In this document: piece after piece, positions 1-64,000 of the stretch
Layout of the letters: every line of letters starts with the position of its first letter
How positions within the stretch are numbered: position 1 is the first letter of the stretch
DNA from: a bacterium
GTDB lineage: Bacteria; UBP15; UBA6099
Assembly (NCBI GenBank): GCA_029564595.1
Contig: JAKQPS010000157.1
Span: 1 to 64,000 of the forward strand
DNA: 64,000 nt
Direction: 5' to 3'
Translations under genes and position numbers: made by a program
The notes under the pieces: generated by a model
What the model was told of the DNA's origin: nothing
Seen by the model: the letters and a program-made list of their open reading frames with translations, nothing else
Database searches by the model: none

Positions 1-154
1 AACCGGGGCAATTTTCATAGCGGCGAACTGCTTCGTTGCCGCCGCATTTTTTTGTTCATGAACAATAAGTTCTATTCACTGCAAAAATGCGCCTTGCGCC
101 TCGCATTTCATCCGCTCTGAACAATCGCTCCCGAATCCTAATGACGGATTCGGG
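1..154 (+). repeat. dispersed structured repeat, family A, copy 1
   Basis: Non-coding. It shares AACCGGG, then TAGCGGCGAACT, then a 7-bp stem AAATGCG (85-91)/CGCATTT (102-108), then CTGAACAATCGCTC (117-130) and a terminal 9-bp hairpin CCCGAATCC (130-138)/GGATTCGGG (146-154) with the copy at 51893-52074. Head, stem and tail also recur at 377-547. It further contains a GCGGC(g)AAC/GTTGCCGC stem near 20-43 and the palindrome TTGTTCATGAACAA. The left end may lie outside the window. The conserved unpaired linker and preserved stems suggest an RNA or a MITE/REP-like element. Which of these it is cannot be told from the sequence. Confidence 0.7.
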
Positions 155-166
155 TTAAATGAAACC

Positions 167-251
167 TCCCACTCAAAAATAAGGGTGCCACCCCCAAACT
201 CGTTGGGGGCGCTCCAAACAGTTTCGCCGGAAGTGGGAAGATTCATCTAAT
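167..251 (+). repeat. nested-hairpin element, family B, copy 1
   Basis: The outer inverted repeat TCCCACT (167-173)/AGTGGGA (232-238) encloses an inner hairpin CCCCCAA (191-197)/TTGGGGG (203-209) and a second stem GGCG...AAAC/GTTT...CGCC (about 208-228). GATTCATCTAAT follows at 240-251. The copy at 13238-13302 has a different outer stem and a different inner stem but the same layout and the same trailing ATCATCTAAT. The structure, rather than the sequence, is conserved. No coding potential is seen. The stretch 252-376 holds nothing I recognise. Confidence 0.55.
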
Positions 252-376
252 CATTCGTATATACATAAATCAAATACAACTTACCATCAGCAATTTGCGA
301 TAACCGCATCATGCTCAAAGGAAAGAACTTCGAACATGACACACATGTTTATGAGCAGAAATATCTAATAGCAAGC

Positions 377-547
377 ATATCGGCGAACTGCTTCTCACGC
401 ACAAATGAATTTGTGCGTGCCACCCATCTATATTGCTTAACACTTCGGGCGGGGGCAAGCCCCGCCCCTACAGTAAAAAAACGCGCTTGCGTTCCGCGTG
501 TTATCCGCTCTGAACAATCGCTCCCGAATCCCAATGACGGGTTCGGG
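377..547 (+). repeat. family A repeat, copy 2, with remodelled middle
   Basis: The head CGGCGAACTGCTTC (380-394) and the tail match copy 1. The tail has the linker TCCGCTCTGAACAATCGCTC (504-523) and the hairpin CCCGAATCC (523-531)/GGGTTCGGG (539-547), with one T-G wobble. The stem before the linker is ACGCG (481-485)/CGCGT (495-499), where copy 1 has ATGCG/CGCAT, which is a compensatory T-A to C-G change. The middle is replaced by an 11-bp palindrome CACGCACAAAT (396-406)/ATTTGTGCGTG (409-419) and a GC hairpin GGGCGGGG (447-454)/CCCCGCCC (460-467). The latter resembles a GC-rich hairpin I recall as common in many bacterial genomes. Confidence 0.65.
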
Positions 548-589
548 TTTATAGTATATTATTGGCAACAGAAGAAGCGAGGCTGTTTG

Positions 590-1738
590 TCACATTCTGC
601 CGAAGGGGTCGTCCCGCCAGTCGGACATGAACGACAACAGCTTGTCCATGTCGGGAGTCTCGCCGGTCATCACGTAGTGGCCGGAGCAGCAGACGCCCAT
701 GAGAAGAGCGGTCTGAGGGTCGGCTCCGAGGGAGAGGGCGAGGGAGAAAGCCGCGTTGAAATGGTCTCCGGCTCCGGTGGTGATGACGGGGCGTTTCGTG
801 TGCGGGCCGTCCTGAAGGTATGTTTTTCCGCCGATGACGGTTACGGCGAATTCCACTGGATGAACGACGACGGAAAAGACGCCGAGGGCGCGGGAGATTT
901 CCTCGCAGGCGCGGGCGGCGGCGTCCGGCCCGCAAGCGTCGGCGGCGATGCCGAGCGCGGACGCTATCTGTCCGGCCTCGCGTCCGTTCAGGCCGAGTAT
1001 GACTTTATAGCGACTTGAAAACTTCGGAACTATGCTCAACATGCGTTTGATGTCGGACAATTCCCGTTTCTGCGGGTCGGCAAGGTCGATGAAGAAAAAG
1101 CGGTCAGCGGTTGTTGAAAGTTTCGGGAATATTTCTGAGATTATATTTTCCCAGATGTCGGACATGAAGGGGAGCATGCTCCAGTTGACGAGGGCGAGAA
1201 GGCGGGCCTCGTCCAGAAGGTTGACAAAACGCTCTTTGCCGACATCCTCCAGAATTCTGTCCCAAGTGACGTGTGAGACGGGGGCCATCTTTCCGACCAT
1301 GATTTTTCCGTCGAGGAATTCCACGGCGTCCGTATGGCAAGGTTCCGCGATGGATATGACGTTTGCTGCGTCTTTGAGAGGGCTGAAAACAGGATGGATG
1401 TCCGGTCTGCCGAGAGTTCCTATGTAAGTGGTTGATATTCCGAGGGAGGCGATGGCGTTTGCCATAATGGGGCCGTTGCCGCCTATCTTCACCCGCTGCG
1501 GCACATACTCTATGTTGCCGCTTTTGCCCGCGTAGCTTTTTATCCTCTCGGCGTAGTCCGACATCATTTCGAGCCGCGCGTATTCGGAGTTGTTTTTGCG
1601 GGTGTCCACCACGTGGACTATCTCGTCGATGAAGCCGTCCAGCCCGACGACGCAACGCATTTTTCCGGGCGCGTTGGCATTTGAGGATATGTTGTTTTTG
1701 AGCCGGGCGACAAGCTCTCGTTCTGTTTGTTGTGACAT
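590..1738 (-). CDS. PfkB-family carbohydrate kinase
   Basis: A 382-residue protein of the ribokinase/PfkB superfamily, which phosphorylates sugars or nucleosides with ATP; the substrate is not predictable. The C-terminal signature TTGAGDHFNAAFSLAL (about residues 318-333) carries the GAGD anion hole and catalytic Asp. An N-terminal VGLDGFIDE stretch and KIGGNGPIMANAIASLG provide the substrate-side motifs. The GAGDHF variant and the DGFID N-terminus set it apart from classical fructokinases and match a less studied subgroup. It is divergent from the amidohydrolase gene starting at 1840, and the 100-bp gap carries a candidate promoter for this gene. It stands alone on its strand, with repeats downstream. 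Confidence 0.85.
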   Translation of the reverse strand: MSQQTERELVARLKNNISSNANAPGKMRCVVGLDGFIDEIVHVVDTRKNNSEYARLEMMSDYAERIKSYAGKSGNIEYVPQRVKIGGNGPIMANAIASLGISTTYIGTLGRPDIHPVFSPLKDAANVISIAEPCHTDAVEFLDGKIMVGKMAPVSHVTWDRILEDVGKERFVNLLDEARLLALVNWSMLPFMSDIWENIISEIFPKLSTTADRFFFIDLADPQKRELSDIKRMLSIVPKFSSRYKVILGLNGREAGQIASALGIAADACGPDAAARACEEISRALGVFSVVVHPVEFAVTVIGGKTYLQDGPHTKRPVITTGAGDHFNAAFSLALSLGADPQTALLMGVCCSGHYVMTGETPDMDKLLSFMSDWRDDPFGRM

Positions 1739-1776
1739 TTTATCTCTCCGCGCGCAGTCTTGATAAAATCGGATAT

Positions 1777-1805
1777 AGTATATAACGGCGTCGCGGCGAA
1801 GTGAA
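1777..1805 (-). promoter_or_regulatory. candidate sigma70 promoter for the PfkB gene
   Basis: On the minus strand TTCACT (1805-1800) is followed by a 17-nt spacer and TATACT (1782-1777), about 40 nt before the ATG at 1738. The -35 has two mismatches to TTGACA. It overlaps the 5' end of the open frame that runs upstream of 1840, which supports the later start of that gene. Confidence 0.4.
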
Positions 1806-1839
1806 GGAACCGGCGTCTGAAAGAGCGGGGGATCGGCGA

Positions 1840-3330
1840 ATGGAAAGAAAGATATTCATCAAAGGCGGAACGGTTTACGACGGGGCCGGGGGGCCGGGCG
1901 TCAACAGCGACGTCTACATCGAAGGAGACAAGATAAAGGCAGTGGGAGAAGAGGCTAGCGCGATGGCCCGCGCGGACGATCCCGCTCTTTCATCCATCGA
2001 CGCCGCCGGCAAGATGGTGTGTCCGGGATTCATAGATATGCACGCGCATTCGGATTACAAGATAGCGGTGAACGGCTCGATGGAGGCGAAGTTGCGGCAG
2101 GGGGTGACGACCGCGGTGGTGGGGTCGTGCGGGTTTTCGGGAGCGCCTATGAACGACAGGCTGAGGCGCGATTTCAAGGGCTATCTGTCCGGCATGTTCG
2201 GAACGGAGTGCCGGTTTGAATGGGATTCCACCGCCGGATATATCGAACACATAAAGAGAATTGGAATCGGGGCAAACGTGTTTTTGCAGACCGGGTTCGG
2301 CAATTTGAGGCAGATGACGATGGGGCGGTCGCCGTTGAAAGCGAACGCGGGGCAGATAGCCGAAATGAAAAAGTTGCTGGATAAGTCGCTGGAAGAAGGG
2401 TCGAGGGGTTTTTCCGCGGGGCTGGCGTACCCGATGCAGATGTTCTCGTCCACAGAAGAAGTGAAGGCTCTCTGCGGGACGGCGGCGAAGCGTGGCGCGC
2501 TGTTCAGCGTTCACGTGAGGAACGAGATAGACAAGCTGGAGGAGGCGAACCGGGAGGTAATCGGGATAGCGGAGGAGACCGGGGTGTCGCTGCAGATATC
2601 GCACCACAAGGCGATATTGAGCCGCAACTGGGGCAAGCCGCGGCAAACGATGAAGATGATGGAGGAGGCGCGCGCGCGCGGCGTGGATGTCGAGGCGGAC
2701 GTGTATCCGTTCACGGCGTTTTCCAATATCCTCGCCACGACGATGCTGCTGAACGAGCCGGGGATGGAGGAAAAGGTGATTTTCCTCGAACTGAAAAAAT
2801 TGAAGCAGTACGAGGGTAAATCGCTTGCGGACGTGATGAAGGACACCGGGAAGGGGGCGAAGGCCGCCGCCCTGCATATCCTTTTCAAAGAGGGTTTCAG
2901 CAACGCCCCGGTCGCGGGCGAGTTTATTTCGGAAGACGACCTTCGGTTCATCATGTCGCATCCCCTCAGCAGCATAGGGTCGGACGGAGTGGAGACAGAC
3001 GAGGGGGCGAAGGCGCATCCCCGGCTGTTTTCCACCTCGGTCAGGTTTCTGAAACATTACGTCCTTGGCGAAAAGCTGATGCCGATGGGAGAGGCGGTCA
3101 GGAAGATGACGTCGATGCCGGCAAGGAAAATCGGGGCTGCTCGCCGGGGATTGATTAAGGAAGGTTATTTTGCGGACATCGCGGTGTTCGACCCGGACGC
3201 GCTCAGGGACAATTCTACGTATGAGGACCCTGTCAGGTATCCGAGCGGGTTTGACGCGGTGATTGTAAACGGCGAAATTGCCGTTATGAAGGATGAGATT
3301 ACAAGCGCGCGCGCAGGAACCGTGCTTTGA
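1840..3330 (+). CDS. N-acyl-D-amino-acid deacylase family amidohydrolase
   Basis: Metal-dependent amidohydrolase of the D-aminoacylase type, expected to remove N-acyl groups from D-amino acids or related compounds. From the ATG at 1840 it has 496 residues; a GTG at 1801 would add 13 residues without family character. Seen in order: FIDMHAHSDY metal-binding segment, GSCGFSGAP, GFSAGLAYP, SVHVRNEIDKLEEA, QISHHKAI, EADVYPF, SIGSDGVETDEGAKAHPR and a terminal GYFADIAVFDPD beta-sandwich segment. Each matches the family's usual blocks (for example QISHLKA and GSDG in relatives). No signal peptide is evident. It is monocistronic and divergent from the PfkB kinase. Dihydroorotase-like or D-hydantoinase-like specificity is less likely given the VRNE and SHHK blocks. 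Confidence 0.85.
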   Translation: MERKIFIKGGTVYDGAGGPGVNSDVYIEGDKIKAVGEEASAMARADDPALSSIDAAGKMVCPGFIDMHAHSDYKIAVNGSMEAKLRQGVTTAVVGSCGFSGAPMNDRLRRDFKGYLSGMFGTECRFEWDSTAGYIEHIKRIGIGANVFLQTGFGNLRQMTMGRSPLKANAGQIAEMKKLLDKSLEEGSRGFSAGLAYPMQMFSSTEEVKALCGTAAKRGALFSVHVRNEIDKLEEANREVIGIAEETGVSLQISHHKAILSRNWGKPRQTMKMMEEARARGVDVEADVYPFTAFSNILATTMLLNEPGMEEKVIFLELKKLKQYEGKSLADVMKDTGKGAKAAALHILFKEGFSNAPVAGEFISEDDLRFIMSHPLSSIGSDGVETDEGAKAHPRLFSTSVRFLKHYVLGEKLMPMGEAVRKMTSMPARKIGAARRGLIKEGYFADIAVFDPDALRDNSTYEDPVRYPSGFDAVIVNGEIAVMKDEITSARAGTVL

Positions 3331-3494
3331 GACTCATAGAAGAAAATAATAGTTCTTTTATATACTAGATAAAATATATAAATATGTTATATTATACGGA
3401 TTCGCGCGTATGTTCGACTGGCAGACGCGCTTGTCAAGTCCGGGTTTTTCTTGTGAAAAATCCTAGTTAGGCGCGCAACCGACCGGAGAGAGAA

Positions 3495-4058
3495 TTGAGG
3501 GTAATCGGCGGCGATTTGAAGAGGTCCAAGCTGTTCGGCCCGGAGGATGGAGACGACAGCATAAGAGTGACGTACGACCGGGTCAGGGAGAGCATATTCA
3601 ACTTGACCGGGCCGATGGACGGAGCGAGGTTTCTGGACCTGTTCGCGGGGGCGGGGAGCGTAGGGATAGAGGCGTTGAGCCGGGGGGCGGCGAAAGTGAC
3701 GTTTGTGGATCACGCGCCGAAAGCTATCCGGCTGGTGGAGAGCAACGTAGGGAAATTCGGGCTTGAGGACAGGGTTGAAATAATCAGGATGGACGCTAGG
3801 GAATACGTCGCCGGAGGGGCGGCGCGGGGAGTTTTCGATCTGATATTCCTCGACCCGCCGTATGCGGGGGGCCTTTTCGAGGCGGCGATGGACTCGCCGG
3901 GGATTGCCGACATGCTGGCGGACGGCGGAAAAGTCGTCGGGCAGCACGGGGCGGAGCCGGAACGCGCGAAATTCGGGGCGCTGTTCATGGCGGACATCAG
4001 GAGATACGGCTCAAGCTGGGTCTCTATCTGGAAAAAAAATAAGGACAGCGAAAAATGA
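3495..4058 (+). CDS. rsmD: 16S rRNA (guanine966-N2)-methyltransferase RsmD
   Basis: Class I SAM-dependent methyltransferase that modifies G966 of 16S rRNA. Starts at a TTG (3495) with GGAGAGAGAA upstream; the MRVIGGDLKR N-terminus fits the family's usual MRIIGG start. The SAM-binding motif FLDLFAGAGSVG is at residues 46-57 and the catalytic DPPY at 120-123. Length 187 residues is normal. Its stop overlaps the coaD start by 4 nt (ATGA), the common rsmD-coaD pairing. The AT-rich 165 bp before it probably carries the promoter of this long operon; no convincing pair of hexamers is visible there. Confidence 0.95.
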   Translation: MRVIGGDLKRSKLFGPEDGDDSIRVTYDRVRESIFNLTGPMDGARFLDLFAGAGSVGIEALSRGAAKVTFVDHAPKAIRLVESNVGKFGLEDRVEIIRMDAREYVAGGAARGVFDLIFLDPPYAGGLFEAAMDSPGIADMLADGGKVVGQHGAEPERAKFGALFMADIRRYGSSWVSIWKKNKDSEK

Positions 4059-4537
4059 ACATTGCTGCTTATCCGGGGAGTTTCGACCCGATTACCAACG
4101 GCCACATGGATATAGTTCAGCGCTCGGCCTCGGTGTTCGACGAGCTTATTGTCGCGATTTCCAACAATCCGTCGAAAAAACATCTTTTCTCGATTCAGGA
4201 GAGGTTGGAAATTGCCAAGGAGCTGACGAAGGGCATCGCCAATGTGAAGGTGGAAAGCTTCGACACTCTGCTTGTGGATTATGTGAAGGCGTGCGGAGCG
4301 AAAGCGGTTGTGCGCGGGCTGCGCGCGGTGACGGACTTTGAAATGGAGTTTCAGATGGCGCTGGTGAACAAAAGGCTGGCTCCGAACGTCGAGACGGTGT
4401 TTCTGGTGACGAGCACGGAGCATTCTTTCATCAGTTCCTCGATAATAAAGGAAGTGGCGTCGTTCGGCGGGGACGTGAGTTCTCTGGTGTCGCCGCTGGT
4501 GGACGCGAAGCTGAAGGAAAGATTTTCAAAGAAGTGA
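4055..4537 (+). CDS. coaD: phosphopantetheine adenylyltransferase
   Basis: Transfers AMP from ATP to 4'-phosphopantetheine, the fourth step of coenzyme A synthesis. 160 residues, typical. The nucleotidyltransferase motif TNGHMD (residues 14-19) sits behind AAYPGSFDPI, and the C-terminal ATP-contact block SFISSSIIKEVA is present. VVRGLRAVTDFEME is also family-typical. Translationally coupled to rsmD through a 4-nt overlap. Confidence 0.97.
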   Translation: MNIAAYPGSFDPITNGHMDIVQRSASVFDELIVAISNNPSKKHLFSIQERLEIAKELTKGIANVKVESFDTLLVDYVKACGAKAVVRGLRAVTDFEMEFQMALVNKRLAPNVETVFLVTSTEHSFISSSIIKEVASFGGDVSSLVSPLVDAKLKERFSKK

Positions 4538-4550
4538 GTGGGAGAGGAAA

Positions 4551-4967
4551 ATGGCGGCAGGGGAAGGCGGGAAGGGATTGAAGAAGGAAAAGCTGGCAAG
4601 GTTTCAGAAGTTGCTGGACGCGCTGGAATCGCATCTGGACGGCGGTTTTTTCCTTTCATTTATTGGAAAAATCGTTGTGGATGAGAAGAAGATATACTCT
4701 GTCCTCAATGAAATGAGGTCTATGAGGATAGAGATGGAGGCCGAGGCGGAAGAGGAAACGGTGCGGGCGGCGGCGGAAAAAATGGCGTCGCCTGAGGGGG
4801 CCGGCAAAGGTGATGTCGGGGCCGGAGCTGAGATGTATGCCCTCCAGACGCTTGACAATCTGGAGCAAACATTGCACAAAGTTATGAGCACGGTTAAGGA
4901 AGGCAGAAAGTATTTAGAGAGAAAAATGGAGCGGGAGGTGAAAGAAGATGGCGCTTCCGAAATATAA
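4551..4967 (+). CDS. small acidic helical protein between coaD and rpmF
   Basis: 138 residues, strongly charged and predicted mostly helical, with GGGAGAGG just upstream of the ATG. The segment GKIVVDEKKIYSVLNEMR recalls the VDEEELLDLIDQLR block of small 'ATPase-like' or V-ATPase-subunit-like proteins I know from this position beside coaD in Clostridia; this is recollection, not a search. It is not the YceD/DUF177 protein that often precedes rpmF. The end overlaps the rpmF start by 20 nt, so it is in the same operon. Function unknown; possibly a coiled-coil scaffold. Confidence 0.7.
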   Translation: MAAGEGGKGLKKEKLARFQKLLDALESHLDGGFFLSFIGKIVVDEKKIYSVLNEMRSMRIEMEAEAEEETVRAAAEKMASPEGAGKGDVGAGAEMYALQTLDNLEQTLHKVMSTVKEGRKYLERKMEREVKEDGASEI

Positions 4968-5139
4968 GAAATCGCGTTCAAGCACAAGAAGCCAGAAGGC
5001 GCAGTGGAAAAGAGGCTTGAAGACGCCGACGCTGACGGAATGTCCGCAGTGCCACGAAGTGAAGATGACGCATCGCGCGTGCGCGAAATGCGGCTACTAC
5101 AAGGGCAAGACGGTTCTTGTGACCAAAGTCGAGGGATAA
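4948..5139 (+). CDS. rpmF: 50S ribosomal protein L32
   Basis: 63 residues beginning ALPKYKKSRSSTRSQ after Met, the classic L32 N-terminus. The Cys4 zinc ribbon is intact (CPQC ... CAKC, residues 30-33 and 46-49). The SD GGGAGG precedes the ATG. In most genomes rpmF is followed by plsX and fab genes, but here acpP follows after 17 nt. Confidence 0.97.
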   Translation: MALPKYKKSRSSTRSQKAQWKRGLKTPTLTECPQCHEVKMTHRACAKCGYYKGKTVLVTKVEG

Positions 5140-5156
5140 CGGAGGCAGGACGCTAA

Positions 5157-5393
5157 ATGTCAGACATGATAGAACGCCTGAAGAAAGTGGTCATGGCGGA
5201 GCTTGGCGTGTCGGAGGACAAGATAGTGATGGAGGCGTCGTTCAGGGACGACCTCGGAGCCGACTCGCGCAAGATATTCGACTTGATAATGGCCGTAGAG
5301 GACGAGTTCGGGATAGAAGTGCCGGACGAGGACGCGGTGATGATAGTCACGGTGGGAGACGCCGCCGATTATCTGAAAAAACGGCAGGTGTGA
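5157..5393 (+). CDS. acpP: acyl carrier protein with unusual DSR attachment motif
   Basis: 78-residue ACP. The four-helix pattern and EFGIEVPDEDA are normal, as is the position directly upstream of rnc. The phosphopantetheine site reads LGADSRKIFDLIMA, whereas nearly all fatty-acid ACPs have DSLD/E followed by xVEL. The Ser is retained, but Leu+1 is Arg and Asp/Glu+2 is Lys, so the recognition helix carries positive charge. It may be the housekeeping ACP with a co-evolved holo-ACP synthase, or an ACP turned to another job such as LPS or CoA-independent chemistry. No fab genes accompany it. Confidence 0.9.
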   Translation: MSDMIERLKKVVMAELGVSEDKIVMEASFRDDLGADSRKIFDLIMAVEDEFGIEVPDEDAVMIVTVGDAADYLKKRQV

Positions 5394-5397
5394 CCCG

Positions 5398-6144
5398 TTG
5401 AAACTTTCCCCCCTCGAAGTTCGGGACAGAGAAGGATTCCCGAGGCCGCTCGAGGACTTGCTGGGAATCATCGGCGTGGAATTCAACGACCAATCGGCGT
5501 TGAGGGCGGCTCTTACGCACCCGTCATACTGGGGCTCGTGCGTGCTGCCCGAAATTGAGCGGCTGGAACGCAGTTACGAACGGCTGGAGTTCCTCGGCGA
5601 CTCTGTTCTGGCGCTCTCCATCTGCGAACGCCTGTTCAAATCTTTTCCGGAAGACAATCAGGGAGCGATGAGCAAGGCAAAGGCGCACCTTGTGAGCAAG
5701 GGCGTGCTGCTGAAGGCCGCTCGCAGGATCGAGCTTGGGGATTTCATCAGGGTCGGCAAGGGCGTCGAGGAGTCGGCGGGCAGAGACCACACGGCTTTCG
5801 TGGTGGATTGCTTCGAGGCGCTGATCGGAGCCGTCTTCATCGACCAAGGGTTCGAGAGGGCGCGCGACTTCGTCATCGAACGGATGTCCGAGTTTCTTGA
5901 GGAGGCTGGCGGCGAGGCCGCTCGCGACTTCAAAACCGAACTTCAGGAATACGCTCAAAAACGCCACAAGAATCTCCCTCGATATGTTATGATATCCGAG
6001 AACGGCCCGGACCACTGCAAGGTGTTCAGGGTGGAGGTATTCGTGAACGGGGAGTCTCTCGCAACCGGAGAGGGGCGAAGCAAAAAAGAAGCGGAGACGG
6101 AGGCGGCGCGCTCGGCGATATTGGGCATAAGCTCCGGCTCCTGA
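5398..6144 (+). CDS. rnc: ribonuclease III
   Basis: Endonuclease for double-stranded RNA, acting in rRNA and mRNA processing. TTG start 4 nt after acpP. The signature ERLEFLGDSVLAL (about residues 61-73) and the second acidic cluster DCFEALIGAVFIDQG (about 139-153) hold the Mg-binding residues. A dsRNA-binding domain follows (about 176-248, with the GRSKKEAETEAA block). 248 residues is normal to slightly long. Sits in the conserved acpP-rnc-smc-ftsY order. Confidence 0.96.
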   Translation: MKLSPLEVRDREGFPRPLEDLLGIIGVEFNDQSALRAALTHPSYWGSCVLPEIERLERSYERLEFLGDSVLALSICERLFKSFPEDNQGAMSKAKAHLVSKGVLLKAARRIELGDFIRVGKGVEESAGRDHTAFVVDCFEALIGAVFIDQGFERARDFVIERMSEFLEEAGGEAARDFKTELQEYAQKRHKNLPRYVMISENGPDHCKVFRVEVFVNGESLATGEGRSKKEAETEAARSAILGISSGS

Positions 6145-6170
6145 GTCGATAATAAACAATAAGGCCCGCA

Positions 6171-9100
6171 ATGTATCTGAAATCGGTGTCAATGTTCGGA
6201 TTCAAGACGTTCGCCCGCCGGACGGTCTTTGAGTTCCGCGAGGGCGTCACCGCGGTGGTCGGCCCGAACGGAAGCGGAAAAAGCAATCTGGTGGACGCGA
6301 TAACGTGGGCGCTCGGCGAACAGAGCATGCGCTCGATCCGGGGCCGCAAACTCGAAGAGGTCGTCTACCACGGCAGCGCCAGCCGCAAGCCCCTCGGCTT
6401 CGCCGAGGTCGTCCTAACTTTCGACAACGACGACGGCTATTTCCCGCTCCCTCAGAGCGAAATATCCATAACCAGAAGGTACTTCAAATCCGGCGAGAGC
6501 GAGTTTGCCATCAACAACGAGCCTTGCAGGCTCAAGGATATTCAGGAACTTCTCATCGACACCGGACTGTCCACCACCAACTATTCGATTATCAATCAGG
6601 GCGACGTCGAATACGTCATCGACCTGTCTCCATCGCAGAGGCGCGAGATATTCGACGAGGCCGCCGGAATAAATAAATATAAAATCGAAAAAACGAAAAC
6701 GCTGTCGAAAATCAAAGACACGAATATCAACATCTCCCGGCTGAAAGACATACTGACTGAGATATCCGAATCGCTGGGGCCGTTGAAAGAGCAGGCGGAA
6801 AAGGCGAAACGGTATGACGAGATAGTGGAGGAGATGGAACGGCTGAAGCTGGGCGTCTTCGCGTCCGAGATAAGGCGTCTGAAGAGCCGCTTGGAACAGC
6901 TTTCCGCCGAGGGAGAAGGTCTTAAGGCAAAGAGGGCGGAAGGGTTGAAGAAAGTCGGCGAGCTGAGGCAGTCGCGGGAGAACGTCGGAGCGGGGATAGA
7001 CGGAGCGCGGGCGGAAATCGACTCGGCGCTGCGCGAATTGGCGGACATCGGCTCGAAGCTGGCGCGCGCGGAGGAATCCGCGAGGTTGCTGGCCCGCGCG
7101 GTGGAAGACGCGGACAGAAGGGCCGCCGCCGCCGACGTTGAAAAGACTGACATCTCAAAACAGGAGCAAACTCTAGAAAAAGATATAAAAGACCTTAGCG
7201 CGAAAGCCGAGCAGAAAAAACGCCGGCTCGAAGAAGCCGCCGCAGAGCTTGAAAGCGCGACGAAACAGTCCTCCGACGACCTGAAACTGAATAGGAAAGA
7301 GCTGACGGAGAAACGCGACGGGTTGCTGCCGGAAGCGGAGGAATTGAAGAAGATAGAGGCGCGGCTGGCGGGCGAACTGGCGGTGGCGAAGGACAGGCTG
7401 GCCGGGATGTCGGCGCGGGTGAAGTCCCTGACCGCCGCCCGGGATTCGGCGCGGGACAGGCTGGCTTCGGCGCGCGAACGGGGCAAGTCCGAGAGCGAAA
7501 AAGTTTCGCTATTTGAAAAGCAAATCCGCGAAAAAGAATCGCAGGCGGAAAAGCTTCGCGCTGGCATCGAGGAAACTTCCGCCGGGCGGGATAAAGCGCG
7601 GGCGGCGCTTGATGCGGTCGTCGCGGAGCGCAACGCTTTGTCTGCGCGGGTCGAAGCTATCGAACGCGTAGCGGGCCTGATGGCCGTGAGCGAAAAAGGA
7701 AAACAAACCGCCCGGCTCGCTGACGAGATTGAGATCAAAACCGGGTTCGAGCCTGCCGCGCGCCGCGCTCTGAATGAGCTTTTTAACGCTTCAATTTCGA
7801 CTTCCGCAGACATAGGGAAAGCGCTCGAAGAGGCCGCCGACAGCGGGGCCGCGAGGCTGATTCTCGACTGGTTTGCCGGAGCCGGAGCGGCGGCGGCGGA
7901 GGCTCTCACAAAGAAAAAATGGGCGAAACGGCTCCTGTCGGACGCGGTGTCGGTCAAACCGGGCGCGCCGAAGGAGTTGCTGAATGTATTCTCAATGTTC
8001 GCGCTCGCGGACACCGACGCGGAGATGAAAGAGGCGATTTCGGAACTGCCTCCGGGGGCCGGGGTTGTGAGGGCGGACGGAGCGGCGTGTTTCATCAACG
8101 GGACGTTGTTCACGGGCGAGGCTCTGCCTACCAGCGAGGCTGCAAGAGAGCGCGTGGCCGAGCTTAAGTCTGAACTCGAAAAGAAGAACGCGGAAGTCAA
8201 GGCGGGCCGCGCCGCGCGCGAAGAAGCTGAAAAGAAATACGCGGCCATGAGGACGTCGTCCGAAGAGGCTGGAAAAGAATTTAACAAATTGAATATCGAA
8301 CTGGCTGCGGCGCGCGAGCGCGCTGCGGCGGCTGTGGAGCGCGTCGAGATTCTGACGAAAGACCTAGAATCGGCGGAAAAAGCGCTGGCCGATTTCGCGT
8401 CGTCCGGGGGCGGCTCCGAGTCGGATGTCGCAAAACTGGAATCCGAATTCCGGAATGTTTCTGAAAAGAGAAAAGATATTGAGTCGGATTTAAAGTCGGC
8501 GCAGTGCGGGCTGGACGAGATTGCGGACGCTTTCAGGAAACGGGAGATGCGCGAGGTGGACTTGCGCGTCGAGATGGGAGAACTGAGGCGGGAGATAGAG
8601 GCGGCGGGCGACGCGGAGAAGTACAGGCAGGCGGAGTTGGAGCGGGCGCGCAGGAGAAGCGGGGACATTGAAGCGGAGAAGTCAAAACTGTCTGCGGACA
8701 GGCAGCGCACATCCGAAGAGATGAAGGCGGGCGAGGCGCTGGCAAAAGAGCTTGGGGCGTCGCGCGCGGCGGCGGAATCCGCGCTCGCGCAGAAACGTGC
8801 CGCGCTCAAAGGCATGGAAGACGAAAGCCTGAGGCTGCGCGGAGAGATACACGCCGTCGAAACCCGGCTTGAAGAGTTGAAAGAGGCGATGCTCGACAGC
8901 GAGATGAAGTGCGCGCGCGCGGAAACGCAACTCGAAGAGATAAGAAGGCAGTTCTCTGAGGAGTTCGACGATGTCTCCGAGGAGCGGGCGCTCGAAGAGA
9001 CTGCCGACGGCGGCCCAGCGGGAAAAGGACGCTACCTCGCTCTGAAAAAAGAGCTTGAGACGCTTCAGCCGGTGAACATGCTGGCTATCGGCGAATATGA

Positions 9101-9659
9101 GGAGAAGTCCAACAGATTCGACCTGCTGAGCGAACAGATAGGCGACCTCGAAGACGCGCGCGCGACTCTGCTCGACATCGTGAACGAGTACGACGACCGC
9201 AGCAGGTCGCAGTTCATGGAGACGTTCGAGCGGGTGCGTGAAAAATTTCAGGAGACGTTCGTCGAGATGTTCGGCGGCGGCGAGGCGGAGCTGATGCTTG
9301 TCGGCGACGGCGATCCGCTCGAATCGGGCGTGGATGTTTCCGTGCAGGTGCCCGGCAAGAGGATGAGGGCGATAACCCTTCTGTCCGGCGGCGAAAAAGC
9401 CCTTTGCGCGCTGGTTCTGATTTTCTCCATACTCAAAGTGAAACCCAGCCCGTTCTACGTGCTCGACGAGGTTGACGCCGGGCTTGACGAAAGCAATATT
9501 GTGCGGTTCCGCGAAATGCTGAAAAAACATTCGACCAACAGCCAGTTTCTGGTCGTCACCCACAACAAGGGAACGCTGGTGGGAGCCGACCAATTGTTCG
9601 GCATAACAATGGACAAACAGGAAGGATACTCGAAGCTCCTTACGGTATCCATGGAATAA
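6171..9659 (+). CDS. smc: chromosome segregation/condensation ATPase SMC
   Basis: 1162-residue SMC. The N-terminal Walker A GPNGSGKSNLVDAITWALGE (about residues 32-51) is followed by a long coiled coil, a hinge near 500-660, a second coiled coil, then signature LLSGGEKALCAL and Walker B YVLDEVDAGLD near the C-terminus. Works as a homodimer with kleisin ScpA and ScpB, which are not in this window. The coiled coils are extremely Ala/Glu/Arg rich, which generates a long empty antisense frame. Start supported by AAGG 6 nt upstream and the family-typical YLKSVSMFGFKTFA. Confidence 0.97.
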   Translation: MYLKSVSMFGFKTFARRTVFEFREGVTAVVGPNGSGKSNLVDAITWALGEQSMRSIRGRKLEEVVYHGSASRKPLGFAEVVLTFDNDDGYFPLPQSEISITRRYFKSGESEFAINNEPCRLKDIQELLIDTGLSTTNYSIINQGDVEYVIDLSPSQRREIFDEAAGINKYKIEKTKTLSKIKDTNINISRLKDILTEISESLGPLKEQAEKAKRYDEIVEEMERLKLGVFASEIRRLKSRLEQLSAEGEGLKAKRAEGLKKVGELRQSRENVGAGIDGARAEIDSALRELADIGSKLARAEESARLLARAVEDADRRAAAADVEKTDISKQEQTLEKDIKDLSAKAEQKKRRLEEAAAELESATKQSSDDLKLNRKELTEKRDGLLPEAEELKKIEARLAGELAVAKDRLAGMSARVKSLTAARDSARDRLASARERGKSESEKVSLFEKQIREKESQAEKLRAGIEETSAGRDKARAALDAVVAERNALSARVEAIERVAGLMAVSEKGKQTARLADEIEIKTGFEPAARRALNELFNASISTSADIGKALEEAADSGAARLILDWFAGAGAAAAEALTKKKWAKRLLSDAVSVKPGAPKELLNVFSMFALADTDAEMKEAISELPPGAGVVRADGAACFINGTLFTGEALPTSEAARERVAELKSELEKKNAEVKAGRAAREEAEKKYAAMRTSSEEAGKEFNKLNIELAAARERAAAAVERVEILTKDLESAEKALADFASSGGGSESDVAKLESEFRNVSEKRKDIESDLKSAQCGLDEIADAFRKREMREVDLRVEMGELRREIEAAGDAEKYRQAELERARRRSGDIEAEKSKLSADRQRTSEEMKAGEALAKELGASRAAAESALAQKRAALKGMEDESLRLRGEIHAVETRLEELKEAMLDSEMKCARAETQLEEIRRQFSEEFDDVSEERALEETADGGPAGKGRYLALKKELETLQPVNMLAIGEYEEKSNRFDLLSEQIGDLEDARATLLDIVNEYDDRSRSQFMETFERVREKFQETFVEMFGGGEAELMLVGDGDPLESGVDVSVQVPGKRMRAITLLSGGEKALCALVLIFSILKVKPSPFYVLDEVDAGLDESNIVRFREMLKKHSTNSQFLVVTHNKGTLVGADQLFGITMDKQEGYSKLLTVSME

Positions 9660-9664
9660 CAACC

Positions 9665-10585
9665 ATGTTCGACAGATTGAAGAAGGGTCTCAAGAAGACC
9701 AGCGACAGCTTACGGCATAAAATTTCAGCCGCCATAGGGCGGGCGGTGAAGATAGACGACGAGTTCTGCGAGAGGCTGGAAGAGGCTTTGCTGCTTTCAG
9801 ACGTTGGCGCGTCGACCGCCGCGCTTATCGTGGATGAAATCAAGAGCAAGGCGATGGAAAAGCGCCCGGCGGACGCGGAGGCTCTAAACGCGCTCGTCGT
9901 GGACATACTCGCCGAGATACTCGAATCGGGGGCGGCCGCCGAACCGCTGGCCCCCGGCCTGAACGTCGTCATGATGATGGGCGTGAACGGCTCCGGAAAA
10001 ACCACGACGATAGGCAAGTTGGCAATGCGCTACAAAGCCGAAGGGCGCAAGGTGATGCTGGCGGCGTGCGACACGTTCCGGGCGGCGGCTTCCGAGCAGC
10101 TTGAGATATGGGCCAAGCGGTCGGACGTGCCGATAATAAGGCAGAGGGAAGGCGCGGACCCGTCGGCGGTCATGTACGACGCGATACAGGCCGCGCGCGC
10201 GCGCGGCGCAGACCTGCTTATCGCCGACACCGCCGGACGCCTTCACACCCAGTCCAACCTCATGCGCGAACTGCAGAAAATCCAGCGCGTGGCTGTGGAA
10301 AAAGCCGGGGTCGAGAACTTCAGGGCGTGGCTCGTCCTCGACTCGACCATCGGAAGAAACTCGTACAATCAGGTTCAGCAGTTCGGACAGGCCGTCCCTG
10401 TGGACGCGTTGGTGCTGACCAAGATGGACGGAACGGCGCGCGGCGGCGTCGTGTTCTCCATACTCAAGGAATGGCGCATGCCGATAATGTTCGTCGGCGT
10501 CGGAGAAAAGATGGAAGACCTGCTCCCGTTCAACGCCTCGGAATTTTCCCGCGCTCTCCTCGGCGACGCCGTTGATCCGGCCTGA
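9665..10585 (+). CDS. ftsY: signal recognition particle receptor FtsY
   Basis: SRP receptor GTPase that docks ribosome-nascent chains at the membrane. 306 residues, essentially the NG domain with only a short basic amphipathic N-terminus (FDRLKKGLKKTSDSL) and no acidic A domain, as in many non-enteric bacteria. GTPase motifs: G1 MGVNGSGKTTTIGKLA, DTFRAAA, DTAGRLHTQSNLM, TKMDGTARGG. The usual LDATTGQNAL block reads LDSTIGRNSY, a mild deviation. Starts 5 nt after smc, with only a weak SD, so it is probably coupled. Confidence 0.96.
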   Translation: MFDRLKKGLKKTSDSLRHKISAAIGRAVKIDDEFCERLEEALLLSDVGASTAALIVDEIKSKAMEKRPADAEALNALVVDILAEILESGAAAEPLAPGLNVVMMMGVNGSGKTTTIGKLAMRYKAEGRKVMLAACDTFRAAASEQLEIWAKRSDVPIIRQREGADPSAVMYDAIQAARARGADLLIADTAGRLHTQSNLMRELQKIQRVAVEKAGVENFRAWLVLDSTIGRNSYNQVQQFGQAVPVDALVLTKMDGTARGGVVFSILKEWRMPIMFVGVGEKMEDLLPFNASEFSRALLGDAVDPA

Positions 10586-10661
10586 AACTGAAAAACCGAA
10601 AAAATCCGAAAATACCGCGAAAAAGTTTTCGCCTTTGGCGATTGGGGAAAAACCCTTTGAA

Positions 10662-10686
10662 CCCGAATCCTTCATTAGGATTCGGG
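10662..10686 (-). repeat. family A terminal hairpin alone, inverted; possible ftsY terminator
   Basis: CCCGAATCC (10662-10670), 7-nt loop TTCATTA, GGATTCGGG (10678-10686), followed by ATTATTATC. The 9-bp stem is identical to copy 1 at 130-154, and the loop matches the reverse complement of that copy's loop in six of seven positions. The element is therefore in the opposite orientation and lacks the rest of the repeat. It may serve as an intrinsic terminator for the smc-ftsY operon. Confidence 0.55.
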
Positions 10687-10716
10687 ATTATTATCAACCC
10701 AAAGAGCGACAGACGA

Positions 10717-10747
10717 TTGACAACAAGACCGCTCGATATGATATAGT
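10717..10747 (+). promoter_or_regulatory. candidate promoter upstream of the NfeD/flotillin genes
   Basis: TTGACA at 10717-10722, then an AT-rich TATGATATAGTAT stretch at 10737-10749. The best -10 candidates give spacers of 14 or 19 nt, so the exact hexamer is unclear. The distance to the next gene start (11008) is about 260 nt. Confidence 0.3.
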
Positions 10748-11007
10748 ATCTTCAAGCGAGAACAGCACGAATAACGGAGGCGTAAATAGGCGGCTGACTC
10801 TTCCTGTATTATCAATAGTGTTATTTGGTTATTCTAGTTGTTCAGTTTTGATACGATTCATATCGCGGTATCAGATGGAAACAGTGAATAAAAGAATCGC
10901 TTTATCACTACAGACGCCACATCAAGGAAAATGACGCTATCATTTATTGACTTTTTAGATATTTACGAATAACGTTAAGCAATATTCTTGTTTATGAAGG
11001 TGAAAAA

Positions 11008-11577
11008 ATGGAAGCATGGTGGGGTGCGTTAAGCTCTTTTGAAAAGGTGTTTTGGGCTGTTGCTGTCGTATTCTCGGTGTTCTTCTTGCTCCAACTCATA
11101 TTCACTTTCGCAGGGGGCGACGACATCGACTCCGGGGACGTAGATCCGAGTAGCGACACGCATAGCGATTTATTTCTTGGTTTTTTCACCATCAGAAACA
11201 TGGTGGCGTTTTTTCTCGGTTTCTCTTGGTTTGGTTTGGCCTGCTTGGAGAAAGGCTTGTCGAAGTCGCTCACGGTAATCATCGCCGGTGTTTGCGGCGT
11301 TGGAACCGTAGCGCTGGTGATGCTGCTTATGAAAGGGCTTTCTTCCATGAAAAGCAGCGGAACTTTGTCGCTGAAAAACGCCATCGGAAAAGAAGGCTCT
11401 GTAACAATAGCAGTGCCAGAAAATATGAATGGAAGAGGTAAGATAAATATTGTCCTTCAGGGAAGGTTGGTAGAGCTTGATGCGGCAACAAAGGGAGCTA
11501 GGCTAAATAAGGGAGAACAGGTAAAAGTAACAGAGACGATCGGGGATCAAACCTTGGTGATTGAAAAAATCAAATAA
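11008..11577 (+). CDS. NfeD-like membrane protein, partner of the flotillin
   Basis: 189 residues with three or four hydrophobic helices (about 10-35, 58-75, 82-108) and a C-terminal soluble domain (about 120-189) of the OB-fold type: IGKEGSVTIAVPENMNGRGKINIVLQGR and GEQVKVTETIGDQTLVIEKI. This is the layout of short NfeD proteins (B. subtilis YuaF), which pair with flotillins in membrane microdomains. SD GAAGGTG precedes the ATG. The flotillin gene starts 23 nt after its stop, supporting a two-gene operon. Confidence 0.8.
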   Translation: MEAWWGALSSFEKVFWAVAVVFSVFFLLQLIFTFAGGDDIDSGDVDPSSDTHSDLFLGFFTIRNMVAFFLGFSWFGLACLEKGLSKSLTVIIAGVCGVGTVALVMLLMKGLSSMKSSGTLSLKNAIGKEGSVTIAVPENMNGRGKINIVLQGRLVELDAATKGARLNKGEQVKVTETIGDQTLVIEKIK

Positions 11578-11600
11578 AGATATTGGCGGGGGAATATTAA

Positions 11601-13178
11601 ATGTACATGCTTATCGGTCTTGTTGTAGTGGCAGTTGTGCTTTTCGCGACTTTGCTCGCCGCGATGACAAGGTACCGGCGGTGTCCGTCGGACCAGATCA
11701 TGGTCGTTTATGGGAAAGTGGCGAAGGGTCAAACATCGAAGTGCATACATGGTGGCGCGTCGTTCGTCTGGCCGCTTTTTCAGGCTTGCGAGTATCTTGA
11801 CCTCACCCCGATGACAATCGACATCGGCCTGAAAAACGCGCTGTCGAATCAGAATATAAGGGTGGATGTCCCATCTCGATTCACCATAGGGATTTCCACC
11901 AATCCATCGGTTATGACTGTAGCAGCCGAACGCCTTCTCAGCATGAGCAGGGAGCAAATTGAGGAGAACGCCAAAGACATTATTTTCGGGCAACTCCGCG
12001 CGACTATAGCAACAATGAGCATTGAAGAGATCAATGCGAAACGTGAAAAGTTCGAAGAAGAAGTGATGAAAAATGTCGAGACGGAGCTAGAGAAGCTCGG
12101 CCTCAAGTTAATAAATGTGAATATCACCGATATTTCCGATGAATCTGGATACATTGAGGCGTTAGGGAAAAAAGCGGCTGCCGAGGCCATAAACAAAGCC
12201 AAGGTGGAAGTGGCCCAGCAGGAAAGAGACGGAAAAACAGGCGAAGCGAACGCGCAACAGCAGATGCGCGTAAATATCGCCAATGCCGAAAAAGACGGAT
12301 TGACCGGCGAGGCGAACGCGCAACAGCAGATGCGCGTCAATATTGCCAATGCCGAAAGAGACGGAAAAACCGGCGAAGCGAACGCGCAACAGCAGATGCG
12401 AGTTAACATTGCCGATGCTGAAAGAGACGGCAAAACCGGCGAGGCGAACGCGCAACAGCAGATGCGAGTTAACGTTGCAAAAGCCAACGCCGAAGCCATT
12501 AAAGGAGAGAACACCGCTAAAGTAGTCGAGGCCAACTCGCACGCTGACAGACGAGAAGCGGAAGCCGAAGCGGAGAGAAAAGCCGTCGCTGCGGAAAAAA
12601 CAAAAGCCGCCGAGGCCGCCACCCTAGCCTACATAGCCGAGAAAAAGGCGGAGGAAGCAAGGGCGGATAGAGAGAAGTCCACTCGAAAAGCCGATGTGAT
12701 TGTGCCGGCTGAGATAGAGAAAGAAAAATTAATCATAGAAGCGGAAGCGGCAAAGGAACAACAGACGCTCAAAGGACAGGGAGAAGGAGCGGAAATAAGA
12801 GAGCGGCTAAGCGGAGAAGCGGCTGGCATTCAGGAAATACTCAAAAAGAAAGCCGAGGGTTTCGCGGAGATGGTAAAAGCCGCGAACGGCGACGCGGAAA
12901 AAGCCGCCATGTTGCTCATAGTGGAGCAGTTGCCGGAAATCGTGAGAGCGCAGGCTGAGGCTATCAGCAAAATTAAATTCGACAAGATCGTAGTGTGGGA
13001 CAGCGGCAGCGGCAATGGCGGCGGCTCGACCGCGTCCAACTGGTTGGGCAGTTTCACGAAAATGTTGCCCGCGATGCACGATGTCTGCGAGATGGCCGGA
13101 GTCAGTCTTCCCGAATTTCTTGGAAAAATTAAAGAGCAGGAAAATTCGGAAAACAATCCGGACGCCCCTAAAGCATAA
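11601..13178 (+). CDS. flotillin-like SPFH-domain protein with tandem repeats
   Basis: 525 residues. One N-terminal membrane helix (about 2-22) is followed by an SPFH/band-7 domain (about 25-190) with the flotillin-typical ISDESGYIEALGKKAAAEAINKAKVEVA junction split across it. A long Ala/Glu-rich coiled coil follows (about 190-430), then a Gly/Ser-containing tail. Within the coiled coil a 22-residue unit (AERDGKTGEANAQQQMRVNI plus two) is repeated four times. Flotillins organise detergent-resistant membrane patches. SD GGCGGGGG lies 7 nt before the ATG. Transcribed with the NfeD-like gene. Confidence 0.88.
   Translation: MYMLIGLVVVAVVLFATLLAAMTRYRRCPSDQIMVVYGKVAKGQTSKCIHGGASFVWPLFQACEYLDLTPMTIDIGLKNALSNQNIRVDVPSRFTIGISTNPSVMTVAAERLLSMSREQIEENAKDIIFGQLRATIATMSIEEINAKREKFEEEVMKNVETELEKLGLKLINVNITDISDESGYIEALGKKAAAEAINKAKVEVAQQERDGKTGEANAQQQMRVNIANAEKDGLTGEANAQQQMRVNIANAERDGKTGEANAQQQMRVNIADAERDGKTGEANAQQQMRVNVAKANAEAIKGENTAKVVEANSHADRREAEAEAERKAVAAEKTKAAEAATLAYIAEKKAEEARADREKSTRKADVIVPAEIEKEKLIIEAEAAKEQQTLKGQGEGAEIRERLSGEAAGIQEILKKKAEGFAEMVKAANGDAEKAAMLLIVEQLPEIVRAQAEAISKIKFDKIVVWDSGSGNGGGSTASNWLGSFTKMLPAMHDVCEMAGVSLPEFLGKIKEQENSENNPDAPKA
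12222..12485 (+). repeat. four tandem 66-bp repeats inside the flotillin gene
   Basis: Units begin at GAAAGAGAC/GAAAAAGAC at 12222, 12288, 12354 and 12420, exactly 66 bp apart, and are nearly identical in DNA. The unit is in frame and encodes 22 residues, so gain or loss of a unit only changes coiled-coil length. Confidence 0.9.
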
Positions 13179-13237
13179 CCAAGTCTCGCTCTGAAAAATG
13201 GGTGAATGACAGATTATGCCTATTTATGATTTGTTTT

Positions 13238-13302
13238 TACCCATCTCACACCCGCAACGGGGTTGTGGGTGGCGCCCAGCGCAATGGGTAGAATCATCTA
13301 AT
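13238..13302 (+). repeat. nested-hairpin element, family B, copy 2
   Basis: Outer inverted repeat TACCCAT (13238-13244)/ATGGGTA (13284-13290); inner hairpin CACCCGCAAC (13249-13258)/GTTGTGGGTG (13262-13271) with one G-T pair; second hairpin GCGC-CCA-GCGC (13272-13282); then GAATCATCTAAT (13291-13302). Same architecture and trailing motif as 167-251 with different stem sequences. Lies between the flotillin gene and the orphan membrane protein. Confidence 0.55.
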
Positions 13303-13334
13303 AATATGTATAATTGTGAAGGGGCATATTAGCA

Positions 13335-13730
13335 ATGTTATTCTTATTGTTAATATTTTCAGCGGGTGGTATCGAAGTCGCATACAATGTGGTAAAGAAA
13401 AGACATCGCGCGTTTAAAAATTTAGCATTTATAAATGTTCTTGTGGCAGCGTTCGTCATGATGCTCACAAGAGATGTGTCTGGTGAACATCTATCATTTA
13501 ATCTTTGCATAAATCCTATTGCTTTGATTGTTTTTGTTGCAAATCTCATTATCTTCAATAAATACTATTTATCGTTGGCGATCAAGACAAGAAAAGAAAA
13601 CATTGCGTTTGAGCAAAATCATCTTGATGGACAAGATGTAAATGTTGCCATAAAGGTTGTTGCGGCTATAAGCTATATTTTATTATATTTTGCCATTGTA
13701 TACATGATATTAACAGGAAACAATGGGTAG
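13335..13730 (+). CDS. orphan small membrane protein
   Basis: 131 residues with about three hydrophobic segments (about 1-18, 26-45, 55-75) plus a C-terminal one (about 103-127), separated by basic loops such as KKRHRAFKN and KTRKEN. I do not recognise a family. AT-rich codon use unlike the neighbours, no strong SD (GGGGCATATTAGCA before the ATG), and the family B element directly upstream suggest recently acquired or weakly constrained DNA. Could be spurious, but the regular alternation of hydrophobic helices argues for a real protein. Confidence 0.45.
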   Translation: MLFLLLIFSAGGIEVAYNVVKKRHRAFKNLAFINVLVAAFVMMLTRDVSGEHLSFNLCINPIALIVFVANLIIFNKYYLSLAIKTRKENIAFEQNHLDGQDVNVAIKVVAAISYILLYFAIVYMILTGNNG

Positions 13731-13858
13731 TGACTGCGAGAAAAACGGACATTCGTCGCGAAAAGCTGGCACGGCGAGATGGTTAAAATCAAACAGCGCT
13801 TCGTATAAGGATATCGTTTTAAGAATTTGATAATTGAACAGTGTTGAGTGAATCCGGC

Positions 13859-15616
13859 TTAGTAATTTGATGTGAAGTCGATCATGAAGTCGTTGGTGTC
13901 TGCGAACCAGCGGGTGTTGATGCGCGTGCCGTAGAGGTCGTAGTCGACGTTGAAGTTTTTGGTGGAGAAATGGTTATTTTTGAGGCTGTAGATAAAGTCC
14001 GTGCGGAGTCTGCATTTTTTGTTGACGGTGTAATCAAGGCCGGAGGACAGGCTGCTGATGGTGGCTTCGCGGATGTCGTAAGTGGCTGACATGGCGGAAC
14101 TCCATTTAAGCCCTTTGGACTTGGAGACGTATAGCATGAGTTGTCGTTTGACGGTGGAGGAGCCTGTGTATCTGCTGTCAGTGAAATTATATCTGGCCTG
14201 AATCAACATACCCTGCCGGGGTCTGTGGCCTATGCGGGCGGAGGCGGACAGGCGGGCGCTGGGCCTGCCTTCGGTGTCGCCGCCAAGCCCGGTGGCTGTG
14301 TTCCAATCGATGCTGGTCTTTTTTGACAGCGCGATTGAAGGGCTGACGGCGGTGAGGGTGGTGTAAGCCGCCGTAACGGCGTCGGTATAGTCGTAGTTGT
14401 CCATTTTAATATGGGAGCTGACAGAGTAGCCGATGCCCCGCGTGTTGCCGTTGACGAACTTTCTGTTGCCGTCGAAGCTTACGAGGGCGTTCATAGTGGA
14501 CTGGCCGTAGTCGCCGTCTCCGGTTCTGCGGCCTGAGAGGTAGCCGTTAATTCTGGTTTTCTTGATGCCGCCCGCTGCTCCGAGCCGGAAACCTTTCGCC
14601 CCGGAAAGGTCGTAGTCCATCTGAAGGGTCTGCGACCTCATGCCGGCGGCGTAGCGCGACATGGACATTGTGTAGCCCCTGTCGCCGCCGAAGAGGTTGC
14701 GCATGTTGAACTGGCCGCTTGTCTGGGTGTTCATGCGGAAGGATTGGCGCAGGTCCGCCGAATAAGATTTCGAGTTGTCTCCGTGGTAGTTCATATCGAC
14801 GAAGCCTCTGAAGTCGCGGGCTTCTTTATAGCGCACGTTTGCGCCGACTTTCCAGTCCGCGTTCGAGCCGTAGCTGACGTTGCGGATGCGCCATTTGCCG
14901 GTGGTGTATTTTTTGCTGGTGTTGGTCCAGAAAGGGAGGGACATTACTTTGTTGCCTTTTACCCACATGGTGGCGCGCCACGCTTCATACTGGTCGCCGG
15001 GATAGACGCGCATGCGCGCGGCGGTCACGGCGTTCGCGGTGAGGTAAGGCTCTTCGTAGATGTAGACCGCGTCGCTCATTAGAGGTTCTTGAGCTGTTTC
15101 GTACAGTTCTTCGCCTACGAGATAAAAAGTTCTGACTCCGCTTTGGGTTTGAGTGAGGACGCCCGCCGCGCGGTCCAAGTCGAACCTGAGTTGGTCGCCG
15201 GAGAAAGAAGCGCCGTCCATGCCTGTGACCTGAGCTTCGACGCGCTGGTCGAGCAGGTCGCCGGTCTCTTCGATGTCCGTCAATATCGGGTTGGTCGATG
15301 GAGTCCCAGCGTTGCCAGTTGTTGTGTCTGCGGACTTCTTCATAGTGGAAGCGATGACGTTTCCTTCGGCGTAAAAGACGTGCGATTTAACGTCCACTCG
15401 TATCGAGTCGGCTTGAAAGCGAAGGTTGCCGTGAAGAAGCTCGACCTGTCCGTCGCAGTAAATCACTTTGCGGTCGATGTCGAACATAATGTAGTTTGCG
15501 GTGACGGTGTAGTGGAGTTTGAGGGCGCGCGCGGGCACGGCGGCGGACACAACCGCAAGCGCGGCCAGCGCCGATGCCGCCGCGAGCAATGTTTTTCTTT
15601 TCAGCAAATCAAGCAC
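13859..15616 (-). CDS. LptD/OstA-like outer-membrane barrel protein
   Basis: About 585 residues from GTG at 15616; the open frame extends to 15703, but the extra N-terminus lacks character, and a TTG at 15607 is also possible. A signal peptide (LLKRKTLLAAASALAALAVV ... ARA) is followed by an OstA/LptA-type domain (VIYCDGQVELLHGNLRFQAD, VFYAEGNV) and then a long alternating-residue barrel ending in an aromatic (DFTSNY). This is the layout of LptD, which inserts lipopolysaccharide in the outer membrane; it is shorter than the roughly 780 residues of E. coli LptD, and cysteines for the LptD disulfide are not seen in the exported part. It may be an LptD paralogue. Follows wecB on the same strand. 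Confidence 0.75.
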   Translation of the reverse strand: MLDLLKRKTLLAAASALAALAVVSAAVPARALKLHYTVTANYIMFDIDRKVIYCDGQVELLHGNLRFQADSIRVDVKSHVFYAEGNVIASTMKKSADTTTGNAGTPSTNPILTDIEETGDLLDQRVEAQVTGMDGASFSGDQLRFDLDRAAGVLTQTQSGVRTFYLVGEELYETAQEPLMSDAVYIYEEPYLTANAVTAARMRVYPGDQYEAWRATMWVKGNKVMSLPFWTNTSKKYTTGKWRIRNVSYGSNADWKVGANVRYKEARDFRGFVDMNYHGDNSKSYSADLRQSFRMNTQTSGQFNMRNLFGGDRGYTMSMSRYAAGMRSQTLQMDYDLSGAKGFRLGAAGGIKKTRINGYLSGRRTGDGDYGQSTMNALVSFDGNRKFVNGNTRGIGYSVSSHIKMDNYDYTDAVTAAYTTLTAVSPSIALSKKTSIDWNTATGLGGDTEGRPSARLSASARIGHRPRQGMLIQARYNFTDSRYTGSSTVKRQLMLYVSKSKGLKWSSAMSATYDIREATISSLSSGLDYTVNKKCRLRTDFIYSLKNNHFSTKNFNVDYDLYGTRINTRWFADTNDFMIDFTSNY

Positions 15617-15830
15617 TATAAGACAACCTGCCGCATTAAACCCGAAAACAATCCGGGTACGCCAATATAACGCGCGGATTCCTCCGCAACCGTATTGTAT
15701 CATTATTAAAAAGCAATGTCAGCGAGGAAAAAATAATATATGGATAATAGATTTTTGGGGATTTGCGGTGAAACCATTTTTTTGCAAAAAACAGGTTTCC
15801 CCGCGCCCCTTCCGAAAAAAACTCTTGATC

Positions 15831-15872
15831 GCCGATTTTGCTGAACTTCGTTCTTGCAAAATCGGCTTTTTT
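15831..15872 (+). terminator. strong hairpin, probably a bidirectional terminator
   Basis: GCCGATTTTGC (15831-15841) pairs perfectly with GCAAAATCGGC (15856-15866), followed by TTTTTT. The loop contains GAAC-TTC-GTTC, which can pair further. On the minus strand the stem is followed after about 9 nt by seven T, so it could end wecB transcription before the LptD-like gene. The 300-bp gap 15617-15916 otherwise holds nothing recognisable. Confidence 0.65.
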
Positions 15873-15916
15873 CTTAGATTTATGAAAACCAGAAGTATGG
15901 CGACGTTGACACAAAC

Positions 15917-17062
15917 TTAATATAACAGAGATTCCAGTTTTGAGACGATGCGGGGGGCGGCATGGCCGTCCCAGAGTTCGGGTATGCGCCCCTGTTTCCA
16001 GTCGCCGCGCAGTGCGGCGGCAGCGGCGGCGGAGATTTTTCCGGCGTCTGAGCCGACAAGGATGTTTGTGCCGATGTCAACAGTGACGGGGCGCTCGGTG
16101 TTTTCGCGGATTGTGGCGCACGGGACGCCCAGCCAAGTGGTCTCCTCCTGAATGCCGCCGGAATCGGTGAGGACGATTTTTGCGTTCATGGTGAGGGAGA
16201 GGAATTCCAGATATCCGAGAGGTTCCATGATGAAGATTTTTCCGGCGGGCGTGGAAGCGCCGTCCCAAGCGGCGAAATGGTCGTCCAGCCCGAACCGGCG
16301 TATGTTGTTGACGGTTCTGGGGTGAGCCGGGAAAAAGACGGGGGCTTCGGCGGCGGCGGCTTCGAGAGCGGAGATGATGCGGGAGAATGTGGCGGGGTCA
16401 TCCACGTTGGAGGGTCTGTGAAGGGTGAGGGCGGCGTAATCGCCGGAGAAATCGCCGAGAGGGCGGGCCGATTCGCCGTTGCGCACGCGGCGCGCGTTTT
16501 CCGCCAGAGTGTCAATCATGACGTTGCCGACGAAGAAAATGTTGTCTTCCGCGACGCCTTCTCGCAGGAGGTTGTCGCGTCCGCTAGGCTCTGTGATGAA
16601 GAGGAAAGAGGAGATCGAGTCTGTGAGGACGCGGTTGATTTCTTCTGGCATGGAGCGGTCGAAGCTGCGGAGGCCGGCTTCCACGTGTGCGACCGGGATC
16701 ATGAGTTTTGCGGACACGAGGGAGCAGGCGAGGGTGGAGTTGACGTCGCCGACCACTAGAACGAGGTCGGGTTTTAATTCGAGGACGGCTTTTTCGAAGG
16801 CGAGCATGACGGCGGCGGTCTGGGCCGCGTGGCTTCCGGAGCCGACTTCGAGGAAAACGTCGGGCCGGGGGATGTTCAACTCGTCGAAGAAACTCTGAGA
16901 CATGTTGTGGTCGTAGTGCTGTCCGGTGTGGACGAGGATGGGGCGCAGGGAGGGGCTGGCGGCCATAGCGCGCATAATCGGGGCCACTTTTACAAAGTTC
17001 GGTCTCGCCCCCGCGACGATGAAGACTTTCTTTTTTTTCGACTCAGTCATGATTTCATCCAT
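15917..17062 (-). CDS. wecB: UDP-N-acetylglucosamine 2-epimerase (non-hydrolysing)
   Basis: Converts UDP-GlcNAc to UDP-ManNAc for surface polysaccharide. 381 residues from ATG 17062, chosen because GGAGG lies 5 nt upstream; a further ATG at 17080 would overlap the preceding stop but has no SD. Family blocks: VAGARPNFVKVAPI, VHTGQHYDHNMS, VVGDVNSTLA, HVEAGLRSFDRSMPEEINR, FVGNVMIDTL, LTLHRPSNVD, LTDSGGIQEE, RENTERPVT. All usual catalytic acids and His residues in these blocks are present. Last gene of the run AAA ATPase-DUF4276-wecB. Confidence 0.95.
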   Translation of the reverse strand: MDEIMTESKKKKVFIVAGARPNFVKVAPIMRAMAASPSLRPILVHTGQHYDHNMSQSFFDELNIPRPDVFLEVGSGSHAAQTAAVMLAFEKAVLELKPDLVLVVGDVNSTLACSLVSAKLMIPVAHVEAGLRSFDRSMPEEINRVLTDSISSFLFITEPSGRDNLLREGVAEDNIFFVGNVMIDTLAENARRVRNGESARPLGDFSGDYAALTLHRPSNVDDPATFSRIISALEAAAAEAPVFFPAHPRTVNNIRRFGLDDHFAAWDGASTPAGKIFIMEPLGYLEFLSLTMNAKIVLTDSGGIQEETTWLGVPCATIRENTERPVTVDIGTNILVGSDAGKISAAAAAALRGDWKQGRIPELWDGHAAPRIVSKLESLLY

Positions 17063-17076
17063 GCCGGCCTCCAATT

Positions 17077-17715
17077 TCAACGAGGAAGGCTCCGCTTCTG
17101 AGCGTTTTTGGCGGCTGCCAGTATTTCATCGGTAAACTTCTTGAAATTAGGACATTTGTCACGCACGGTATCAGGCGAGAGTTTTTTAAAAAGATTGACG
17201 CCGTCAATAGTCTTTTTATAGCTGTAATTTTTTTTGTTTTTTCTAAAAAGTTCCTTGAGCAGTTTTGCCGGAGGGGTGTCGAAGTCAACTGTTTCCGGGT
17301 TGTCGCAGCAACCGGGCAGCTTGATCTCGTTGGGGAATATTTTAGGGTCGCTGAGCAACCATGCTTCCAGTTCATGAACCGCGAAATGCTGGTGGAATTT
17401 AGGCCTGCATTCTTTTGGCAAAGACTCTATGATTTTTTTTCTTGCGAAATTGGTTTTTTCATCGACAGTGTTTCCGCCTTTGCACTTTTCCGGCAATCCA
17501 TAGAGGTCGAGCAATCCGAAGATGGCGATTACTTCGCTATTATCAAGATGTAATTGAGATTTTTTGCCGGCGCGTTTTAAATAATCGCCGCAACCATCAA
17601 AAACAATAGGTTTGACGCTTATCTTTTTGTCCAGTTGAGAATCCAACCACTTTTTAAGAAAAACTTGAGTTATTATGTTTTCAGTTTTGCCTTCGACGAA
17701 AAGAAGTATTTTCAT
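17077..17715 (-). CDS. DUF4276-type TOPRIM-like protein, probable effector of an ATPase pair
   Basis: 212 residues. The N-terminal LLFVEGKTEN carries the TOPRIM-type Glu, and GLLDLYGLP matches the DxYGxP block that I recall as characteristic of DUF4276, followed by FAVHELEAWLLSDP (relatives: HEFEALLFSDP). TOPRIM-type folds cut or relax nucleic acids. It starts 3 nt after the stop of the AAA ATPase, so the two are surely co-translated. AAA plus TOPRIM pairs occur in anti-phage systems (OLD, PARIS, AbiL types), though this pairing is not one I can name. Lysine-rich and less GC-rich than wecB, which suggests transfer. Confidence 0.75.
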   Translation of the reverse strand: MKILLFVEGKTENIITQVFLKKWLDSQLDKKISVKPIVFDGCGDYLKRAGKKSQLHLDNSEVIAIFGLLDLYGLPEKCKGGNTVDEKTNFARKKIIESLPKECRPKFHQHFAVHELEAWLLSDPKIFPNEIKLPGCCDNPETVDFDTPPAKLLKELFRKNKKNYSYKKTIDGVNLFKKLSPDTVRDKCPNFKKFTDEILAAAKNAQKRSLPR

Positions 17716-17718
17716 GGA

Positions 17719-18957
17719 TCATCCGCCGATTTCTCTATCGAGCCATAGTCTGCCGAGGGTGTATTCCTCCAGCCACTTGGAAAGGGAATCGCGGTCAAGT
17801 CTTTTCGCAGTGGTCGCGCCGTCTTCTTTTTCCACGACCACGACTGATTCCGGCATGTCGGAGAAGGCGCTTAAAAGTTCGGGAGAGTGAGTGGAAACAA
17901 TAAGTTGAGTTCTGTTTGACGCGTCTTTGATAAGCTCCGCGATGATGCCGAGCATAGAAGGGTGCATTCCAAGTTCAGGTTCGTCGATACAGATTATCGG
18001 CGGGGGTTCAGGGGAGAGAAGAATCGCGGAAAGCATCAGGAAAAGGATGGTTCCGTCAGACAGATCGGCGGGTGAAAGCTCGCGGTTGAGCGTTTTCGAG
18101 CGCCATTTCATATAGACTCTGCCGTTTTCGAGAGGCGGGAATGTCAATTCTTCAAAGTCGTCGCCGAAAGCCGCTTCGAGAGTGTTGTTAAGTTGTTCTT
18201 CGAACTCTTTATTGCCGGTGTAAAGAGTGTGAAGGACGGCGATGAGGTTGTCGCCGTTCGATTCCAACACCTTTTCCGATCTCGTGACAGTCGAATGTCT
18301 AGCTTCTGCTTCCGGGCCATGATTTAGGTTTCGGTAAAATGAACAGTCATTAAAAAAGTTGATGAACCTATATATTTGTAATTCAGTATAATTTTTCCAT
18401 CCATTTTTGATTGAATCCATATTAAAAAACATGGATTCGCTATCTTTAAAAATATCGAACACAGCCGCTGGAATATCGCTATTAATTTCTTTCGTGAAAT
18501 ATTCTTTTCCATCTCTGTTAATAATCGTGCCTGTGTAATTGGATAAATCATCATCATTGGCAATATTCTCGACATGGAGTTTTTCTAATTCAATGCCATA
18601 TTCGCTTGAGGCTCTCAATTGTTCAAGTCTTAAACTATAAACATATCGTCTTTTTACTAAATTGGATGCGTTTTCTTCCGGGTTTTCGTTGAAGCCAAAA
18701 CGATGAGAGCGTATTGTTGCCTCAAAACCGATTTCCTTTGCGGTTCCATTCCAAAGAATGGGGATCATGCCGCCGTGTTTTTTCATAATGGCGTCGCGAA
18801 GTTTGCCGGAGACGGCGTCGGAAAGAAGTTCAAGGGCGCTGATTATGTTGCTTTTGCCGCTGGAGTTGGGGCCGATGAGGATGTTTACGGGCATAAGGTC
18901 TAGGTTGAGATTTTTTAAAGATCTGAAACCTTCGACTTTGAAATTTTTGATAATCAT
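17719..18957 (-). CDS. AAA ATPase of the RecF/OLD type (AAA_15/AAA_21)
   Basis: 412 residues from ATG 18957, which has AGGAG 8 nt upstream; a TTG two codons earlier is less likely. N-terminal IIKNFKVEGFRSLKNLNLDLMPVN is the typical SMC/RecF-like start. Walker A is ILIGPNSSGKSNIISALELL (about 28-47), the ABC-type signature LSPADLSDGTILFLML (about 300), Walker B PPPIICIDEPELGMHP, and the switch His STHSPELLSAF. Paired with the adjacent DUF4276 gene. Likely role is sensing or gating a nuclease partner in defence. The middle (about 90-230) is AT-rich and variable, as expected for such sensors. Confidence 0.85.
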   Translation of the reverse strand: MIIKNFKVEGFRSLKNLNLDLMPVNILIGPNSSGKSNIISALELLSDAVSGKLRDAIMKKHGGMIPILWNGTAKEIGFEATIRSHRFGFNENPEENASNLVKRRYVYSLRLEQLRASSEYGIELEKLHVENIANDDDLSNYTGTIINRDGKEYFTKEINSDIPAAVFDIFKDSESMFFNMDSIKNGWKNYTELQIYRFINFFNDCSFYRNLNHGPEAEARHSTVTRSEKVLESNGDNLIAVLHTLYTGNKEFEEQLNNTLEAAFGDDFEELTFPPLENGRVYMKWRSKTLNRELSPADLSDGTILFLMLSAILLSPEPPPIICIDEPELGMHPSMLGIIAELIKDASNRTQLIVSTHSPELLSAFSDMPESVVVVEKEDGATTAKRLDRDSLSKWLEEYTLGRLWLDREIGG

Positions 18958-19080
18958 GAACAAATCTCCTAGAGCCGGCTAAAAGCCTGACAACTTATAT
19001 GTGAATTTTACATTTTTCCGACGGATAGCGCCATCGGAGGGGAAAAAGAGGGAGCGGAGCGCGGGCGGCGAGGGTGTGCC

Positions 19081-19147
19081 CGGATTCTTGACCTCTGAAA
19101 AATATTGTAAATGTCTGCGATGGCTTTTTTCAGAGGTCGCGGATTCT
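19081..19147. mobile_element. 51-bp MITE-like insertion with 8-bp flanking repeats
   Basis: Perfect 13-bp inverted repeat GACCTCTGAAAAA (19090-19102)/TTTTTCAGAGGTC (19126-19138) with a 23-nt centre. It is bounded by one unpaired base each side and then a direct repeat CGGATTCT (19081-19088 and 19140-19147), which looks like a target duplication. An operator for the downstream gene is the alternative, since TATAAT (19173-19178) lies 35 nt beyond it. The rest of the 18958-19285 gap shows no gene. Confidence 0.5.
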
Positions 19148-19285
19148 GGTTTAATTTGATTTGATAATGAGATATAATATCAAACTTAAATGCGCGCCGA
19201 AGGCGGAGCGCGCGGGGTTGATGTTGAGATTGACGTCAAGTTGCGGCGCGGGTTTTTCATAGGCGCGCGGTCGCGGCGGAACATA

Positions 19286-21334
19286 ATGATGAAATCAAAA
19301 GCAAGGATAATTCTCGGAGCGCTGGCGGTTCTTGTGACAGTCGTTTCCGGGGCGATGACGCGAGTCGCCGGGGCGGCTCCGGCTGTTTCATATATGGCCG
19401 CGTCAGAGGTCAAGCCCGGAATGGAAGGATACGGGCTGACGGTGTTTGAGGGGCTGGAGGTATCGAAATTCCCGGTGAAGATAAAAGGAGTGATGCCGGG
19501 GGCGGGAGTTAGCGGGGGGCCGCTGATACTGATAGAGTTGACCGGGCCGGAGCGGGAAAAATACGGCGGGGTGTCGATGGGGATGAGCGGCTCTCCGATA
19601 TATGTCGGGGGCAAGCTCATCGGAGCATTGTCCATGACTTTTCCGATGACGGATCATCATCTGGGCGGGGTGACGGATATCGCGTCCATGTTGAAGGCGG
19701 CGGAGTATGACGCGCCGAGGGCTGGGACGGTCGAGTTCGACGCGCCTTTCGAGCATGACGGAAAGGTTTTTACGAGAATAAGTTATGAAACTGGCAGAGA
19801 CGAGATAGCGGGGACATTATTTGCGAGCGCGGCGGCGGCTCCGGCGATGGTTCGCGGGGTGACGGCGCGAACGATGCCTTTTGCAAAGAGAATATTCGAG
19901 GGAACGGGAATAGAAGTGACGGACGCGGGCGGCGCATGGGCTGGGGCGAAAACGGGACGCACCGTAATCGGACCCGGCTCGGAGATAAAACCCGGCAGTT
20001 CGGTGGCTGTGTTGTTGTTGACGGGAGACATGGAAGTGTCGGCGGCGGGAACTGTGACGCACGTGGACGGCAAGCAAGCCCTGATGTTCGGGCATCCGCT
20101 GTTCAGGAAGGGAGATGTTAGGTATCTGCTGGCGGACGCGCCGGTGCTCGCGGTGGCGCGAGGCACTGACATGTCGTTCAAAGCCGCCGCGACCGGGGCG
20201 CTTCGAGGAGAGATAACTCAGGACCGCGGCCCGGCTCTGGTGGGACGGCTGGACAGTTTTCCTCTGCTGATACCGTTCGACATAACCGTCACTGACGGAG
20301 ATATCGGCAAGACGGAGAAGTATTCGTTCAAGGTGGCGCGGGACGAGGATTTGTTGAGCAATCTGGCGGCGATGGCGGCGCTCCAAAGTCTCGACAACAC
20401 TATCGACAGGCTCGGCAAAGGAACCTCCAGAGTGTCGTTTTCCATAGGATGTTCGACCTGCGAAAAACCTGTCGAAAGGGAAAACATGTTTTACGACGGG
20501 GACGACATCGCGGCGTTGTCTCTGGTGGAGTTCGTGACGGCTCTTCAACTGCTCAAGGACAACAAATACGCGGACGCGGAAGCGCGCAAGTTAAACCTGA
20601 ACGTCGAGATAGATTCGAAGAACTCTTACGCGCTTATAGAAAAAGTGGAGATAGACGGCGGGGACGAAGAGAAACCGGAAGCGGAAGAAACGAAGACGGG
20701 CGAAAATGCGGCATCCGCCGCCGAGCTGGATGCTAAAGCTGAAGAAAAAGAGCCGAGCGCGGCTGGAGAAAAGGCAAACAAGGAAAAGGAAAAGCCGCCG
20801 GTGGTGAAGCGCGGGCAGAAGCTGGGGCTGAAGGTGTCTGTGAGGCCGTACCGGAGCGAGACGGTAGAGGAAAAAATATGGTTGAAAGTGCCAGCCGACA
20901 TAGCGCCCGGACGCGCGGTGATAAGCGTTTTCTCCGGAGCCAGAGAGCTTCCGTCGGCGGCCCCGGAAATGTTGCTGATAAAAATCCAAGTCGAGGGGCA
21001 GGAAAGACAAGACGAAAAAGACCCTCATTTCCTTCGCGAAAGAAAGAAGGAGAAAAGTCTGGATGAAGTGTTGAAGGAGTTTTCGAGTCGTCCGATGAAC
21101 AACGAGCTTGTGGCGAACATCGAGTCATTAGGGTTCTCCGGGCCGGACGACGAAGACGAAGAAGAGTATGAAGACGAGGATCGGAACAGGGATGGAAGAG
21201 CGGGCAAGCTGACGGGCTGGGCTTTGGACGGCGTGGCGTCGATAAGGGTGGAGGTGGAGGACGAGTCGCCGAAGGTTTCTCCGAAAAGAAACATCAGAAA
21301 ATCTAGAATAAATACTCTCAAGGGAGAAAAATGA
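19286..21334 (+). CDS. SpoIVB/S55-type peptidase domain protein, exported
   Basis: 682 residues from ATG 19286; an upstream ATG (19190) would add 32 basic residues ahead of an otherwise good signal peptide (KARIILGALAVLVTVVSG...AGAAPA). The S55 serine block GVSMGMSGSPIYVGGKLIGAL is split here as MGMSGSPIY and GGKLIGAL (about residues 98-116), after a GYGLTVFEGLEVSKFPV segment; a later block LMFGHPLFRKGDV carries the candidate catalytic His. In SpoIVB the His precedes the Ser, so the order is reversed here. An acidic low-complexity linker (about 475-545) and C-terminal beta domain follow. Its stop lies 3 nt before purE. Confidence 0.75.
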   Translation: MMKSKARIILGALAVLVTVVSGAMTRVAGAAPAVSYMAASEVKPGMEGYGLTVFEGLEVSKFPVKIKGVMPGAGVSGGPLILIELTGPEREKYGGVSMGMSGSPIYVGGKLIGALSMTFPMTDHHLGGVTDIASMLKAAEYDAPRAGTVEFDAPFEHDGKVFTRISYETGRDEIAGTLFASAAAAPAMVRGVTARTMPFAKRIFEGTGIEVTDAGGAWAGAKTGRTVIGPGSEIKPGSSVAVLLLTGDMEVSAAGTVTHVDGKQALMFGHPLFRKGDVRYLLADAPVLAVARGTDMSFKAAATGALRGEITQDRGPALVGRLDSFPLLIPFDITVTDGDIGKTEKYSFKVARDEDLLSNLAAMAALQSLDNTIDRLGKGTSRVSFSIGCSTCEKPVERENMFYDGDDIAALSLVEFVTALQLLKDNKYADAEARKLNLNVEIDSKNSYALIEKVEIDGGDEEKPEAEETKTGENAASAAELDAKAEEKEPSAAGEKANKEKEKPPVVKRGQKLGLKVSVRPYRSETVEEKIWLKVPADIAPGRAVISVFSGARELPSAAPEMLLIKIQVEGQERQDEKDPHFLRERKKEKSLDEVLKEFSSRPMNNELVANIESLGFSGPDDEDEEEYEDEDRNRDGRAGKLTGWALDGVASIRVEVEDESPKVSPKRNIRKSRINTLKGEK

Positions 21335-21337
21335 TAA

Positions 21338-21904
21338 ATGGAAAAGAAGAAAAAGGCCGCCGCTAGGCAGAAAAGGGCGCAGGCCCCGGACGTGGCGGTT
21401 GTTATGGGAAGCGATTCCGACCTTAAAAGCATGACGGCGTGTTTTGAGACGCTGGACAGTTTCGGCGTGTCGTACGAGGCGCATATCGCGTCTGCGCACC
21501 GCACGCATGATTACGTGAAGAGGATAGTGACGACGTTTGACAACAATGGCGGAAAAGTGATGATAGCGGCGGCGGGGGCGGCGGCGCACCTGCCGGGAGT
21601 GGTCGCGGCGCTTACGAACCTGCCGGTGATAGGGGTTCCGATGGAATCGAAGATGCTGGGGCTGGACTCGCTGTTGTCGATAGCTCAGATGCCTGCCGGG
21701 ATGCCTGTGGCGACGGTGGCTGTGGGCGGATGCAAGAACGCGGCTCTGCTGGCTGTTCAGATACTGGCTCTGGGCAGGCCGGAGCTTGCCTCGCGCTACA
21801 GCAGGTTCAGGGCGCAGCAGGCGGAAGCCGTAATAAAGAAATCCGAGCGCCTGAGGACTTCGGGCTACAGGAACTACTTTTCGGAGGGCGGTTCGACGAG
21901 ATGA
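21338..21904 (+). CDS. purE: N5-carboxyaminoimidazole ribonucleotide mutase
   Basis: Class I PurE, which moves the carboxyl group from N5-CAIR to C4 in purine synthesis. 188 residues, slightly long because of a basic N-terminus. Blocks MGSDSD, SAHRTHDYV (catalytic His), AAAGAAAHLPGVVAA, GVPMESK, SIAQMPAGMPVATVAVGG. Its SD lies in the end of the S55 gene, and it overlaps purB by 4 nt (ATGA). Confidence 0.96.
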   Translation: MEKKKKAAARQKRAQAPDVAVVMGSDSDLKSMTACFETLDSFGVSYEAHIASAHRTHDYVKRIVTTFDNNGGKVMIAAAGAAAHLPGVVAALTNLPVIGVPMESKMLGLDSLLSIAQMPAGMPVATVAVGGCKNAALLAVQILALGRPELASRYSRFRAQQAEAVIKKSERLRTSGYRNYFSEGGSTR

Positions 21905-23226
21905 TAGACAGGTACACATACGAGCCGATGCGCTCGATCTGGTCGGAAGAGAACAAGTTCAGGAAGTGGCTGGACGTGGAGATAGCCGCGTGCGAGGCGT
22001 GGCACGCGAAGGGGAAAATCCCCGCGCGAGCGCTGTCGACGATAAAAAAGAAAGCCGCATTCACGATTCAGCGCATAGACGAGATAGAGAAAGAGACGGA
22101 CCACGACGTGATAGCGTTCCTCACAAACGTGGCGGAGAATGTCGGGCCGGATTCGAGATTCATACATGTGGGAATGACGTCGTCGGACGTGCTGGACACG
22201 GCGCAGGCGCTCCGCATGCGCGAGTCTGCGGACGCTCTCATCTCGGAGGTCAAGGAAATCCGCGTCATCTTAGAGCGCCGGGCGAAAGAGCACAAGTTCA
22301 CCGTCATGGTGGGCCGCACGCACGGTATACACGCCGAGCCTATGACTTTCGGAATGAAGATGCTGCTGTGGCTGGCCGAGATGGGGCGCAACCTTGAAAG
22401 GCTCGAAAGGGCGCGGGAGACGATATCTGTCGGAAAGATTTCAGGCGCGGTGGGAACATACTCGAACCTGCCGCCCGATGTTGAAGAAGACACCTGCCGC
22501 AGGCTTGGGCTTAAGGCCGCGCCTATCGCCACGCAGGTGATTCAGAGGGACAGGCACGCGGAGTTCATGTCGACTCTGGCGGTGGTCGGCGGCACTATAG
22601 AGAAGATAGCCACCGAAGTGCGCGGGCTTCAGCGAACGGACATCCGCGAGGCGGAGGAGTTCTTCGCGAAGGGACAGAAAGGCTCGTCGGCGATGCCTCA
22701 CAAGAGGAACCCGATCACAGCCGAGCGTCTGGCCGGGCTTGCGCGCGTGTTGCGGGCGAACGCCCACGCCGCAATGGAAAACATGGCTCTCTGGCACGAG
22801 CGGGACATCACCCATTCGTCCGTGGAAAGGGTGATAATTCCGGACAGTTGCATACTGCTTCACTATATGCTGGTCAGGCTGAAACGCCTTCTGGACAAGC
22901 TGTTGGTGTATCCGGACGCGATGCTTGAAAACCTCAACAAGACGAGGGGATTGATATTCTCGCAGCGGGTGATGCTGGCGCTGGTGGGCAAGGGAGCGAC
23001 TAGGGAGCAGGCGTACCACATCGTGCAGCGCAACGCGATGAGGGTGTGGGCGGAGAAGGCGGAATTTAAGGCGCTGCTGTCGGCGGACGCCGAAGTGGGA
23101 GCGCTGCTGAAGCCCGCCGAGTTGGAAGAGTGTTTTGAAGTTGAGTATTTCATAAGGCACGTGGACGAAATATACGAGAGATTTTTCCCGAAGAAGAAAG
23201 CGCGGGCGGGCAAGGCGAAGAAATAG
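21901..23226 (+). CDS. purB: adenylosuccinate lyase
   Basis: Cleaves SAICAR and adenylosuccinate in purine synthesis. 441 residues from ATG 21901; a longer frame exists upstream in the purE gene but is not used. The fumarase/aspartase superfamily signature GSSAMPHKRNPI (near residue 260) holds the catalytic Ser, and TSSDVLDTAQALRM and GRTHGIHAEPMTFG are typical. Coupled to purE by a 4-nt overlap. Confidence 0.97.
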   Translation: MIDRYTYEPMRSIWSEENKFRKWLDVEIAACEAWHAKGKIPARALSTIKKKAAFTIQRIDEIEKETDHDVIAFLTNVAENVGPDSRFIHVGMTSSDVLDTAQALRMRESADALISEVKEIRVILERRAKEHKFTVMVGRTHGIHAEPMTFGMKMLLWLAEMGRNLERLERARETISVGKISGAVGTYSNLPPDVEEDTCRRLGLKAAPIATQVIQRDRHAEFMSTLAVVGGTIEKIATEVRGLQRTDIREAEEFFAKGQKGSSAMPHKRNPITAERLAGLARVLRANAHAAMENMALWHERDITHSSVERVIIPDSCILLHYMLVRLKRLLDKLLVYPDAMLENLNKTRGLIFSQRVMLALVGKGATREQAYHIVQRNAMRVWAEKAEFKALLSADAEVGALLKPAELEECFEVEYFIRHVDEIYERFFPKKKARAGKAKK

Positions 23227-23244
23227 CCCGCGCGGGGTGAAGGC

Positions 23245-23952
23245 ATGGGAAAAGGCGCGTTGATAAGAGAAACGCCGGGGATGCGGGTGTATCAGTCGGA
23301 CGCGTCCGCCGACCGGTTCGCGGTCGAGTTCACGAACGACGCGGTTGAATGCGGCGCTGAGAAGTCGCCCATGTTTCCGGGAAAGGGAGTGCTGAACATG
23401 AAGATTGCCGCCGCGCTCTTCAAGAGGCTGGAAGATTGCGGAGTGGCGACACATTACGCGCGCGAGACGGGCGAGTCCGAGATGGAGACCGTAGCGGCGC
23501 GGATAATCCCGGCCCGAGTGGCGGTGCGCAACATGGTTTCGGATGAGTTCGCCGCTCGCACGCGACTCGCCGCAGGCTCGATACTCCCTGTGACCATCAT
23601 CGAGTTTAACGTGAAGATGGACGCCGTCAAGGAGTTTCAGCCCGGGATGCGCGCGCGCGTCTACACGGAAGTGACGGACGGCGACGTTAAGACGATGAGA
23701 ACGAGGGCGGCTCAAGTCAACAAGGCTCTGCAGCCGTTTCTTTACAGTCGCGGGATCGCTCTGGCGGATTACTATCTCGAATTCGGGAAGGACTCGAACG
23801 ACTTTTTCCGCGTGTGCGGGGCGCTCACGCCGGACAATTGCTCGTTCTGGAGCAGGGACACGCTGGAGAAGCTGGACAAGGACAGATATCTGCGGCCGAT
23901 GAGAGGCTCTGAGGCGGCGGCCGGCAGCGTGTTGAAGGCGCTGACAGCGTAA
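23245..23952 (+). CDS. purC: phosphoribosylaminoimidazole-succinocarboxamide synthase
   Basis: SAICAR synthetase, ATP-dependent addition of aspartate to CAIR. 235 residues, normal. Divergent, but with recognisable landmarks: VYQSDASADRFAVEFTNDAV, GKGVLNMKIAAALFKRLED, THYARE, ARIIPARVAVRN, TPDNCSFWSRDTLEKLDKDR (relatives: CRLWDKETGEKLDKDRF). The invariant-looking ATP-side KGK and EG start reads GKGALIRETPG, so it belongs to a distant branch. Completes the purE-purB-purC run. Confidence 0.88.
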   Translation: MGKGALIRETPGMRVYQSDASADRFAVEFTNDAVECGAEKSPMFPGKGVLNMKIAAALFKRLEDCGVATHYARETGESEMETVAARIIPARVAVRNMVSDEFAARTRLAAGSILPVTIIEFNVKMDAVKEFQPGMRARVYTEVTDGDVKTMRTRAAQVNKALQPFLYSRGIALADYYLEFGKDSNDFFRVCGALTPDNCSFWSRDTLEKLDKDRYLRPMRGSEAAAGSVLKALTA

Positions 23953-24040
23953 GCCTGTCGGCCGGACGATATTTGAAATGACCGCCGAAGGCGGCGCGAG
24001 ACGCGCCCGGCGGAAGCGCAGAATTTGAGGCCATAGAAAA

Positions 24041-25183
24041 ATGTCTATGCAAAGACCGCAACCGCAACAGCAGAAACCGCAGCAGGTTTTGCCTTCGCTC
24101 GAAGAGAACATAGAGCCGAAAGAAAGGCTGAACGCGTACCTGAGGTATCTGGCCGAGCACAACGGATCGGATGTCCATTTCAAAGGGAACAGCCCGGTGT
24201 TTTTCCGTCTGGACGGAAGGCTCCGCCCGGCAGACCCGCGCTCCGTCCTTCCCCCGCAGCTTGTGGACGTGATGGCGAAATCAATCATGAACGAGAGGCA
24301 GTTGCGCGAGTTCATAGAGACGAACGAATGCGACATGTCATACAGTCTGCCGGGAGTGTCGAGGTTCCGCGTAAACGTGTTCAAGCAGAGCGGGCTTACC
24401 GGGGCGGTGCTGAGAACGATCCCGCTGAAAATACTGACTATCAAAGAACTGGCGCTGCCGGACACGCTGGAAGAGCTTTCCAATCGCCCGAAAGGGCTGA
24501 TACTAGTCACCGGCCCGACGGGCAGCGGCAAGTCCACAACCCTTGCGGCGATGATAGACCACATAAACCAGACGCGCAATGAGCACATCCTGACAATCGA
24601 AGACCCTATTGAATTTCTGCACAGGGACAAGAACTGCAGCGTGTGTCAGAGGGAGGTCGGGCAGGACACCAAGTCGTTCGACCGCGCGCTGCGTTCGGCT
24701 CTGCGCGAAGACCCGGACGTGATACTTGTTGGAGAGCTGCGCACGCTGGAGACCATCTCGATGGCGATCACCGCGGCTGAGACCGGGCACCTAGTGTTCG
24801 CCACGCTGCACACGACGGGCGCGGTTCAGACCATAAACAGGGTCATCGACGTGTTCCCGCCGCACCAGCAACAGCAAATAAGGATGCAGCTATCTGTGAC
24901 GCTGCAGAGTGTGGTGTCTCAGACGCTTGTGCCAGCGGCGACGGGGAAAGGCCGCGTCGTCGCTCATGAAATTATGGTCATCAACTCGGCCATATCGAGT
25001 CTTATTCGAGAGAACAAAGTATTCATGATTCATCAGGCGATTCAGGCCGGCAAGGAGTTGGGCATGCACACGCTGGACCAGCACTTGGCCGAACTGATGA
25101 AACGCCGGCTCGTCAAGTTCGAAGACGCGGTGGCGAAATGCCAGAACGTTCCTGAATTCTCCAAACTAGTGGGCAGAGGATAA
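24041..25183 (+). CDS. PilT-family type IV pilus ATPase, first copy
   Basis: 380 residues. A Gln/Pro-rich N-terminus (about 1-22) precedes a PAS-like N-domain and a RecA-like core: Walker A GPTGSGKSTTLAAMIDHIN, Asp box EDPIEFLH, Walker B segment DPDVILVGELRTLETI, His box TGHLVFATLHTT. In most PilT the Walker B region reads GEMRDLETI, so D is T here. Relatives power pilus retraction. It is followed after 6 nt by a second PilT. The pair resembles PilT/PilU, where one motor supports the other. Confidence 0.9.
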   Translation: MSMQRPQPQQQKPQQVLPSLEENIEPKERLNAYLRYLAEHNGSDVHFKGNSPVFFRLDGRLRPADPRSVLPPQLVDVMAKSIMNERQLREFIETNECDMSYSLPGVSRFRVNVFKQSGLTGAVLRTIPLKILTIKELALPDTLEELSNRPKGLILVTGPTGSGKSTTLAAMIDHINQTRNEHILTIEDPIEFLHRDKNCSVCQREVGQDTKSFDRALRSALREDPDVILVGELRTLETISMAITAAETGHLVFATLHTTGAVQTINRVIDVFPPHQQQQIRMQLSVTLQSVVSQTLVPAATGKGRVVAHEIMVINSAISSLIRENKVFMIHQAIQAGKELGMHTLDQHLAELMKRRLVKFEDAVAKCQNVPEFSKLVGRG

Positions 25184-25189
25184 CAGCAG

Positions 25190-26278
25190 ATGCATATAAG
25201 AGAGCTTCTGGACGTAATGCTCCAATCCGACGCGTCCGACCTTCACATGAAAGTCGGCAACCATCCGATGTTGAGGGTTGACGGGAAAATCGCCCTTCAA
25301 ACTAATCTGGCGAAACTCACTCCCCAGACGATGGATGAGCTGATAAACAGCATGCTGGACGAGGAGCACGCGAAGGAATACAGAGAAACATGGGAGTCTG
25401 ACTTTGCGTACGACTATCCGGGCAAGGCGAGGTTCCGCGTCAATGTGTTCCATCAGAGAGGGACGAAGGCCGCCGTGCTGCGAGTCATCCCGACAAAAGT
25501 TCGGTCTATAGAGGACTTGAGCCTGCCGCCGGTGGTGAAGAAGTTCTGCGAGCGCCCGCGCGGGCTTATCCTAGTGACAGGCCCCACAGGGAGCGGCAAG
25601 TCCACCACGCTGGCGGCAATGATAGACCACATAAACGCGACCCGCGAAGAACACATAATAACAATCGAGGACCCGATAGAGTTCGTCCACCAGAACAAGA
25701 AGAGCCTAGTCAATCAACGCGAGGTCGGACGGGACACAGGGTCGTTCTCGGCGGCGTTGAAGAGCGCGCTCAGGCAGGACCCGGACGTGGTGCTTATCGG
25801 CGAAATGAGAGACCTAGAGACCATCTCCACCGCAATCACCACCGCCGAGACGGGACACCTTGTGCTCGGCACGCTTCACACTACGGGCGCGGCCCAGACG
25901 GTAGACCGCATCATCGACGTTTTCCCTCCCGAACAGCAGTCGCAGATAAGGATGCAGGTGTCGCAGAACATTGAGGGGATAATCTCGCAGACGCTTGTCC
26001 GCAGGGCGGCAGGGCGCGGGCGCGTCGCAGCATTCGAGATAATGGTTCCCACAGGGGCGCTGCGAAACCTCATTCGCGACGGAAAAACATACCAACTCCC
26101 CGCCTCCATTCAAACGGGAAAGAACATCGGCATGCTCTCTCTGGAACAAGCCCTTTATGAGTTGATGAAGAAAAACATCATCACCAAAGAGGACGCGATG
26201 AACAAGTCTATGGACAGGGACTATCTGTTAGAGCTGATGACGGGCATACAGAAACAGCCGCAGAGAAGAACAACCTGA
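25190..26278 (+). CDS. pilT: PilT-family type IV pilus retraction ATPase, second copy
   Basis: 362 residues with canonical motifs: GPTGSGKSTTLAAMIDHIN (Walker A), EDPIEFVHQNKKS, DPDVVLIGEMRDLETI, TGHLVLGTLHTTGAAQTVDRIIDVFPPEQQ and the C-terminal block GMLSLEQALYEL. Closer to consensus PilT than its upstream neighbour, so this is the likelier primary retraction motor. It acts at the cytoplasmic base of the pilus. A pilin-like gene lies at 43504; no pilB, pilC or pilQ is in the window. Confidence 0.93.
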   Translation: MHIRELLDVMLQSDASDLHMKVGNHPMLRVDGKIALQTNLAKLTPQTMDELINSMLDEEHAKEYRETWESDFAYDYPGKARFRVNVFHQRGTKAAVLRVIPTKVRSIEDLSLPPVVKKFCERPRGLILVTGPTGSGKSTTLAAMIDHINATREEHIITIEDPIEFVHQNKKSLVNQREVGRDTGSFSAALKSALRQDPDVVLIGEMRDLETISTAITTAETGHLVLGTLHTTGAAQTVDRIIDVFPPEQQSQIRMQVSQNIEGIISQTLVRRAAGRGRVAAFEIMVPTGALRNLIRDGKTYQLPASIQTGKNIGMLSLEQALYELMKKNIITKEDAMNKSMDRDYLLELMTGIQKQPQRRTT

Positions 26279-26331
26279 ACGCGGCAGGCAAGGGCGGCGG
26301 AACGCCCGCGCCGCGCCGGAGCGCGAACTCG

Positions 26332-27321
26332 ATGGACAACCCGCAACGCGTCACAGTCGTCATCCCGAACTGGAACGGAGAGAAATATATCGACGAATGT
26401 CTCGGCGCGCTTGAGCGCCAGACTCTGGGCGGGCAGCGAGTTATTGTGATAGACAACGCGTCGCGGGACGGCTCCCGCGAAATAATAAAAAACAATCATC
26501 CCGATGTGGAATTAATCGAATCGAGCGCCAATGAGGGGTTCGCCCGCGCGGTGAACAAAGGCATACGCGCGGCGGACACCGAGTTCGTGGCGTTGCTGAA
26601 CAACGACGCGGTTGCCGACCCGGATTGGCTCGAAAAAGCGGTCGCCGCGCTGGATTCTAATCCCGGCTTCAATTCGGTCGCGTGCAAGATAGTTTTTTAC
26701 GACGACCCTAACACAATCGACTCGGCGGGGGATGAGTACGCGCCGTGGGGAGCCGTTTCCAACCGGGGGCATGGACTGAGAGACGGCGGGGATTACGACC
26801 TTCCGGCTCGTGTGTTCGGGCCGTGCGCGGCCGCGGCGCTATATAGGAAATCGCTGTTCGACGAGATAGGGCTGTTCGACGAAAATTTCTTCGCGTATTA
26901 CGAGGACACGGATTTGAATATGCGAGCGGCGCTAGCGGGTCGCAAGTGTCTCTACGCGCCCGGCGCGAGGGTTAGACATCGCTATTCGGCAAGCACGAGC
27001 GGCAAGACCCGGAAGCTGGGCGTTGAAGAAGTGTATATACATCTGACCGGCGTGGCCGTGAAGGGGTTGCCTGTCGCGGCCGCCGCGCCTCTGAAGGCCG
27101 CCGTTTTTCACGGGGCGATTCTTTTCTTTTTTGTTCTTGCTCGCCTGCGCAAACGCAACAGTCTGCCTTCGGTGCCGCTCATAAAATTCATGTCCGCCAT
27201 GTTGGCGCAGCGGCGCGCTACGGCGGGAGCGGCGAGGGTGAAAGCCGCCGAGTTGAGGCGTCTATTCCGGGCGGAGCTGTTGACGGCGAACGCGGTAGCG
27301 CGCGGAGACGGCGATGTTTGA
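26332..27321 (+). CDS. family 2 glycosyltransferase
   Basis: 329 residues. GT-A fold with VVIPNWNGEKYIDECL at the N-terminus, IDNASRDGS, NEGFARAVNKGIR, LLNNDAVADPDWL (the DxD-equivalent NDD) and the later acidic EDTDLNMRA. These are typical of rhamnosyltransferase-like GT2 enzymes acting on surface glycans. A hydrophobic helix near 255-275 (AAVFHGAILFFFVLA) may anchor it to the membrane. SD CCGGAG. Donor and acceptor unknown. Follows the pilT genes and ends just before a new promoter. Confidence 0.88.
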   Translation: MDNPQRVTVVIPNWNGEKYIDECLGALERQTLGGQRVIVIDNASRDGSREIIKNNHPDVELIESSANEGFARAVNKGIRAADTEFVALLNNDAVADPDWLEKAVAALDSNPGFNSVACKIVFYDDPNTIDSAGDEYAPWGAVSNRGHGLRDGGDYDLPARVFGPCAAAALYRKSLFDEIGLFDENFFAYYEDTDLNMRAALAGRKCLYAPGARVRHRYSASTSGKTRKLGVEEVYIHLTGVAVKGLPVAAAAPLKAAVFHGAILFFFVLARLRKRNSLPSVPLIKFMSAMLAQRRATAGAARVKAAELRRLFRAELLTANAVARGDGDV

Positions 27322-27346
27322 CATTGATTTTTTGTTATTCTAATAT
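27318..27346 (+). promoter_or_regulatory. sigma70-type promoter for the CNNM/CorC gene
   Basis: TTGACA (27318-27323), 17-nt T-rich spacer, TAATAT (27341-27346). The -35 overlaps the stop region of the glycosyltransferase gene. The predicted start near 27353 leaves a very short leader with GGGAG before the ATG at 27364. Confidence 0.75.
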
Positions 27347-27363
27347 GACGCTGGGAGAAAATA

Positions 27364-28662
27364 ATGACTCTGGCGATAATTGTTCTTTTCGCACTGCTGT
27401 TGGCTAGCGCGCTCTTTTCGGCGTCTGAGACGGCTCTGGTGACGATGAGCAGACACCGGCTCAAGACACTCAAGGAGGAGCATCCGGCGCGCGCCGGCGC
27501 GATCGACAACTGGCTGACAAAACCCAACAACATGCTCACTTCGATTTTAATAGGTCTTAACGGCGTAAACCTGCTGGCCGCGATATTGACCGACAACATT
27601 ACAGAAGAGATGCTGGGGCACACTGATTGGCCTTCATGGACAGGCCCTGTAATCAGCTTCGGATTGGTGTCGTTTGTGATAATCGCGTTCTGCGAAATTC
27701 TTCCGAAGATGGTCGGGTACAACAACTCGGACCGCGTGGTTATAAAAATGATCAAGCCGATTTCGACTTTCCACGCGATTGTGTCGCCGATAGGCAAAGT
27801 GTTCGTGGCGATAGCCAACCTGACGCTCAGGATATTCACCGGGAAGTCAGGCCCGGCGGAAGGCCCGTTCATCACCCAATCGGAGATTCTTGGGATTGTG
27901 GATGACGCCGGAGAGCAGGGCATAATAGACAAAACAGAAAGAGAAATGATACGCAGCGTGGTCGAATTCGGCGAAACGCAGGTTAGGGAAGTGATGACGC
28001 CGAGGCCGGACATGCGGATGGCTCCGGCGGACACCACGGTGGACCGCATGGCGGTTCTGATGGAGGAGCACAAACATTCCCGCATTCCGATTTACGAAGG
28101 CGGGGAGGACAACGTCATCGGCGTGGTCAATTCGAGAACGCTGCTGCGCGCTCTGAAAGACGGACGCGACTCGGACCCGGTGAAGAACTATGTGCACAAA
28201 GCATACTTCGTGCCGGAGTCAAAGATGGTGGACGACCTGCTGCATGATTTTCAAAAGAAGCGGACGCATCTGGCGATAGTCATAGACGAATATGGATGCA
28301 CGGCGGGGCTGGTGACGATAGAAGACCTGCTCGAGGAAATCGTGGGTGAGATATGGGACGAGTACGACACCGAAGAGCCTCTTTACAGATGGGTGGACTC
28401 GGACACTTTGCGCGTGGACGCTAGGATCGACATCGCGGAACTGAACGATATTCTTGACGCGGAGTTCAACGACGACGAAGAGTTTGAGACGCTAGGCGGA
28501 TTGATTTTTCATACGATGGGCAAAGTTCCCAAGCAGGAAGAGACAGTCGATATAGACGGTTACGAGATGAAAGTGGAGCGGATGGTCGGGCGGAGGATTG
28601 CGTCGGTGATTATAAAAAGGCCGTCTTATCCGGGGCCGGAATCCGAGAACGGCGAGAAATGA
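27364..28662 (+). CDS. CNNM/CorC-type membrane protein with CBS domains
   Basis: 432 residues of the HlyC/CorC (hemolysin-like) family. An N-terminal DUF21/CNNM transmembrane domain (about 1-180, starting [15 protein letters not shown]) precedes a CBS pair (about 205-330, with [13 protein letters not shown] and HSRIPIYEG) and a CorC_HlyC C-terminal domain (about 345-430, [20 protein letters not shown]). Members are linked to Mg2+ export or divalent-cation homeostasis; the hemolysin name is historical. Own promoter directly upstream. Confidence 0.92.
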
Positions 28663-28716
28663 GACTCGCCGCCCCGCGAAGTCGCGGAATAGACTAGTCA
28701 ACAAAGGTGAACGCGA

Positions 28717-30102
28717 ATGGAAATGGCGGTAGGGATTGCTCTCTTCGGAGTGTTTCTGGCTTTCGCGGCGCTGATGTATCTGGGAAAACTGCCCGCGCTG
28801 ATAGCGTTGCCGCTGATGGCAGCCACGCTGTACATTGTGGGCGGAGCTTTCTACCACGGCCTTTCATTCAGCTATCCCGGCTCGAACGCCGTCGTTCTGG
28901 CGAGGGAATTTTTCAGAGTGGTGATAGAAGAAGGAATGCCGAGGCTGTGGCCGGTGGTGATAACGGTCGTGCTCGGAGCGGCGCTAGCCGAACTGCTCAA
29001 GTCGAGCGGAGCGACCACGACCATAATCAGGTGGGCGTCCGAACTGGGCGGAGATAATAAGATTGTTTCATGCGTGCTGCTGACCGGCGTGACGGCGCTG
29101 TTATTCTCGTCATTGGTGGGGCTCGGAGCGGTCATTATGGTGGCGTCGATAATGCTGCCGATTCTCATGAGCATCGGCGTGACTCCCGCAGTCGCAGGCT
29201 CTCTGTTCCTGTTCGGGATGAGCCTCGGCGGAGCGTTGAACCCGGTCAACTGGAAGTTTTACACAGAGATAATGACGGCAAGCTCGACAGTGAGCGCGAT
29301 CGACGCTCAGAATCAGTTGATAGGTTTTATTCTGCCTTTCATGATCCCGTTCACGCTGGTTGTTCTGGGATTTATAATTCTGCACGGAAGGAAAGGCCAC
29401 ACGTCGTTCTGGGCGGTTGCGCCGGGTGGCGGCGCGGCGGCGGGCGAATCTGGGCGAGCTGGAATTCTGGCTGTTCTCACGCCGCTTGTTCCTCTCTCTC
29501 TCGTTCTGGGATTCAACATTGCCAGCCGGTTGAGAGGCGGCGCAGGATACGCGTTCCCGATAAACACGGCGCTGCTTGCGGGAATGCTGTACTGCCTGAT
29601 CGTGTCCGGCAGAGGTCCGAACGGAAGGATTCAGAGGCTGACGAAAGCGGTGTTCGACGGGATAACAGGCGTCGCTCCCGTGGTGGCGCTAATCATTGGG
29701 ATAGGCATGGTGATACGCGTTGTGTGGGACCCGGCGGTAGGCACATACATGGAGCCTGTGATGAGGCGGATAGCGCCGAGCGCGCCGGTTCTATACGTGA
29801 TTGTTTTCACCGCGCTCGCGCCGTTGGCTTTGTACCGGGGGCCTTTGAACGTGTGGGGCATGGGAATAGGGATAGCGGCGATAATGATTTCCACCGGCGC
29901 GCTGCCGCCGATGGCGGTGGTCGCCGCGTTCTATTCGGTGGGGATGATTCAGGGCGTGAGCGACCCGACCAACACTCACAATGTCTGGATCGCGGGTTTT
30001 CTGGGAGAGGACGTTCAGATTTTCACCCGGAAAACGCTGGCATGGACATGGGGGTTGGCCGTGGCGGGCCTTGCCATTTCGGCGTTTATGTTCCTGAGAT
30101 AG
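28717..30102 (+). CDS. ion-transporter-superfamily permease (citrate/gluconate type)
   Basis: 461 residues with roughly eleven or twelve hydrophobic segments and short polar loops. GTTTVI-like small-residue hairpins (KSSGATTTIIRW, and SDPTNTHNVW near the end) and LALAPL-type repeats fit the IT superfamily of anion symporters (CitMHS/GntP/DcuC). Substrate cannot be told; a carboxylate is most likely. SD AAAGGTG. It lies between the CNNM gene and a large sensor kinase, whose gene starts 59 nt on, so regulation by that kinase is conceivable. Confidence 0.65.
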   Translation: MEMAVGIALFGVFLAFAALMYLGKLPALIALPLMAATLYIVGGAFYHGLSFSYPGSNAVVLAREFFRVVIEEGMPRLWPVVITVVLGAALAELLKSSGATTTIIRWASELGGDNKIVSCVLLTGVTALLFSSLVGLGAVIMVASIMLPILMSIGVTPAVAGSLFLFGMSLGGALNPVNWKFYTEIMTASSTVSAIDAQNQLIGFILPFMIPFTLVVLGFIILHGRKGHTSFWAVAPGGGAAAGESGRAGILAVLTPLVPLSLVLGFNIASRLRGGAGYAFPINTALLAGMLYCLIVSGRGPNGRIQRLTKAVFDGITGVAPVVALIIGIGMVIRVVWDPAVGTYMEPVMRRIAPSAPVLYVIVFTALAPLALYRGPLNVWGMGIGIAAIMISTGALPPMAVVAAFYSVGMIQGVSDPTNTHNVWIAGFLGEDVQIFTRKTLAWTWGLAVAGLAISAFMFLR

Positions 30103-30160
30103 CGCGCGATATTTGAGGCCGCGCGCGCGGGACGGAAGCCGGAAAGAATATAATAAGAAT

Positions 30161-33100
30161 ATGCCTGACAAGAAGCCCACATACGAAGAGTTGGAGCGGC
30201 AGGTCGCCGAGTTGCGCGCGCGGTTGGAATCGTTCCCCGACAACTCTTCATATCTGCCTCCGACAAGTATGTCAGGGCGAATCGACTCGGCTGCTTTCCG
30301 AGAAATCGCTGAAAACATTCCTGTTCTGATGATTGAAATTGACACGCAGGGTAGAGTGGCATACGCGAACACCGCCGTTCTGGAGATGTACGGTTACACG
30401 AGGGCCGATTTGGGAAAACACGTGACCGAGTTCGTGCCGGTTGCGGATGTGAAAATGGAGCTTGACACTCTCGCAAGAGGGATGGCGGGAAAACAGGACA
30501 TAATCGTTTCAAGAATCAAGACGGCCTCCGGAGAAATCCGGCATGTTATAAACAATTCGTTCCCGACATATGAAAACGGAAAGCAGTCCGGAATCACTGT
30601 GTTCGGAATAGATATAACGAGGCAGAAAGAGGCGGTGGATGCGCTTAGGGAGAGCGAGGACAGATACAAGGCGCTGTTCGAACAGTCTCTGGACGCTGTA
30701 TATGTTTCATCCAAGGAAGGCATCGTGCTGGAGGCTAATCAGGCGGCGTTTTCGATGCTGGGATATCAAAAAGAAGAAATTATCAATAAGAGCGTCCTGA
30801 AAACGTATGTGGATGAAAGGGATCGGGAGCCGTTTCAGAAACTTCTAGAAACTCGCGGTTCGGTCAGGAATTACGACGTCAAACTAAAGCATAAAAGCGG
30901 GCGCGAAATAGACTGCAAAGTGACGGCGACCGCGCGCAGAGGGCCTGACGGTTCGGTCATCGGGTATCAGGGAATAATCAGGGACATGACCGAACAGATG
31001 AAGATGGAAAACGCTCTCAGGGAGAGAGAGGAGTGTTTCAGGCTTATAGTCGAGACGATGTACGACGGCATAACAGTGATAGATGAAAAGGGAGCCATGA
31101 CGTACGCGAACAACCGCGCTCTGGAAATGCTCGGATACGAGCGTGGCGAGGTCATAGGAAAGCCTATAACCAATTTCCTAGACTCGAAAAATGTGGCCCT
31201 TTTCAAAAACCAATTCTCAAGGAGAAAACTCGGCGAGGGCGGAAAATACGAGTTGACGTTCACCCGGTCTGACGGGTCGCCTCTGCATTCGCTCGTGTCG
31301 GCCAACCCTCTTTTCGACGCTCAAGGCGGTTTCTCCGGAAGCTTCGCGGTAATCACCGATATAACCGAGCGAAGAAGAGCAGAGGAACAACTGCTCAGCC
31401 ATCACGAAAGGCTTGAGGAGACGGTGAAGGAACGCACGGCGGAATTCAGCGAAGTGATAGAGGAGTTGAGGAAGGAAATCTCGAACCGGCGGCGAATGGA
31501 GGAAGAATTAAGAGACTCTAGAGACCGTCTGAAGACGACTCTTGAGGCTATGCCGGACATATTGTTTGAAGTGAATCTCGAAGGGCGAATAGTAGGCTAT
31601 CACGCATCCAGTGTGGACAAGCTCTACGCGCCGCCCGATGCTTTTATCGGAAAAAAAGCAACAGACGTGCTGCCTCCGGAAGCCGCGGAGGCGCTGAACA
31701 AGGCGGTCAACAAAACATTCGAGACGGGCGAGAAATCAGCCGCGACGTATTCTCTGCCATATGCGGACGGAGAGATGTATTTCGAGGCAATACACTCGCT
31801 GAAAGGCGATTTGAAATCGCCGAACAGGACGGTCATATCGGTCGTGCGCGATATTACGCAGCGCCGCCGCGCCGAGCAGTCGCTCCGGGAGTCAGAACTG
31901 AGGTACAGGCTCACGATGGACTCTATGGCCGACGCGATTCATGTCGTAGACAGAAATTTCAACATCGTTCTTTTTAACAAAACCATGAAGGAATGGAACG
32001 CGCGAAGCGGTTTGCCGACGGACATCGCGGGCCGGAGCATTTTCGATGTTTTTTCTTTCCTCGACGATTCCATCCGCGAAGAATACGAATCGGTTTTCAC
32101 CAGCGGCAATATGATGCTTTCCGAAGAGATCAACGAAATAGACGGGGAAACGATAATAACGGAGACTCGCAAGATACCGATATTCGAAAAAGACGCCGTC
32201 GCCAGAGTTGTGACGGTGATGAGAGACGTGACGACGCGAAGGCGGGCGGAAGAAGCGATGCGCTACAACTTCGACTTCCAGAGCGTGGTCATGGACATAT
32301 CGGCGGGATTTGTAGGAGTGGGCGCGGACAATCTGGACGCCGCTCTGAACGACGCGCTGAAAAGGCTGGGCGAGTTTCTGCAGGTCGACCGCAGTTACTT
32401 GTTTCGCGTTTCAGAGGACGGATTGTTTGTCGACAACACACATGAATGGTGCGCGGAGGGAATCAGTTCAGAGATTGAGAACAGCAAGAATATTCCCCTT
32501 GACAGCATGATGTGGCTCAAGCCGAAATTCATCAGCGGGGAAACGATAGCGATAGACGATGTAACCGAGCTTCCTGATGAGGCGGCCGTTGAAAAGAGGC
32601 TTTTCGATGCCCAGAGCATCAAGTCGCTGATAATATTCCCGCTGTATTCCAATGAAAAATTATCGGGTTTCATGGGGCTTGATTCAGTCAAGACGAAGAG
32701 GCGGTGGAAGCGAGACCACAGCGCGTTGCTATCGGTCGCGGCGGAGATATTTGCCAACGCGTTTATGAGGCATCAAGCGGAAACTGCGCTCAAACGGAGC
32801 GAACAAAGACTGGACGCCATCATAAGCAACACGCCGAACGTGGCGGTAGAGGGATACGATGTAGAGGGCCGGGTTATTTATTGGAACAACGCGGCGGAAT
32901 CGGTTTTCGGGTGGTCCGCCGAGGAGATGATAGGTAGAACTCTAGAAGGAGCGACGCTCGACTTGGTGGCAACCGAGGCTTTTCACATTCTGCTTAAGGA
33001 GATGAATGAAAGCAACCTTCCTTCAGGCCCGTCCGAATGGATTTGCAACAGGAAAGACGGCTCCAGCGTCGTAGTGTATTCTATGATATTTCCAATAGAC

Positions 33101-34636
33101 GTAGGGGACGGAAACAAAGAGTTCATCTGTATGGACGTGGACATAACCGGCATGAAAGAAGCCGAAGAGGCTCTCAGGGAGAGCGAGGAGAGATACCGGA
33201 CTCTGGCGGAAGCCGCCGAAGACTTCATTTTTATAGTCGATCGAGACGATATCGTCAGGTACACGAACAGTTTCGCCGCGCGTCAACTCGGCATGACGCC
33301 GGAACAGACAATAGGAGTTTCAAGAGCGAAGTTGTTCGGCTCGCCGGACGCCGACAGGCAGAAAATGAGTCTCAACAAAGTTTTTGAATCCGGAGAATCG
33401 TTTTACATAGAAACTGTGACGCAGTTCCCGGACCGGGAGTTCTGGCTGGGTTCGAGGCTTGTCCCGATCAAGGCCCCCGACGGGCGGGTGTCCTCCGTGC
33501 TGGGCATATCGCGAGACATTACGGACAGGAAGAGGATCGAACAGGAAAAGATTAACTTCCTCAGTTCGATATCTCACGAGCTTAGGACGCCGCTTTCGCT
33601 GATACTAGGATACAGCGAGATGCTGCTCAAGGAGGAGCTGCCGCACGCCGCAAAGAAGAAAATCAAGACCATCAATGACAGGGGCCGCCAGCAGCTCAAA
33701 CTTGTCGAGGAGCTTATAACGCTGGATGCGTTCGAGAGCGGAACGACGACCTACGACATGGCGGAGATTAATATATACAACTTCCTAGAAGCGAGGCTAA
33801 ACGAGACTCGCCTGATGATAGAGAGCATCGTGCGTCGCAGGTTCAGAACGTCGGAATACTCCTTCAAGAAGGATGTGTCCGAATCGCTGAAAGGCGTCAT
33901 CGTCAAATGCGACGAAGGCAGAATTCGGCAGACTCTGGACAACCTAATAGAAAACGCGGTGAAGTATTCGACGCCGGAGAGGCTGGAGTTCGCCGTGTCG
34001 GCGACCCGCGAGGACGGTTTCGTGGAGATAAGCGTTTCGGACCGAGGAATCGGAATCGCGTCCGCTGACCTGAAGAACATTTTCAAGCCTTTCTTCCAAG
34101 TCAGAAAAGGCTCGCATCCTGTTTCGGACGGAGTGGGAAAGGGTCTAAGCATAGTCAAGGAGTTCATCGAGGCGCACGGAGGCCGGATAAAAGTCGAATC
34201 GGTTCCCGGAGAAGGCTCGACGTTCTCGTTCACTATTCCGATCCTGAAGACGGTGGAGCATGTGGAATCGCGCAGGGTGAACAGGATTTTGGTTGTGGAC
34301 GATGACGGCGACCTGCTGGACTTGGTGAAGACGATGCTGCTTTCCGAAGGATTCGACGTTGCGGTGGCGTCGAATGAAACAGAGTTGTTCGAGGAGATGG
34401 CGGCTTTTGATCCGCAGCTTGTGATGCTGGACGTGCAGTTGCCGGGGCTAAGCGGCGCGGAACTTTGCGAAAAGATAAAGTGCGGCCCGGCTCCGGCTCC
34501 CATGGTGTTCCTGTTCAGCGCGATGCCGCGCGCCCGGATCGAGGCTCTCGCTCGCGAGATCGGAGCGGACGGCGCGGTTTCGAAACCCATCAATATCGAC
34601 TCATTCATTGAAACCCTAGAAAAACTCAATCAGTGA
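30161..34636 (+). CDS. multi-PAS/GAF hybrid sensor histidine kinase
   Basis: 1491 residues from ATG 30161 (the frame opens earlier at a TTG, without character). Short N-terminal coiled coil (YEELERQVAELRARLE), then five PAS domains, each ending in a DITxR-type linker (about 45-165, 170-290, 295-415, 460-590, 595-710), a GAF domain (about 720-880), two more PAS domains (about 885-1005, 1010-1130), HisKA with SSISHELRTPLSL, HATPase_c (NLIENAVKYS, DRGIGI, GVGKGLSIVKEF) and a C-terminal receiver (VVDDDGD, MLDVQLPG, SKPIN). No membrane helix, so it is cytoplasmic. The seven PAS and one GAF imply several small-molecule or redox inputs. Confidence 0.93.
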   Translation: MPDKKPTYEELERQVAELRARLESFPDNSSYLPPTSMSGRIDSAAFREIAENIPVLMIEIDTQGRVAYANTAVLEMYGYTRADLGKHVTEFVPVADVKMELDTLARGMAGKQDIIVSRIKTASGEIRHVINNSFPTYENGKQSGITVFGIDITRQKEAVDALRESEDRYKALFEQSLDAVYVSSKEGIVLEANQAAFSMLGYQKEEIINKSVLKTYVDERDREPFQKLLETRGSVRNYDVKLKHKSGREIDCKVTATARRGPDGSVIGYQGIIRDMTEQMKMENALREREECFRLIVETMYDGITVIDEKGAMTYANNRALEMLGYERGEVIGKPITNFLDSKNVALFKNQFSRRKLGEGGKYELTFTRSDGSPLHSLVSANPLFDAQGGFSGSFAVITDITERRRAEEQLLSHHERLEETVKERTAEFSEVIEELRKEISNRRRMEEELRDSRDRLKTTLEAMPDILFEVNLEGRIVGYHASSVDKLYAPPDAFIGKKATDVLPPEAAEALNKAVNKTFETGEKSAATYSLPYADGEMYFEAIHSLKGDLKSPNRTVISVVRDITQRRRAEQSLRESELRYRLTMDSMADAIHVVDRNFNIVLFNKTMKEWNARSGLPTDIAGRSIFDVFSFLDDSIREEYESVFTSGNMMLSEEINEIDGETIITETRKIPIFEKDAVARVVTVMRDVTTRRRAEEAMRYNFDFQSVVMDISAGFVGVGADNLDAALNDALKRLGEFLQVDRSYLFRVSEDGLFVDNTHEWCAEGISSEIENSKNIPLDSMMWLKPKFISGETIAIDDVTELPDEAAVEKRLFDAQSIKSLIIFPLYSNEKLSGFMGLDSVKTKRRWKRDHSALLSVAAEIFANAFMRHQAETALKRSEQRLDAIISNTPNVAVEGYDVEGRVIYWNNAAESVFGWSAEEMIGRTLEGATLDLVATEAFHILLKEMNESNLPSGPSEWICNRKDGSSVVVYSMIFPIDVGDGNKEFICMDVDITGMKEAEEALRESEERYRTLAEAAEDFIFIVDRDDIVRYTNSFAARQLGMTPEQTIGVSRAKLFGSPDADRQKMSLNKVFESGESFYIETVTQFPDREFWLGSRLVPIKAPDGRVSSVLGISRDITDRKRIEQEKINFLSSISHELRTPLSLILGYSEMLLKEELPHAAKKKIKTINDRGRQQLKLVEELITLDAFESGTTTYDMAEINIYNFLEARLNETRLMIESIVRRRFRTSEYSFKKDVSESLKGVIVKCDEGRIRQTLDNLIENAVKYSTPERLEFAVSATREDGFVEISVSDRGIGIASADLKNIFKPFFQVRKGSHPVSDGVGKGLSIVKEFIEAHGGRIKVESVPGEGSTFSFTIPILKTVEHVESRRVNRILVVDDDGDLLDLVKTMLLSEGFDVAVASNETELFEEMAAFDPQLVMLDVQLPGLSGAELCEKIKCGPAPAPMVFLFSAMPRARIEALAREIGADGAVSKPINIDSFIETLEKLNQ

Positions 34637-34660
34637 CGCGCCGCGCCCGGGCGTCATCGT

Positions 34661-34689
34661 TTGACACATAAATATCGAACTCCTACACT
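34661..34689 (+). promoter_or_regulatory. sigma70-type promoter for the his operon
   Basis: TTGACA (34661-34666), 17-nt spacer, TACACT (34684-34689). The hisH ATG begins only 8 nt after the -10, so the transcript is predicted to be leaderless or nearly so. Confidence 0.7.
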
Positions 34690-34696
34690 ATTTGGC

Positions 34697-35305
34697 ATGA
34701 TTGCGATTGTGGACTATGGAATGGGCAATTTGCGGAGCGTGCAGAAGGCGTTCGAGCGGGTGGGCGCGGACGCGCGCGTGACCACCTCCGCCACGGATGT
34801 CCGGGACGCTTCCGGCGTGGTTCTGCCGGGCGTCGGCGCATTCGCGGCGGCAATGAAAAACTTGGAATCGCAGGGGCTTGCGGGGCTAATCGTCTCTGAA
34901 ATCAAATCCGGCAAGCCGTTCTTGGGGATATGCCTCGGACTGCAGATGCTATTTGACTACAGCGAGGAAGGGGAGCGCATCCCCGGCCTCGGCGTTTTTC
35001 CGGGCAAGGTGACGCGCTTCAGAGGCGACCTCAAAGTCCCGCACATGGGTTGGAACCAGCTTGAGTTCAGGAACAGAGGGCTGGTCGCCGAAGGAATTCC
35101 CGACGGCTCTTTTTTCTATTTCGTGCACTCGTTTCTGGTGGAGCCGGAGGATCCGTCGCTGGCGATGACGGTCACGGACTACGGCGGCGAATTCGTTTCG
35201 TCGATAATGCGCGACAATGTGTCCGCCGTGCAGTTCCACCCGGAAAAGAGCCAGAGGATGGGGATGAAGTTGCTTGAGAATTTCGGGAGGATGGCGAAGG
35301 GATGA
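34697..35305 (+). CDS. hisH: imidazole glycerol phosphate synthase glutaminase subunit
   Basis: Supplies ammonia to HisF for imidazole ring closure in histidine synthesis. 202 residues from the ATG that gives the family start MIAIVDYGMGNLRSV; an in-frame TTG at 34661 is part of the promoter. Class I glutaminase triad: Cys in KPFLGICLGLQMLF, His and Glu in VQFHPEKSQ. No SD is visible, consistent with a leaderless start. Overlaps hisA by 4 nt. Confidence 0.96.
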   Translation: MIAIVDYGMGNLRSVQKAFERVGADARVTTSATDVRDASGVVLPGVGAFAAAMKNLESQGLAGLIVSEIKSGKPFLGICLGLQMLFDYSEEGERIPGLGVFPGKVTRFRGDLKVPHMGWNQLEFRNRGLVAEGIPDGSFFYFVHSFLVEPEDPSLAMTVTDYGGEFVSSIMRDNVSAVQFHPEKSQRMGMKLLENFGRMAKG

Positions 35306-36033
35306 ATCTGTATCCGGCGATAGATTTGATGGACGGCAAATGCGTGCGGTTGACGCAGGGCAAGAGGGAGTTATGCACGGTTTATTCCGATAAGCCGGAG
35401 CAGATGGCGATACGATGGGCGAGGGAAGGGGCCAAGTGGCTGCATGTCATTGATCTAGACGCGGCGCTCGACCAGAAGTGCTTTTCCAACTTGGAAGCGG
35501 CAAAGGCGATATTCGAGGCGTCGCCCGGAATCAGGACGCAGGTGGGCGGGGGCGTAAGGTCGGCGGCGGACGTCGGGCGCTGGCTGAAAGAGGGCGCGTC
35601 CCGCGTCATAGTCGGCACGTCCGTTCTCGAATCGCGGGATTTTGCCAAGGGGCTTTTTTCCGAGTTCGGCGAATCGGTCGCTGTGTCCATAGATTCGAAG
35701 GGCGGCAAAGTGGCTCTCAGGGGCTGGACGGACGAATCTGAAATAGAAACGATTGAAGCGTGCCTCAGGATGCGAGACGACGGCGCGAAACTCATCATAC
35801 TTACAGACATCGTGCGCGACGGGATGCTGACGGAGCCGAATTTCGACATGATGTCGCAGGCGGCGGACGCTCTGGAAATCCCGGTGGTGTGCGCGGGCGG
35901 AGTGTCGTTGGTGGAGCACGTAGAGCGGCTCGCCTCGCTTGAAAAATCGAATCTTGACGGGGCGGTGATCGGCCGCGCGCTGTACACCGGCGACTTCGAT
36001 CTCAAGGCCGCCGTCGAAAGGTTCCCGCAGTAG
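35302..36033 (+). CDS. hisA: ProFAR isomerase
   Basis: Amadori isomerase of histidine synthesis, TIM barrel. 243 residues. The first catalytic Asp is in [15 protein letters not shown] (D8) and the second in [15 protein letters not shown] (about D131). The phosphate-binding glycines QVGGGVRS and the late VCAGGVS are present. Follows hisH with a 4-nt overlap and precedes hisF. Confidence 0.96.
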
Positions 36034-36050
36034 GCGGCGCGGAGGGCGTT

Positions 36051-36806
36051 TTGCTTGCCAAAAGGATAATACCCTGCTTGGATGTCGATAGCGGTCGCGT
36101 CGTCAAAGGCGTGAACTTCGTGAACCTTGTGGATGCCGGAGACCCGGTCGAGCAGGCTAAAAAATACGAGGAAGCTGAAGCGGATGAACTGGTCTTTCTG
36201 GACATCACCGCCTCTTCGGACAAGCGTCACATAATGCTGGACGTCGTCAGGCGGGTGGCGGAGACGGTATTTATCCCGTTCACTGTCGGCGGCGGCATAA
36301 CGGAAGTCGCCACGATCCGGCAACTGCTTAGCGCGGGCGCGGACAAGGTGTCGCTCAACACGGCGGCCGTACTGAACCCCAGTCTGATAAACGAGTCCTC
36401 CGAGATTTTCGGAGCGCAGTGCATAGTGGTCGCGATAGACGCGAAGCGCGAGGGCGACGGGTGGGTGGTTTACACTCACGGCGGCAGGAAACCGACCGAG
36501 ATAGACGCGGTGGGCTGGGCGGTAGAGGCGGAGAGGCGGGGCGCGGGCGAAATCCTGCTCACCAGCATGAACCGCGACGGCACGAAAATCGGTTATGACA
36601 ACGAGTTGAATCTCGCCATCTCCTCCGCGGTGAGAATCCCCGTGATAGCGTCAGGCGGCGCGGGCGAACTTTCTCACCTCTATGACGCGATACATGAAGG
36701 CAAGACAGACGCCGTATTGGTCGCTTCTCTGTTCCACTACGGGATTTTCACCATCAGGCAGGCAAAGGAATATCTGCGGGACAGGGGAATAGCGATGAGG
36801 CTGTGA
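36051..36806 (+). CDS. hisF: imidazole glycerol phosphate synthase cyclase subunit
   Basis: Cyclase that uses HisH-derived ammonia. 251 residues from a TTG start that yields the canonical [19 protein letters not shown]. Catalytic Asp in PCLDVD (about D11) and in VVAIDAKR (about D130). FTVGGGI and ASGGAGE phosphate loops present. Located 18 nt after hisA. Confidence 0.97.
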
Positions 36807-36836
36807 CCTCATTGCGCCAAGAGAGAAGGTTTAGAC

Positions 36837-37151
36837 ATGGATTTGAAATTCGATGAAAAAGGGCTTATCCCGGCGATAGTGCAGGATGAAAAAAGCGGGG
36901 ATGTCCTTATGCTGGCGTACATGAACGAGGAGTCTGTGAGAAGGACTCTTGAGACGGGCACGACATGGTTCTGGAGCCGTTCGCGGAGCGAGTTCTGGAA
37001 CAAAGGGGCGACCTCGGGCAATTTTCAGAAAGTGAAAAAGGTGATGTACGACTGCGACTCCGACGCGCTTCTGGTGATAGTTGAGCAGAGCGGCGAGGGG
37101 GCCTGCCACACAGGAGCATGGTCCTGCTTTTTCAGGGAGTTGAAAGGCTGA
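36837..37151 (+). CDS. hisI: phosphoribosyl-AMP cyclohydrolase
   Basis: Opens the purine ring of PR-AMP in histidine synthesis. 104 residues, the stand-alone HisI form without a fused HisE. Metal-binding acidic cluster [13 protein letters not shown] and the cysteines in [15 protein letters not shown] are intact; [15 protein letters not shown] is the substrate loop. SD GAGAGAAGG. Confidence 0.96.
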
Positions 37152-37156
37152 GCTTC

Positions 37157-38455
37157 ATGGCGGAGACAGGCCCTCCCAAATTTTTCATTAAAACATTCGG
37201 TTGCCAGATGAACATGGACGACTCGGCGTCGCTCGCGCGGATGTTGCGCTCGATGGGCATGGCGGAGGCGGCGACGCCCGACGAGGCCGCGCTGGTTCAC
37301 GTCAACACGTGCAGCGTGCGGCGCAAAGCCGAGGAGAAGATGTTGAGTTTCATAGGCGTGTTGCGCAATCGCAAAAGAACTGGCGGCGCGCCCGTCGTCG
37401 TCGGCGTGGGCGGATGCTCCGCCGAACTGGCCGACATCCGCGCGGAAATTCGCGACGTGGACTACGTCATCGGGGCGGGAAGGCCGCAGGACTATGAGGA
37501 AATCATCAGGGAAGCGGTGGTCGAAAACTTTCCCGGCTTGGCGGCGGGAACGGCTCCGTTTGCGTCCGGCCCGGCGTCCGCTTTCCAGACGGTAGTGCGC
37601 GGCTGCTCGAATTTCTGCTCGTACTGCGTGGTTCCATACGCGCGCGGCGCGGAATCCAGCCTGACTCCGGCTCAAGTTAGAGCGGAAGCCGCGATAAAGG
37701 CGGAGGAAGGCGCGCGGGAAATCATACTTCTAGGCCAAAACGTGCTCGCTTACGGGCTGGACTTATCGCCGAAAGTTTCCCTTCTCGACGCCATATCCGC
37801 CGTCCACGATCTGCCGGGGATAACAAGGATAAGGTTTGTAACGTCGCACCCGAAATGGGTGACGGAGGAGTTTCTGCGCGGACTGTCGGCGCTGCCGAAA
37901 GCGTGCGGCCATTTCCACGCGCCGTTCCAGAGCGGCGATGACGAGATACTCAGGAGGATGAGGCGCGGATACGACGCCGCGTATTATCTCGAAATGATAG
38001 AAATGATAAGAAGTCACTCGCCGGGCTGCGGCATATCGGCGGACGCGATAGTCGGGTATCCCGGAGAGACGGAAGAGCAGTTTGAGCGGACGCTTGAGCT
38101 GGCGGCGCGCGCGCGCGTGGACCAGTTGTACGCGTTCAAATATTCGCCGCGTCCGGGGACCGCCGCCGCCGGGCAGGCCGACGATGTGCCGCTCGAAGCC
38201 AAGAAGTCGCGGCTTGCGCGGTTGCTGGATTTGCAGGAAAATATATCGAGGGAAATCAACGAAAGCCTTGTCGGCGGGATCGCTGAAACGATGGTCTTCG
38301 AGTCTCTGGGCGGAGAGCGGCGGCGGGGGCGGACGCGGGAGAACAGGATAGTGGATTTCACTATGCGCGAAGGCGTTAAGGCCGAGCCGGGAGACGAGTT
38401 GCTTGTCAGCATCGCGGGAGCGTCTCCGCACGCCCTGAAAGGAGAGGCCGTATGA
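37157..38455 (+). CDS. miaB: tRNA-2-methylthio-N6-dimethylallyladenosine synthase
   Basis: Radical SAM methylthiotransferase acting on A37 of tRNA. 432 residues from ATG 37157 (GAAAGG 9 nt upstream); the open frame starts earlier inside hisI. Three N-terminal Fe-S cysteines (TFGCQMN, VNTCSVR, GGCSAEL), the radical SAM CxxxCxxC in GCSNFCSYCVVPYARG, and a C-terminal TRAM-like domain (about 370-432). RimO is the closest alternative, but the first Cys block TFGCQMNMDDS is MiaB-like. Stop overlaps mutS start. Confidence 0.93.
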   Translation: MAETGPPKFFIKTFGCQMNMDDSASLARMLRSMGMAEAATPDEAALVHVNTCSVRRKAEEKMLSFIGVLRNRKRTGGAPVVVGVGGCSAELADIRAEIRDVDYVIGAGRPQDYEEIIREAVVENFPGLAAGTAPFASGPASAFQTVVRGCSNFCSYCVVPYARGAESSLTPAQVRAEAAIKAEEGAREIILLGQNVLAYGLDLSPKVSLLDAISAVHDLPGITRIRFVTSHPKWVTEEFLRGLSALPKACGHFHAPFQSGDDEILRRMRRGYDAAYYLEMIEMIRSHSPGCGISADAIVGYPGETEEQFERTLELAARARVDQLYAFKYSPRPGTAAAGQADDVPLEAKKSRLARLLDLQENISREINESLVGGIAETMVFESLGGERRRGRTRENRIVDFTMREGVKAEPGDELLVSIAGASPHALKGEAV

Positions 38456-41046
38456 ACGCCACTCCTATGTATCAGCAGTACGCCGCCATCAAGGAGCGCC
38501 ACCGGGACGCTATCTTGATGTACCGGCTGGGCGATTTCTACGAGATGTTCGGCGAGGACGCGAAAACCGCCGCCGCCGAACTGGAAATAGTGCTGACTGC
38601 GCGCGAGTTCGGCAAGGGCGTCAAACTGCCCATGTGCGGCGTGCCCCATCACGCCGCCGACGGCTACGTGGCAAAACTCATCCAGCGCGGACACAAGGTC
38701 GCCATCGCGGATCAGACAGAGGACGCGGTCGCCGGAAAACTTGTCAACCGGGAAGTCGTCAGGGTGGTCACGCCCGGAACGTATCTCGATCTGGACAGGC
38801 TGGACTCATCGCGAAACAACTACATACTTTCAGTGGCGGACGCCGGCGACAGGTTCGGGCTGGGGATACTCGACGTTTCGACCGGGGAGTTCAAGGCGGG
38901 CGAGATATCGAGGTCGGCGGACGATTCGTCTCTGGTCAGGGAGATCGAGCGGCTGTCGCCCGGCGAATGCGTCGTGGCGATGCGCGATTCCGGGGCGGAC
39001 GCCGCCGGCAGGATATCGGCCCGTTTCCCCGACGTGAAAGTCACCGAGCTTGACCTGATGTTCGACGCGTCGTACCACCGGGACAGGCTGTGTGCGCATT
39101 TCGGAGTGAAGACGCTGCTCGGATTCGGCATTGAGGAGTTCCCTGCGGCGATAATGGCCGCCGGGCAGCTTCTGGACTATGTCAGGGACAACCTGCGCGC
39201 CGACCCCAAGCACGTGATGTCCGTTTCGCTCTACAGTCCCCGCGACGGGATGTATCTGGACGCGGCGACGCGGCGCAACCTCGAACTGACGGAAACCATG
39301 CGCGAGAAGGAAAAGAAGGGGAGCCTGCTGTGGGCGCTTGACAGGACTCTCACGCCGATGGGAAAGAGGCTGATACGCAACTGGCTCGAACAGCCTCTCA
39401 ACGACCCGGCGGAGATAAACCTGAGGCTGGACGCCGTCGGCGAGCTTCTGGAAAACAGGACGGCGCGGGAGGGGGCAAGGGAATGCCTTTCGGAGGTAAG
39501 GGACATCGAGAGGCTTTGCAGCCGGATCGCCACCATGCTCATCACGCCCAAGGAGACGCTGGCCGTGCGCGACTCACTAGCGGCGCTGCCCGCGCTCGCG
39601 GCCCTCGCCTCCGCTTTTAAGTGCGACATGCTGGAGTCCCTGCGCGCCGACATGGACACGCTGGATGACGCGCGCGCCGACCTTGCCGCCGCCGTCTCTG
39701 ACGACGCTCCGAGGTCCGCCCGCGAGGGCGGCATAATCCGTGACGGCTTTGATGCCCGCGTGGACGATCTGCGCGCTCTGAAAAAAGGCGGTCGCAAATG
39801 GATTGCCGACCTCGAAGAGAAGGAACGCAGGGAAACAGGCGTCAAATCCCTCAAAATCGGCTACAACAAAGTGTTCGGCTATTACATCGAGGTGACTAAA
39901 GCCAATCTGGCAAACGTCCCTGATAGATACATACGCAAACAGACCACTTCCAACGCGGAGCGGTTCTACACCGAGGAACTGAAAGAGAAAGAGTTCGCGA
40001 TACTCGGAGCGGAGAGCAGGCTCGAAGAGCTTGAGTATCAGTTGTTCTGCGGGATAAGGGACAATCTGGCGGGGCACATCGGAAGGATGCTGAAGACGTC
40101 GCGGGCGGTGGCGGCGCTGGACGCGTTGCAGTCGCTGGCGCAGGCGGCGGAGGAAAACAGGTACTGCCGCCCGCAGGTCAGCGCGTCGGAAACGATAAAG
40201 ATAGAAGAAGGCCGGCACCCGTCGCTGGACCTGACGATGCCCGCGCGCACATTCATCCCCAACGACACGCTGCTCAATTGCTCGAAGAGCCAGATACATA
40301 TCATCACCGGGCCGAACATGTCGGGAAAATCGACTTACATGAGGCAGGTGGCGCTGATAACGCTGATGGCGCAGATGGGCAGCTTTGTGCCGTGCCGCGC
40401 GGCGGAGATAGGCGTGGTGGACAGGATATTCACGAGGGTCGGAGCGGTCGACGACATCACCCTTGGCCTCAGCACGTTCATGGTGGAGATGGTAGAGACT
40501 GCGACGATTCTGACTAACGCGACAAAGAAAAGCCTAGTGCTGCTCGACGAGGTCGGCAGAGGCACGAGCGCCGCAGACGGCATAAGCATCGCATGGGCCG
40601 TCTCCGAATACATACACGAGAGGATTGGCGCGAGAACTCTATTCGCAACACATTTCAACCACCTGACGCGCATGGCCGACTTGTTCGAGAGGATAGAAAA
40701 TTTTCACGTCTCCGCAGTTGAGCGTGGCAGGGAGATTCTATTCACGCACAAGGTGCGCCCCGGAGGCACGGACAGGAGTTTCGGAGTCGAGGTGGCTAGA
40801 CTCGCGGGCATACCGGCCTCAGTTATCCGCCGCGCGTCGGAAATTCTTGCTTCTCAGGAAGCGGAGTCGGACATCGAAGTCCCTGAGGCCCGGACGGCGC
40901 AACTAGCGCTCATTCCCGACCAGCCTCCGAGCCGCATCGAGGAAATGCTCCGCGCGGCCGACCCGGAAGAGTTGACGCCCCGCAAGGCGCTTGATCTAGT
41001 GTTCAGGATGAAAGATATTCTCGAGGAAAACGACAGGTCGCGGTGA
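38452..41046 (+). CDS. mutS: DNA mismatch repair protein MutS
   Basis: 864 residues. Mismatch-recognition FxE in YRLGDFYEMF (about residues 25-34), clamp and lever domains in the middle, then Walker A TGPNMSGKSTYMRQ (about 622), VDDITLGLSTFMVEM, Walker B LVLLDEVGRGT, and the switch His in LFATHFNHL. The tail after the ATPase domain is short. 4-nt overlap with miaB. mutL is not in the window. Confidence 0.97.
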   Translation: MNATPMYQQYAAIKERHRDAILMYRLGDFYEMFGEDAKTAAAELEIVLTAREFGKGVKLPMCGVPHHAADGYVAKLIQRGHKVAIADQTEDAVAGKLVNREVVRVVTPGTYLDLDRLDSSRNNYILSVADAGDRFGLGILDVSTGEFKAGEISRSADDSSLVREIERLSPGECVVAMRDSGADAAGRISARFPDVKVTELDLMFDASYHRDRLCAHFGVKTLLGFGIEEFPAAIMAAGQLLDYVRDNLRADPKHVMSVSLYSPRDGMYLDAATRRNLELTETMREKEKKGSLLWALDRTLTPMGKRLIRNWLEQPLNDPAEINLRLDAVGELLENRTAREGARECLSEVRDIERLCSRIATMLITPKETLAVRDSLAALPALAALASAFKCDMLESLRADMDTLDDARADLAAAVSDDAPRSAREGGIIRDGFDARVDDLRALKKGGRKWIADLEEKERRETGVKSLKIGYNKVFGYYIEVTKANLANVPDRYIRKQTTSNAERFYTEELKEKEFAILGAESRLEELEYQLFCGIRDNLAGHIGRMLKTSRAVAALDALQSLAQAAEENRYCRPQVSASETIKIEEGRHPSLDLTMPARTFIPNDTLLNCSKSQIHIITGPNMSGKSTYMRQVALITLMAQMGSFVPCRAAEIGVVDRIFTRVGAVDDITLGLSTFMVEMVETATILTNATKKSLVLLDEVGRGTSAADGISIAWAVSEYIHERIGARTLFATHFNHLTRMADLFERIENFHVSAVERGREILFTHKVRPGGTDRSFGVEVARLAGIPASVIRRASEILASQEAESDIEVPEARTAQLALIPDQPPSRIEEMLRAADPEELTPRKALDLVFRMKDILEENDRSR

Positions 41047-41074
41047 AAACGCGGCGGCTGCCGGGAGGCGCGCG

Positions 41075-41665
41075 ATGAGCGGAATACCCGCTGTTTTCAT
41101 AGACAGGGACGGCACTCTGAGCGAGGAGATCGGCTACGTGAACCATGTCAGCCGGTTCAAGCTGCTCGAAAAGTCGGCTGCGGCGATAAAAAAGTTGAAC
41201 GAAGCTAACATGCCCGCTGTTCTGGTGACCAATCAGGCGGGCGTCGCGCGCGGCTATTTCCCCGAAAGGCTCATAGCGGATGTCCACGCGCGCATGAACG
41301 AGCTTCTGGCTGCGGGTGGCGCGAAACTGGACGGGATTTACTATTGTCCCCATCATCCGACCGCCGGAGAGCCGCCTTACAGGATGGACTGCGACTGCAG
41401 GAAGCCTAAGACGGGACTGATAGACCGGGCGGCGTCGGAAATGGGACTGGACGTTGCCCGTTCGTACATGATTGGCGATAAGCTCAGCGATGTGGCGCTG
41501 GCGAAGCGCGCGGGCTGCGCCGCTGGCATACTCGTCCTGACAGGATACGGCAGAGGCGATTGGGAGTTCAACAGGGAACGCGAAGGCGTAGAACCCGATT
41601 TTATCGCAGAAGACCTGTTAGAGGCTGTCGACTGGCTGTTGAAAGACCTCGCGTCGCGAGCTTGA
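41075..41665 (+). CDS. gmhB: D-glycero-D-manno-heptose-1,7-bisphosphate 7-phosphatase
   Basis: HAD phosphatase in ADP-heptose synthesis for LPS core. 196 residues. Nucleophile motif FIDRDGTL (D10, D12), VTNQAGVARG, zinc-loop cysteines and histidine CPHHP...DCDCRKP (about 90-112), KPKTGL and MIGDKLSDV. Imidazoleglycerol-phosphatase (HisB-N) is a relative, but the Zn loop and length fit GmhB. SD GGGAGG. Supports a lipopolysaccharide-bearing outer membrane. Confidence 0.92.
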   Translation: MSGIPAVFIDRDGTLSEEIGYVNHVSRFKLLEKSAAAIKKLNEANMPAVLVTNQAGVARGYFPERLIADVHARMNELLAAGGAKLDGIYYCPHHPTAGEPPYRMDCDCRKPKTGLIDRAASEMGLDVARSYMIGDKLSDVALAKRAGCAAGILVLTGYGRGDWEFNREREGVEPDFIAEDLLEAVDWLLKDLASRA

Positions 41666-41777
41666 CCCTCGTTTTTTTACGATAGAGGCAATTTCCACCC
41701 ATATAATAAGGAAACTGTATAAAGGGCGCTTTGAGGCGCGGCGCGCGCGCGCGTCCGGAAAACTGGAATAAGTTTTT

Positions 41778-43229
41778 ATGAATCTTGCGGATAATCTGAA
41801 AAACAGCGCGGAGCGGTTTCCCGACCGGCCTGCGGTCGTTTTTTACGACAGAGTGATAAGGTACGAGCAGCTTTACGCGGACGCGCTGAGGTTTGCGGGC
41901 GCGCTCGGCGAGATGGGCATGTCGCGCGGGGACAGAATGGCGATAGCGATTCCGAACGTTCCGGAATATCCTGTGGCTCTTTACGGGGCCTTCGCGGCCG
42001 GGGTGGAGGTCGTCACAATCAACCCTCTGTATTCCGCCCGCGAAATCGAATATATGCTGAAGGATAGCGGGGCGAAGCTGGCGATAATGCATCCGATGTT
42101 CGAGCCGCCCGTCAGGGAAGCCGCCGCGAACGCCGGAACTAAGTTGCTGTACAGCGACTCCATGGGCGACCCGGCCAAGCGCGACATGAAGAAGGCGATG
42201 TCGGAGGCGGCCGCCGCGCCCGCGCCCGCGGACCTAGACCCGAACCACACGGCGGCTATCATCTACACCAACGCGTGGAGGGGATATCCGCTTGGAGCCT
42301 GCCTCACTCATCACGGACTGATGACCAACGCCCGTTCGAGCGTTGTTACTGCGTCGGCGCATGAAGACGACGCTTTTCTCACAGTTATTCCCCTGTTCCA
42401 TGCGTTCGCCTGCACCACATGTCTGCATCTGCCTTTTCTCGCGGGAGCAAAGACTGTTCTTCATGAGATGTTTTCAGAGGATCGCGTGATGGCGGATCTC
42501 AAAAAAGAGAAGATAAGCGTTTTTCCGAATGTGCCGACGATAAACAAAAGGCTGCTTGATAAATACGGCTCGGCGGGGAGCGACCTATCGTTCGTGAGGG
42601 CGATAGTGCCCGGAGGCGCTCCTCTGACGGATGATCTGTACGGCGGGCTTGTGGAGAAACTAAACGCAAATGTATATCAGGGGTACGGGATAACGGAATG
42701 CGGGCCGGTGACTTCGGTGAACCCGATGCGGGGCAGGGAGTTTGTGAAAGCCGGCTCCGTAGGCCCGCCGATTGAAGGCATAACCGTGAAAGTCGTCGAC
42801 GAGAACGGCGAGGCGCTCCTGACGGGCGAGACGGGCGAGCTTTGCGTCCGGGGCGGCAACGTCATGCGCGAATATCTCGGAAAACCCGAAGACACGGCAA
42901 TGTTTCTAAAAGACGGTTGGCTGTTTTCAGGCGACCTAGCCCGCATAGACGAAGACGGCTATATATACATAACGGGACACAAGAAAAGGCTTGTGCTTGT
43001 CGGCGGGTTTAACGTCTATCCGCAAGAGGTGGAGGCGTTGCTCGGCGCGCATCCGGCGGTGGAAAGCTGCCGCGTCTTCGGCGTCCCGGACGATTCCCTC
43101 GGAGAGAGAGTTATGGCGGAAGCGAAACTTCGTTCCGGAGCTTCCGCTGAACCCGGCGAACTGAGAAAATTCCTCCGCTCTGCTCTTGCTCCCTATAAAG
43201 TCCCCCGCCGGGTTGATATCATAGAATAG
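41778..43229 (+). CDS. AMP-binding acyl-CoA synthetase-like protein with aberrant P-loop
   Basis: 483 residues of the ANL superfamily. Most blocks are canonical: VYQGYGITECGPV (A5), LFSGDLARIDEDGYIYITGHKKRLVLVGG split over A7-A8, YPQEVE, and a C-terminal KVPRRVDII with the catalytic Lys. The ATP-phosphate loop, normally YTSGTTGxPKG, reads IIYTNAWRGYPLGACLTH: TGTTG is lost and PKG is PLG. I recall related TAAxxGxPxGA variants in some anaerobe acyl-CoA synthetases, so the enzyme may be active in a variant subfamily. TATAAT at 41702-41707 may be its promoter, without a clear -35. Confidence 0.8.
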   Translation: MNLADNLKNSAERFPDRPAVVFYDRVIRYEQLYADALRFAGALGEMGMSRGDRMAIAIPNVPEYPVALYGAFAAGVEVVTINPLYSAREIEYMLKDSGAKLAIMHPMFEPPVREAAANAGTKLLYSDSMGDPAKRDMKKAMSEAAAAPAPADLDPNHTAAIIYTNAWRGYPLGACLTHHGLMTNARSSVVTASAHEDDAFLTVIPLFHAFACTTCLHLPFLAGAKTVLHEMFSEDRVMADLKKEKISVFPNVPTINKRLLDKYGSAGSDLSFVRAIVPGGAPLTDDLYGGLVEKLNANVYQGYGITECGPVTSVNPMRGREFVKAGSVGPPIEGITVKVVDENGEALLTGETGELCVRGGNVMREYLGKPEDTAMFLKDGWLFSGDLARIDEDGYIYITGHKKRLVLVGGFNVYPQEVEALLGAHPAVESCRVFGVPDDSLGERVMAEAKLRSGASAEPGELRKFLRSALAPYKVPRRVDIIE

Positions 43230-43321
43230 TTCCGTAGAGCGCAAGTAATCGTAGAGCCACAACCATTTGCTCTTGGCTTCCTCGTTTTTCTATGATTGAA
43301 AAACGTAGAAATGAACTGTGT

Positions 43322-43351
43322 TTGACAGCGTTTTGGACGCGGGTGTATACT
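43322..43351 (+). promoter_or_regulatory. sigma70-type promoter for the pilin-like gene
   Basis: TTGACA (43322-43327), 18-nt spacer, TATACT (43346-43351). Predicted start near 43358, leaving a leader of about 145 nt before the ATG at 43504. Confidence 0.7.
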
Positions 43352-43503
43352 TTAATTGACACGAAACAAAAATTTTGAGGCTGAAATAGGCAACTTCCCG
43401 GAAAGGCAAAATGTTTGACTCTTGCCGCGACGGGGAATATCATAGTAAGCGAAAGGGCTTTTTTATTGCGCGCCTGAAACATAATAATATTCAGGGAGAA
43501 AAA

Positions 43504-44388
43504 ATGCGAAACAAGCGACGCCGGGAAAAAGGATTCACCTTGGCGGAAGTTCTGGTTGTTTTGTGCATAATGATAATATTACTCGGAATGATGACGCCAT
43601 CGTATTATCAGTATCAGGCGTCGAGACGGGTCAGAAGCGCTATTAGCGCGACGCTTGTTCTTAAGACGGCTCTTAACGACACGGCCAATTCTTGCAAGGG
43701 ATTTCCCAGAAGATCTTTGACAGGCACGGACAACGCTTCACTTATGGAGTTTCTTTCCATAGTCGACCAGACCGAATGTGGAAGAACAACCGACATCAAC
43801 GATTCCACAATATTGGTTTTCCCCAAAAACGATAATTGTTCCCATACCGCCATATCCCAGACTACTATGCCGTCGCATCCGTATTCGGCGAATTTCAAAG
43901 CTTCCGGGTTATGCTCTTCAGTGTGCGAAAGGTCTGACGATGGGTGTTCAGGCAAAGCCGGGGTTGGTTTTGGAGGCGTTTTCATTAGAGACGACACCAC
44001 ATCCGACTCAAGATTTGAGGCTTGTTCCCCAGAATATTCAGGGGTTTCCGGGCCTGATTACTCCGGCAACTACAAACCCGGCTGGAACTACGCTCTGCTG
44101 GAAGGCTTTACTTTGGACAAACCCGTCGGCGTCGTCTGCTCAGTCGCGATGGGTTATAAGAGATCCGTTCTCATTATTGTCAATACCAGCGGGTATTACG
44201 GCGGGAAACAAGTTACGGAAGGATCGGGTATTTTTGATATGGACGGAGACGATCTTGACGAGCCGTGCCCGTGCGGTCCGTACTGCGAGGAACTGTTCGA
44301 GGCTGTGGGCGACGGGCAGAGCGGGTGCTGTTCGCCTTGTATTGCCGCGGACGGAACAGAGTATGACGGCATAGGGTACAAGTTCTAA
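43504..44388 (+). CDS. type IV pilin-like protein, Cys-rich
   Basis: 294 residues from ATG 43504 (GGGAGAAAAA upstream); the frame is open earlier but without meaning. Class III prepilin leader RNKRRREKG followed by FTLAEVLVVLCIMIILLGMM, with the conserved Glu+5 after the G/F cleavage site. The remainder is a secreted domain of about 240 residues with many cysteines, the last ones clustered (DEPCPCGPYC...GCCSPC). Length and Cys content suggest a minor pilin or pseudopilin rather than the major subunit. Monocistronic with its own promoter; pilT genes lie 17 kb upstream. Confidence 0.82.
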   Translation: MRNKRRREKGFTLAEVLVVLCIMIILLGMMTPSYYQYQASRRVRSAISATLVLKTALNDTANSCKGFPRRSLTGTDNASLMEFLSIVDQTECGRTTDINDSTILVFPKNDNCSHTAISQTTMPSHPYSANFKASGLCSSVCERSDDGCSGKAGVGFGGVFIRDDTTSDSRFEACSPEYSGVSGPDYSGNYKPGWNYALLEGFTLDKPVGVVCSVAMGYKRSVLIIVNTSGYYGGKQVTEGSGIFDMDGDDLDEPCPCGPYCEELFEAVGDGQSGCCSPCIAADGTEYDGIGYKF

Positions 44389-44451
44389 TTTCCCATTTTG
44401 TTTTTCTTGATTGCGATCGAAGATGCGAGGAACGTCTGCGCGCGCGACGAT

Positions 44452-45831
44452 TTATTCGCCGGCATCGAGCAACCCGTATTTTTTCATTTTATTGTAAAGG
44501 GTGACGCGGGTGACGCCGAGGCGGCGGGATGTTTTGTCGCGGCTTCCGCCAAGTTCGCGGAGCAGAGAAGAAATCATCGCGGCCTCGAACCCTTCGACGG
44601 CTTTTTTAAGAGGCATGTCGGCGGGGATGGAGGAGCGCGGGGCGCTTGCCGGAGCGCTCCGGGCTGATACCCGCGCGGGCAGATCGGCCGCCCCGATTTT
44701 TCCTCCGCCGGACAGGATGACGGTGCGTTCTATCGCGTTTTCCAGTTCCCGCACGTTTCCCGGCCAGTCATAGACGCAAAGCAACTCCATCGCCTCGGCG
44801 GTGATTCCGGGGTTGGGCCGGTTATTCTCCCGGCAAAACCTGTCTATGAACGCGTCCGCAAGCAGCGGTATGTCCTCTCTTCTATCCCTCAAAGAGGGAA
44901 CTGTAATCGGAACTACGTTCAGTCTGTAAAAGAGGTCTTCCCTGAATTTGCCCTCGGACACTGTTTTTTCAAGGTCTAGGTTGGTGGCGCTGATGAGGCG
45001 GATGTCCACGTTGATGCGCCGTTCGCCGCCGAGCCGGGTGAACTGCCTGTCCTGAATCACGTTCAGCAACTTCGCTTGTGTGGCCGGGGAGAGATTTCCA
45101 ATTTCATCGAGGAATACTACGCCGCCGTCAGCCTGCTCGAACCTGCCTGTCTGTGCGCGGGTGGCTCCGGTGAAAGCCCCTCGCTCATGTCCGAACAGTT
45201 CGCTTTCGAGAAGAGTTTCCGGAAGCGCGGCGCAGTCCACTTTGACGAAAGGCTTGTCTCGCCTCGCGCTTTCCTTGTATATGGCGCGGGCGATGAGGTC
45301 TTTTCCGGAGCCGGTCTCTCCGTCGATGAGCACGTTGGCGTCGCTTTTCGCCACTGCCGCCGCCCTCTCGAACACCCTTCTCATCGCGGCGCTTCTTCCG
45401 ATTATCCCCTCGAATCCGTATATCTCTCTGAGCCGTCTTTTAAGCTCGACATTCTCGTCTGTTATCGCCTGTTTTCTGGCGATTCGCTCTAGGACTATCT
45501 TCATTTCTTCCATCTCGAAAGGTTTTTGAAGATAGTCTTCGGCGCCGGACTGTATGGCGGCCACCGCGTCTCTTACGTTTCCATGCCCGGTCATGATAAC
45601 TGCGGACGTCCCGGGGGAAATCTCGATTGCGCGCTTCAGAAGGTCAAGACCGTTCATTCCCGGAAGGTTTACGTCTATAACAACGATATGAATGGATTCA
45701 TCGCGCAGGATTGTAAGGGCGGCCTCGGCGTCTTCCGCGCCGATGGCGTAGTGGCCCTCGAGTTCTAGGCGCTCGCAAAGCGACTCGCGCACGATGCGCT
45801 CGTCGTCGACTACCAGCACGGAGCGTTTCAA
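44452..45831 (-). CDS. NtrC-family sigma54-dependent response regulator
   Basis: 459 residues. Receiver domain (1-120) with phospho-Asp in VVIDVNLPG and Lys in LQKPFE; AAA+ domain with Walker A GETGSGKD, the sigma54-contact GAFTGA, Walker B GGVVFLDEIGNL and arginine-finger region; C-terminal Fis-type helix-turn-helix (GGSRDKTSRRLGVTRVTLYNKM). Activates sigma54 promoters on phosphorylation. Its start overlaps the kinase stop by 4 nt, so the two form a dedicated pair. Confidence 0.95.
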   Translation of the reverse strand: MKRSVLVVDDERIVRESLCERLELEGHYAIGAEDAEAALTILRDESIHIVVIDVNLPGMNGLDLLKRAIEISPGTSAVIMTGHGNVRDAVAAIQSGAEDYLQKPFEMEEMKIVLERIARKQAITDENVELKRRLREIYGFEGIIGRSAAMRRVFERAAAVAKSDANVLIDGETGSGKDLIARAIYKESARRDKPFVKVDCAALPETLLESELFGHERGAFTGATRAQTGRFEQADGGVVFLDEIGNLSPATQAKLLNVIQDRQFTRLGGERRINVDIRLISATNLDLEKTVSEGKFREDLFYRLNVVPITVPSLRDRREDIPLLADAFIDRFCRENNRPNPGITAEAMELLCVYDWPGNVRELENAIERTVILSGGGKIGAADLPARVSARSAPASAPRSSIPADMPLKKAVEGFEAAMISSLLRELGGSRDKTSRRLGVTRVTLYNKMKKYGLLDAGE

Positions 45832-46877
45832 GCTTTGTCCTCGGTTTCCGCGCGCAACGGCAGTTCGATGCGGAACTTCGCGCCTTCGCCTTTTCTGCCG
45901 CCAGCGGTTATTTTCCCTTCGTGGTCGTCCATTATTCTTCTTGCCACATACAGACCGACGCCGGTTCCGATGCCTCTCGCTTTTTTCGAGAAGAATAGGT
46001 CGAAAACTCTCGGCAGGTCCGCCTCATCGATGCCCGCGCCCGTGTCGGAAAAAGTCATCACTGCCGCGACATCGGTTTTTTCCAGCGCTATGTTCAATTC
46101 CCCTCCGTCCGGCATGGAGTCCAGAGCGTTGATCATTATATTGATGAACACTTGCCGCATTGCGTCTTTATCGAACCGCGCCTCGATTTTCTCCAAGCCC
46201 GGCGGACAGTCTATCGATATGCGGACATTCTGTTTGACCGCCTTAGGCTCGATTAGAGTGACGGCTCCTCTGATTTCTGCGGCGAGGTCGGAGTCGGTTT
46301 TCATTGGGGACCGGGGCCGCGCCAGTTCTAGCAGGCCGTTGGTGACCATTCGTATCTGGTTTATAGCCTCGCGTATCACCCGCGTGTAGGCGTCGATTTT
46401 CGGATCGTCGCCTGCTCTTGCCGATATCAGGTCGATATAGTTTGAAATTCCGAACAGAGGATTGTTTATCTCGTGAGCCACGCTGGCGGCCATCTTTCCC
46501 GCGCTGGCAAGTTTTTCCATCTCGACCAGCCTGCCCTGCGTGCGCTCTATGAGATGCATCATATTATTGAAAGTCTCGCCGATTTCCGTCATCGGGTCGT
46601 TGCCTATTCCCGCGAGGTACACTTCGCATTTCCGGCAGTCGAGAACGTCGGCCAGCCGGCAGCACCCGCCTTCCTCGGAGAACGTTCCCATTATCTGCCA
46701 GCAACGGACGCCTTCCTTGTCTCTCAACTGGCACCCTTCGGGTCGGGGGCAGTCGATCATCATCCAGCATGTTTTCACGCCGGGGTTGTCGAACCGGACT
46801 TCGGTTCCGCCCGCGAACGCGCGACGCATCAGCGTCACCAGCGTTTCGTTGACCTCGGCGAGTTTTTTCGGTTCCAT
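45828..46877 (-). CDS. sensor histidine kinase with N-terminal Cys cluster
   Basis: 349 residues, no membrane helix. The N-terminus (about 35-90) has eight or more cysteines in CW...DCPRPEGC...VRCWQ...EGGCCRL...DCRKCEVY, a pattern I know from cytoplasmic sensors of anaerobic Deltaproteobacteria and thought to bind a metal or Fe-S centre. Then a short linker with ERTQGRLVEMEKLASAGKMA, HisKA with ASVAHEINNPLFGI, and HATPase_c (NIMINALDSMPDGG, FSDTGAGI, GTGVGLYVARRI). A redox or oxygen input is the reasonable guess. Its regulator follows with an overlap. Confidence 0.9.
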   Translation of the reverse strand: MEPKKLAEVNETLVTLMRRAFAGGTEVRFDNPGVKTCWMMIDCPRPEGCQLRDKEGVRCWQIMGTFSEEGGCCRLADVLDCRKCEVYLAGIGNDPMTEIGETFNNMMHLIERTQGRLVEMEKLASAGKMAASVAHEINNPLFGISNYIDLISARAGDDPKIDAYTRVIREAINQIRMVTNGLLELARPRSPMKTDSDLAAEIRGAVTLIEPKAVKQNVRISIDCPPGLEKIEARFDKDAMRQVFINIMINALDSMPDGGELNIALEKTDVAAVMTFSDTGAGIDEADLPRVFDLFFSKKARGIGTGVGLYVARRIMDDHEGKITAGGRKGEGAKFRIELPLRAETEDKA

Positions 46878-46959
46878 TTTTCCCTATGCGTTCCGCCGCG
46901 CAGTTCGTTTCAGCGCGTGGTTGCCTTCCTAATAAAAGCCATTGATTCGTTGATTTTGC

Positions 46960-46988
46960 ATAATAAGGTGAAAGCTCTTTGTTGTCAA
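46960..46988 (-). promoter_or_regulatory. sigma70-type promoter for the kinase/regulator pair
   Basis: On the minus strand TTGACA (46988-46983), 17-nt spacer, TATTAT (46965-46960). About 75 nt of leader before the kinase ATG at 46877. The adjoining 47000-47158 is very AT-rich and otherwise empty. Confidence 0.75.
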
Positions 46989-47158
46989 GAAAGAGGTCTT
47001 TCGGCCTAGATTTCTATGGTAAATCAAAAAAATGTAAAATTTTATTAACATAATGATAATATATTTTATTATAAAATATTATTGCCGCAACAGGATCCTA
47101 AAAAATGTTTTTTTTGTGTCATGTTTTATGAAACCCACTGAACGGGTAAAAGCTAAAC

Positions 47159-47692
47159 GTGAACAATGAAAATGACATAAATCACACAACTGAAAAACTG
47201 AGGGAAGTGCAGGCGGAATTCGTCAACCCGTTTCTGAGCGCGGTCGGATATGCGCTGAAGACAATGGGCCGGGCTTCCGCCAACAAGGGGATGGTCGCCC
47301 TCGAACGCGCCAACACCTTCAGGGGCGACGCTCAGATTCTCCTGCGCGTGGACGGCACGATCAAGGGCTTTGTCATCCTTGAAATGCCGGAGGCGCTCGC
47401 CCGCAAATTCGTCTCTATCTTCCTTTTCGGTCTGCCGATAAAGGAGCTTGACGCTATGGCGAGGAACTCTCTGGAGGAATTCTCCATCAGGATTTCCGAG
47501 ATGGCTCGCAGGCAGCTCATCGACAGAGGCTATCTTGCCAGCGTGTCGTCTTTCGTGAATTTTAACAAACCGCTCCATTTCTCAGGAGACAAGCAGTTTA
47601 TAGTCGTCCCAATCGACACCGAACACGGCGATTTTAAAGTGTTTTTCAATGTGATGAAGGCGGAGCTGATGGATCAGGCGTCCGTCAATTGA
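47159..47692 (+). CDS. CheX-like protein lacking the catalytic Asn
   Basis: 177 residues, GTG start. Similar to CheC/CheX CheY-P phosphatases: FVNPFLSAVGYALKTMG at the N-terminus, GFVILEMPEALARKFVSIFL, then the helix ELDAMARNSLEEFSIRISEMARRQL. In CheX this helix reads SALGEIxNMIxGxA, with Glu and Asn four residues apart doing catalysis. Here Glu aligns but the Asn position is Ile. It may bind a phospho-receiver without hydrolysing it. No other chemotaxis genes are near. The region before it is AT-rich without a clear promoter. Confidence 0.72.
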   Translation: MNNENDINHTTEKLREVQAEFVNPFLSAVGYALKTMGRASANKGMVALERANTFRGDAQILLRVDGTIKGFVILEMPEALARKFVSIFLFGLPIKELDAMARNSLEEFSIRISEMARRQLIDRGYLASVSSFVNFNKPLHFSGDKQFIVVPIDTEHGDFKVFFNVMKAELMDQASVN

Positions 47693-47794
47693 TTCCCGTT
47701 CTATGCTGATATAGTATTTTCGCAGGCGGCGGCGTATGTTGCGAGATGTGTTTCGCGCGGCGTTGCGGCAAACCTTCGCGTTGCAGGGGGGGCG

Positions 47795-48784
47795 ATGAAA
47801 AAGAGGATGCGTCTGGGGATATTCGGAGCCGGAATGATGGCGCGCGCGCACCTTGAGGCTCTGCGCGGGGTTAATGAGGCTGAGGCGGCCGGAGTGTCTT
47901 GGGCCGGAGCGAAAAGCCTGAAAATGATTTCCGCCGAGTTCGGGGTCCCCGCTTTCTCCAAGCCGGATGAGTTGCTCGCGCGGGCGGACGCGGTGAGCGT
48001 CTGTCTGCCGACGTTTCTGCATGAAGAGGCGGCGGTCATGGCGGCTGCGGCGGGCAGGGATGTTCTATGCGAAAAACCTCTGGCCCTCGAAGAGGCGGCC
48101 GCAATAAGGATGATAAAGGCCTGCCGTCGCGCTGGAGTCAGGCTCATGACGGCGCATTGTCTGCGCTTCTGGCCGGAATACGCGTTTTTGAAAAGGGCTG
48201 TGGATAGCGGAGAGTTCGGCGCGGCGCTGGAGTTTCACGGGAGCAGGTTTAGCGCGGCTCCCGGATGGTCGTCGGGGAACTGGCTGTTGGAAGACTCGCT
48301 CAGCGGCGGGCCTGCCATTGACTTGCACATCCACGACGCCGACATGATTCTGCATCTTTTCGGGCCGCCGGAGTCGGCGCGATCGCGGTTGGTTTCCGCT
48401 CCCGGCGAGAAGTCGGTTCACACCGAATTCACGTATCCGAACGGGCCTGTGGCGCGCGCGGACGCCGGATGGTTTTTCGGCTCCTATCCGTTCAGGATGG
48501 GATACAGAGCGGTGTTCGAGCGGGCGGTTGTCGAGTATGACTCGGCGGCGGAGAAGACGCTCAAGATTTGGACACCGGCGGGCGGCCCGCCTCGCGCCCC
48601 TAAACTTACAAAGACGGACGGATATCGGGAGCAGATAAGGTACTTCGCGCGTTGCGCTTCAAAGGGTTGCGAGCCGGAGATGAGCGACGGGCAGGCGGGC
48701 TTGGCCGCGCTGCGCCTTGTGAGAAACGCCCTGCGGTCGTCCGAGACCGGGCGCGCCGTCCGCTATCGTCCGCCCAGCGTCTGA
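47795..48784 (+). CDS. Gfo/Idh/MocA-family oxidoreductase
   Basis: 329 residues. N-terminal Rossmann fold LGIFGAGMMARAHLEAL (GxGxxx), then the family block VLCEKPLAL with catalytic Lys, and the second-domain His motif GGPAIDLHIHDADMILHLFG. NAD(P)-dependent dehydrogenase of sugars or inositols; substrate unknown. Strong SD (run of G) immediately before the ATG. It stands between a CheX-like gene and the converging AOR gene. Confidence 0.9.
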   Translation: MKKRMRLGIFGAGMMARAHLEALRGVNEAEAAGVSWAGAKSLKMISAEFGVPAFSKPDELLARADAVSVCLPTFLHEEAAVMAAAAGRDVLCEKPLALEEAAAIRMIKACRRAGVRLMTAHCLRFWPEYAFLKRAVDSGEFGAALEFHGSRFSAAPGWSSGNWLLEDSLSGGPAIDLHIHDADMILHLFGPPESARSRLVSAPGEKSVHTEFTYPNGPVARADAGWFFGSYPFRMGYRAVFERAVVEYDSAAEKTLKIWTPAGGPPRAPKLTKTDGYREQIRYFARCASKGCEPEMSDGQAGLAALRLVRNALRSSETGRAVRYRPPSV

Positions 48785-48802
48785 CTCGCCTTCGGCGGTT
48801 GG

Positions 48803-50518
48803 CTACAGATTGAAATCCATGTCTTTCAACAGTTCTTCCGGAACATCGAAAACCCTGCCGAAGGGCGGCAGCGGCTCGGTTCTGAAAAAGTCGGGCAGCC
48901 TGTCCGCCTCGGCGGATATGCCCGCGTCCCTGTTGAATTTCTTCTCAATGTTCAGAGTAGACACGCCTATGTCTATGACATCGGCTTTTGTAAGGCTCCA
49001 ACCGTAGAGCGAGTTGAGAAGGCCGGCCGTGCGCTCCATGTTGGCGGCGTCCGGGCCGACGAAGAAGCAGTAGCCCATGCTGTCGACAACCGTGATCATA
49101 ATCTGAAGATCGCGGGAAAGCTCGTGCTGGCCTTCGGCTTCGGTGAGTTCGAAGGATTTTGACGGGTCGAGTCCGATGCGGCCGGGGATAGCCGGGCCGC
49201 TGGTGTGGTCGGCTCCCATAGGCGATGTCGCGTAAGAGCAACCCATTCCTTTGAACGTGCGCGGGTCGTATGCGACGGTGGCCTGCCCCTTGACTGCCGG
49301 GACGCGGCGCGCGCCGAGGGCCTTGCCTACCGCCGCCGCTCCGCTTCCTATCAGCTTTCCGTCGGGGCTTCCCGCGCGGACTTCTTCCAGCAGGCGGAGC
49401 GCCGCTTCGGCGTCTCCCCACGGCAGCATGCCGTTCTCCATCGCGATACCGAGAGCCACGCCTGTGTCTATGGTGTCCAGCCCGAGGTCGTCCAGCAGGA
49501 AGTCGAAACGCGCGAGCGCGTCTAGATCTCCGATGTCCAGATTCGGGCCGACCAGAACCATCGTCTCGTATTCTAAGCTGGACGTGACGTATTCGCCGTC
49601 TTTCGAGACGTAAATGTTGGAGCATCTGATAACGCATCCCGGATGGCAGGGGGCGGAAGGGGTTCCGCCGCGCTCGACAATGGTCTCGTAGAGTTTTTCG
49701 CCGCTGACGTCCGCGGCGCGCTCGAAGCTGCCCGAAGAGTAGTTGCGGGTCGGCAATCCGCCCATTTTGTTCGCCGCCGTCACCATCGCAGCGGTTCCGT
49801 ACTTCGTCAGCCCGGCTTTGGCGGAGATGAGCTGTTTGGCGAATTCTTTCGAAATCCTTTTGAACTCTCCGGCGTCCGAATAATCCGGGGAAGCGGCAGG
49901 GAATGGGAGTATCACGACAGCTTTGACGCCTTTGGAGCCGAGGACGGCTCCGAGGCCTCCCCTGCCCGCCGCGCGGGAGGGGCGGCCCGCCATGTCAGAA
50001 CTTTGAATCGACGCCGCCGCCAGCCTCTGTTCGCCTGCCGGGCCGATGCAGAGGACGGCTGCTTTGTCGCCGTGCAATGCGCGCAATTTCTCCGCTGTTT
50101 CGTATGTGCCGAGACCTCTGAGATAGGAGGCGTCTTCCAACCTCGCGCCGCCGGGGGCGATTACGATTGTTTTTAGCGCGAAAGAGTCCGACGGCGCGCC
50201 CTCGATGACGATAGCCCTTATTCCCGCGCGCGCCAGATTTGCTCCGGCGACGCCCCCAACGTTGCTTTCCTTAATGCCTCCCGTGAGCGGGCTTTTAGCG
50301 CCTATCGAAATTCTTCCGGAACACGGAGCCGTCGTCCCCGTAAGAAGTCCGGTGGCAATAATAAGTTTGTTTTCAGGGCCTAGCGGGTCGCATATCGCCG
50401 GTATCTCGTCGGCGATTATGCGGGAAGTTAGCGCCCGGCCTCCGTACTTCAGATATTTTTCCGGCGTCGGCGAGACCGATACAGCGCCGTCGGCGATATT
50501 TACTCGCAGAAAATCCAT
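48803..50518 (-). CDS. aldehyde:ferredoxin oxidoreductase
   Basis: 571 residues from ATG 50518 (AAAGGCGG 9 nt upstream); the frame continues upstream into the acyl-CoA dehydrogenase end. Tungsten-pterin AOR family: N-terminal LKYGGRALTSRII, SGRISIGAKSPLTGGI, RAAGRGGLGAVLGSKGVKAVVI; Fe-S cysteines in CHPGCVIRCSN (about 290-300) and in DSMGYCFF (about 498); YDPRTFKGMGCSYATSPMGADHT. Oxidises aldehydes to acids with ferredoxin reduction, or the reverse, in the cytoplasm of anaerobes. Lies 43 nt after the acyl-CoA dehydrogenase on the same strand. Confidence 0.93.
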   Translation of the reverse strand: MDFLRVNIADGAVSVSPTPEKYLKYGGRALTSRIIADEIPAICDPLGPENKLIIATGLLTGTTAPCSGRISIGAKSPLTGGIKESNVGGVAGANLARAGIRAIVIEGAPSDSFALKTIVIAPGGARLEDASYLRGLGTYETAEKLRALHGDKAAVLCIGPAGEQRLAAASIQSSDMAGRPSRAAGRGGLGAVLGSKGVKAVVILPFPAASPDYSDAGEFKRISKEFAKQLISAKAGLTKYGTAAMVTAANKMGGLPTRNYSSGSFERAADVSGEKLYETIVERGGTPSAPCHPGCVIRCSNIYVSKDGEYVTSSLEYETMVLVGPNLDIGDLDALARFDFLLDDLGLDTIDTGVALGIAMENGMLPWGDAEAALRLLEEVRAGSPDGKLIGSGAAAVGKALGARRVPAVKGQATVAYDPRTFKGMGCSYATSPMGADHTSGPAIPGRIGLDPSKSFELTEAEGQHELSRDLQIMITVVDSMGYCFFVGPDAANMERTAGLLNSLYGWSLTKADVIDIGVSTLNIEKKFNRDAGISAEADRLPDFFRTEPLPPFGRVFDVPEELLKDMDFNL

Positions 50519-50561
50519 GTCTGACAACCGCCTTTCATAGCGGAAATATGCGCGCCTTATT

Positions 50562-51791
50562 TCACTCGAATACTTTCTCATCCGTCAGGTGAGAGTTGAC
50601 AGCGTCTTCTTCTACGTCGCGCCCTGCGGGGCCGGATTTCTCAAGCTCTTTATAATATTCGTGCTGAATGAGCGCGTTCATTATCTGGTTCGTGCCCGTC
50701 CATATCATGGCGAGCCGCGAATCGCGAAGCAGCCTCTCGATGGGATAGACGTTCGTGTAGCCTATGCCGCCCATAATCTGCATGGAGTTGTTGATGGCCA
50801 GCCAAGAGTTCTCCGTGCCGACCTTTTTCGCCTCTGAGACGAGCCTGCGGGCGTCCTGTCCGGAATCGACTTTTCGGGCAGCGGCGTACACCAATCCGCG
50901 CGCCGCGTCGAGAGCGGACAGTGAATCGGCCAGCATGAAATTGACCGCCTGAAACTTCATGATTGCGCGCCCGAAGGCTTTGCGCTGAGTGGAGTACCGC
51001 GCCGCCACTTCGACGCACGCGCGCCCAGTGCCGACCGCTCCGGCGGCGCTCGTCAGCCGCTCCGGTATCATCATCTTGTTGAATATCATTCCGCCGCCGT
51101 TGAGCGGGCCGACCAAGTTCTCGGCGGGCACTTTCACGTCCTTGAAAATTATCCTGCCCGTACCGCTTCCCCTGCTGCCCATCAATCCGTACACTTCCTG
51201 CACCTCGACCCCGAAGTCCCGCTCGACTATGAAGACGCTTATCGATTCGTGCGCCGGAGCGTCGAACGCCGTCCTAACGTAAACGAGGAAATAGTCCGCT
51301 CCTTTTGCGCCGACTATGAATCTTTTCTGACCGTTGAGAATGTAATAGTCGCCTTTCTTTTCCGCTTTAGTGGTCGCGCCGAAGAAGTCTGAGCCTCCGC
51401 GCGGCTCGGTGAGAGCCTCGGCGCATATCATCTTGCCGGCGAGCGTCGGCTTGAGATATTTCTCTTTCTGGGCGTCCGTGCCGAACAGCGCGATGGCGTC
51501 CCCGATGATGCTCGGAAGCGAATAGAGGCAGGCCAGAGAAGTGCCCAGAGTCCCGAACTCTTCGAGAACGGCCACTTCCGCGCTCCAGCCCAGACCCCTG
51601 CCTCCCCATTCCTTCGGGAACCGCAGGCCGAGCAGGTTTGCTGCGCCAAGTTTCTGGACATATTCGTAAGGATACTCTATCTCGTCGCGGTCCATCGATT
51701 TGAGAAGCTCGTTGGGGACCTCTTTCTTTATAAAATCCACAGCTTCCTGCCGCAGTTTTTTCTCCTCGTCGTTAAGCATGAAATCGAACAT
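50562..51791 (-). CDS. acyl-CoA dehydrogenase
   Basis: 409 residues, FAD-dependent alpha,beta-oxidation of acyl-Co[22 protein letters not shown] matches the flavin/substrate motif (EPxxGSD), and the C-terminal [19 protein letters not shown] is the usual terminal block. In MCAD-type enzymes this block holds the catalytic Glu (YEGTxQI), but here it is Thr. A Glu is instead found in [15 protein letters not shown], the position used by isovaleryl- and long-chain acyl-CoA dehydrogenases. Upstream of AOR in what is likely one operon. Confidence 0.92.
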
Positions 51792-51892
51792 GGCTCTCCG
51801 CCTCCCTTTATTTGTCGAGCTTATTATATAACGACAGCCTTTAATAAACGAGAAGGAAGTTGTTGAACCCGGATTCTCCGATAGAGCCGGTG

Positions 51893-52074
51893 AACCGGGC
51901 CGATTGTTTATAGCGGCGAACTTCTTTGTTGCTGTCGTTGCCGTAGCATTTCGAGCCTAATTTATCACATATCGCGGCGGGAATCGGAGTTCCTGCTACA
52001 CAAAAAATGCGCCTTGTGTCTAGCATTTTATCAGTTATGAACAATCGCTCCTGAGTCCTAAAGATGGATTCGGA
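51893..52074 (+). repeat. family A repeat, copy 3, at the island edge
   Basis: AACCGGG (51893-51899), TAGCGGCGAACTTCTTTGTTGC (from 51911), stem AAAATGC/GCATTTT (about 52006-52029), TGAACAATCGCTC (52038-52050) and hairpin CTGAGTCC (52051-52058)/GGATTCGG (52066-52073). Every substitution in the last stem relative to copy 1 keeps Watson-Crick or G-T pairing. It sits between the acyl-CoA dehydrogenase gene and the AT-rich island. Confidence 0.7.
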
Positions 52075-52087
52075 CTGAAACAAAAAG

Positions 52088-52125
52088 CAAAAAAAGCGCC
52101 ATTTTTTCGTTTTTGGGCGTTTTTT
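52088..52125. terminator. terminator-like hairpin at the island edge
   Basis: AAAAAAGCGCC, a T-rich loop, then GGGCGTTTTTT, with CGCC/GGCG pairing and A/T tracts on both sides, so it could work in both directions. The stretch 52126-52289 is AT-rich and holds only the SD TGGAGG and possibly a promoter for the next gene. Confidence 0.4.
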
Positions 52126-52289
52126 AAAAAATCCCAAAAATAAGTTTTGGCTTTATTGCTCGAATATTTTTTCAAAAAGGCCCTTAGGTAGTTTAAAACT
52201 TTTTTACTCTTTTCTATAATAGTAATATTTCGGCATATAAAAAACAGTTTTTTTTGTCAAGATGTGAATAAAACAATGGAGGCATTATC

Positions 52290-52958
52290 ATGGCAAAACT
52301 GGGAAAAAATGACTTGGAAAAAATTATGAAATCATTATCAAAGAGAAGGCCCGTATTCCATAGAGAAGCAGATTTTCAACACGAACTTGCATTTGAATTG
52401 CGTGAACATTTTAAAGATGCAAGTATCCGTTTGGAATATCCCCAAAAGCCAATTAAAGAGAAGCCAATTGAAGAGAAAGGTGAAAAGAGGAAATATATAG
52501 ACATAGTTGTTTTGTTTAAGGATGAAAAAATTGGCATAGAAGTAAAGTATTTATTAAAAGGAATGAACAAAAACAAATTAGCTCAACCGATCTATGATGA
52601 TCATGACTGCACTAAAAAACCTGAACCTTTCTACGTTTCAGGACAAGGAGGGCAGAATAAGAGAGGCTATGCATTTGTTGAAGACATCCACAAATTAGAA
52701 AATGCAGTATGCTCTTATGGTTATTTGATAATACTTACAAATGACGCAATATATAGTAAAAAAGCTAGAAATAAAAATGCTAAATGCGCAAAATACAGAT
52801 TCCATGAAGAAGCTGTGCTTGAAGGTACATTTAACTATGGGAGTCAAGCAATTACATTAGTAAGAGAATATAAAGACTTCAAATGGGAAGAATACAATGC
52901 AAAAGACAGCAAATTTGAAGATTTCAAATACCTTATTGTCCCAATAGGCAAAAAATAG
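52290..52958 (+). CDS. PD-(D/E)XK-like nuclease domain protein
   Basis: 222 residues, AT-rich and lysine-rich. The N-terminal READFQHELAFELREHF and then YIDIVVLFKDEKIGIEVKYLLKG give the E...D-x(n)-ExK arrangement of the restriction-endonuclease-like fold (Asp about 70, ExK about 83-85). The rest (KLENAVCSYGYLIILTND) fits a beta-alpha-beta continuation in which the nuclease core ends. I do not recognise the exact family. SD TGGAGG 7 nt before the ATG. First gene of a four-gene island; could be a restriction or defence effector. Confidence 0.6.
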   Translation: MAKLGKNDLEKIMKSLSKRRPVFHREADFQHELAFELREHFKDASIRLEYPQKPIKEKPIEEKGEKRKYIDIVVLFKDEKIGIEVKYLLKGMNKNKLAQPIYDDHDCTKKPEPFYVSGQGGQNKRGYAFVEDIHKLENAVCSYGYLIILTNDAIYSKKARNKNAKCAKYRFHEEAVLEGTFNYGSQAITLVREYKDFKWEEYNAKDSKFEDFKYLIVPIGKK

Positions 52959-53006
52959 CATTAAAAGCATCGCGATAATTCGATTCTAAAACCCATCGGC
53001 AATCTT

Positions 53007-53021
53007 GTCACACCCTGTGAC
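53007..53021. promoter_or_regulatory. palindromic operator candidate upstream of the DUF932 gene
   Basis: Perfect inverted repeat GTCACA-CCC-TGTGAC. It overlaps TTGTCA (53005-53010), a possible -35, and is 34 nt before the start codon at 53055. A small dimeric repressor site is plausible. No repressor gene is seen nearby. Confidence 0.4.
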
Positions 53022-53054
53022 TATTATTTCTATTGGAGCAAAGGAGCCTTTAAT

Positions 53055-53972
53055 ATGCACAATACGCTTGAAAAGCTAGTGGAGGAACTCAGGTTTTATG
53101 ATGCGAGAAAAAAAGATGTGTCGGCGATTTCGAATGCAATAATGTTTGAAAGGGGAGAATTCATTTTCAAAGGGCGGCAAATCAGCGTTGCCGACACCGC
53201 GCTGAGACAACTGCTTGGCTATTGCGGAATCCCTCCGAAGTTTTTTAAAGAGACGCTTTCCGACTCAGAAAAGACTCTTTTGTTTAACAGGCTCTACAGA
53301 AAAAAAGACGGCAACGCGATGCGGATGTATAGGTTCGATTGCGACGAACTTTACGGCGTGGTCAGCGACAGATACAGAAAGATTGACAACATCGAGTTGA
53401 TTCCTGTTCTGGAAGGAATGGCGGGAAAGGGTATAGCTATGGAGGCTGTCAACATAACGCTCAATCCTGACCATACAAAGATTAGGCTTGTTCCATTGGA
53501 TTATTATCATGGAGAAACTGCGCCGATGATAGAATTCACTAATAGCGAAAACGGTCTTGGCTCAATGAAAGTATGGGCCGGTGTTTATCGTGCAGTGTGC
53601 TCTAACGGCTTAATGGTCGAGATAGAAAGCCACACACGTACGAAATGGCGGCATTTATGCAATACAATTTTTGATTTGCCGGATTTTAACGCTGTTCTTT
53701 CTGTGTCCATTGATTACATGAAACGACTTGATAATTCAAAAGTCGTCTATCTCGGCGCGAAGGATAAAGAAAAGCATTTGCGCAGTGTTTTCTCGGAATT
53801 CGGAAAAGACGCGGCAGACAAAGTGGTTGAAGTAGCGCGAAGCGAATACAGGAACGGCGAGACACTACATGATGTGGTTAACTCGATTACACGCGCGGCG
53901 CAGCATTATCAGTCAAGACAACGCACTGAAATGGAGCGTTTTGCTACGACAATACTTGACTCGAGAAACTGA
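53055..53972 (+). CDS. DUF932-type phage/plasmid protein
   Basis: 305 residues. Resembles DUF932 proteins of phages and plasmids: RQISVADTALRQLLGYCGIPPKFF, LYGVVSDRYRKIDNIELIPVLEGM (relatives: AVLSDRYRPIDN), and VWAGVYRAVCSNGLMVEIE as the central block. Function of the family is unknown; members are often found with anti-restriction or transfer genes. SD AAAGGAG. Composition is intermediate between the AT-rich island genes and the host. It supports a mobile origin for the block. Confidence 0.7.
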   Translation: MHNTLEKLVEELRFYDARKKDVSAISNAIMFERGEFIFKGRQISVADTALRQLLGYCGIPPKFFKETLSDSEKTLLFNRLYRKKDGNAMRMYRFDCDELYGVVSDRYRKIDNIELIPVLEGMAGKGIAMEAVNITLNPDHTKIRLVPLDYYHGETAPMIEFTNSENGLGSMKVWAGVYRAVCSNGLMVEIESHTRTKWRHLCNTIFDLPDFNAVLSVSIDYMKRLDNSKVVYLGAKDKEKHLRSVFSEFGKDAADKVVEVARSEYRNGETLHDVVNSITRAAQHYQSRQRTEMERFATTILDSRN

Positions 53973-54011
53973 TAATATTTGATCATAGTAAAATACATTG
54001 AGGGAGATAAT

Positions 54012-54965
54012 ATGATGATAGAGAATTGGCGCATGAGAAAGAAGCAAACAATAGCCGTCAATGGTTTAATTGAAGAAATACTAGCAGCGGTATTAAACAG
54101 TGATGATGTGGGAAGTATTAAAAAGGCAAATGAGACTGAATCAGATGATCGCAATATCAATATAATTGAAACAGGGTTTCCTGAATTAGATAAAGCATCC
54201 GTCGTCCTAAAACCATCCAACCTTGTTCTTATTGCTGCGAAGAACGGAATGAAAGCGACGAGTCTTGCGCTGTCAATAGCAAAACACATTGCGATAGAGC
54301 AAAATAGACGAATAGGGATTATCTGCCTAAAAGAAACCCCTGAAATGATTGCTGTCCGACTATTATGCAATATCGCAGACGTTAATCCGACAAGCGTAAT
54401 GCATGGGTGGCTAAGCACAGAAGAATATTATGATATAGAAAAAGCAATGAACGCCTTAAATAACGCATCGATAAACATATCGACAGTATCTATTAATAGC
54501 AACATATTAATAAATGCAACAAAAAACTTAAAAAAACAACATGATGTTGAGTGCATCGTTTTAGAAGCCTCGCGAATTTCAGCAAGACGTTGTATGCCGA
54601 TAATGAAAGCAATGAAAGAAGTAGCAGAGATAGACGATATACCGATCATGGTGGCCATGCGTCTGCCTGCAAATAAGAAGAGTGGCAAAAGGAAAAGAGC
54701 TTACATAGAAGACACAAGTAAATGGCAAACCATACTCGATATAGCTGATCTCTTTATGTCCGTTTACTGCGAAGATCGTATCCACTTGTTGAAAGCAGAT
54801 GCAAATTACAATATTTTGGCTATACAAGAAGCCGAGATGACGGAACTGAGAGTAAAAGCCAAAATTGCTATAAATAAGAACGGAAGCGATTGCGAAGTAA
54901 CGACTAATTTAGCTTATAATCACAATTTCGAACGTTTTGAAAGATATTACGCGACTAATGACTAG
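54012..54965 (+). CDS. degenerate DnaB-like (RecA-fold) protein
   Basis: 317 residues from ATG 54012 (GGGAG 6 nt upstream). The core aligns with the DnaB helicase C-domain: TGFPELDKASVVLKPSNLVLIAAKNGMKATSLALSIAKHIA parallels TGFxDLDxxTxGLxPGDLIIIAARPSMGKTAFAL; ICLKETPEMIAVRL parallels SLEMSxExLxxR; VECIVLEASRI parallels the IVIDYLQ of Walker B. The Walker A GKT is KAT and the Walker B Asp is Glu. It thus retains the fold but probably neither binds nor hydrolyses ATP as usual. There is no N-terminal primase-binding domain. Possible replication-interfering or scaffold protein. Confidence 0.65.
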   Translation: MMIENWRMRKKQTIAVNGLIEEILAAVLNSDDVGSIKKANETESDDRNINIIETGFPELDKASVVLKPSNLVLIAAKNGMKATSLALSIAKHIAIEQNRRIGIICLKETPEMIAVRLLCNIADVNPTSVMHGWLSTEEYYDIEKAMNALNNASINISTVSINSNILINATKNLKKQHDVECIVLEASRISARRCMPIMKAMKEVAEIDDIPIMVAMRLPANKKSGKRKRAYIEDTSKWQTILDIADLFMSVYCEDRIHLLKADANYNILAIQEAEMTELRVKAKIAINKNGSDCEVTTNLAYNHNFERFERYYATND

Positions 54966-55133
54966 CAATATAAGCGCAATAACGAAGGCAATGTCGAGGC
55001 ATGTAAAGTAAAATGATTACTGTATGACGTGAAATACAATTGTTAGATGCGCAACCGTATTTAATATCTATTGCGAATGTAACTGCAAAGCTAACTATTC
55101 AATTTGGCCATTATTTGGCAGACAGGAGACTGT

Positions 55134-55901
55134 ATGCAAAACACAGATTACATGTATCATGTGGATTATGCTCATGAATGTATTGAGAATGAACTGTACG
55201 AAGAAGCACTTAAACATTTATATCTTGTCTTGGAAATTGAACCGTCGTGTAAATATGCATACTTATCCATCGGCAATATATATGGAATACAGAAGGAGTA
55301 TGATAAGGCATTGGGTATATTTAAACAAGCGCTGGAGATGGATCCGCATGACGCATTAGCTTATGTCGGATTAGGAATACTGCACGAAAGGATGAATAAA
55401 ACCGAAAGAGCAAAAAAATATTATGCTCAAGCTATGCTTGTGGACAGAAGCTGTTCATATGCAATTATGTTATATGGCGACGTATGCGTGATGCTTGATC
55501 AAATCAATGAAGCGATAAATGCTTACAAGAAAGTGATTGAGATCGACAATACTGACATAGATGCGTATGCAACACTAGCTTCTGTATCCCGCAAATACGG
55601 CTACATAGAATTAGCTGAAAAAACAAGCAAAGAGCTATTGGAATTAACCCCTATTGATGCTAGTGACTATATTGATATGGGAAATTGTTGTTTAGATTTG
55701 GAAGATTATAGAAAGGCTATAACATATTTTGATAAAACGCTCGAAATGAAACCACATGAATCATCAGCTTATTACAATCTAACTATTGCGTATCTCGAAA
55801 TAGGAGAAAAGGCCGCTGCATGGGATTGTCACAGGAGATCGCTATTCATTGATAGAGAATTGGCGAAAGAGATAAAAGAATTAATTCGAAAATATCGTTA
55901 G
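55134..55901 (+). CDS. protein of seven tetratricopeptide repeats
   Basis: 255 residues from ATG 55134 with AGGAG 5 nt upstream. Seven consecutive 34-residue TPR units (starting about residues 6, 40, 74, 108, 142, 176 and 210), with typical W/L-G-Y-A-F-A-P spacing such as AYVGLGILHERMNKTERAKKYYAQAM. No other domain, no signal peptide. A protein-protein adaptor; possible partner of the preceding island proteins. AT-rich like them. The 246 bp after it (55902-56147) contain nothing I recognise. Confidence 0.8.
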   Translation: MQNTDYMYHVDYAHECIENELYEEALKHLYLVLEIEPSCKYAYLSIGNIYGIQKEYDKALGIFKQALEMDPHDALAYVGLGILHERMNKTERAKKYYAQAMLVDRSCSYAIMLYGDVCVMLDQINEAINAYKKVIEIDNTDIDAYATLASVSRKYGYIELAEKTSKELLELTPIDASDYIDMGNCCLDLEDYRKAITYFDKTLEMKPHESSAYYNLTIAYLEIGEKAAAWDCHRRSLFIDRELAKEIKELIRKYR

Positions 55902-56147
55902 TGGCGCGTGTAAGAATGAAGCAAATATGCGAAGAATATTAAAAGCAAGAAAACATTTGGCATCATATTTCGCGCGACGCTATAAGTTGCCAATTAATTG
56001 CTGGCACGACTGAGAGAGACGAAGAAATATGAGCCAAGTAAATTATCACAATTTGCTTTAGCCGCAGAATTAGCTTGATAGAGTTGTAATTATGATTAGT
56101 GGTAATTATTATTATGCCCTGACTCGGAAGGGAATATTGCGGGACTG

Positions 56148-58175
56148 ATGTCAAGATTGAAGGGACTGAACGAGCAGCAGAGGGAGGCCGCGAGGCATGT
56201 GGACGGGCCGATAGCTGTCGTGGCGGGCGCGGGGACGGGCAAGACGCGCACGATCGCGCACCGCGCCGCCTACCTGATCGAGGAGCGGGGCGTAGACCCC
56301 TCCGGCATTCTGGCTGTGACGTTCACGAACAAAGCGGCGCGCGAGATGCGCGAGCGCATCTCCAAAATGATAGGCTCGGAGACCTGCGCCCTGATGACGG
56401 TGCGCACCATCCATTCTCTGTGCTCGATGATTCTCAGGGAGGATTTTTTAGCGCTCGGACGCTCCGGGGAATTCACTATCTGCGATTCCTCGGACCAGAC
56501 GTCGCTCGTGCGCCGCGCGCTTGTCGAGAACGGGTTCGACCCCAAGAAGAACGACCCGGTCAGTCTGTTGTGGCGCATAGGGGCGGTGAAAAACGCGTTC
56601 CCGGATGTCGATAGGGAAGAGTTCGAAGACCCGGTTTTCGCGCGCGTGTGGTCCGCATACAACAAGGCCCTCGAAAGCGCCAACTCGGTGGATTTCGACG
56701 ACCTGCTGATATTCGCCCTCAAACTTCTCGGAAAGAAAGAGATAAGGACTAAATACCAGAAGCGGTTTCGCTATATCATGGTGGACGAGTATCAGGACGT
56801 CAACGGCTGCCAGTACGAGATAATAAAACGGCTCGCGGCCGGGCACGGCAACCTGTACGTGGTTGGGGACGACGACCAGAGCATATACGGGTGGCGCGGC
56901 GCGCAGGTGAAGAACATCCTGAACTTCGAACAGGACTTCAAGAAGGCGCGCGTGGTCAAGCTCGAGCGCAACTACCGCTCCACCCCGCAGATTCTGGAAG
57001 CCGCCAACGCGGTGATAAAGAACAACGTCGAACGCAGGGACAAGAAACTCTGGACTTCCGAAAAGAGCGGCGACCTCGTCGGCATAATTGAATCGGCGGA
57101 TGAAACGGAAGAGGCCGCCCGCGTAGTGGATTACATCATAGCCGAAAAATACTCGAAGGGGCTGAAGTACGGCGACTTCGCGATTCTCTACCGCACCAAC
57201 GCGCAGTCCCGCTTGTTCGAGGAAAAACTTATGCGGCACGCGGTCTCTTACATAATGGTCGGAGGAACAAGGTTCTTCGAGAGGCGGGAGATAAAGGACG
57301 TGACGGCGTACCTGCGGATGGTCGCGAACCCGGAGGACGAAACTGCGGCGCTCCGGGCGGCGGCTTTCCCGCCGCGAGGCATCGGAAAGACGTCGCTGGA
57401 AAAGATAAGGGAACGCGCGTTCGAGGAGAAGAAGCCGATTTTGGCGGCTATGAGGGAGGCGGCGGGAGCCGGTTGGCTGAATGCGAAAGCGGCGGAAGGC
57501 CTGCGCGGGTTCGTCGCGCTGTGCGACGCTCTGGACGAAATCCGCCGGCGGCTGCCGAAACAGCCTTTGGAGATGGCGAAGAAACTCGTCGGTTCGGTCA
57601 ACTTCAAGGCGGGGTACGAGCGGGCCGGAGCGGATAAAAACGAGGCCGCCAGAAGGATGGACAACATCGCCGAATTCGTCAACGCCGTCGAGGAATACCA
57701 GAGGAACGAGCCGGGCTCCTCTCTCGAAGGTTTTCTCGAAAACATCGCGTTGATGACGGACGAGCGCGAGACAGAGCTTGAACAGAAAGAGGACTCCGTC
57801 ACGCTGATGACGCTGCATTCCGCAAAAGGGCTGGAATTCAAATATGTCGTGTTGGTGGGAGCCGAGGAGGGTTTCACCCCGCACGAAAGGTCCACTTTCG
57901 AGTGGGAGCTTGAGGAGGAGCGCAGGCTTTTTTATGTGGGGATGACCCGCGCGAGAAAGAAGCTTCTGATATCATACGCCGGGAGCCGCCGCAGGTACGG
58001 CGAGTCGCTTTTGCGCAAACCCAGCCCGTATGTGGCGGAGATACCGCCGGCGCTCCTGACAAGCGAGGACAACGAGGAAATCGAGCGGGCGCGCGAGGCC
58101 GCCGCGGAATCTATTTCCGAAGGCCACAGGGCCAGAATGCGCGCCATGCTTTTTTCCGACGGAGGCGAATCATGA
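56148..58175 (+). CDS. uvrD: UvrD/PcrA-type superfamily 1 DNA helicase
   Basis: 675 residues. Motif Q and [10 protein letters not shown] and [49 protein letters not shown]; IVa [42 protein letters not shown]. The 3'-5' helicase acts in repair and replication restart. Length is slightly short of PcrA (about 720), mainly at the C-terminus. GC-rich, host-like composition, so this marks the return to core chromosome after the island. Overlaps the next gene by 4 nt. Confidence 0.94.
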
Positions 58176-58585
58176 AATTTCACACAGCTTACCTTTGGTT
58201 TGAAACAAAAAAGAGGCGGGAGTATATCAACATCACCCGCGAAGTTCAGTCCGAACTCAACAAGAGCGGGATACGGGAAGGGATGGCGCTGGTGTCGGCA
58301 ATGCATATCACGGCGGGTGTTTACGTTAACGACGCCGAGAGCGGGCTTATCGACGACATTGACGAGTGGTTGGACAAAGTGGCTCCGTTCGGACCGGATT
58401 ACCGTCATCACCGGGCGGGCGAGGACAATGGAGACGCGCATCTCAAGAGCCTTCTCATCGGGCATGAAGTGATTATCCCGGTGACGGACTGGAAGCTGGA
58501 GCTTGGCCCGTGGCAGCAGGTGTACTACGCCGAGTTCGACGGGAAACGCAAGAAACGGGTCATAATAAAAATCATGGGAATATGA
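58172..58585 (+). CDS. YjbQ/UPF0047 family protein
   Basis: 137 residues, typical of YjbQ proteins. Blocks [31 protein letters not shown] (metal-binding His), [28 protein letters not shown] and [21 protein letters not shown]. Members show weak thiamine-phosphate synthase activity in vitro; their main role is unknown. 4-nt overlap with uvrD. Confidence 0.92.
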
Positions 58586-58616
58586 GAAAAAGCTGCGGAG
58601 GCATGCCTCTTTCGCC

Positions 58617-58645
58617 TTGACATCGTGGGCGGGAGACCCTAAAAT
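58617..58645 (+). promoter_or_regulatory. sigma70-type promoter of the tRNA pair
   Basis: TTGACA (58617-58622), 17-nt spacer, TAAAAT (58640-58645); the tRNA-Cys begins 19 nt after the -10. Confidence 0.75.
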
Positions 58646-58663
58646 ATTTCGGTTATGACGGAC

Positions 58664-58735
<72 letters not shown>

Positions 58736-58744
58736 TGAAAAAAA

Positions 58745-58816
58745 GGGTGGTTAGTTCAGAGGAAGAACGCTTCCTTGACACGGAAGAGGTCACAGGTTCA
58801 AGTCCTGTACCACCCA
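58745..58816 (+). tRNA. tRNA-Val (anticodon GAC)
   Basis: Acceptor GGGTGGT (58745-58751) pairs with ACCACCC (58809-58815), discriminator A. Anticodon stem CTTCC/GGAAG with loop TTGACAC, anticodon GAC. T-arm ACAGG-TTCAAGT-CCTGT. No encoded CCA. Nine nucleotides after tRNA-Cys, in the same transcript. Confidence 0.93.
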
Positions 58817-58819
58817 TGA

Positions 58820-58844
58820 CGCCCGTGAGAGCGGGCGGTTTTTT
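58820..58844 (+). terminator. intrinsic terminator after the tRNA pair
   Basis: CGCCCG (58820-58825), loop TGAGAG, CGGGCG (58832-58837), then GTTTTTT. Confidence 0.85.
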
Positions 58845-58883
58845 ATGCCGCTAGGCCGCCCGGGGTGAAAAAATCCGGGTTTA

Positions 58884-58912
58884 TTGACTGGGCGGAAAAA
58901 AGTTGTTATATT
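58884..58912 (+). promoter_or_regulatory. sigma70-type promoter of the infC operon
   Basis: TTGACT (58884-58889), 17-nt spacer, TATATT (58907-58912), predicted start near 58919. It lies inside the open frame that begins at 58865, so translation of infC must start further on. The leader 58919-58981 contains GGAAGAGGGG (58957-58966); ribosomal-protein (L20 or IF3) autoregulation there is possible. Confidence 0.7.
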
Positions 58913-58981
58913 GAAAAGTCGGTCGCCGCGCTTGACGGCGATATTAAAGCGCGTTTGGAAGAGGGGTGTCGTAAAAACCGT

Positions 58982-59524
58982 TTGAAAAAACAGTCAAAGA
59001 AATTCACGTATGTTCAGAAAACCCGGGTGAACGAGGAAATCAGGAACACCCCGGAAGTAAGGACGATAAACGATGAGGGCGAGATGCTCGGCGTTTTGCC
59101 GATAGACGAGGCGCTGAGACTGGCTCAGGAAAAGCAGCTTGACTTAGTGGAAGTGGCTCCGGACGGGCAGCCGCCTGTTTGCCGGATAATGGATTACGGG
59201 AAATACCTCTACGAGAAGAGGAAGAAGACTAAGAAATCTAAGACGCACGTCTCGACGATGAAAGAGATAAAGTTGAGACCCAAGATCGGACAGCACGACT
59301 TCGACTTCAAGTCGAAACATGTGGAAAGGTTTCTGGCGGACGGGGACAAGGTGAAGGCGACGATAATGTTCAGGGGCCGCGAGATGGACTTCACGGACCG
59401 GGGCAGGGACCTTCTGATGAGGCTCGCCGATGTGCACAAAGAGACGGCCACGATAGAGAGAATGCCGAAGCTCGAGGGAAGAAACATGATAATGATCCTC
59501 GCGCCGAATAAAAAACAGGGATGA
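58982..59524 (+). CDS. infC: translation initiation factor IF-3
   Basis: 180 residues from TTG 58982, the length usual for IF-3, ahead of the core TRVNEEIRNTPEVRTINDEGEMLGVL. The frame opens at GTG 58865, but a promoter lies between the two. Non-ATG starts are the rule for infC. N-domain (about 16-85), basic linker (YEKRKKTKKSK), C-domain with EIKLRPKIGQHDFDFK and MFRGREMDF. Prevents premature subunit joining. First gene of infC-rpmI-rplT. The SD-start distance (15 nt) is long, so the precise start is uncertain. Confidence 0.93.
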   Translation: MKKQSKKFTYVQKTRVNEEIRNTPEVRTINDEGEMLGVLPIDEALRLAQEKQLDLVEVAPDGQPPVCRIMDYGKYLYEKRKKTKKSKTHVSTMKEIKLRPKIGQHDFDFKSKHVERFLADGDKVKATIMFRGREMDFTDRGRDLLMRLADVHKETATIERMPKLEGRNMIMILAPNKKQG

Positions 59525-59531
59525 AGCAGCC

Positions 59532-59726
59532 ATGCCTAAGATGAAATCGCACAGCGGAGCGCGGAAAAGGTTCAAACAGACCGGCTCCGGAAAGATCGTA
59601 AGGAAGAAGGAAGGTATGGGGCATTTGCTTTCGAGCAAGAGCAGAAAGCGGAAGCGCCGACTTAACAAAATCGCCGTAGTGACCGGCGGAAACCTCAACA
59701 AGATCAAGAGGGGCGTGCAGTTCTAA
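59532..59726 (+). CDS. rpmI: 50S ribosomal protein L35
   Basis: 64 residues, [20 protein letters not shown] after Met, and the basic C-terminal run [13 protein letters not shown]. Standard L35. Starts 8 nt after infC. Confidence 0.97.
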
Positions 59727-59763
59727 AGCGCGCCCGATCGCGCAGAGAAGGAGCAGGAGACCA

Positions 59764-60120
59764 ATGCCACGCGTTAAAAGAGGGATGACCGCGCGACGCA
59801 AAGCCGCGAAGGTTCTCAAAAGGGCGAAAGGATTCCGGGGAACCCGGAGCCGCCATTATAAGAACGCGCATGAAGCGGTGATGCATGCGCAGGCTTACGC
59901 ATATCGCGACAGGAGAAACAAGAAACGGGACTTCCGCAGACTGTGGATAGCGCGCATCAGCGCCGCCGTCAGACAGCGCGGGATGTCCTACAGCGTGTTT
60001 ATGGCAGCTCTCAAAAAGGCGGGGATCGAGTTGGATCGCAAAGCCTTGTCCGAGATGGCCATCCACAATCCCGCGGACTTCGACCGGTTGGTCGAGAACG
60101 CCCGCGGGCATGTGGCCTGA
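59764..60120 (+). CDS. rplT: 50S ribosomal protein L20
   Basis: 118 residues, [20 protein letters not shown] start after Met, [20 protein letters not shown] in the middle, usual length. Early assembly protein; in many bacteria it represses its own operon by binding the infC leader. A strong terminator follows. Confidence 0.97.
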
Positions 60121-60158
60121 CGCCGCGCTGCCTCTCAGCTTTAAAGATCGTCGAATCC

Positions 60159-60204
60159 GCGCCGCTTCCCCCTTTGCCGGTTGTGAAGCGGCGCTTATTA
60201 TTTT
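60159..60204 (+). terminator. intrinsic terminator of the infC operon
   Basis: Perfect 10-bp stem GCGCCGCTTC (60159-60168)/GAAGCGGCGC (60185-60194) followed by TTATTATTTT. It ends just before the rRNA methyltransferase ATG at 60220. Confidence 0.8.
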
Positions 60205-60219
60205 ACGCGGAAGACTTTT

Positions 60220-61044
60220 ATGCTGAATGTCACGAGAATTGAAAGCCTTAACAACCCTCAGGCGCGCGAGCTTGCCGCCCTTTCAACCCGAAAGGGACGC
60301 GCAAAAGCGGGCTGTTTCGCCATCGACGGCGTCCGCATGCTTGAAGACGCGCTGAAAGCGACCAACGTTGCTGTGCGCCGCGTCGCCGCGCTCGAATCTC
60401 TAGCTGAAGACAAAAACATCTCGCGACTTCTGGGCGCTTGTTCAGACGAGGGCGCGGCCATTCTTCTGGTCGCTCCTCAGGTGATGTCGAAAATTTCCCG
60501 CATGGAGACCAGCCAAGGAATAGTAGCCGAAGTTTCGCTGGAGAAAATGCCCAAGCTTGGGGATGTCGATTTCGAGGGGGCGTCCGTGATAGCTCACGCT
60601 GTCCGCGACCCGCGAAACATGGGAATGCTGGCGAGGACGTGCGAGGCCGCCGGGGCAGGGGCGCTGTTCGCTCCGTCGGGCGCTACCGACCCGTTTCACC
60701 CCATCGCCGCGCAGACGTCCATGGGGGCGGTCTTCTATCATAAGATAGTGACGGGGTCGGAAACGGAAGATATTGTGGCCGCCGCAAGAAAGGCCAGACC
60801 CGGCATTGCGGTCATCGGCGCGGCGACTAGGGCCGGAGTCCCGATCGCCGATTTCATGAAGGCTCCGCCGCGCGATTTGCTTCTGGTCCTCGGCAACGAG
60901 GGCGCCGGGCTTGACTCAGAGACGGCTTCTCTCCTCGACTCGACCGTGACCATCCCGATTTTCGGAAGGGCGGAATCTCTCAACGTGTCGGTGGCGGCGG
61001 GTTTGATTTTGTATTTGCACAGGCTGTCTTTGAAAAAGAAATGA
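60220..61044 (+). CDS. TrmH/SpoU-family RNA 2'-O-methyltransferase
   Basis: 274 residues. N-terminal substrate-binding domain (IESLNNPQARELAALSTRKGRAK, about 5-95) and a SPOUT knotted domain with motif 1 HAVRDPRNMGMLARTCEAAG, motif 2 LLLVLGNEGAGL and motif 3 IPIFGRAESLNVSVAAGL. Methylates ribose in rRNA (RlmB/YsgA type). The neighbouring pheS-pheT order matches B. subtilis ysgA-pheS-pheT. Confidence 0.92.
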   Translation: MLNVTRIESLNNPQARELAALSTRKGRAKAGCFAIDGVRMLEDALKATNVAVRRVAALESLAEDKNISRLLGACSDEGAAILLVAPQVMSKISRMETSQGIVAEVSLEKMPKLGDVDFEGASVIAHAVRDPRNMGMLARTCEAAGAGALFAPSGATDPFHPIAAQTSMGAVFYHKIVTGSETEDIVAAARKARPGIAVIGAATRAGVPIADFMKAPPRDLLLVLGNEGAGLDSETASLLDSTVTIPIFGRAESLNVSVAAGLILYLHRLSLKKK

Positions 61045-61120
61045 CGCGCAACCCGGAACAGCCGGAGCGCGAGCGGCCGGGACGCCGGGGATATAACTCA
61101 AACATTTTGAAGGTGACGCG

Positions 61121-62143
61121 ATGGATCAGGAACTGACGAAACTGCTGGAAGACGCGGCGGCCGCTTTCAAAGCCGCTCGGAACAATCAGGAACTTCAGGA
61201 CGCAAAGGCCGCGTATCTGGGAAAAAAGGGGCGCATCGGAGAGCAGATGGCGCGCCTCAAGGAACTGCCCAGCAACAGGCGCGGCAGCTTCGGCGACTCC
61301 GTCAACAAAGTAAAAACCCAACTCGAAGAGGTCTTCGCTTCGCGCAAAGCCGAGCTTGACCGGATTAAGCTCGAAGAGAAAATCCGCGCGCAGAAACTAG
61401 ACGTGACGCTCCCCGGACTGCGGTTCCCCGTCGGCAGAGTCCATCCGCTCACCCGCGTGTGGAACGAGGCGGTGGAAATCTTCATGGCGATGGGGTTCGA
61501 CGTGGTCGAGGGGCCGGAAATAGAGACGGAGTGGTACAACTTCGAGGCGCTGAATCTCGACGCCGACCATCCCGCGAGGGACGAACAGGACTCGTTCTAC
61601 ATCACCGGGGACACGTTGCTGCGGACGCAGACGTCGCCGGTTCAGATAAGGACGATGGAGCGGGTGGGGAAGCCGCCGGTTCAGGTAATCGCTCCCGGAC
61701 GCACTTTCCGCAGGGACGCTCCGGATGCCAGCCATTCGCCGGTCTTTCACCAGATCGAAGGCCTGATGGTGGACAAAGGCATCACGATGGGCAACCTCAA
61801 GGCGGTGCTCGAAGAGTTCAACCGCGAGATGTTCGGCAAAGACGTCCGCTCCCGCTTCAGGCCCGACTTTTTCCCGTTCACGGAGCCGAGCGTGGAGATA
61901 GCGATATCTTGTTTTATCTGCGGGGCGAAGGGGTGTCCGGCCTGCAAGCGCACCGGATGGATAGAGATACTCGGCGCCGGCATGATGCATCCGCAAGTGC
62001 TGAGGAACGGCGGGTTCAATCCGGACGAGGTCAGCGGGTTCGCCTTCGGCATAGGCATAGACCGACTGGCTCTTCTCAAATACGGAATCGACGACATCAG
62101 GCTGCTGTACGAGAACGATTTGAGGTTCCTCAATCAGTTCTGA
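61121..62143 (+). CDS. pheS: phenylalanyl-tRNA synthetase alpha subunit
   Basis: 340 residues. Coiled-coil N-terminus (about 1-90), then the class II core: DTLLRTQTSPVQIRTME, PGRTFRRDAPDASHSPVFHQIEG (motif 2 region), EPSVEIAISCFIC and motif 3 GFAFGIGIDRLALLKYGIDD. SD GAAGGTG before ATG. Forms an alpha2-beta2 enzyme with PheT. Confidence 0.97.
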   Translation: MDQELTKLLEDAAAAFKAARNNQELQDAKAAYLGKKGRIGEQMARLKELPSNRRGSFGDSVNKVKTQLEEVFASRKAELDRIKLEEKIRAQKLDVTLPGLRFPVGRVHPLTRVWNEAVEIFMAMGFDVVEGPEIETEWYNFEALNLDADHPARDEQDSFYITGDTLLRTQTSPVQIRTMERVGKPPVQVIAPGRTFRRDAPDASHSPVFHQIEGLMVDKGITMGNLKAVLEEFNREMFGKDVRSRFRPDFFPFTEPSVEIAISCFICGAKGCPACKRTGWIEILGAGMMHPQVLRNGGFNPDEVSGFAFGIGIDRLALLKYGIDDIRLLYENDLRFLNQF

Positions 62144-62179
62144 TTATAATATTGACAAACAGCAAAAAGGAGCGCGGAC

Positions 62180-64000
62180 ATGCGGGTCCCTGTTGAATGG
62201 CTGAAAGAATATGTTGACTTCGATGAATCCACCGAGGAGATTGCCGAACTGCTGACGATGGCGGGCCTCGAAGTGGGAGAGATATCGCTGGAGAGGTTCG
62301 GTTTCGAGAATTCCTACGTGTGCGAGGTCGTCGCCTGCGAGCGCCATCCGGCGCGCGACGAGTTTTTCGTCCTGAAAGTGGCGGCGGACGGGATGGAACG
62401 CATCGTCCTGACCAATCTCCGCGCGTACTCGCCCGGCGAAATCCTTCCCATTGCTTTCGAGGGCTACACATTTCCGGACGGCTCCAAGCTGGAGCCTATG
62501 AAGTTCGGCGGCGTGGAGTCGAACGCGAAAATAATGTCGGAATGGGACATCGAATATTCGGACAACAGGGAAGTGGTGTTGCCGCTGCCGGAGACGGCCA
62601 AACCGGGCGACCGCGTGCCGGACGCTCTCGGAATGACCCTTGAAGTTCTGGTGTTCGAGCTTCGCGCCAATAGGGGCGACTGCTTGTGCGTTCTGGGCGT
62701 GGCGACAGAGTTGGCCGCCGTACTGAACAGGCCGCTGAAGAAAAATGTGTTCGACGTTTCTTTTGAAGAGAAGAAGCGGGACGTCGAGTTCACGGTGGAC
62801 ATACGAGACGCCGATCTTTGTTCCAGATACACGGGACGCCTGTTGCAGAATATCGTTATCACAGAATCCACGCCGCTGATGAAGCGCCGCCTGACCGCCT
62901 GCGGGATGCGGCCCATCAACTGCATAGTCGATGTCACCAACTATGTGATGCTCGAAGTCGGCCAGCCGCTTCACGCGTTCGATCTGGACACGCTGGAGAA
63001 CCGGGAGATAATCGTGCGCCGCGCCGCGGAGGGCGAATCGATAGTCACTATAGACGGGGCTGACCGCGCGCTCTCCACCGAGATGCTGGTCATCGCCGAC
63101 AGCTCGCGCCCTGTGGCCGTGGCCGGAGTGATGGGCGGCCTTCAGACGGAAATCACAGACGCCACCAAGAACATGCTCCTCGAATCGGCGTTCTTCAATC
63201 CCCGCTCGATACGAAGGACGGCTTCCGCCCTCGACATGAGGTCAGAAGCCTCCATGAGATTTGAAAAAACGATACCGCTCGACGATGTCGCGGCGGCCTC
63301 GAATTACGCGACATGGCTCATTTGGAAGAACGGCTGGGGCGCTCCTCTTTCCGGCATGATCGATTCGTTCCCCGCGCCTAAGAACCCTGTTTCAATATCC
63401 GTTTCCGGAGACAAAATCCGCTCGCTGACTTCTCCCGATTTGACGGACGATGTGATTGCCGACGCGCTCAACCGCCTGAACTTCTCGGTAAAGCTGGAAG
63501 GCGGCGAAATATCCGCGACCGCGCCGTCCCGCCGCTCGGACATCTCCATCTGGCAAGACCTCGCCGAAGAGGCCGCGCGGATTTTCGGATACGAGCGAAT
63601 CACTTCCGAACTGCCCACAGTGAAGATTCGCCGCGCGGTGATGATGCCCAATCTTTACGCCAATCGCAGGCTCCGAGAGCTTCTCTTCAGAGCCAACCTC
63701 TCGGAAGCCATCACCTTCAGCTTCACTCGAATGGAAGACCTGTCGAAGATATGGCCTGAAAACACCCCGGCGGCGGTTCCGATTAGGAATCCGCTCACCG
63801 AGGACCAAACGCATCTGCGACCTTCCATCATTCCCAACATGCTCAATGTGGTCGCCCACAACAGAAGGAACATCGGCGACGCGCCGATACAGTTGTTCGA
63901 GCTTGGCAGGATTTTCTTCAACCCGTCGCAGCCGAGCGAGAAGGATTCGCTTGTGATAGCGGTTTCAGGGCGTTCGCTGAGGACTCCCACTGAGTCCGAC
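62180..64000 (+). CDS. pheT: phenylalanyl-tRNA synthetase beta subunit (5' part)
   Basis: 607 residues to the window end; the full protein is usually near 800. ATG 62180 with AAAGGAG 9 nt upstream gives RVPVEWLKEYVDF. N-terminal EMAP/tRNA-binding domain (about 40-150; rather divergent, the usual CSxxELG reads MSEWDIE), B3/B4 editing domain (ALELEAVLNRPL-like ATELAAVLNRP, CGMRPINCIVDVTNYVMLEVGQPLHAFDL), VAGVMGG, B5 domain, and the start of the catalytic-like core (EAITFSF, IRNPLTEDQTHLRPSIIPNML). Runs off the end of the window with no defect. Confidence 0.97.
   Translation, partial: MRVPVEWLKEYVDFDESTEEIAELLTMAGLEVGEISLERFGFENSYVCEVVACERHPARDEFFVLKVAADGMERIVLTNLRAYSPGEILPIAFEGYTFPDGSKLEPMKFGGVESNAKIMSEWDIEYSDNREVVLPLPETAKPGDRVPDALGMTLEVLVFELRANRGDCLCVLGVATELAAVLNRPLKKNVFDVSFEEKKRDVEFTVDIRDADLCSRYTGRLLQNIVITESTPLMKRRLTACGMRPINCIVDVTNYVMLEVGQPLHAFDLDTLENREIIVRRAAEGESIVTIDGADRALSTEMLVIADSSRPVAVAGVMGGLQTEITDATKNMLLESAFFNPRSIRRTASALDMRSEASMRFEKTIPLDDVAAASNYATWLIWKNGWGAPLSGMIDSFPAPKNPVSISVSGDKIRSLTSPDLTDDVIADALNRLNFSVKLEGGEISATAPSRRSDISIWQDLAEEAARIFGYERITSELPTVKIRRAVMMPNLYANRRLRELLFRANLSEAITFSFTRMEDLSKIWPENTPAAVPIRNPLTEDQTHLRPSIIPNMLNVVAHNRRNIGDAPIQLFELGRIFFNPSQPSEKDSLVIAVSGRSLRTPTESD

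Follow-up and report, generated by a model that had tools for sequence, protein, structure and literature searches.

The window, a stretch of 64,000 nucleotides corresponding to bases 1-64000 of contig C98, belongs to genome G000 (4.4 Mb in 203 contigs) from the candidate phylum UBP15. The three related repeat copies of the original prediction are real and lie in it at approximately 1-154, 377-547 and 51868-52074. Copies 1 and 2 lie past the 3′ end of the gene for a predicted ketohexokinase (590-1738, minus strand); copy 3 is located upstream of an acyl-CoA dehydrogenase gene (50562-51791, minus strand) and also upstream of a 222-codon open reading frame (ORF) without a Pfam match. Two adjacent tRNA genes (58664-58735 and 58745-58816, plus strand) gave the only Rfam matches of the window.

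An intact element is about 179 bp long and reaches about 240 bp with nested inserts. It is bounded by imperfect terminal inverted repeats (TIRs; CCCGGATTCGTC / GACGGATTCGGG), and a complete copy is composed of WTNAW, CCCGGATTCGTCGATAGAGCCGACGAACCGGG, GCGATTTTCATAGCGG, a core, CCGCTCTGAACAATCGC, TCCCGAATCCTAATGACGGATTCGGG and WTNAW. At each end, an inverted partial copy follows the outer TIR, so that the end itself is a 25-32-bp pair of inverted ends. The boundaries originally given to the copies miss the 5′ end, where an extra left hairpin, CCCGGATTCGTCGATAGAGCCGACGAACCGGG, extends beyond the assigned start. This left end had been overlooked because copy 1 is cut by the start of the contig and copy 2 is without a left end.

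Copy 1 (1..154, plus strand) lacks the first ~25 bases, contig C98 starting inside the element, and is therefore without the left TIR and the outer arm of the left hairpin; the same core is found with a full left end in many copies. Its right TIR hairpin (130-154, plus strand) is followed by the flank TTAAA (155..159), which fits WTNAW and stands where the target-site duplication (TSD) of complete copies is found; the partner of this flank on the left falls outside the contig. Several other contigs begin or end within a copy, as is usual where repeats break an assembly. Copy 2 (379..547, plus strand) is without left hairpin or TIR, and has its right TIR hairpin at 523-547 (plus strand). Its core holds two nested REP-like hairpins, namely a CACGCACAAAtgaaTTTGTGCGTG hairpin module (396..419), which is also present in sibling-species copies such as L109 and L132, and a GTAG-type REP-like hairpin, GTAGGGGCGGGGCTTGCCCCCGCCC (447..471, minus strand). 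Copy 3 (51868..52074, plus strand) is complete; the start first assigned to it, 51893, omits the left hairpin. Its left TIR hairpin lies at 51868-51899, the closing stem of the central hairpin at ~51900-51913 with ~52036-52047, and the right TIR hairpin at ~52050-52074 (all plus strand). The flanks TTGAA (51863..51867) and CTGAA (52075-52079) match at four of five positions. A solo right-end hairpin of 25 bp, CCCGAATCCTTCATTAGGATTCGGG, is located at 10662..10686 between TTGAA and ATTAT, with no exact TSD.

Searches of the whole genome yielded many further copies, and the family is dispersed. The left hairpin was found at 57 and the right hairpin at 52 places in the 4.4-Mb genome (control hits: 0). 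The linker CTGAACAATCGCTC gave 38 exact matches there and 117 with up to two mismatches (backwards control: 18), and a DNA search of the same genome gave 42 matches, many of them with 93-99% identity to copy 1 across ~156 bp. Each of three sibling species from the same candidate phylum carries 41-67 repeat matches. Exact matches to 24 bases of the repeat were obtained, by contig search, only in MAGs named UBP15 UBA6099, ADurb.Bin236 and USCA_metabat.19; viral contigs searched with the linker gave no match. About 60 genomic copies were compared together with their flanks, sequence being read around the matches only. There are more than 50 copies, nearly all of 177-242 bp and far too short for a transposase. 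Four insertions occupy orthologous places in different species (L019/L130, L024/L113, L050/L110 and L095/L158), and the sibling species G001 has copy 3 of the window at the orthologous place, so some copies are older than the species split.

Exact 5-bp TSDs flank 27 of 49 copies in the window's genome, where 4.8 are expected from shuffled right flanks. A slightly different copy set from this genome gave 26 of 54 (4.0 expected; no more than 12 in any of 5000 shuffles), and the loci of the siblings gave 42 of 54 (5.0 expected; maximum 14 in the shuffles). All exact TSDs fit NTNAW, and nearly without exception WTNAW. Exact TSDs were also found at about half of the copies in G004, which represents a sister genus, and at six of eight copies in G006, from another family of the order. 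Many copies have no exact TSD; these are aged or rearranged. Three elements (L038, L064 and L111) sit inside copies of an unrelated dispersed repeat, ATCGAATAAAGGGCGATCTACGTCGTTGAATCATCGACTCGAACTGC..., of which empty copies (L150 and L163; sibling species) hold a single TTGAA or TTCAA (gap -5); these related empty sites confirm insertion with a 5-bp duplication. At L021, the site is not continuous in the siblings and provided no clean empty site. A tandem of two MITEs was observed at L048:2399-2764 (G000:C38; 366-bp span, TTAAA flanks), in which one of the two appears to be an insertion at the right-hand end of a copy that is older and degenerate.

According to naive ORF calls, some of which lie inside elements, 46 of 56 copies are located outside ORFs, a crude figure. 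By the same naive calls, the 45 copies with ORF neighbours on both sides lie between convergent (16), tandem (26) or divergent (3) ORFs; the scarcity of the last arrangement does no more than hint at an avoidance of promoter regions.

The middle of the element, described earlier as variable, does vary, but not freely, as a few cores account for most copies. The short core GTTCATGAACC....GTTCTATTCACTGC is present in about half. In its place the others have a REP-like hairpin pair, AGTAGGGGCGCGGTTTCCGCGCCC...GGGGCGGGGCAACCCCGCCCCTACT, or else a CACGCACAAA/TTTGTGCGTG hairpin or a CCCCCAAAC/GTTTGGGGG hairpin. The variable middle thus consists of swapped or nested REP-like hairpins. The orthologous pair L027/L141 is unlike in the middle (234 versus 195 bp), from which it follows that this part can change after insertion. 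A small separate palindromic repeat, AAGGGTGCCACCCCCAAACTCGTTGGGGGCGCTCC, was noted 3′ of copy 1 (window 181-215) and in L041, L066 and L111; some MITE copies have a version of it exchanged into their middle. A form related to the GTAG-type hairpin of copy 2 (447-471), GTAGGGGCGCGG, occurs 53 times in the loci read from the window's genome.

Being palindromic, mostly intergenic and multicopy, with GTAG-type REP-like hairpins nested in many copies, the repeats recall a REP/BIME-type family spread by a RAYT (Y1) transposase. Such a family would, however, hardly account for the exact 5-bp TSDs, as insertion of the IS200/IS605 type is not known to duplicate its target, nor for the ends, which match those of an IS1380-family insertion sequence (IS) described below. 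PF01797 (Y1 transposase) gave no match in the genome, whereas the control genomes were positive. A RAYT/IS200 origin of the element was ruled out by the missing Y1 transposase and the TSDs, and we regard the REP/BIME explanation as extremely improbable. The GTAG-type hairpins themselves are abundant, many of them nested in the MITE, although the genome has no detectable Y1 (RAYT) transposase.

Suspicion fell on the IS1380 family because of the 5-bp TSDs and the appearance of the ends, and a transposase-domain search of the window's genome gave one intact gene, at the very start of contig C153. The IS (G000:C153:1-1536) is 1.54 kb long and carries an intact transposase of 449 aa, which scored 252.9 bits against the NCBIfam IS1380 model NF033539 (cut-off 180) and 149.8 bits against PF13701 (cut-off 34.7). 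Its ends, CCCGGATTCGTCAATAGA (in longer form CCCGGATTCGTCAATAGAACCC) and CTATTGGCGAATCCGGG, are like the left TIR of the MITE, CCCGGATTCGTCGATAGAGCC, but for A/G changes, with one A/G difference over 17 bp. MITEs of G004 and G006 begin with CCCGGATTCGTCAATAG, which is the IS end, the first 17 bp being exact. The interior of the IS assembles once, whereas its left and right ends are each found at four more contig edges. The four left flanks are TTTAA, TTCAA, TTTAT and TTAAA, and the five right flanks, including the C153 junction, are TTTAA, TTAAA, TTAAA, TTTAT and TTCAA. No left flank is without a counterpart on the right, so that the IS produces 5-bp TSDs like those of the MITE and exists in about five copies. 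A second IS1380-family sequence, L172 (G001:C172:393-1760), has an intact 497-codon frame but different ends, and was left aside. When left and right ends that lie within 6-8 kb of each other and share a TSD were paired in the loci read, no autonomous long copy emerged; apart from short elements there were a single nested tandem, a 2-kb pair due to coincidence, and a few pairings that arose by chance and lack genuine ends.

The similarity between MITE and IS is confined to the terminal 17-18 bp, and the interior of the MITE is unlike the IS; the MITE is therefore not a simple deletion derivative. This restricted likeness would also suit mobilisation of the MITE by some other, unseen transposase with coincidentally the same ends and target, as would the finding that G003 and G004 carry the MITE while PF13701 gave no match in their assemblies (92% and 80% complete, respectively). 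In G002, IS ends were found at contig edges only. Multicopy ISs are easily lost from MAGs, and true loss of the IS in G003 or G004 is possible. Against a coincidence, the genome with the MITE also contains an intact, multicopy IS of the IS1380 family whose 17-bp ends are the same but for one A/G difference and whose TSDs are identical in length and pattern, which makes a different transposase very improbable.

By folding, the element was found to form three hairpins: one at the left, one at the right and, between them, a long and imperfect central one. The linker, which had been taken to be unpaired, is not: CCGCTcTGAAcAATCGC pairs with GCGATTtTTCAtAGCGG of the head, and the linker is the 3′ arm of the stem that closes the central hairpin. 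Folds of the element strand lie below the energies of dinucleotide shuffles (z -3.3 to -7.6), as might be expected of a structured non-coding RNA or an RNA-level regulatory element (acting, for example, in mRNA stability or as a terminator) whose fold is under selection. The reverse strand, however, usually lies lower still (z to -8.1; copy 3 excepted, -0.7), and folding of both strands, the reverse usually better, is as expected of inverted repeats in DNA. At the gathering threshold, Rfam assigned nothing in the window to the repeats.

The closing stem also speaks for RNA. It is 97% paired in 41 sequences from this genus and G004; in 10 G004 sequences both partners differ in two of its pairs (G-C to A-U and U-A to G-C), and its covariation score exceeds that of all 500 shuffles. 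In G006, from the same order, the arms GCAATCGCAAtAAGGCA / TGCCTTcTTGCGATTGC are of other sequence and still pair, as judged from single folds of sequences whose ends are not reliably alignable. The covariation nevertheless comes from few lineages, the G004 copies having a common ancestor and hence representing few independent events, and the double-sided changes are not above the shuffles: five pairs are changed on both sides, against 6.3 in shuffled alignments, and 452 of 500 shuffles reach this count. Covariation supports the closing stem and not the other helices. RNAalifold, applied to the genus and G004, predicted few pairs, and these covary weakly; in that alignment the G004 left hairpin is off by one base. 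In the left hairpin, a change in one arm is often not accompanied by a change in the other, as in nine copies that combine TTCGCCG with CGACGAA. Copies 1 and 2 do show the compensatory change from T-A to C-G that was cited originally, but compensation is mostly absent genome-wide; over 58 copies the pair reads TA in 32, CA (broken) in nine, TG in six, CG in two and otherwise in nine, so that, once changed, it is mostly broken or wobble.

Maintenance by structure is partly borne out, by the closing stem of the central hairpin. We read the fold as an inverted-repeat DNA structure inherited by copying. The TIRs alone leave the keeping of the central closing stem unexplained, and this stem may be under constraint. 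The reading as functional RNA is not supported, having nothing in its favour apart from the folding; we consider it improbable, and the element should not be carried forward as a functional RNA.

Of the functional RNA or mobile palindromic element first proposed, the mobile element is thus retained, on the strength of its TIRs, TSDs, empty sites and IS, and the functional RNA is not. The TIRs, the 5-bp TSDs, the related empty sites and an IS with the same ends lead us to regard the repeat, with high confidence, as a gene-less MITE of ~179 bp which the IS1380-family IS of the same genome mobilises in trans through its transposase. Mobilisation by this IS is very probable, judging by the shared ends and target. 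The IS transposase would recognise ends of ~17 bp, CCCGGATTCGTC(A/G)ATAG, and insert the element at AT-rich WTNAW targets, giving rise to the 5-bp direct repeats; the hairpins may aid mobility, or may merely persist as copies of copies.

Some terminal hairpins occur alone. Two 32-bp left hairpins, at G000:C104:185-216 and G000:C112:21626-21657, are flanked on both sides by TTCAT and ATCAA, respectively, and a 66-bp hairpin-pair element in UBA6099 (L112:5727-5792) is flanked by TTTAT/TTTAT; the solo right hairpin at 10662-10686 and others have no or only partial flanking duplication. With a chance TSD rate near 10%, given the target preference, the duplications at solo hairpins are suggestive only. 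It is conceivable, though we rather doubt it, that the terminal hairpins are minimal mobile units of two inverted IS1380 ends, and that the full element represents two such units around a structured core. If so, they would be among the smallest transposing units known, and the central hairpin, which in another family pairs in the same way with a different sequence, would be under selection, perhaps because it enhances transposition or protects transcripts as RNA.

For a candidate phylum whose biology is almost undescribed, the MITE and its IS form a well-resolved pair with respect to ends, target, empty sites, copy numbers and insertions both shared and unshared. Several contigs that end in the MITE or the IS explain part of the fragmentation of these MAGs. 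A new MITE family, ordinary in kind and with a matching IS1380-family partner, is well supported, and its dependence on IS1380 is likely; no IS1380-derived MITE was found in the literature searched.

Like other prokaryotic MITEs (Correia elements, ERIC, Chunjie, QMITE2 and TIMEs), the element is short, gene-less, multicopy and mostly intergenic, with TIRs and direct repeats, and a strong RNA-level fold such as that seen here is known from other MITEs (PMC4133298, PMC10969869). It differs from them in that its ends and 5-bp WTNAW target match IS1380, and in that each TIR lies in a hairpin of its own beside a separate central hairpin. The 5-bp target duplication is shared with the published IS1380-family members IS1247 (PMC3281130) and ISEcp1 (PMC2887853), from which the MITE differs by the absence of a transposase gene and of internal similarity to the IS. 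REP/BIME palindromes with GTAG resemble the inserts of type-2 MITE copies, which consist of GTAG and a hairpin followed by a hairpin and CTAC; here, in contrast, the GTAG hairpins are guests nested inside a MITE, and no Y1 transposase was detected in the genome. TIME-COMP composite non-autonomous transposons (PMC13367494) likewise place two inverted-end units around a passenger segment; by comparison, the flanking units found here are hairpins of only 25-32 bp, and the passenger is a non-coding hairpin core.
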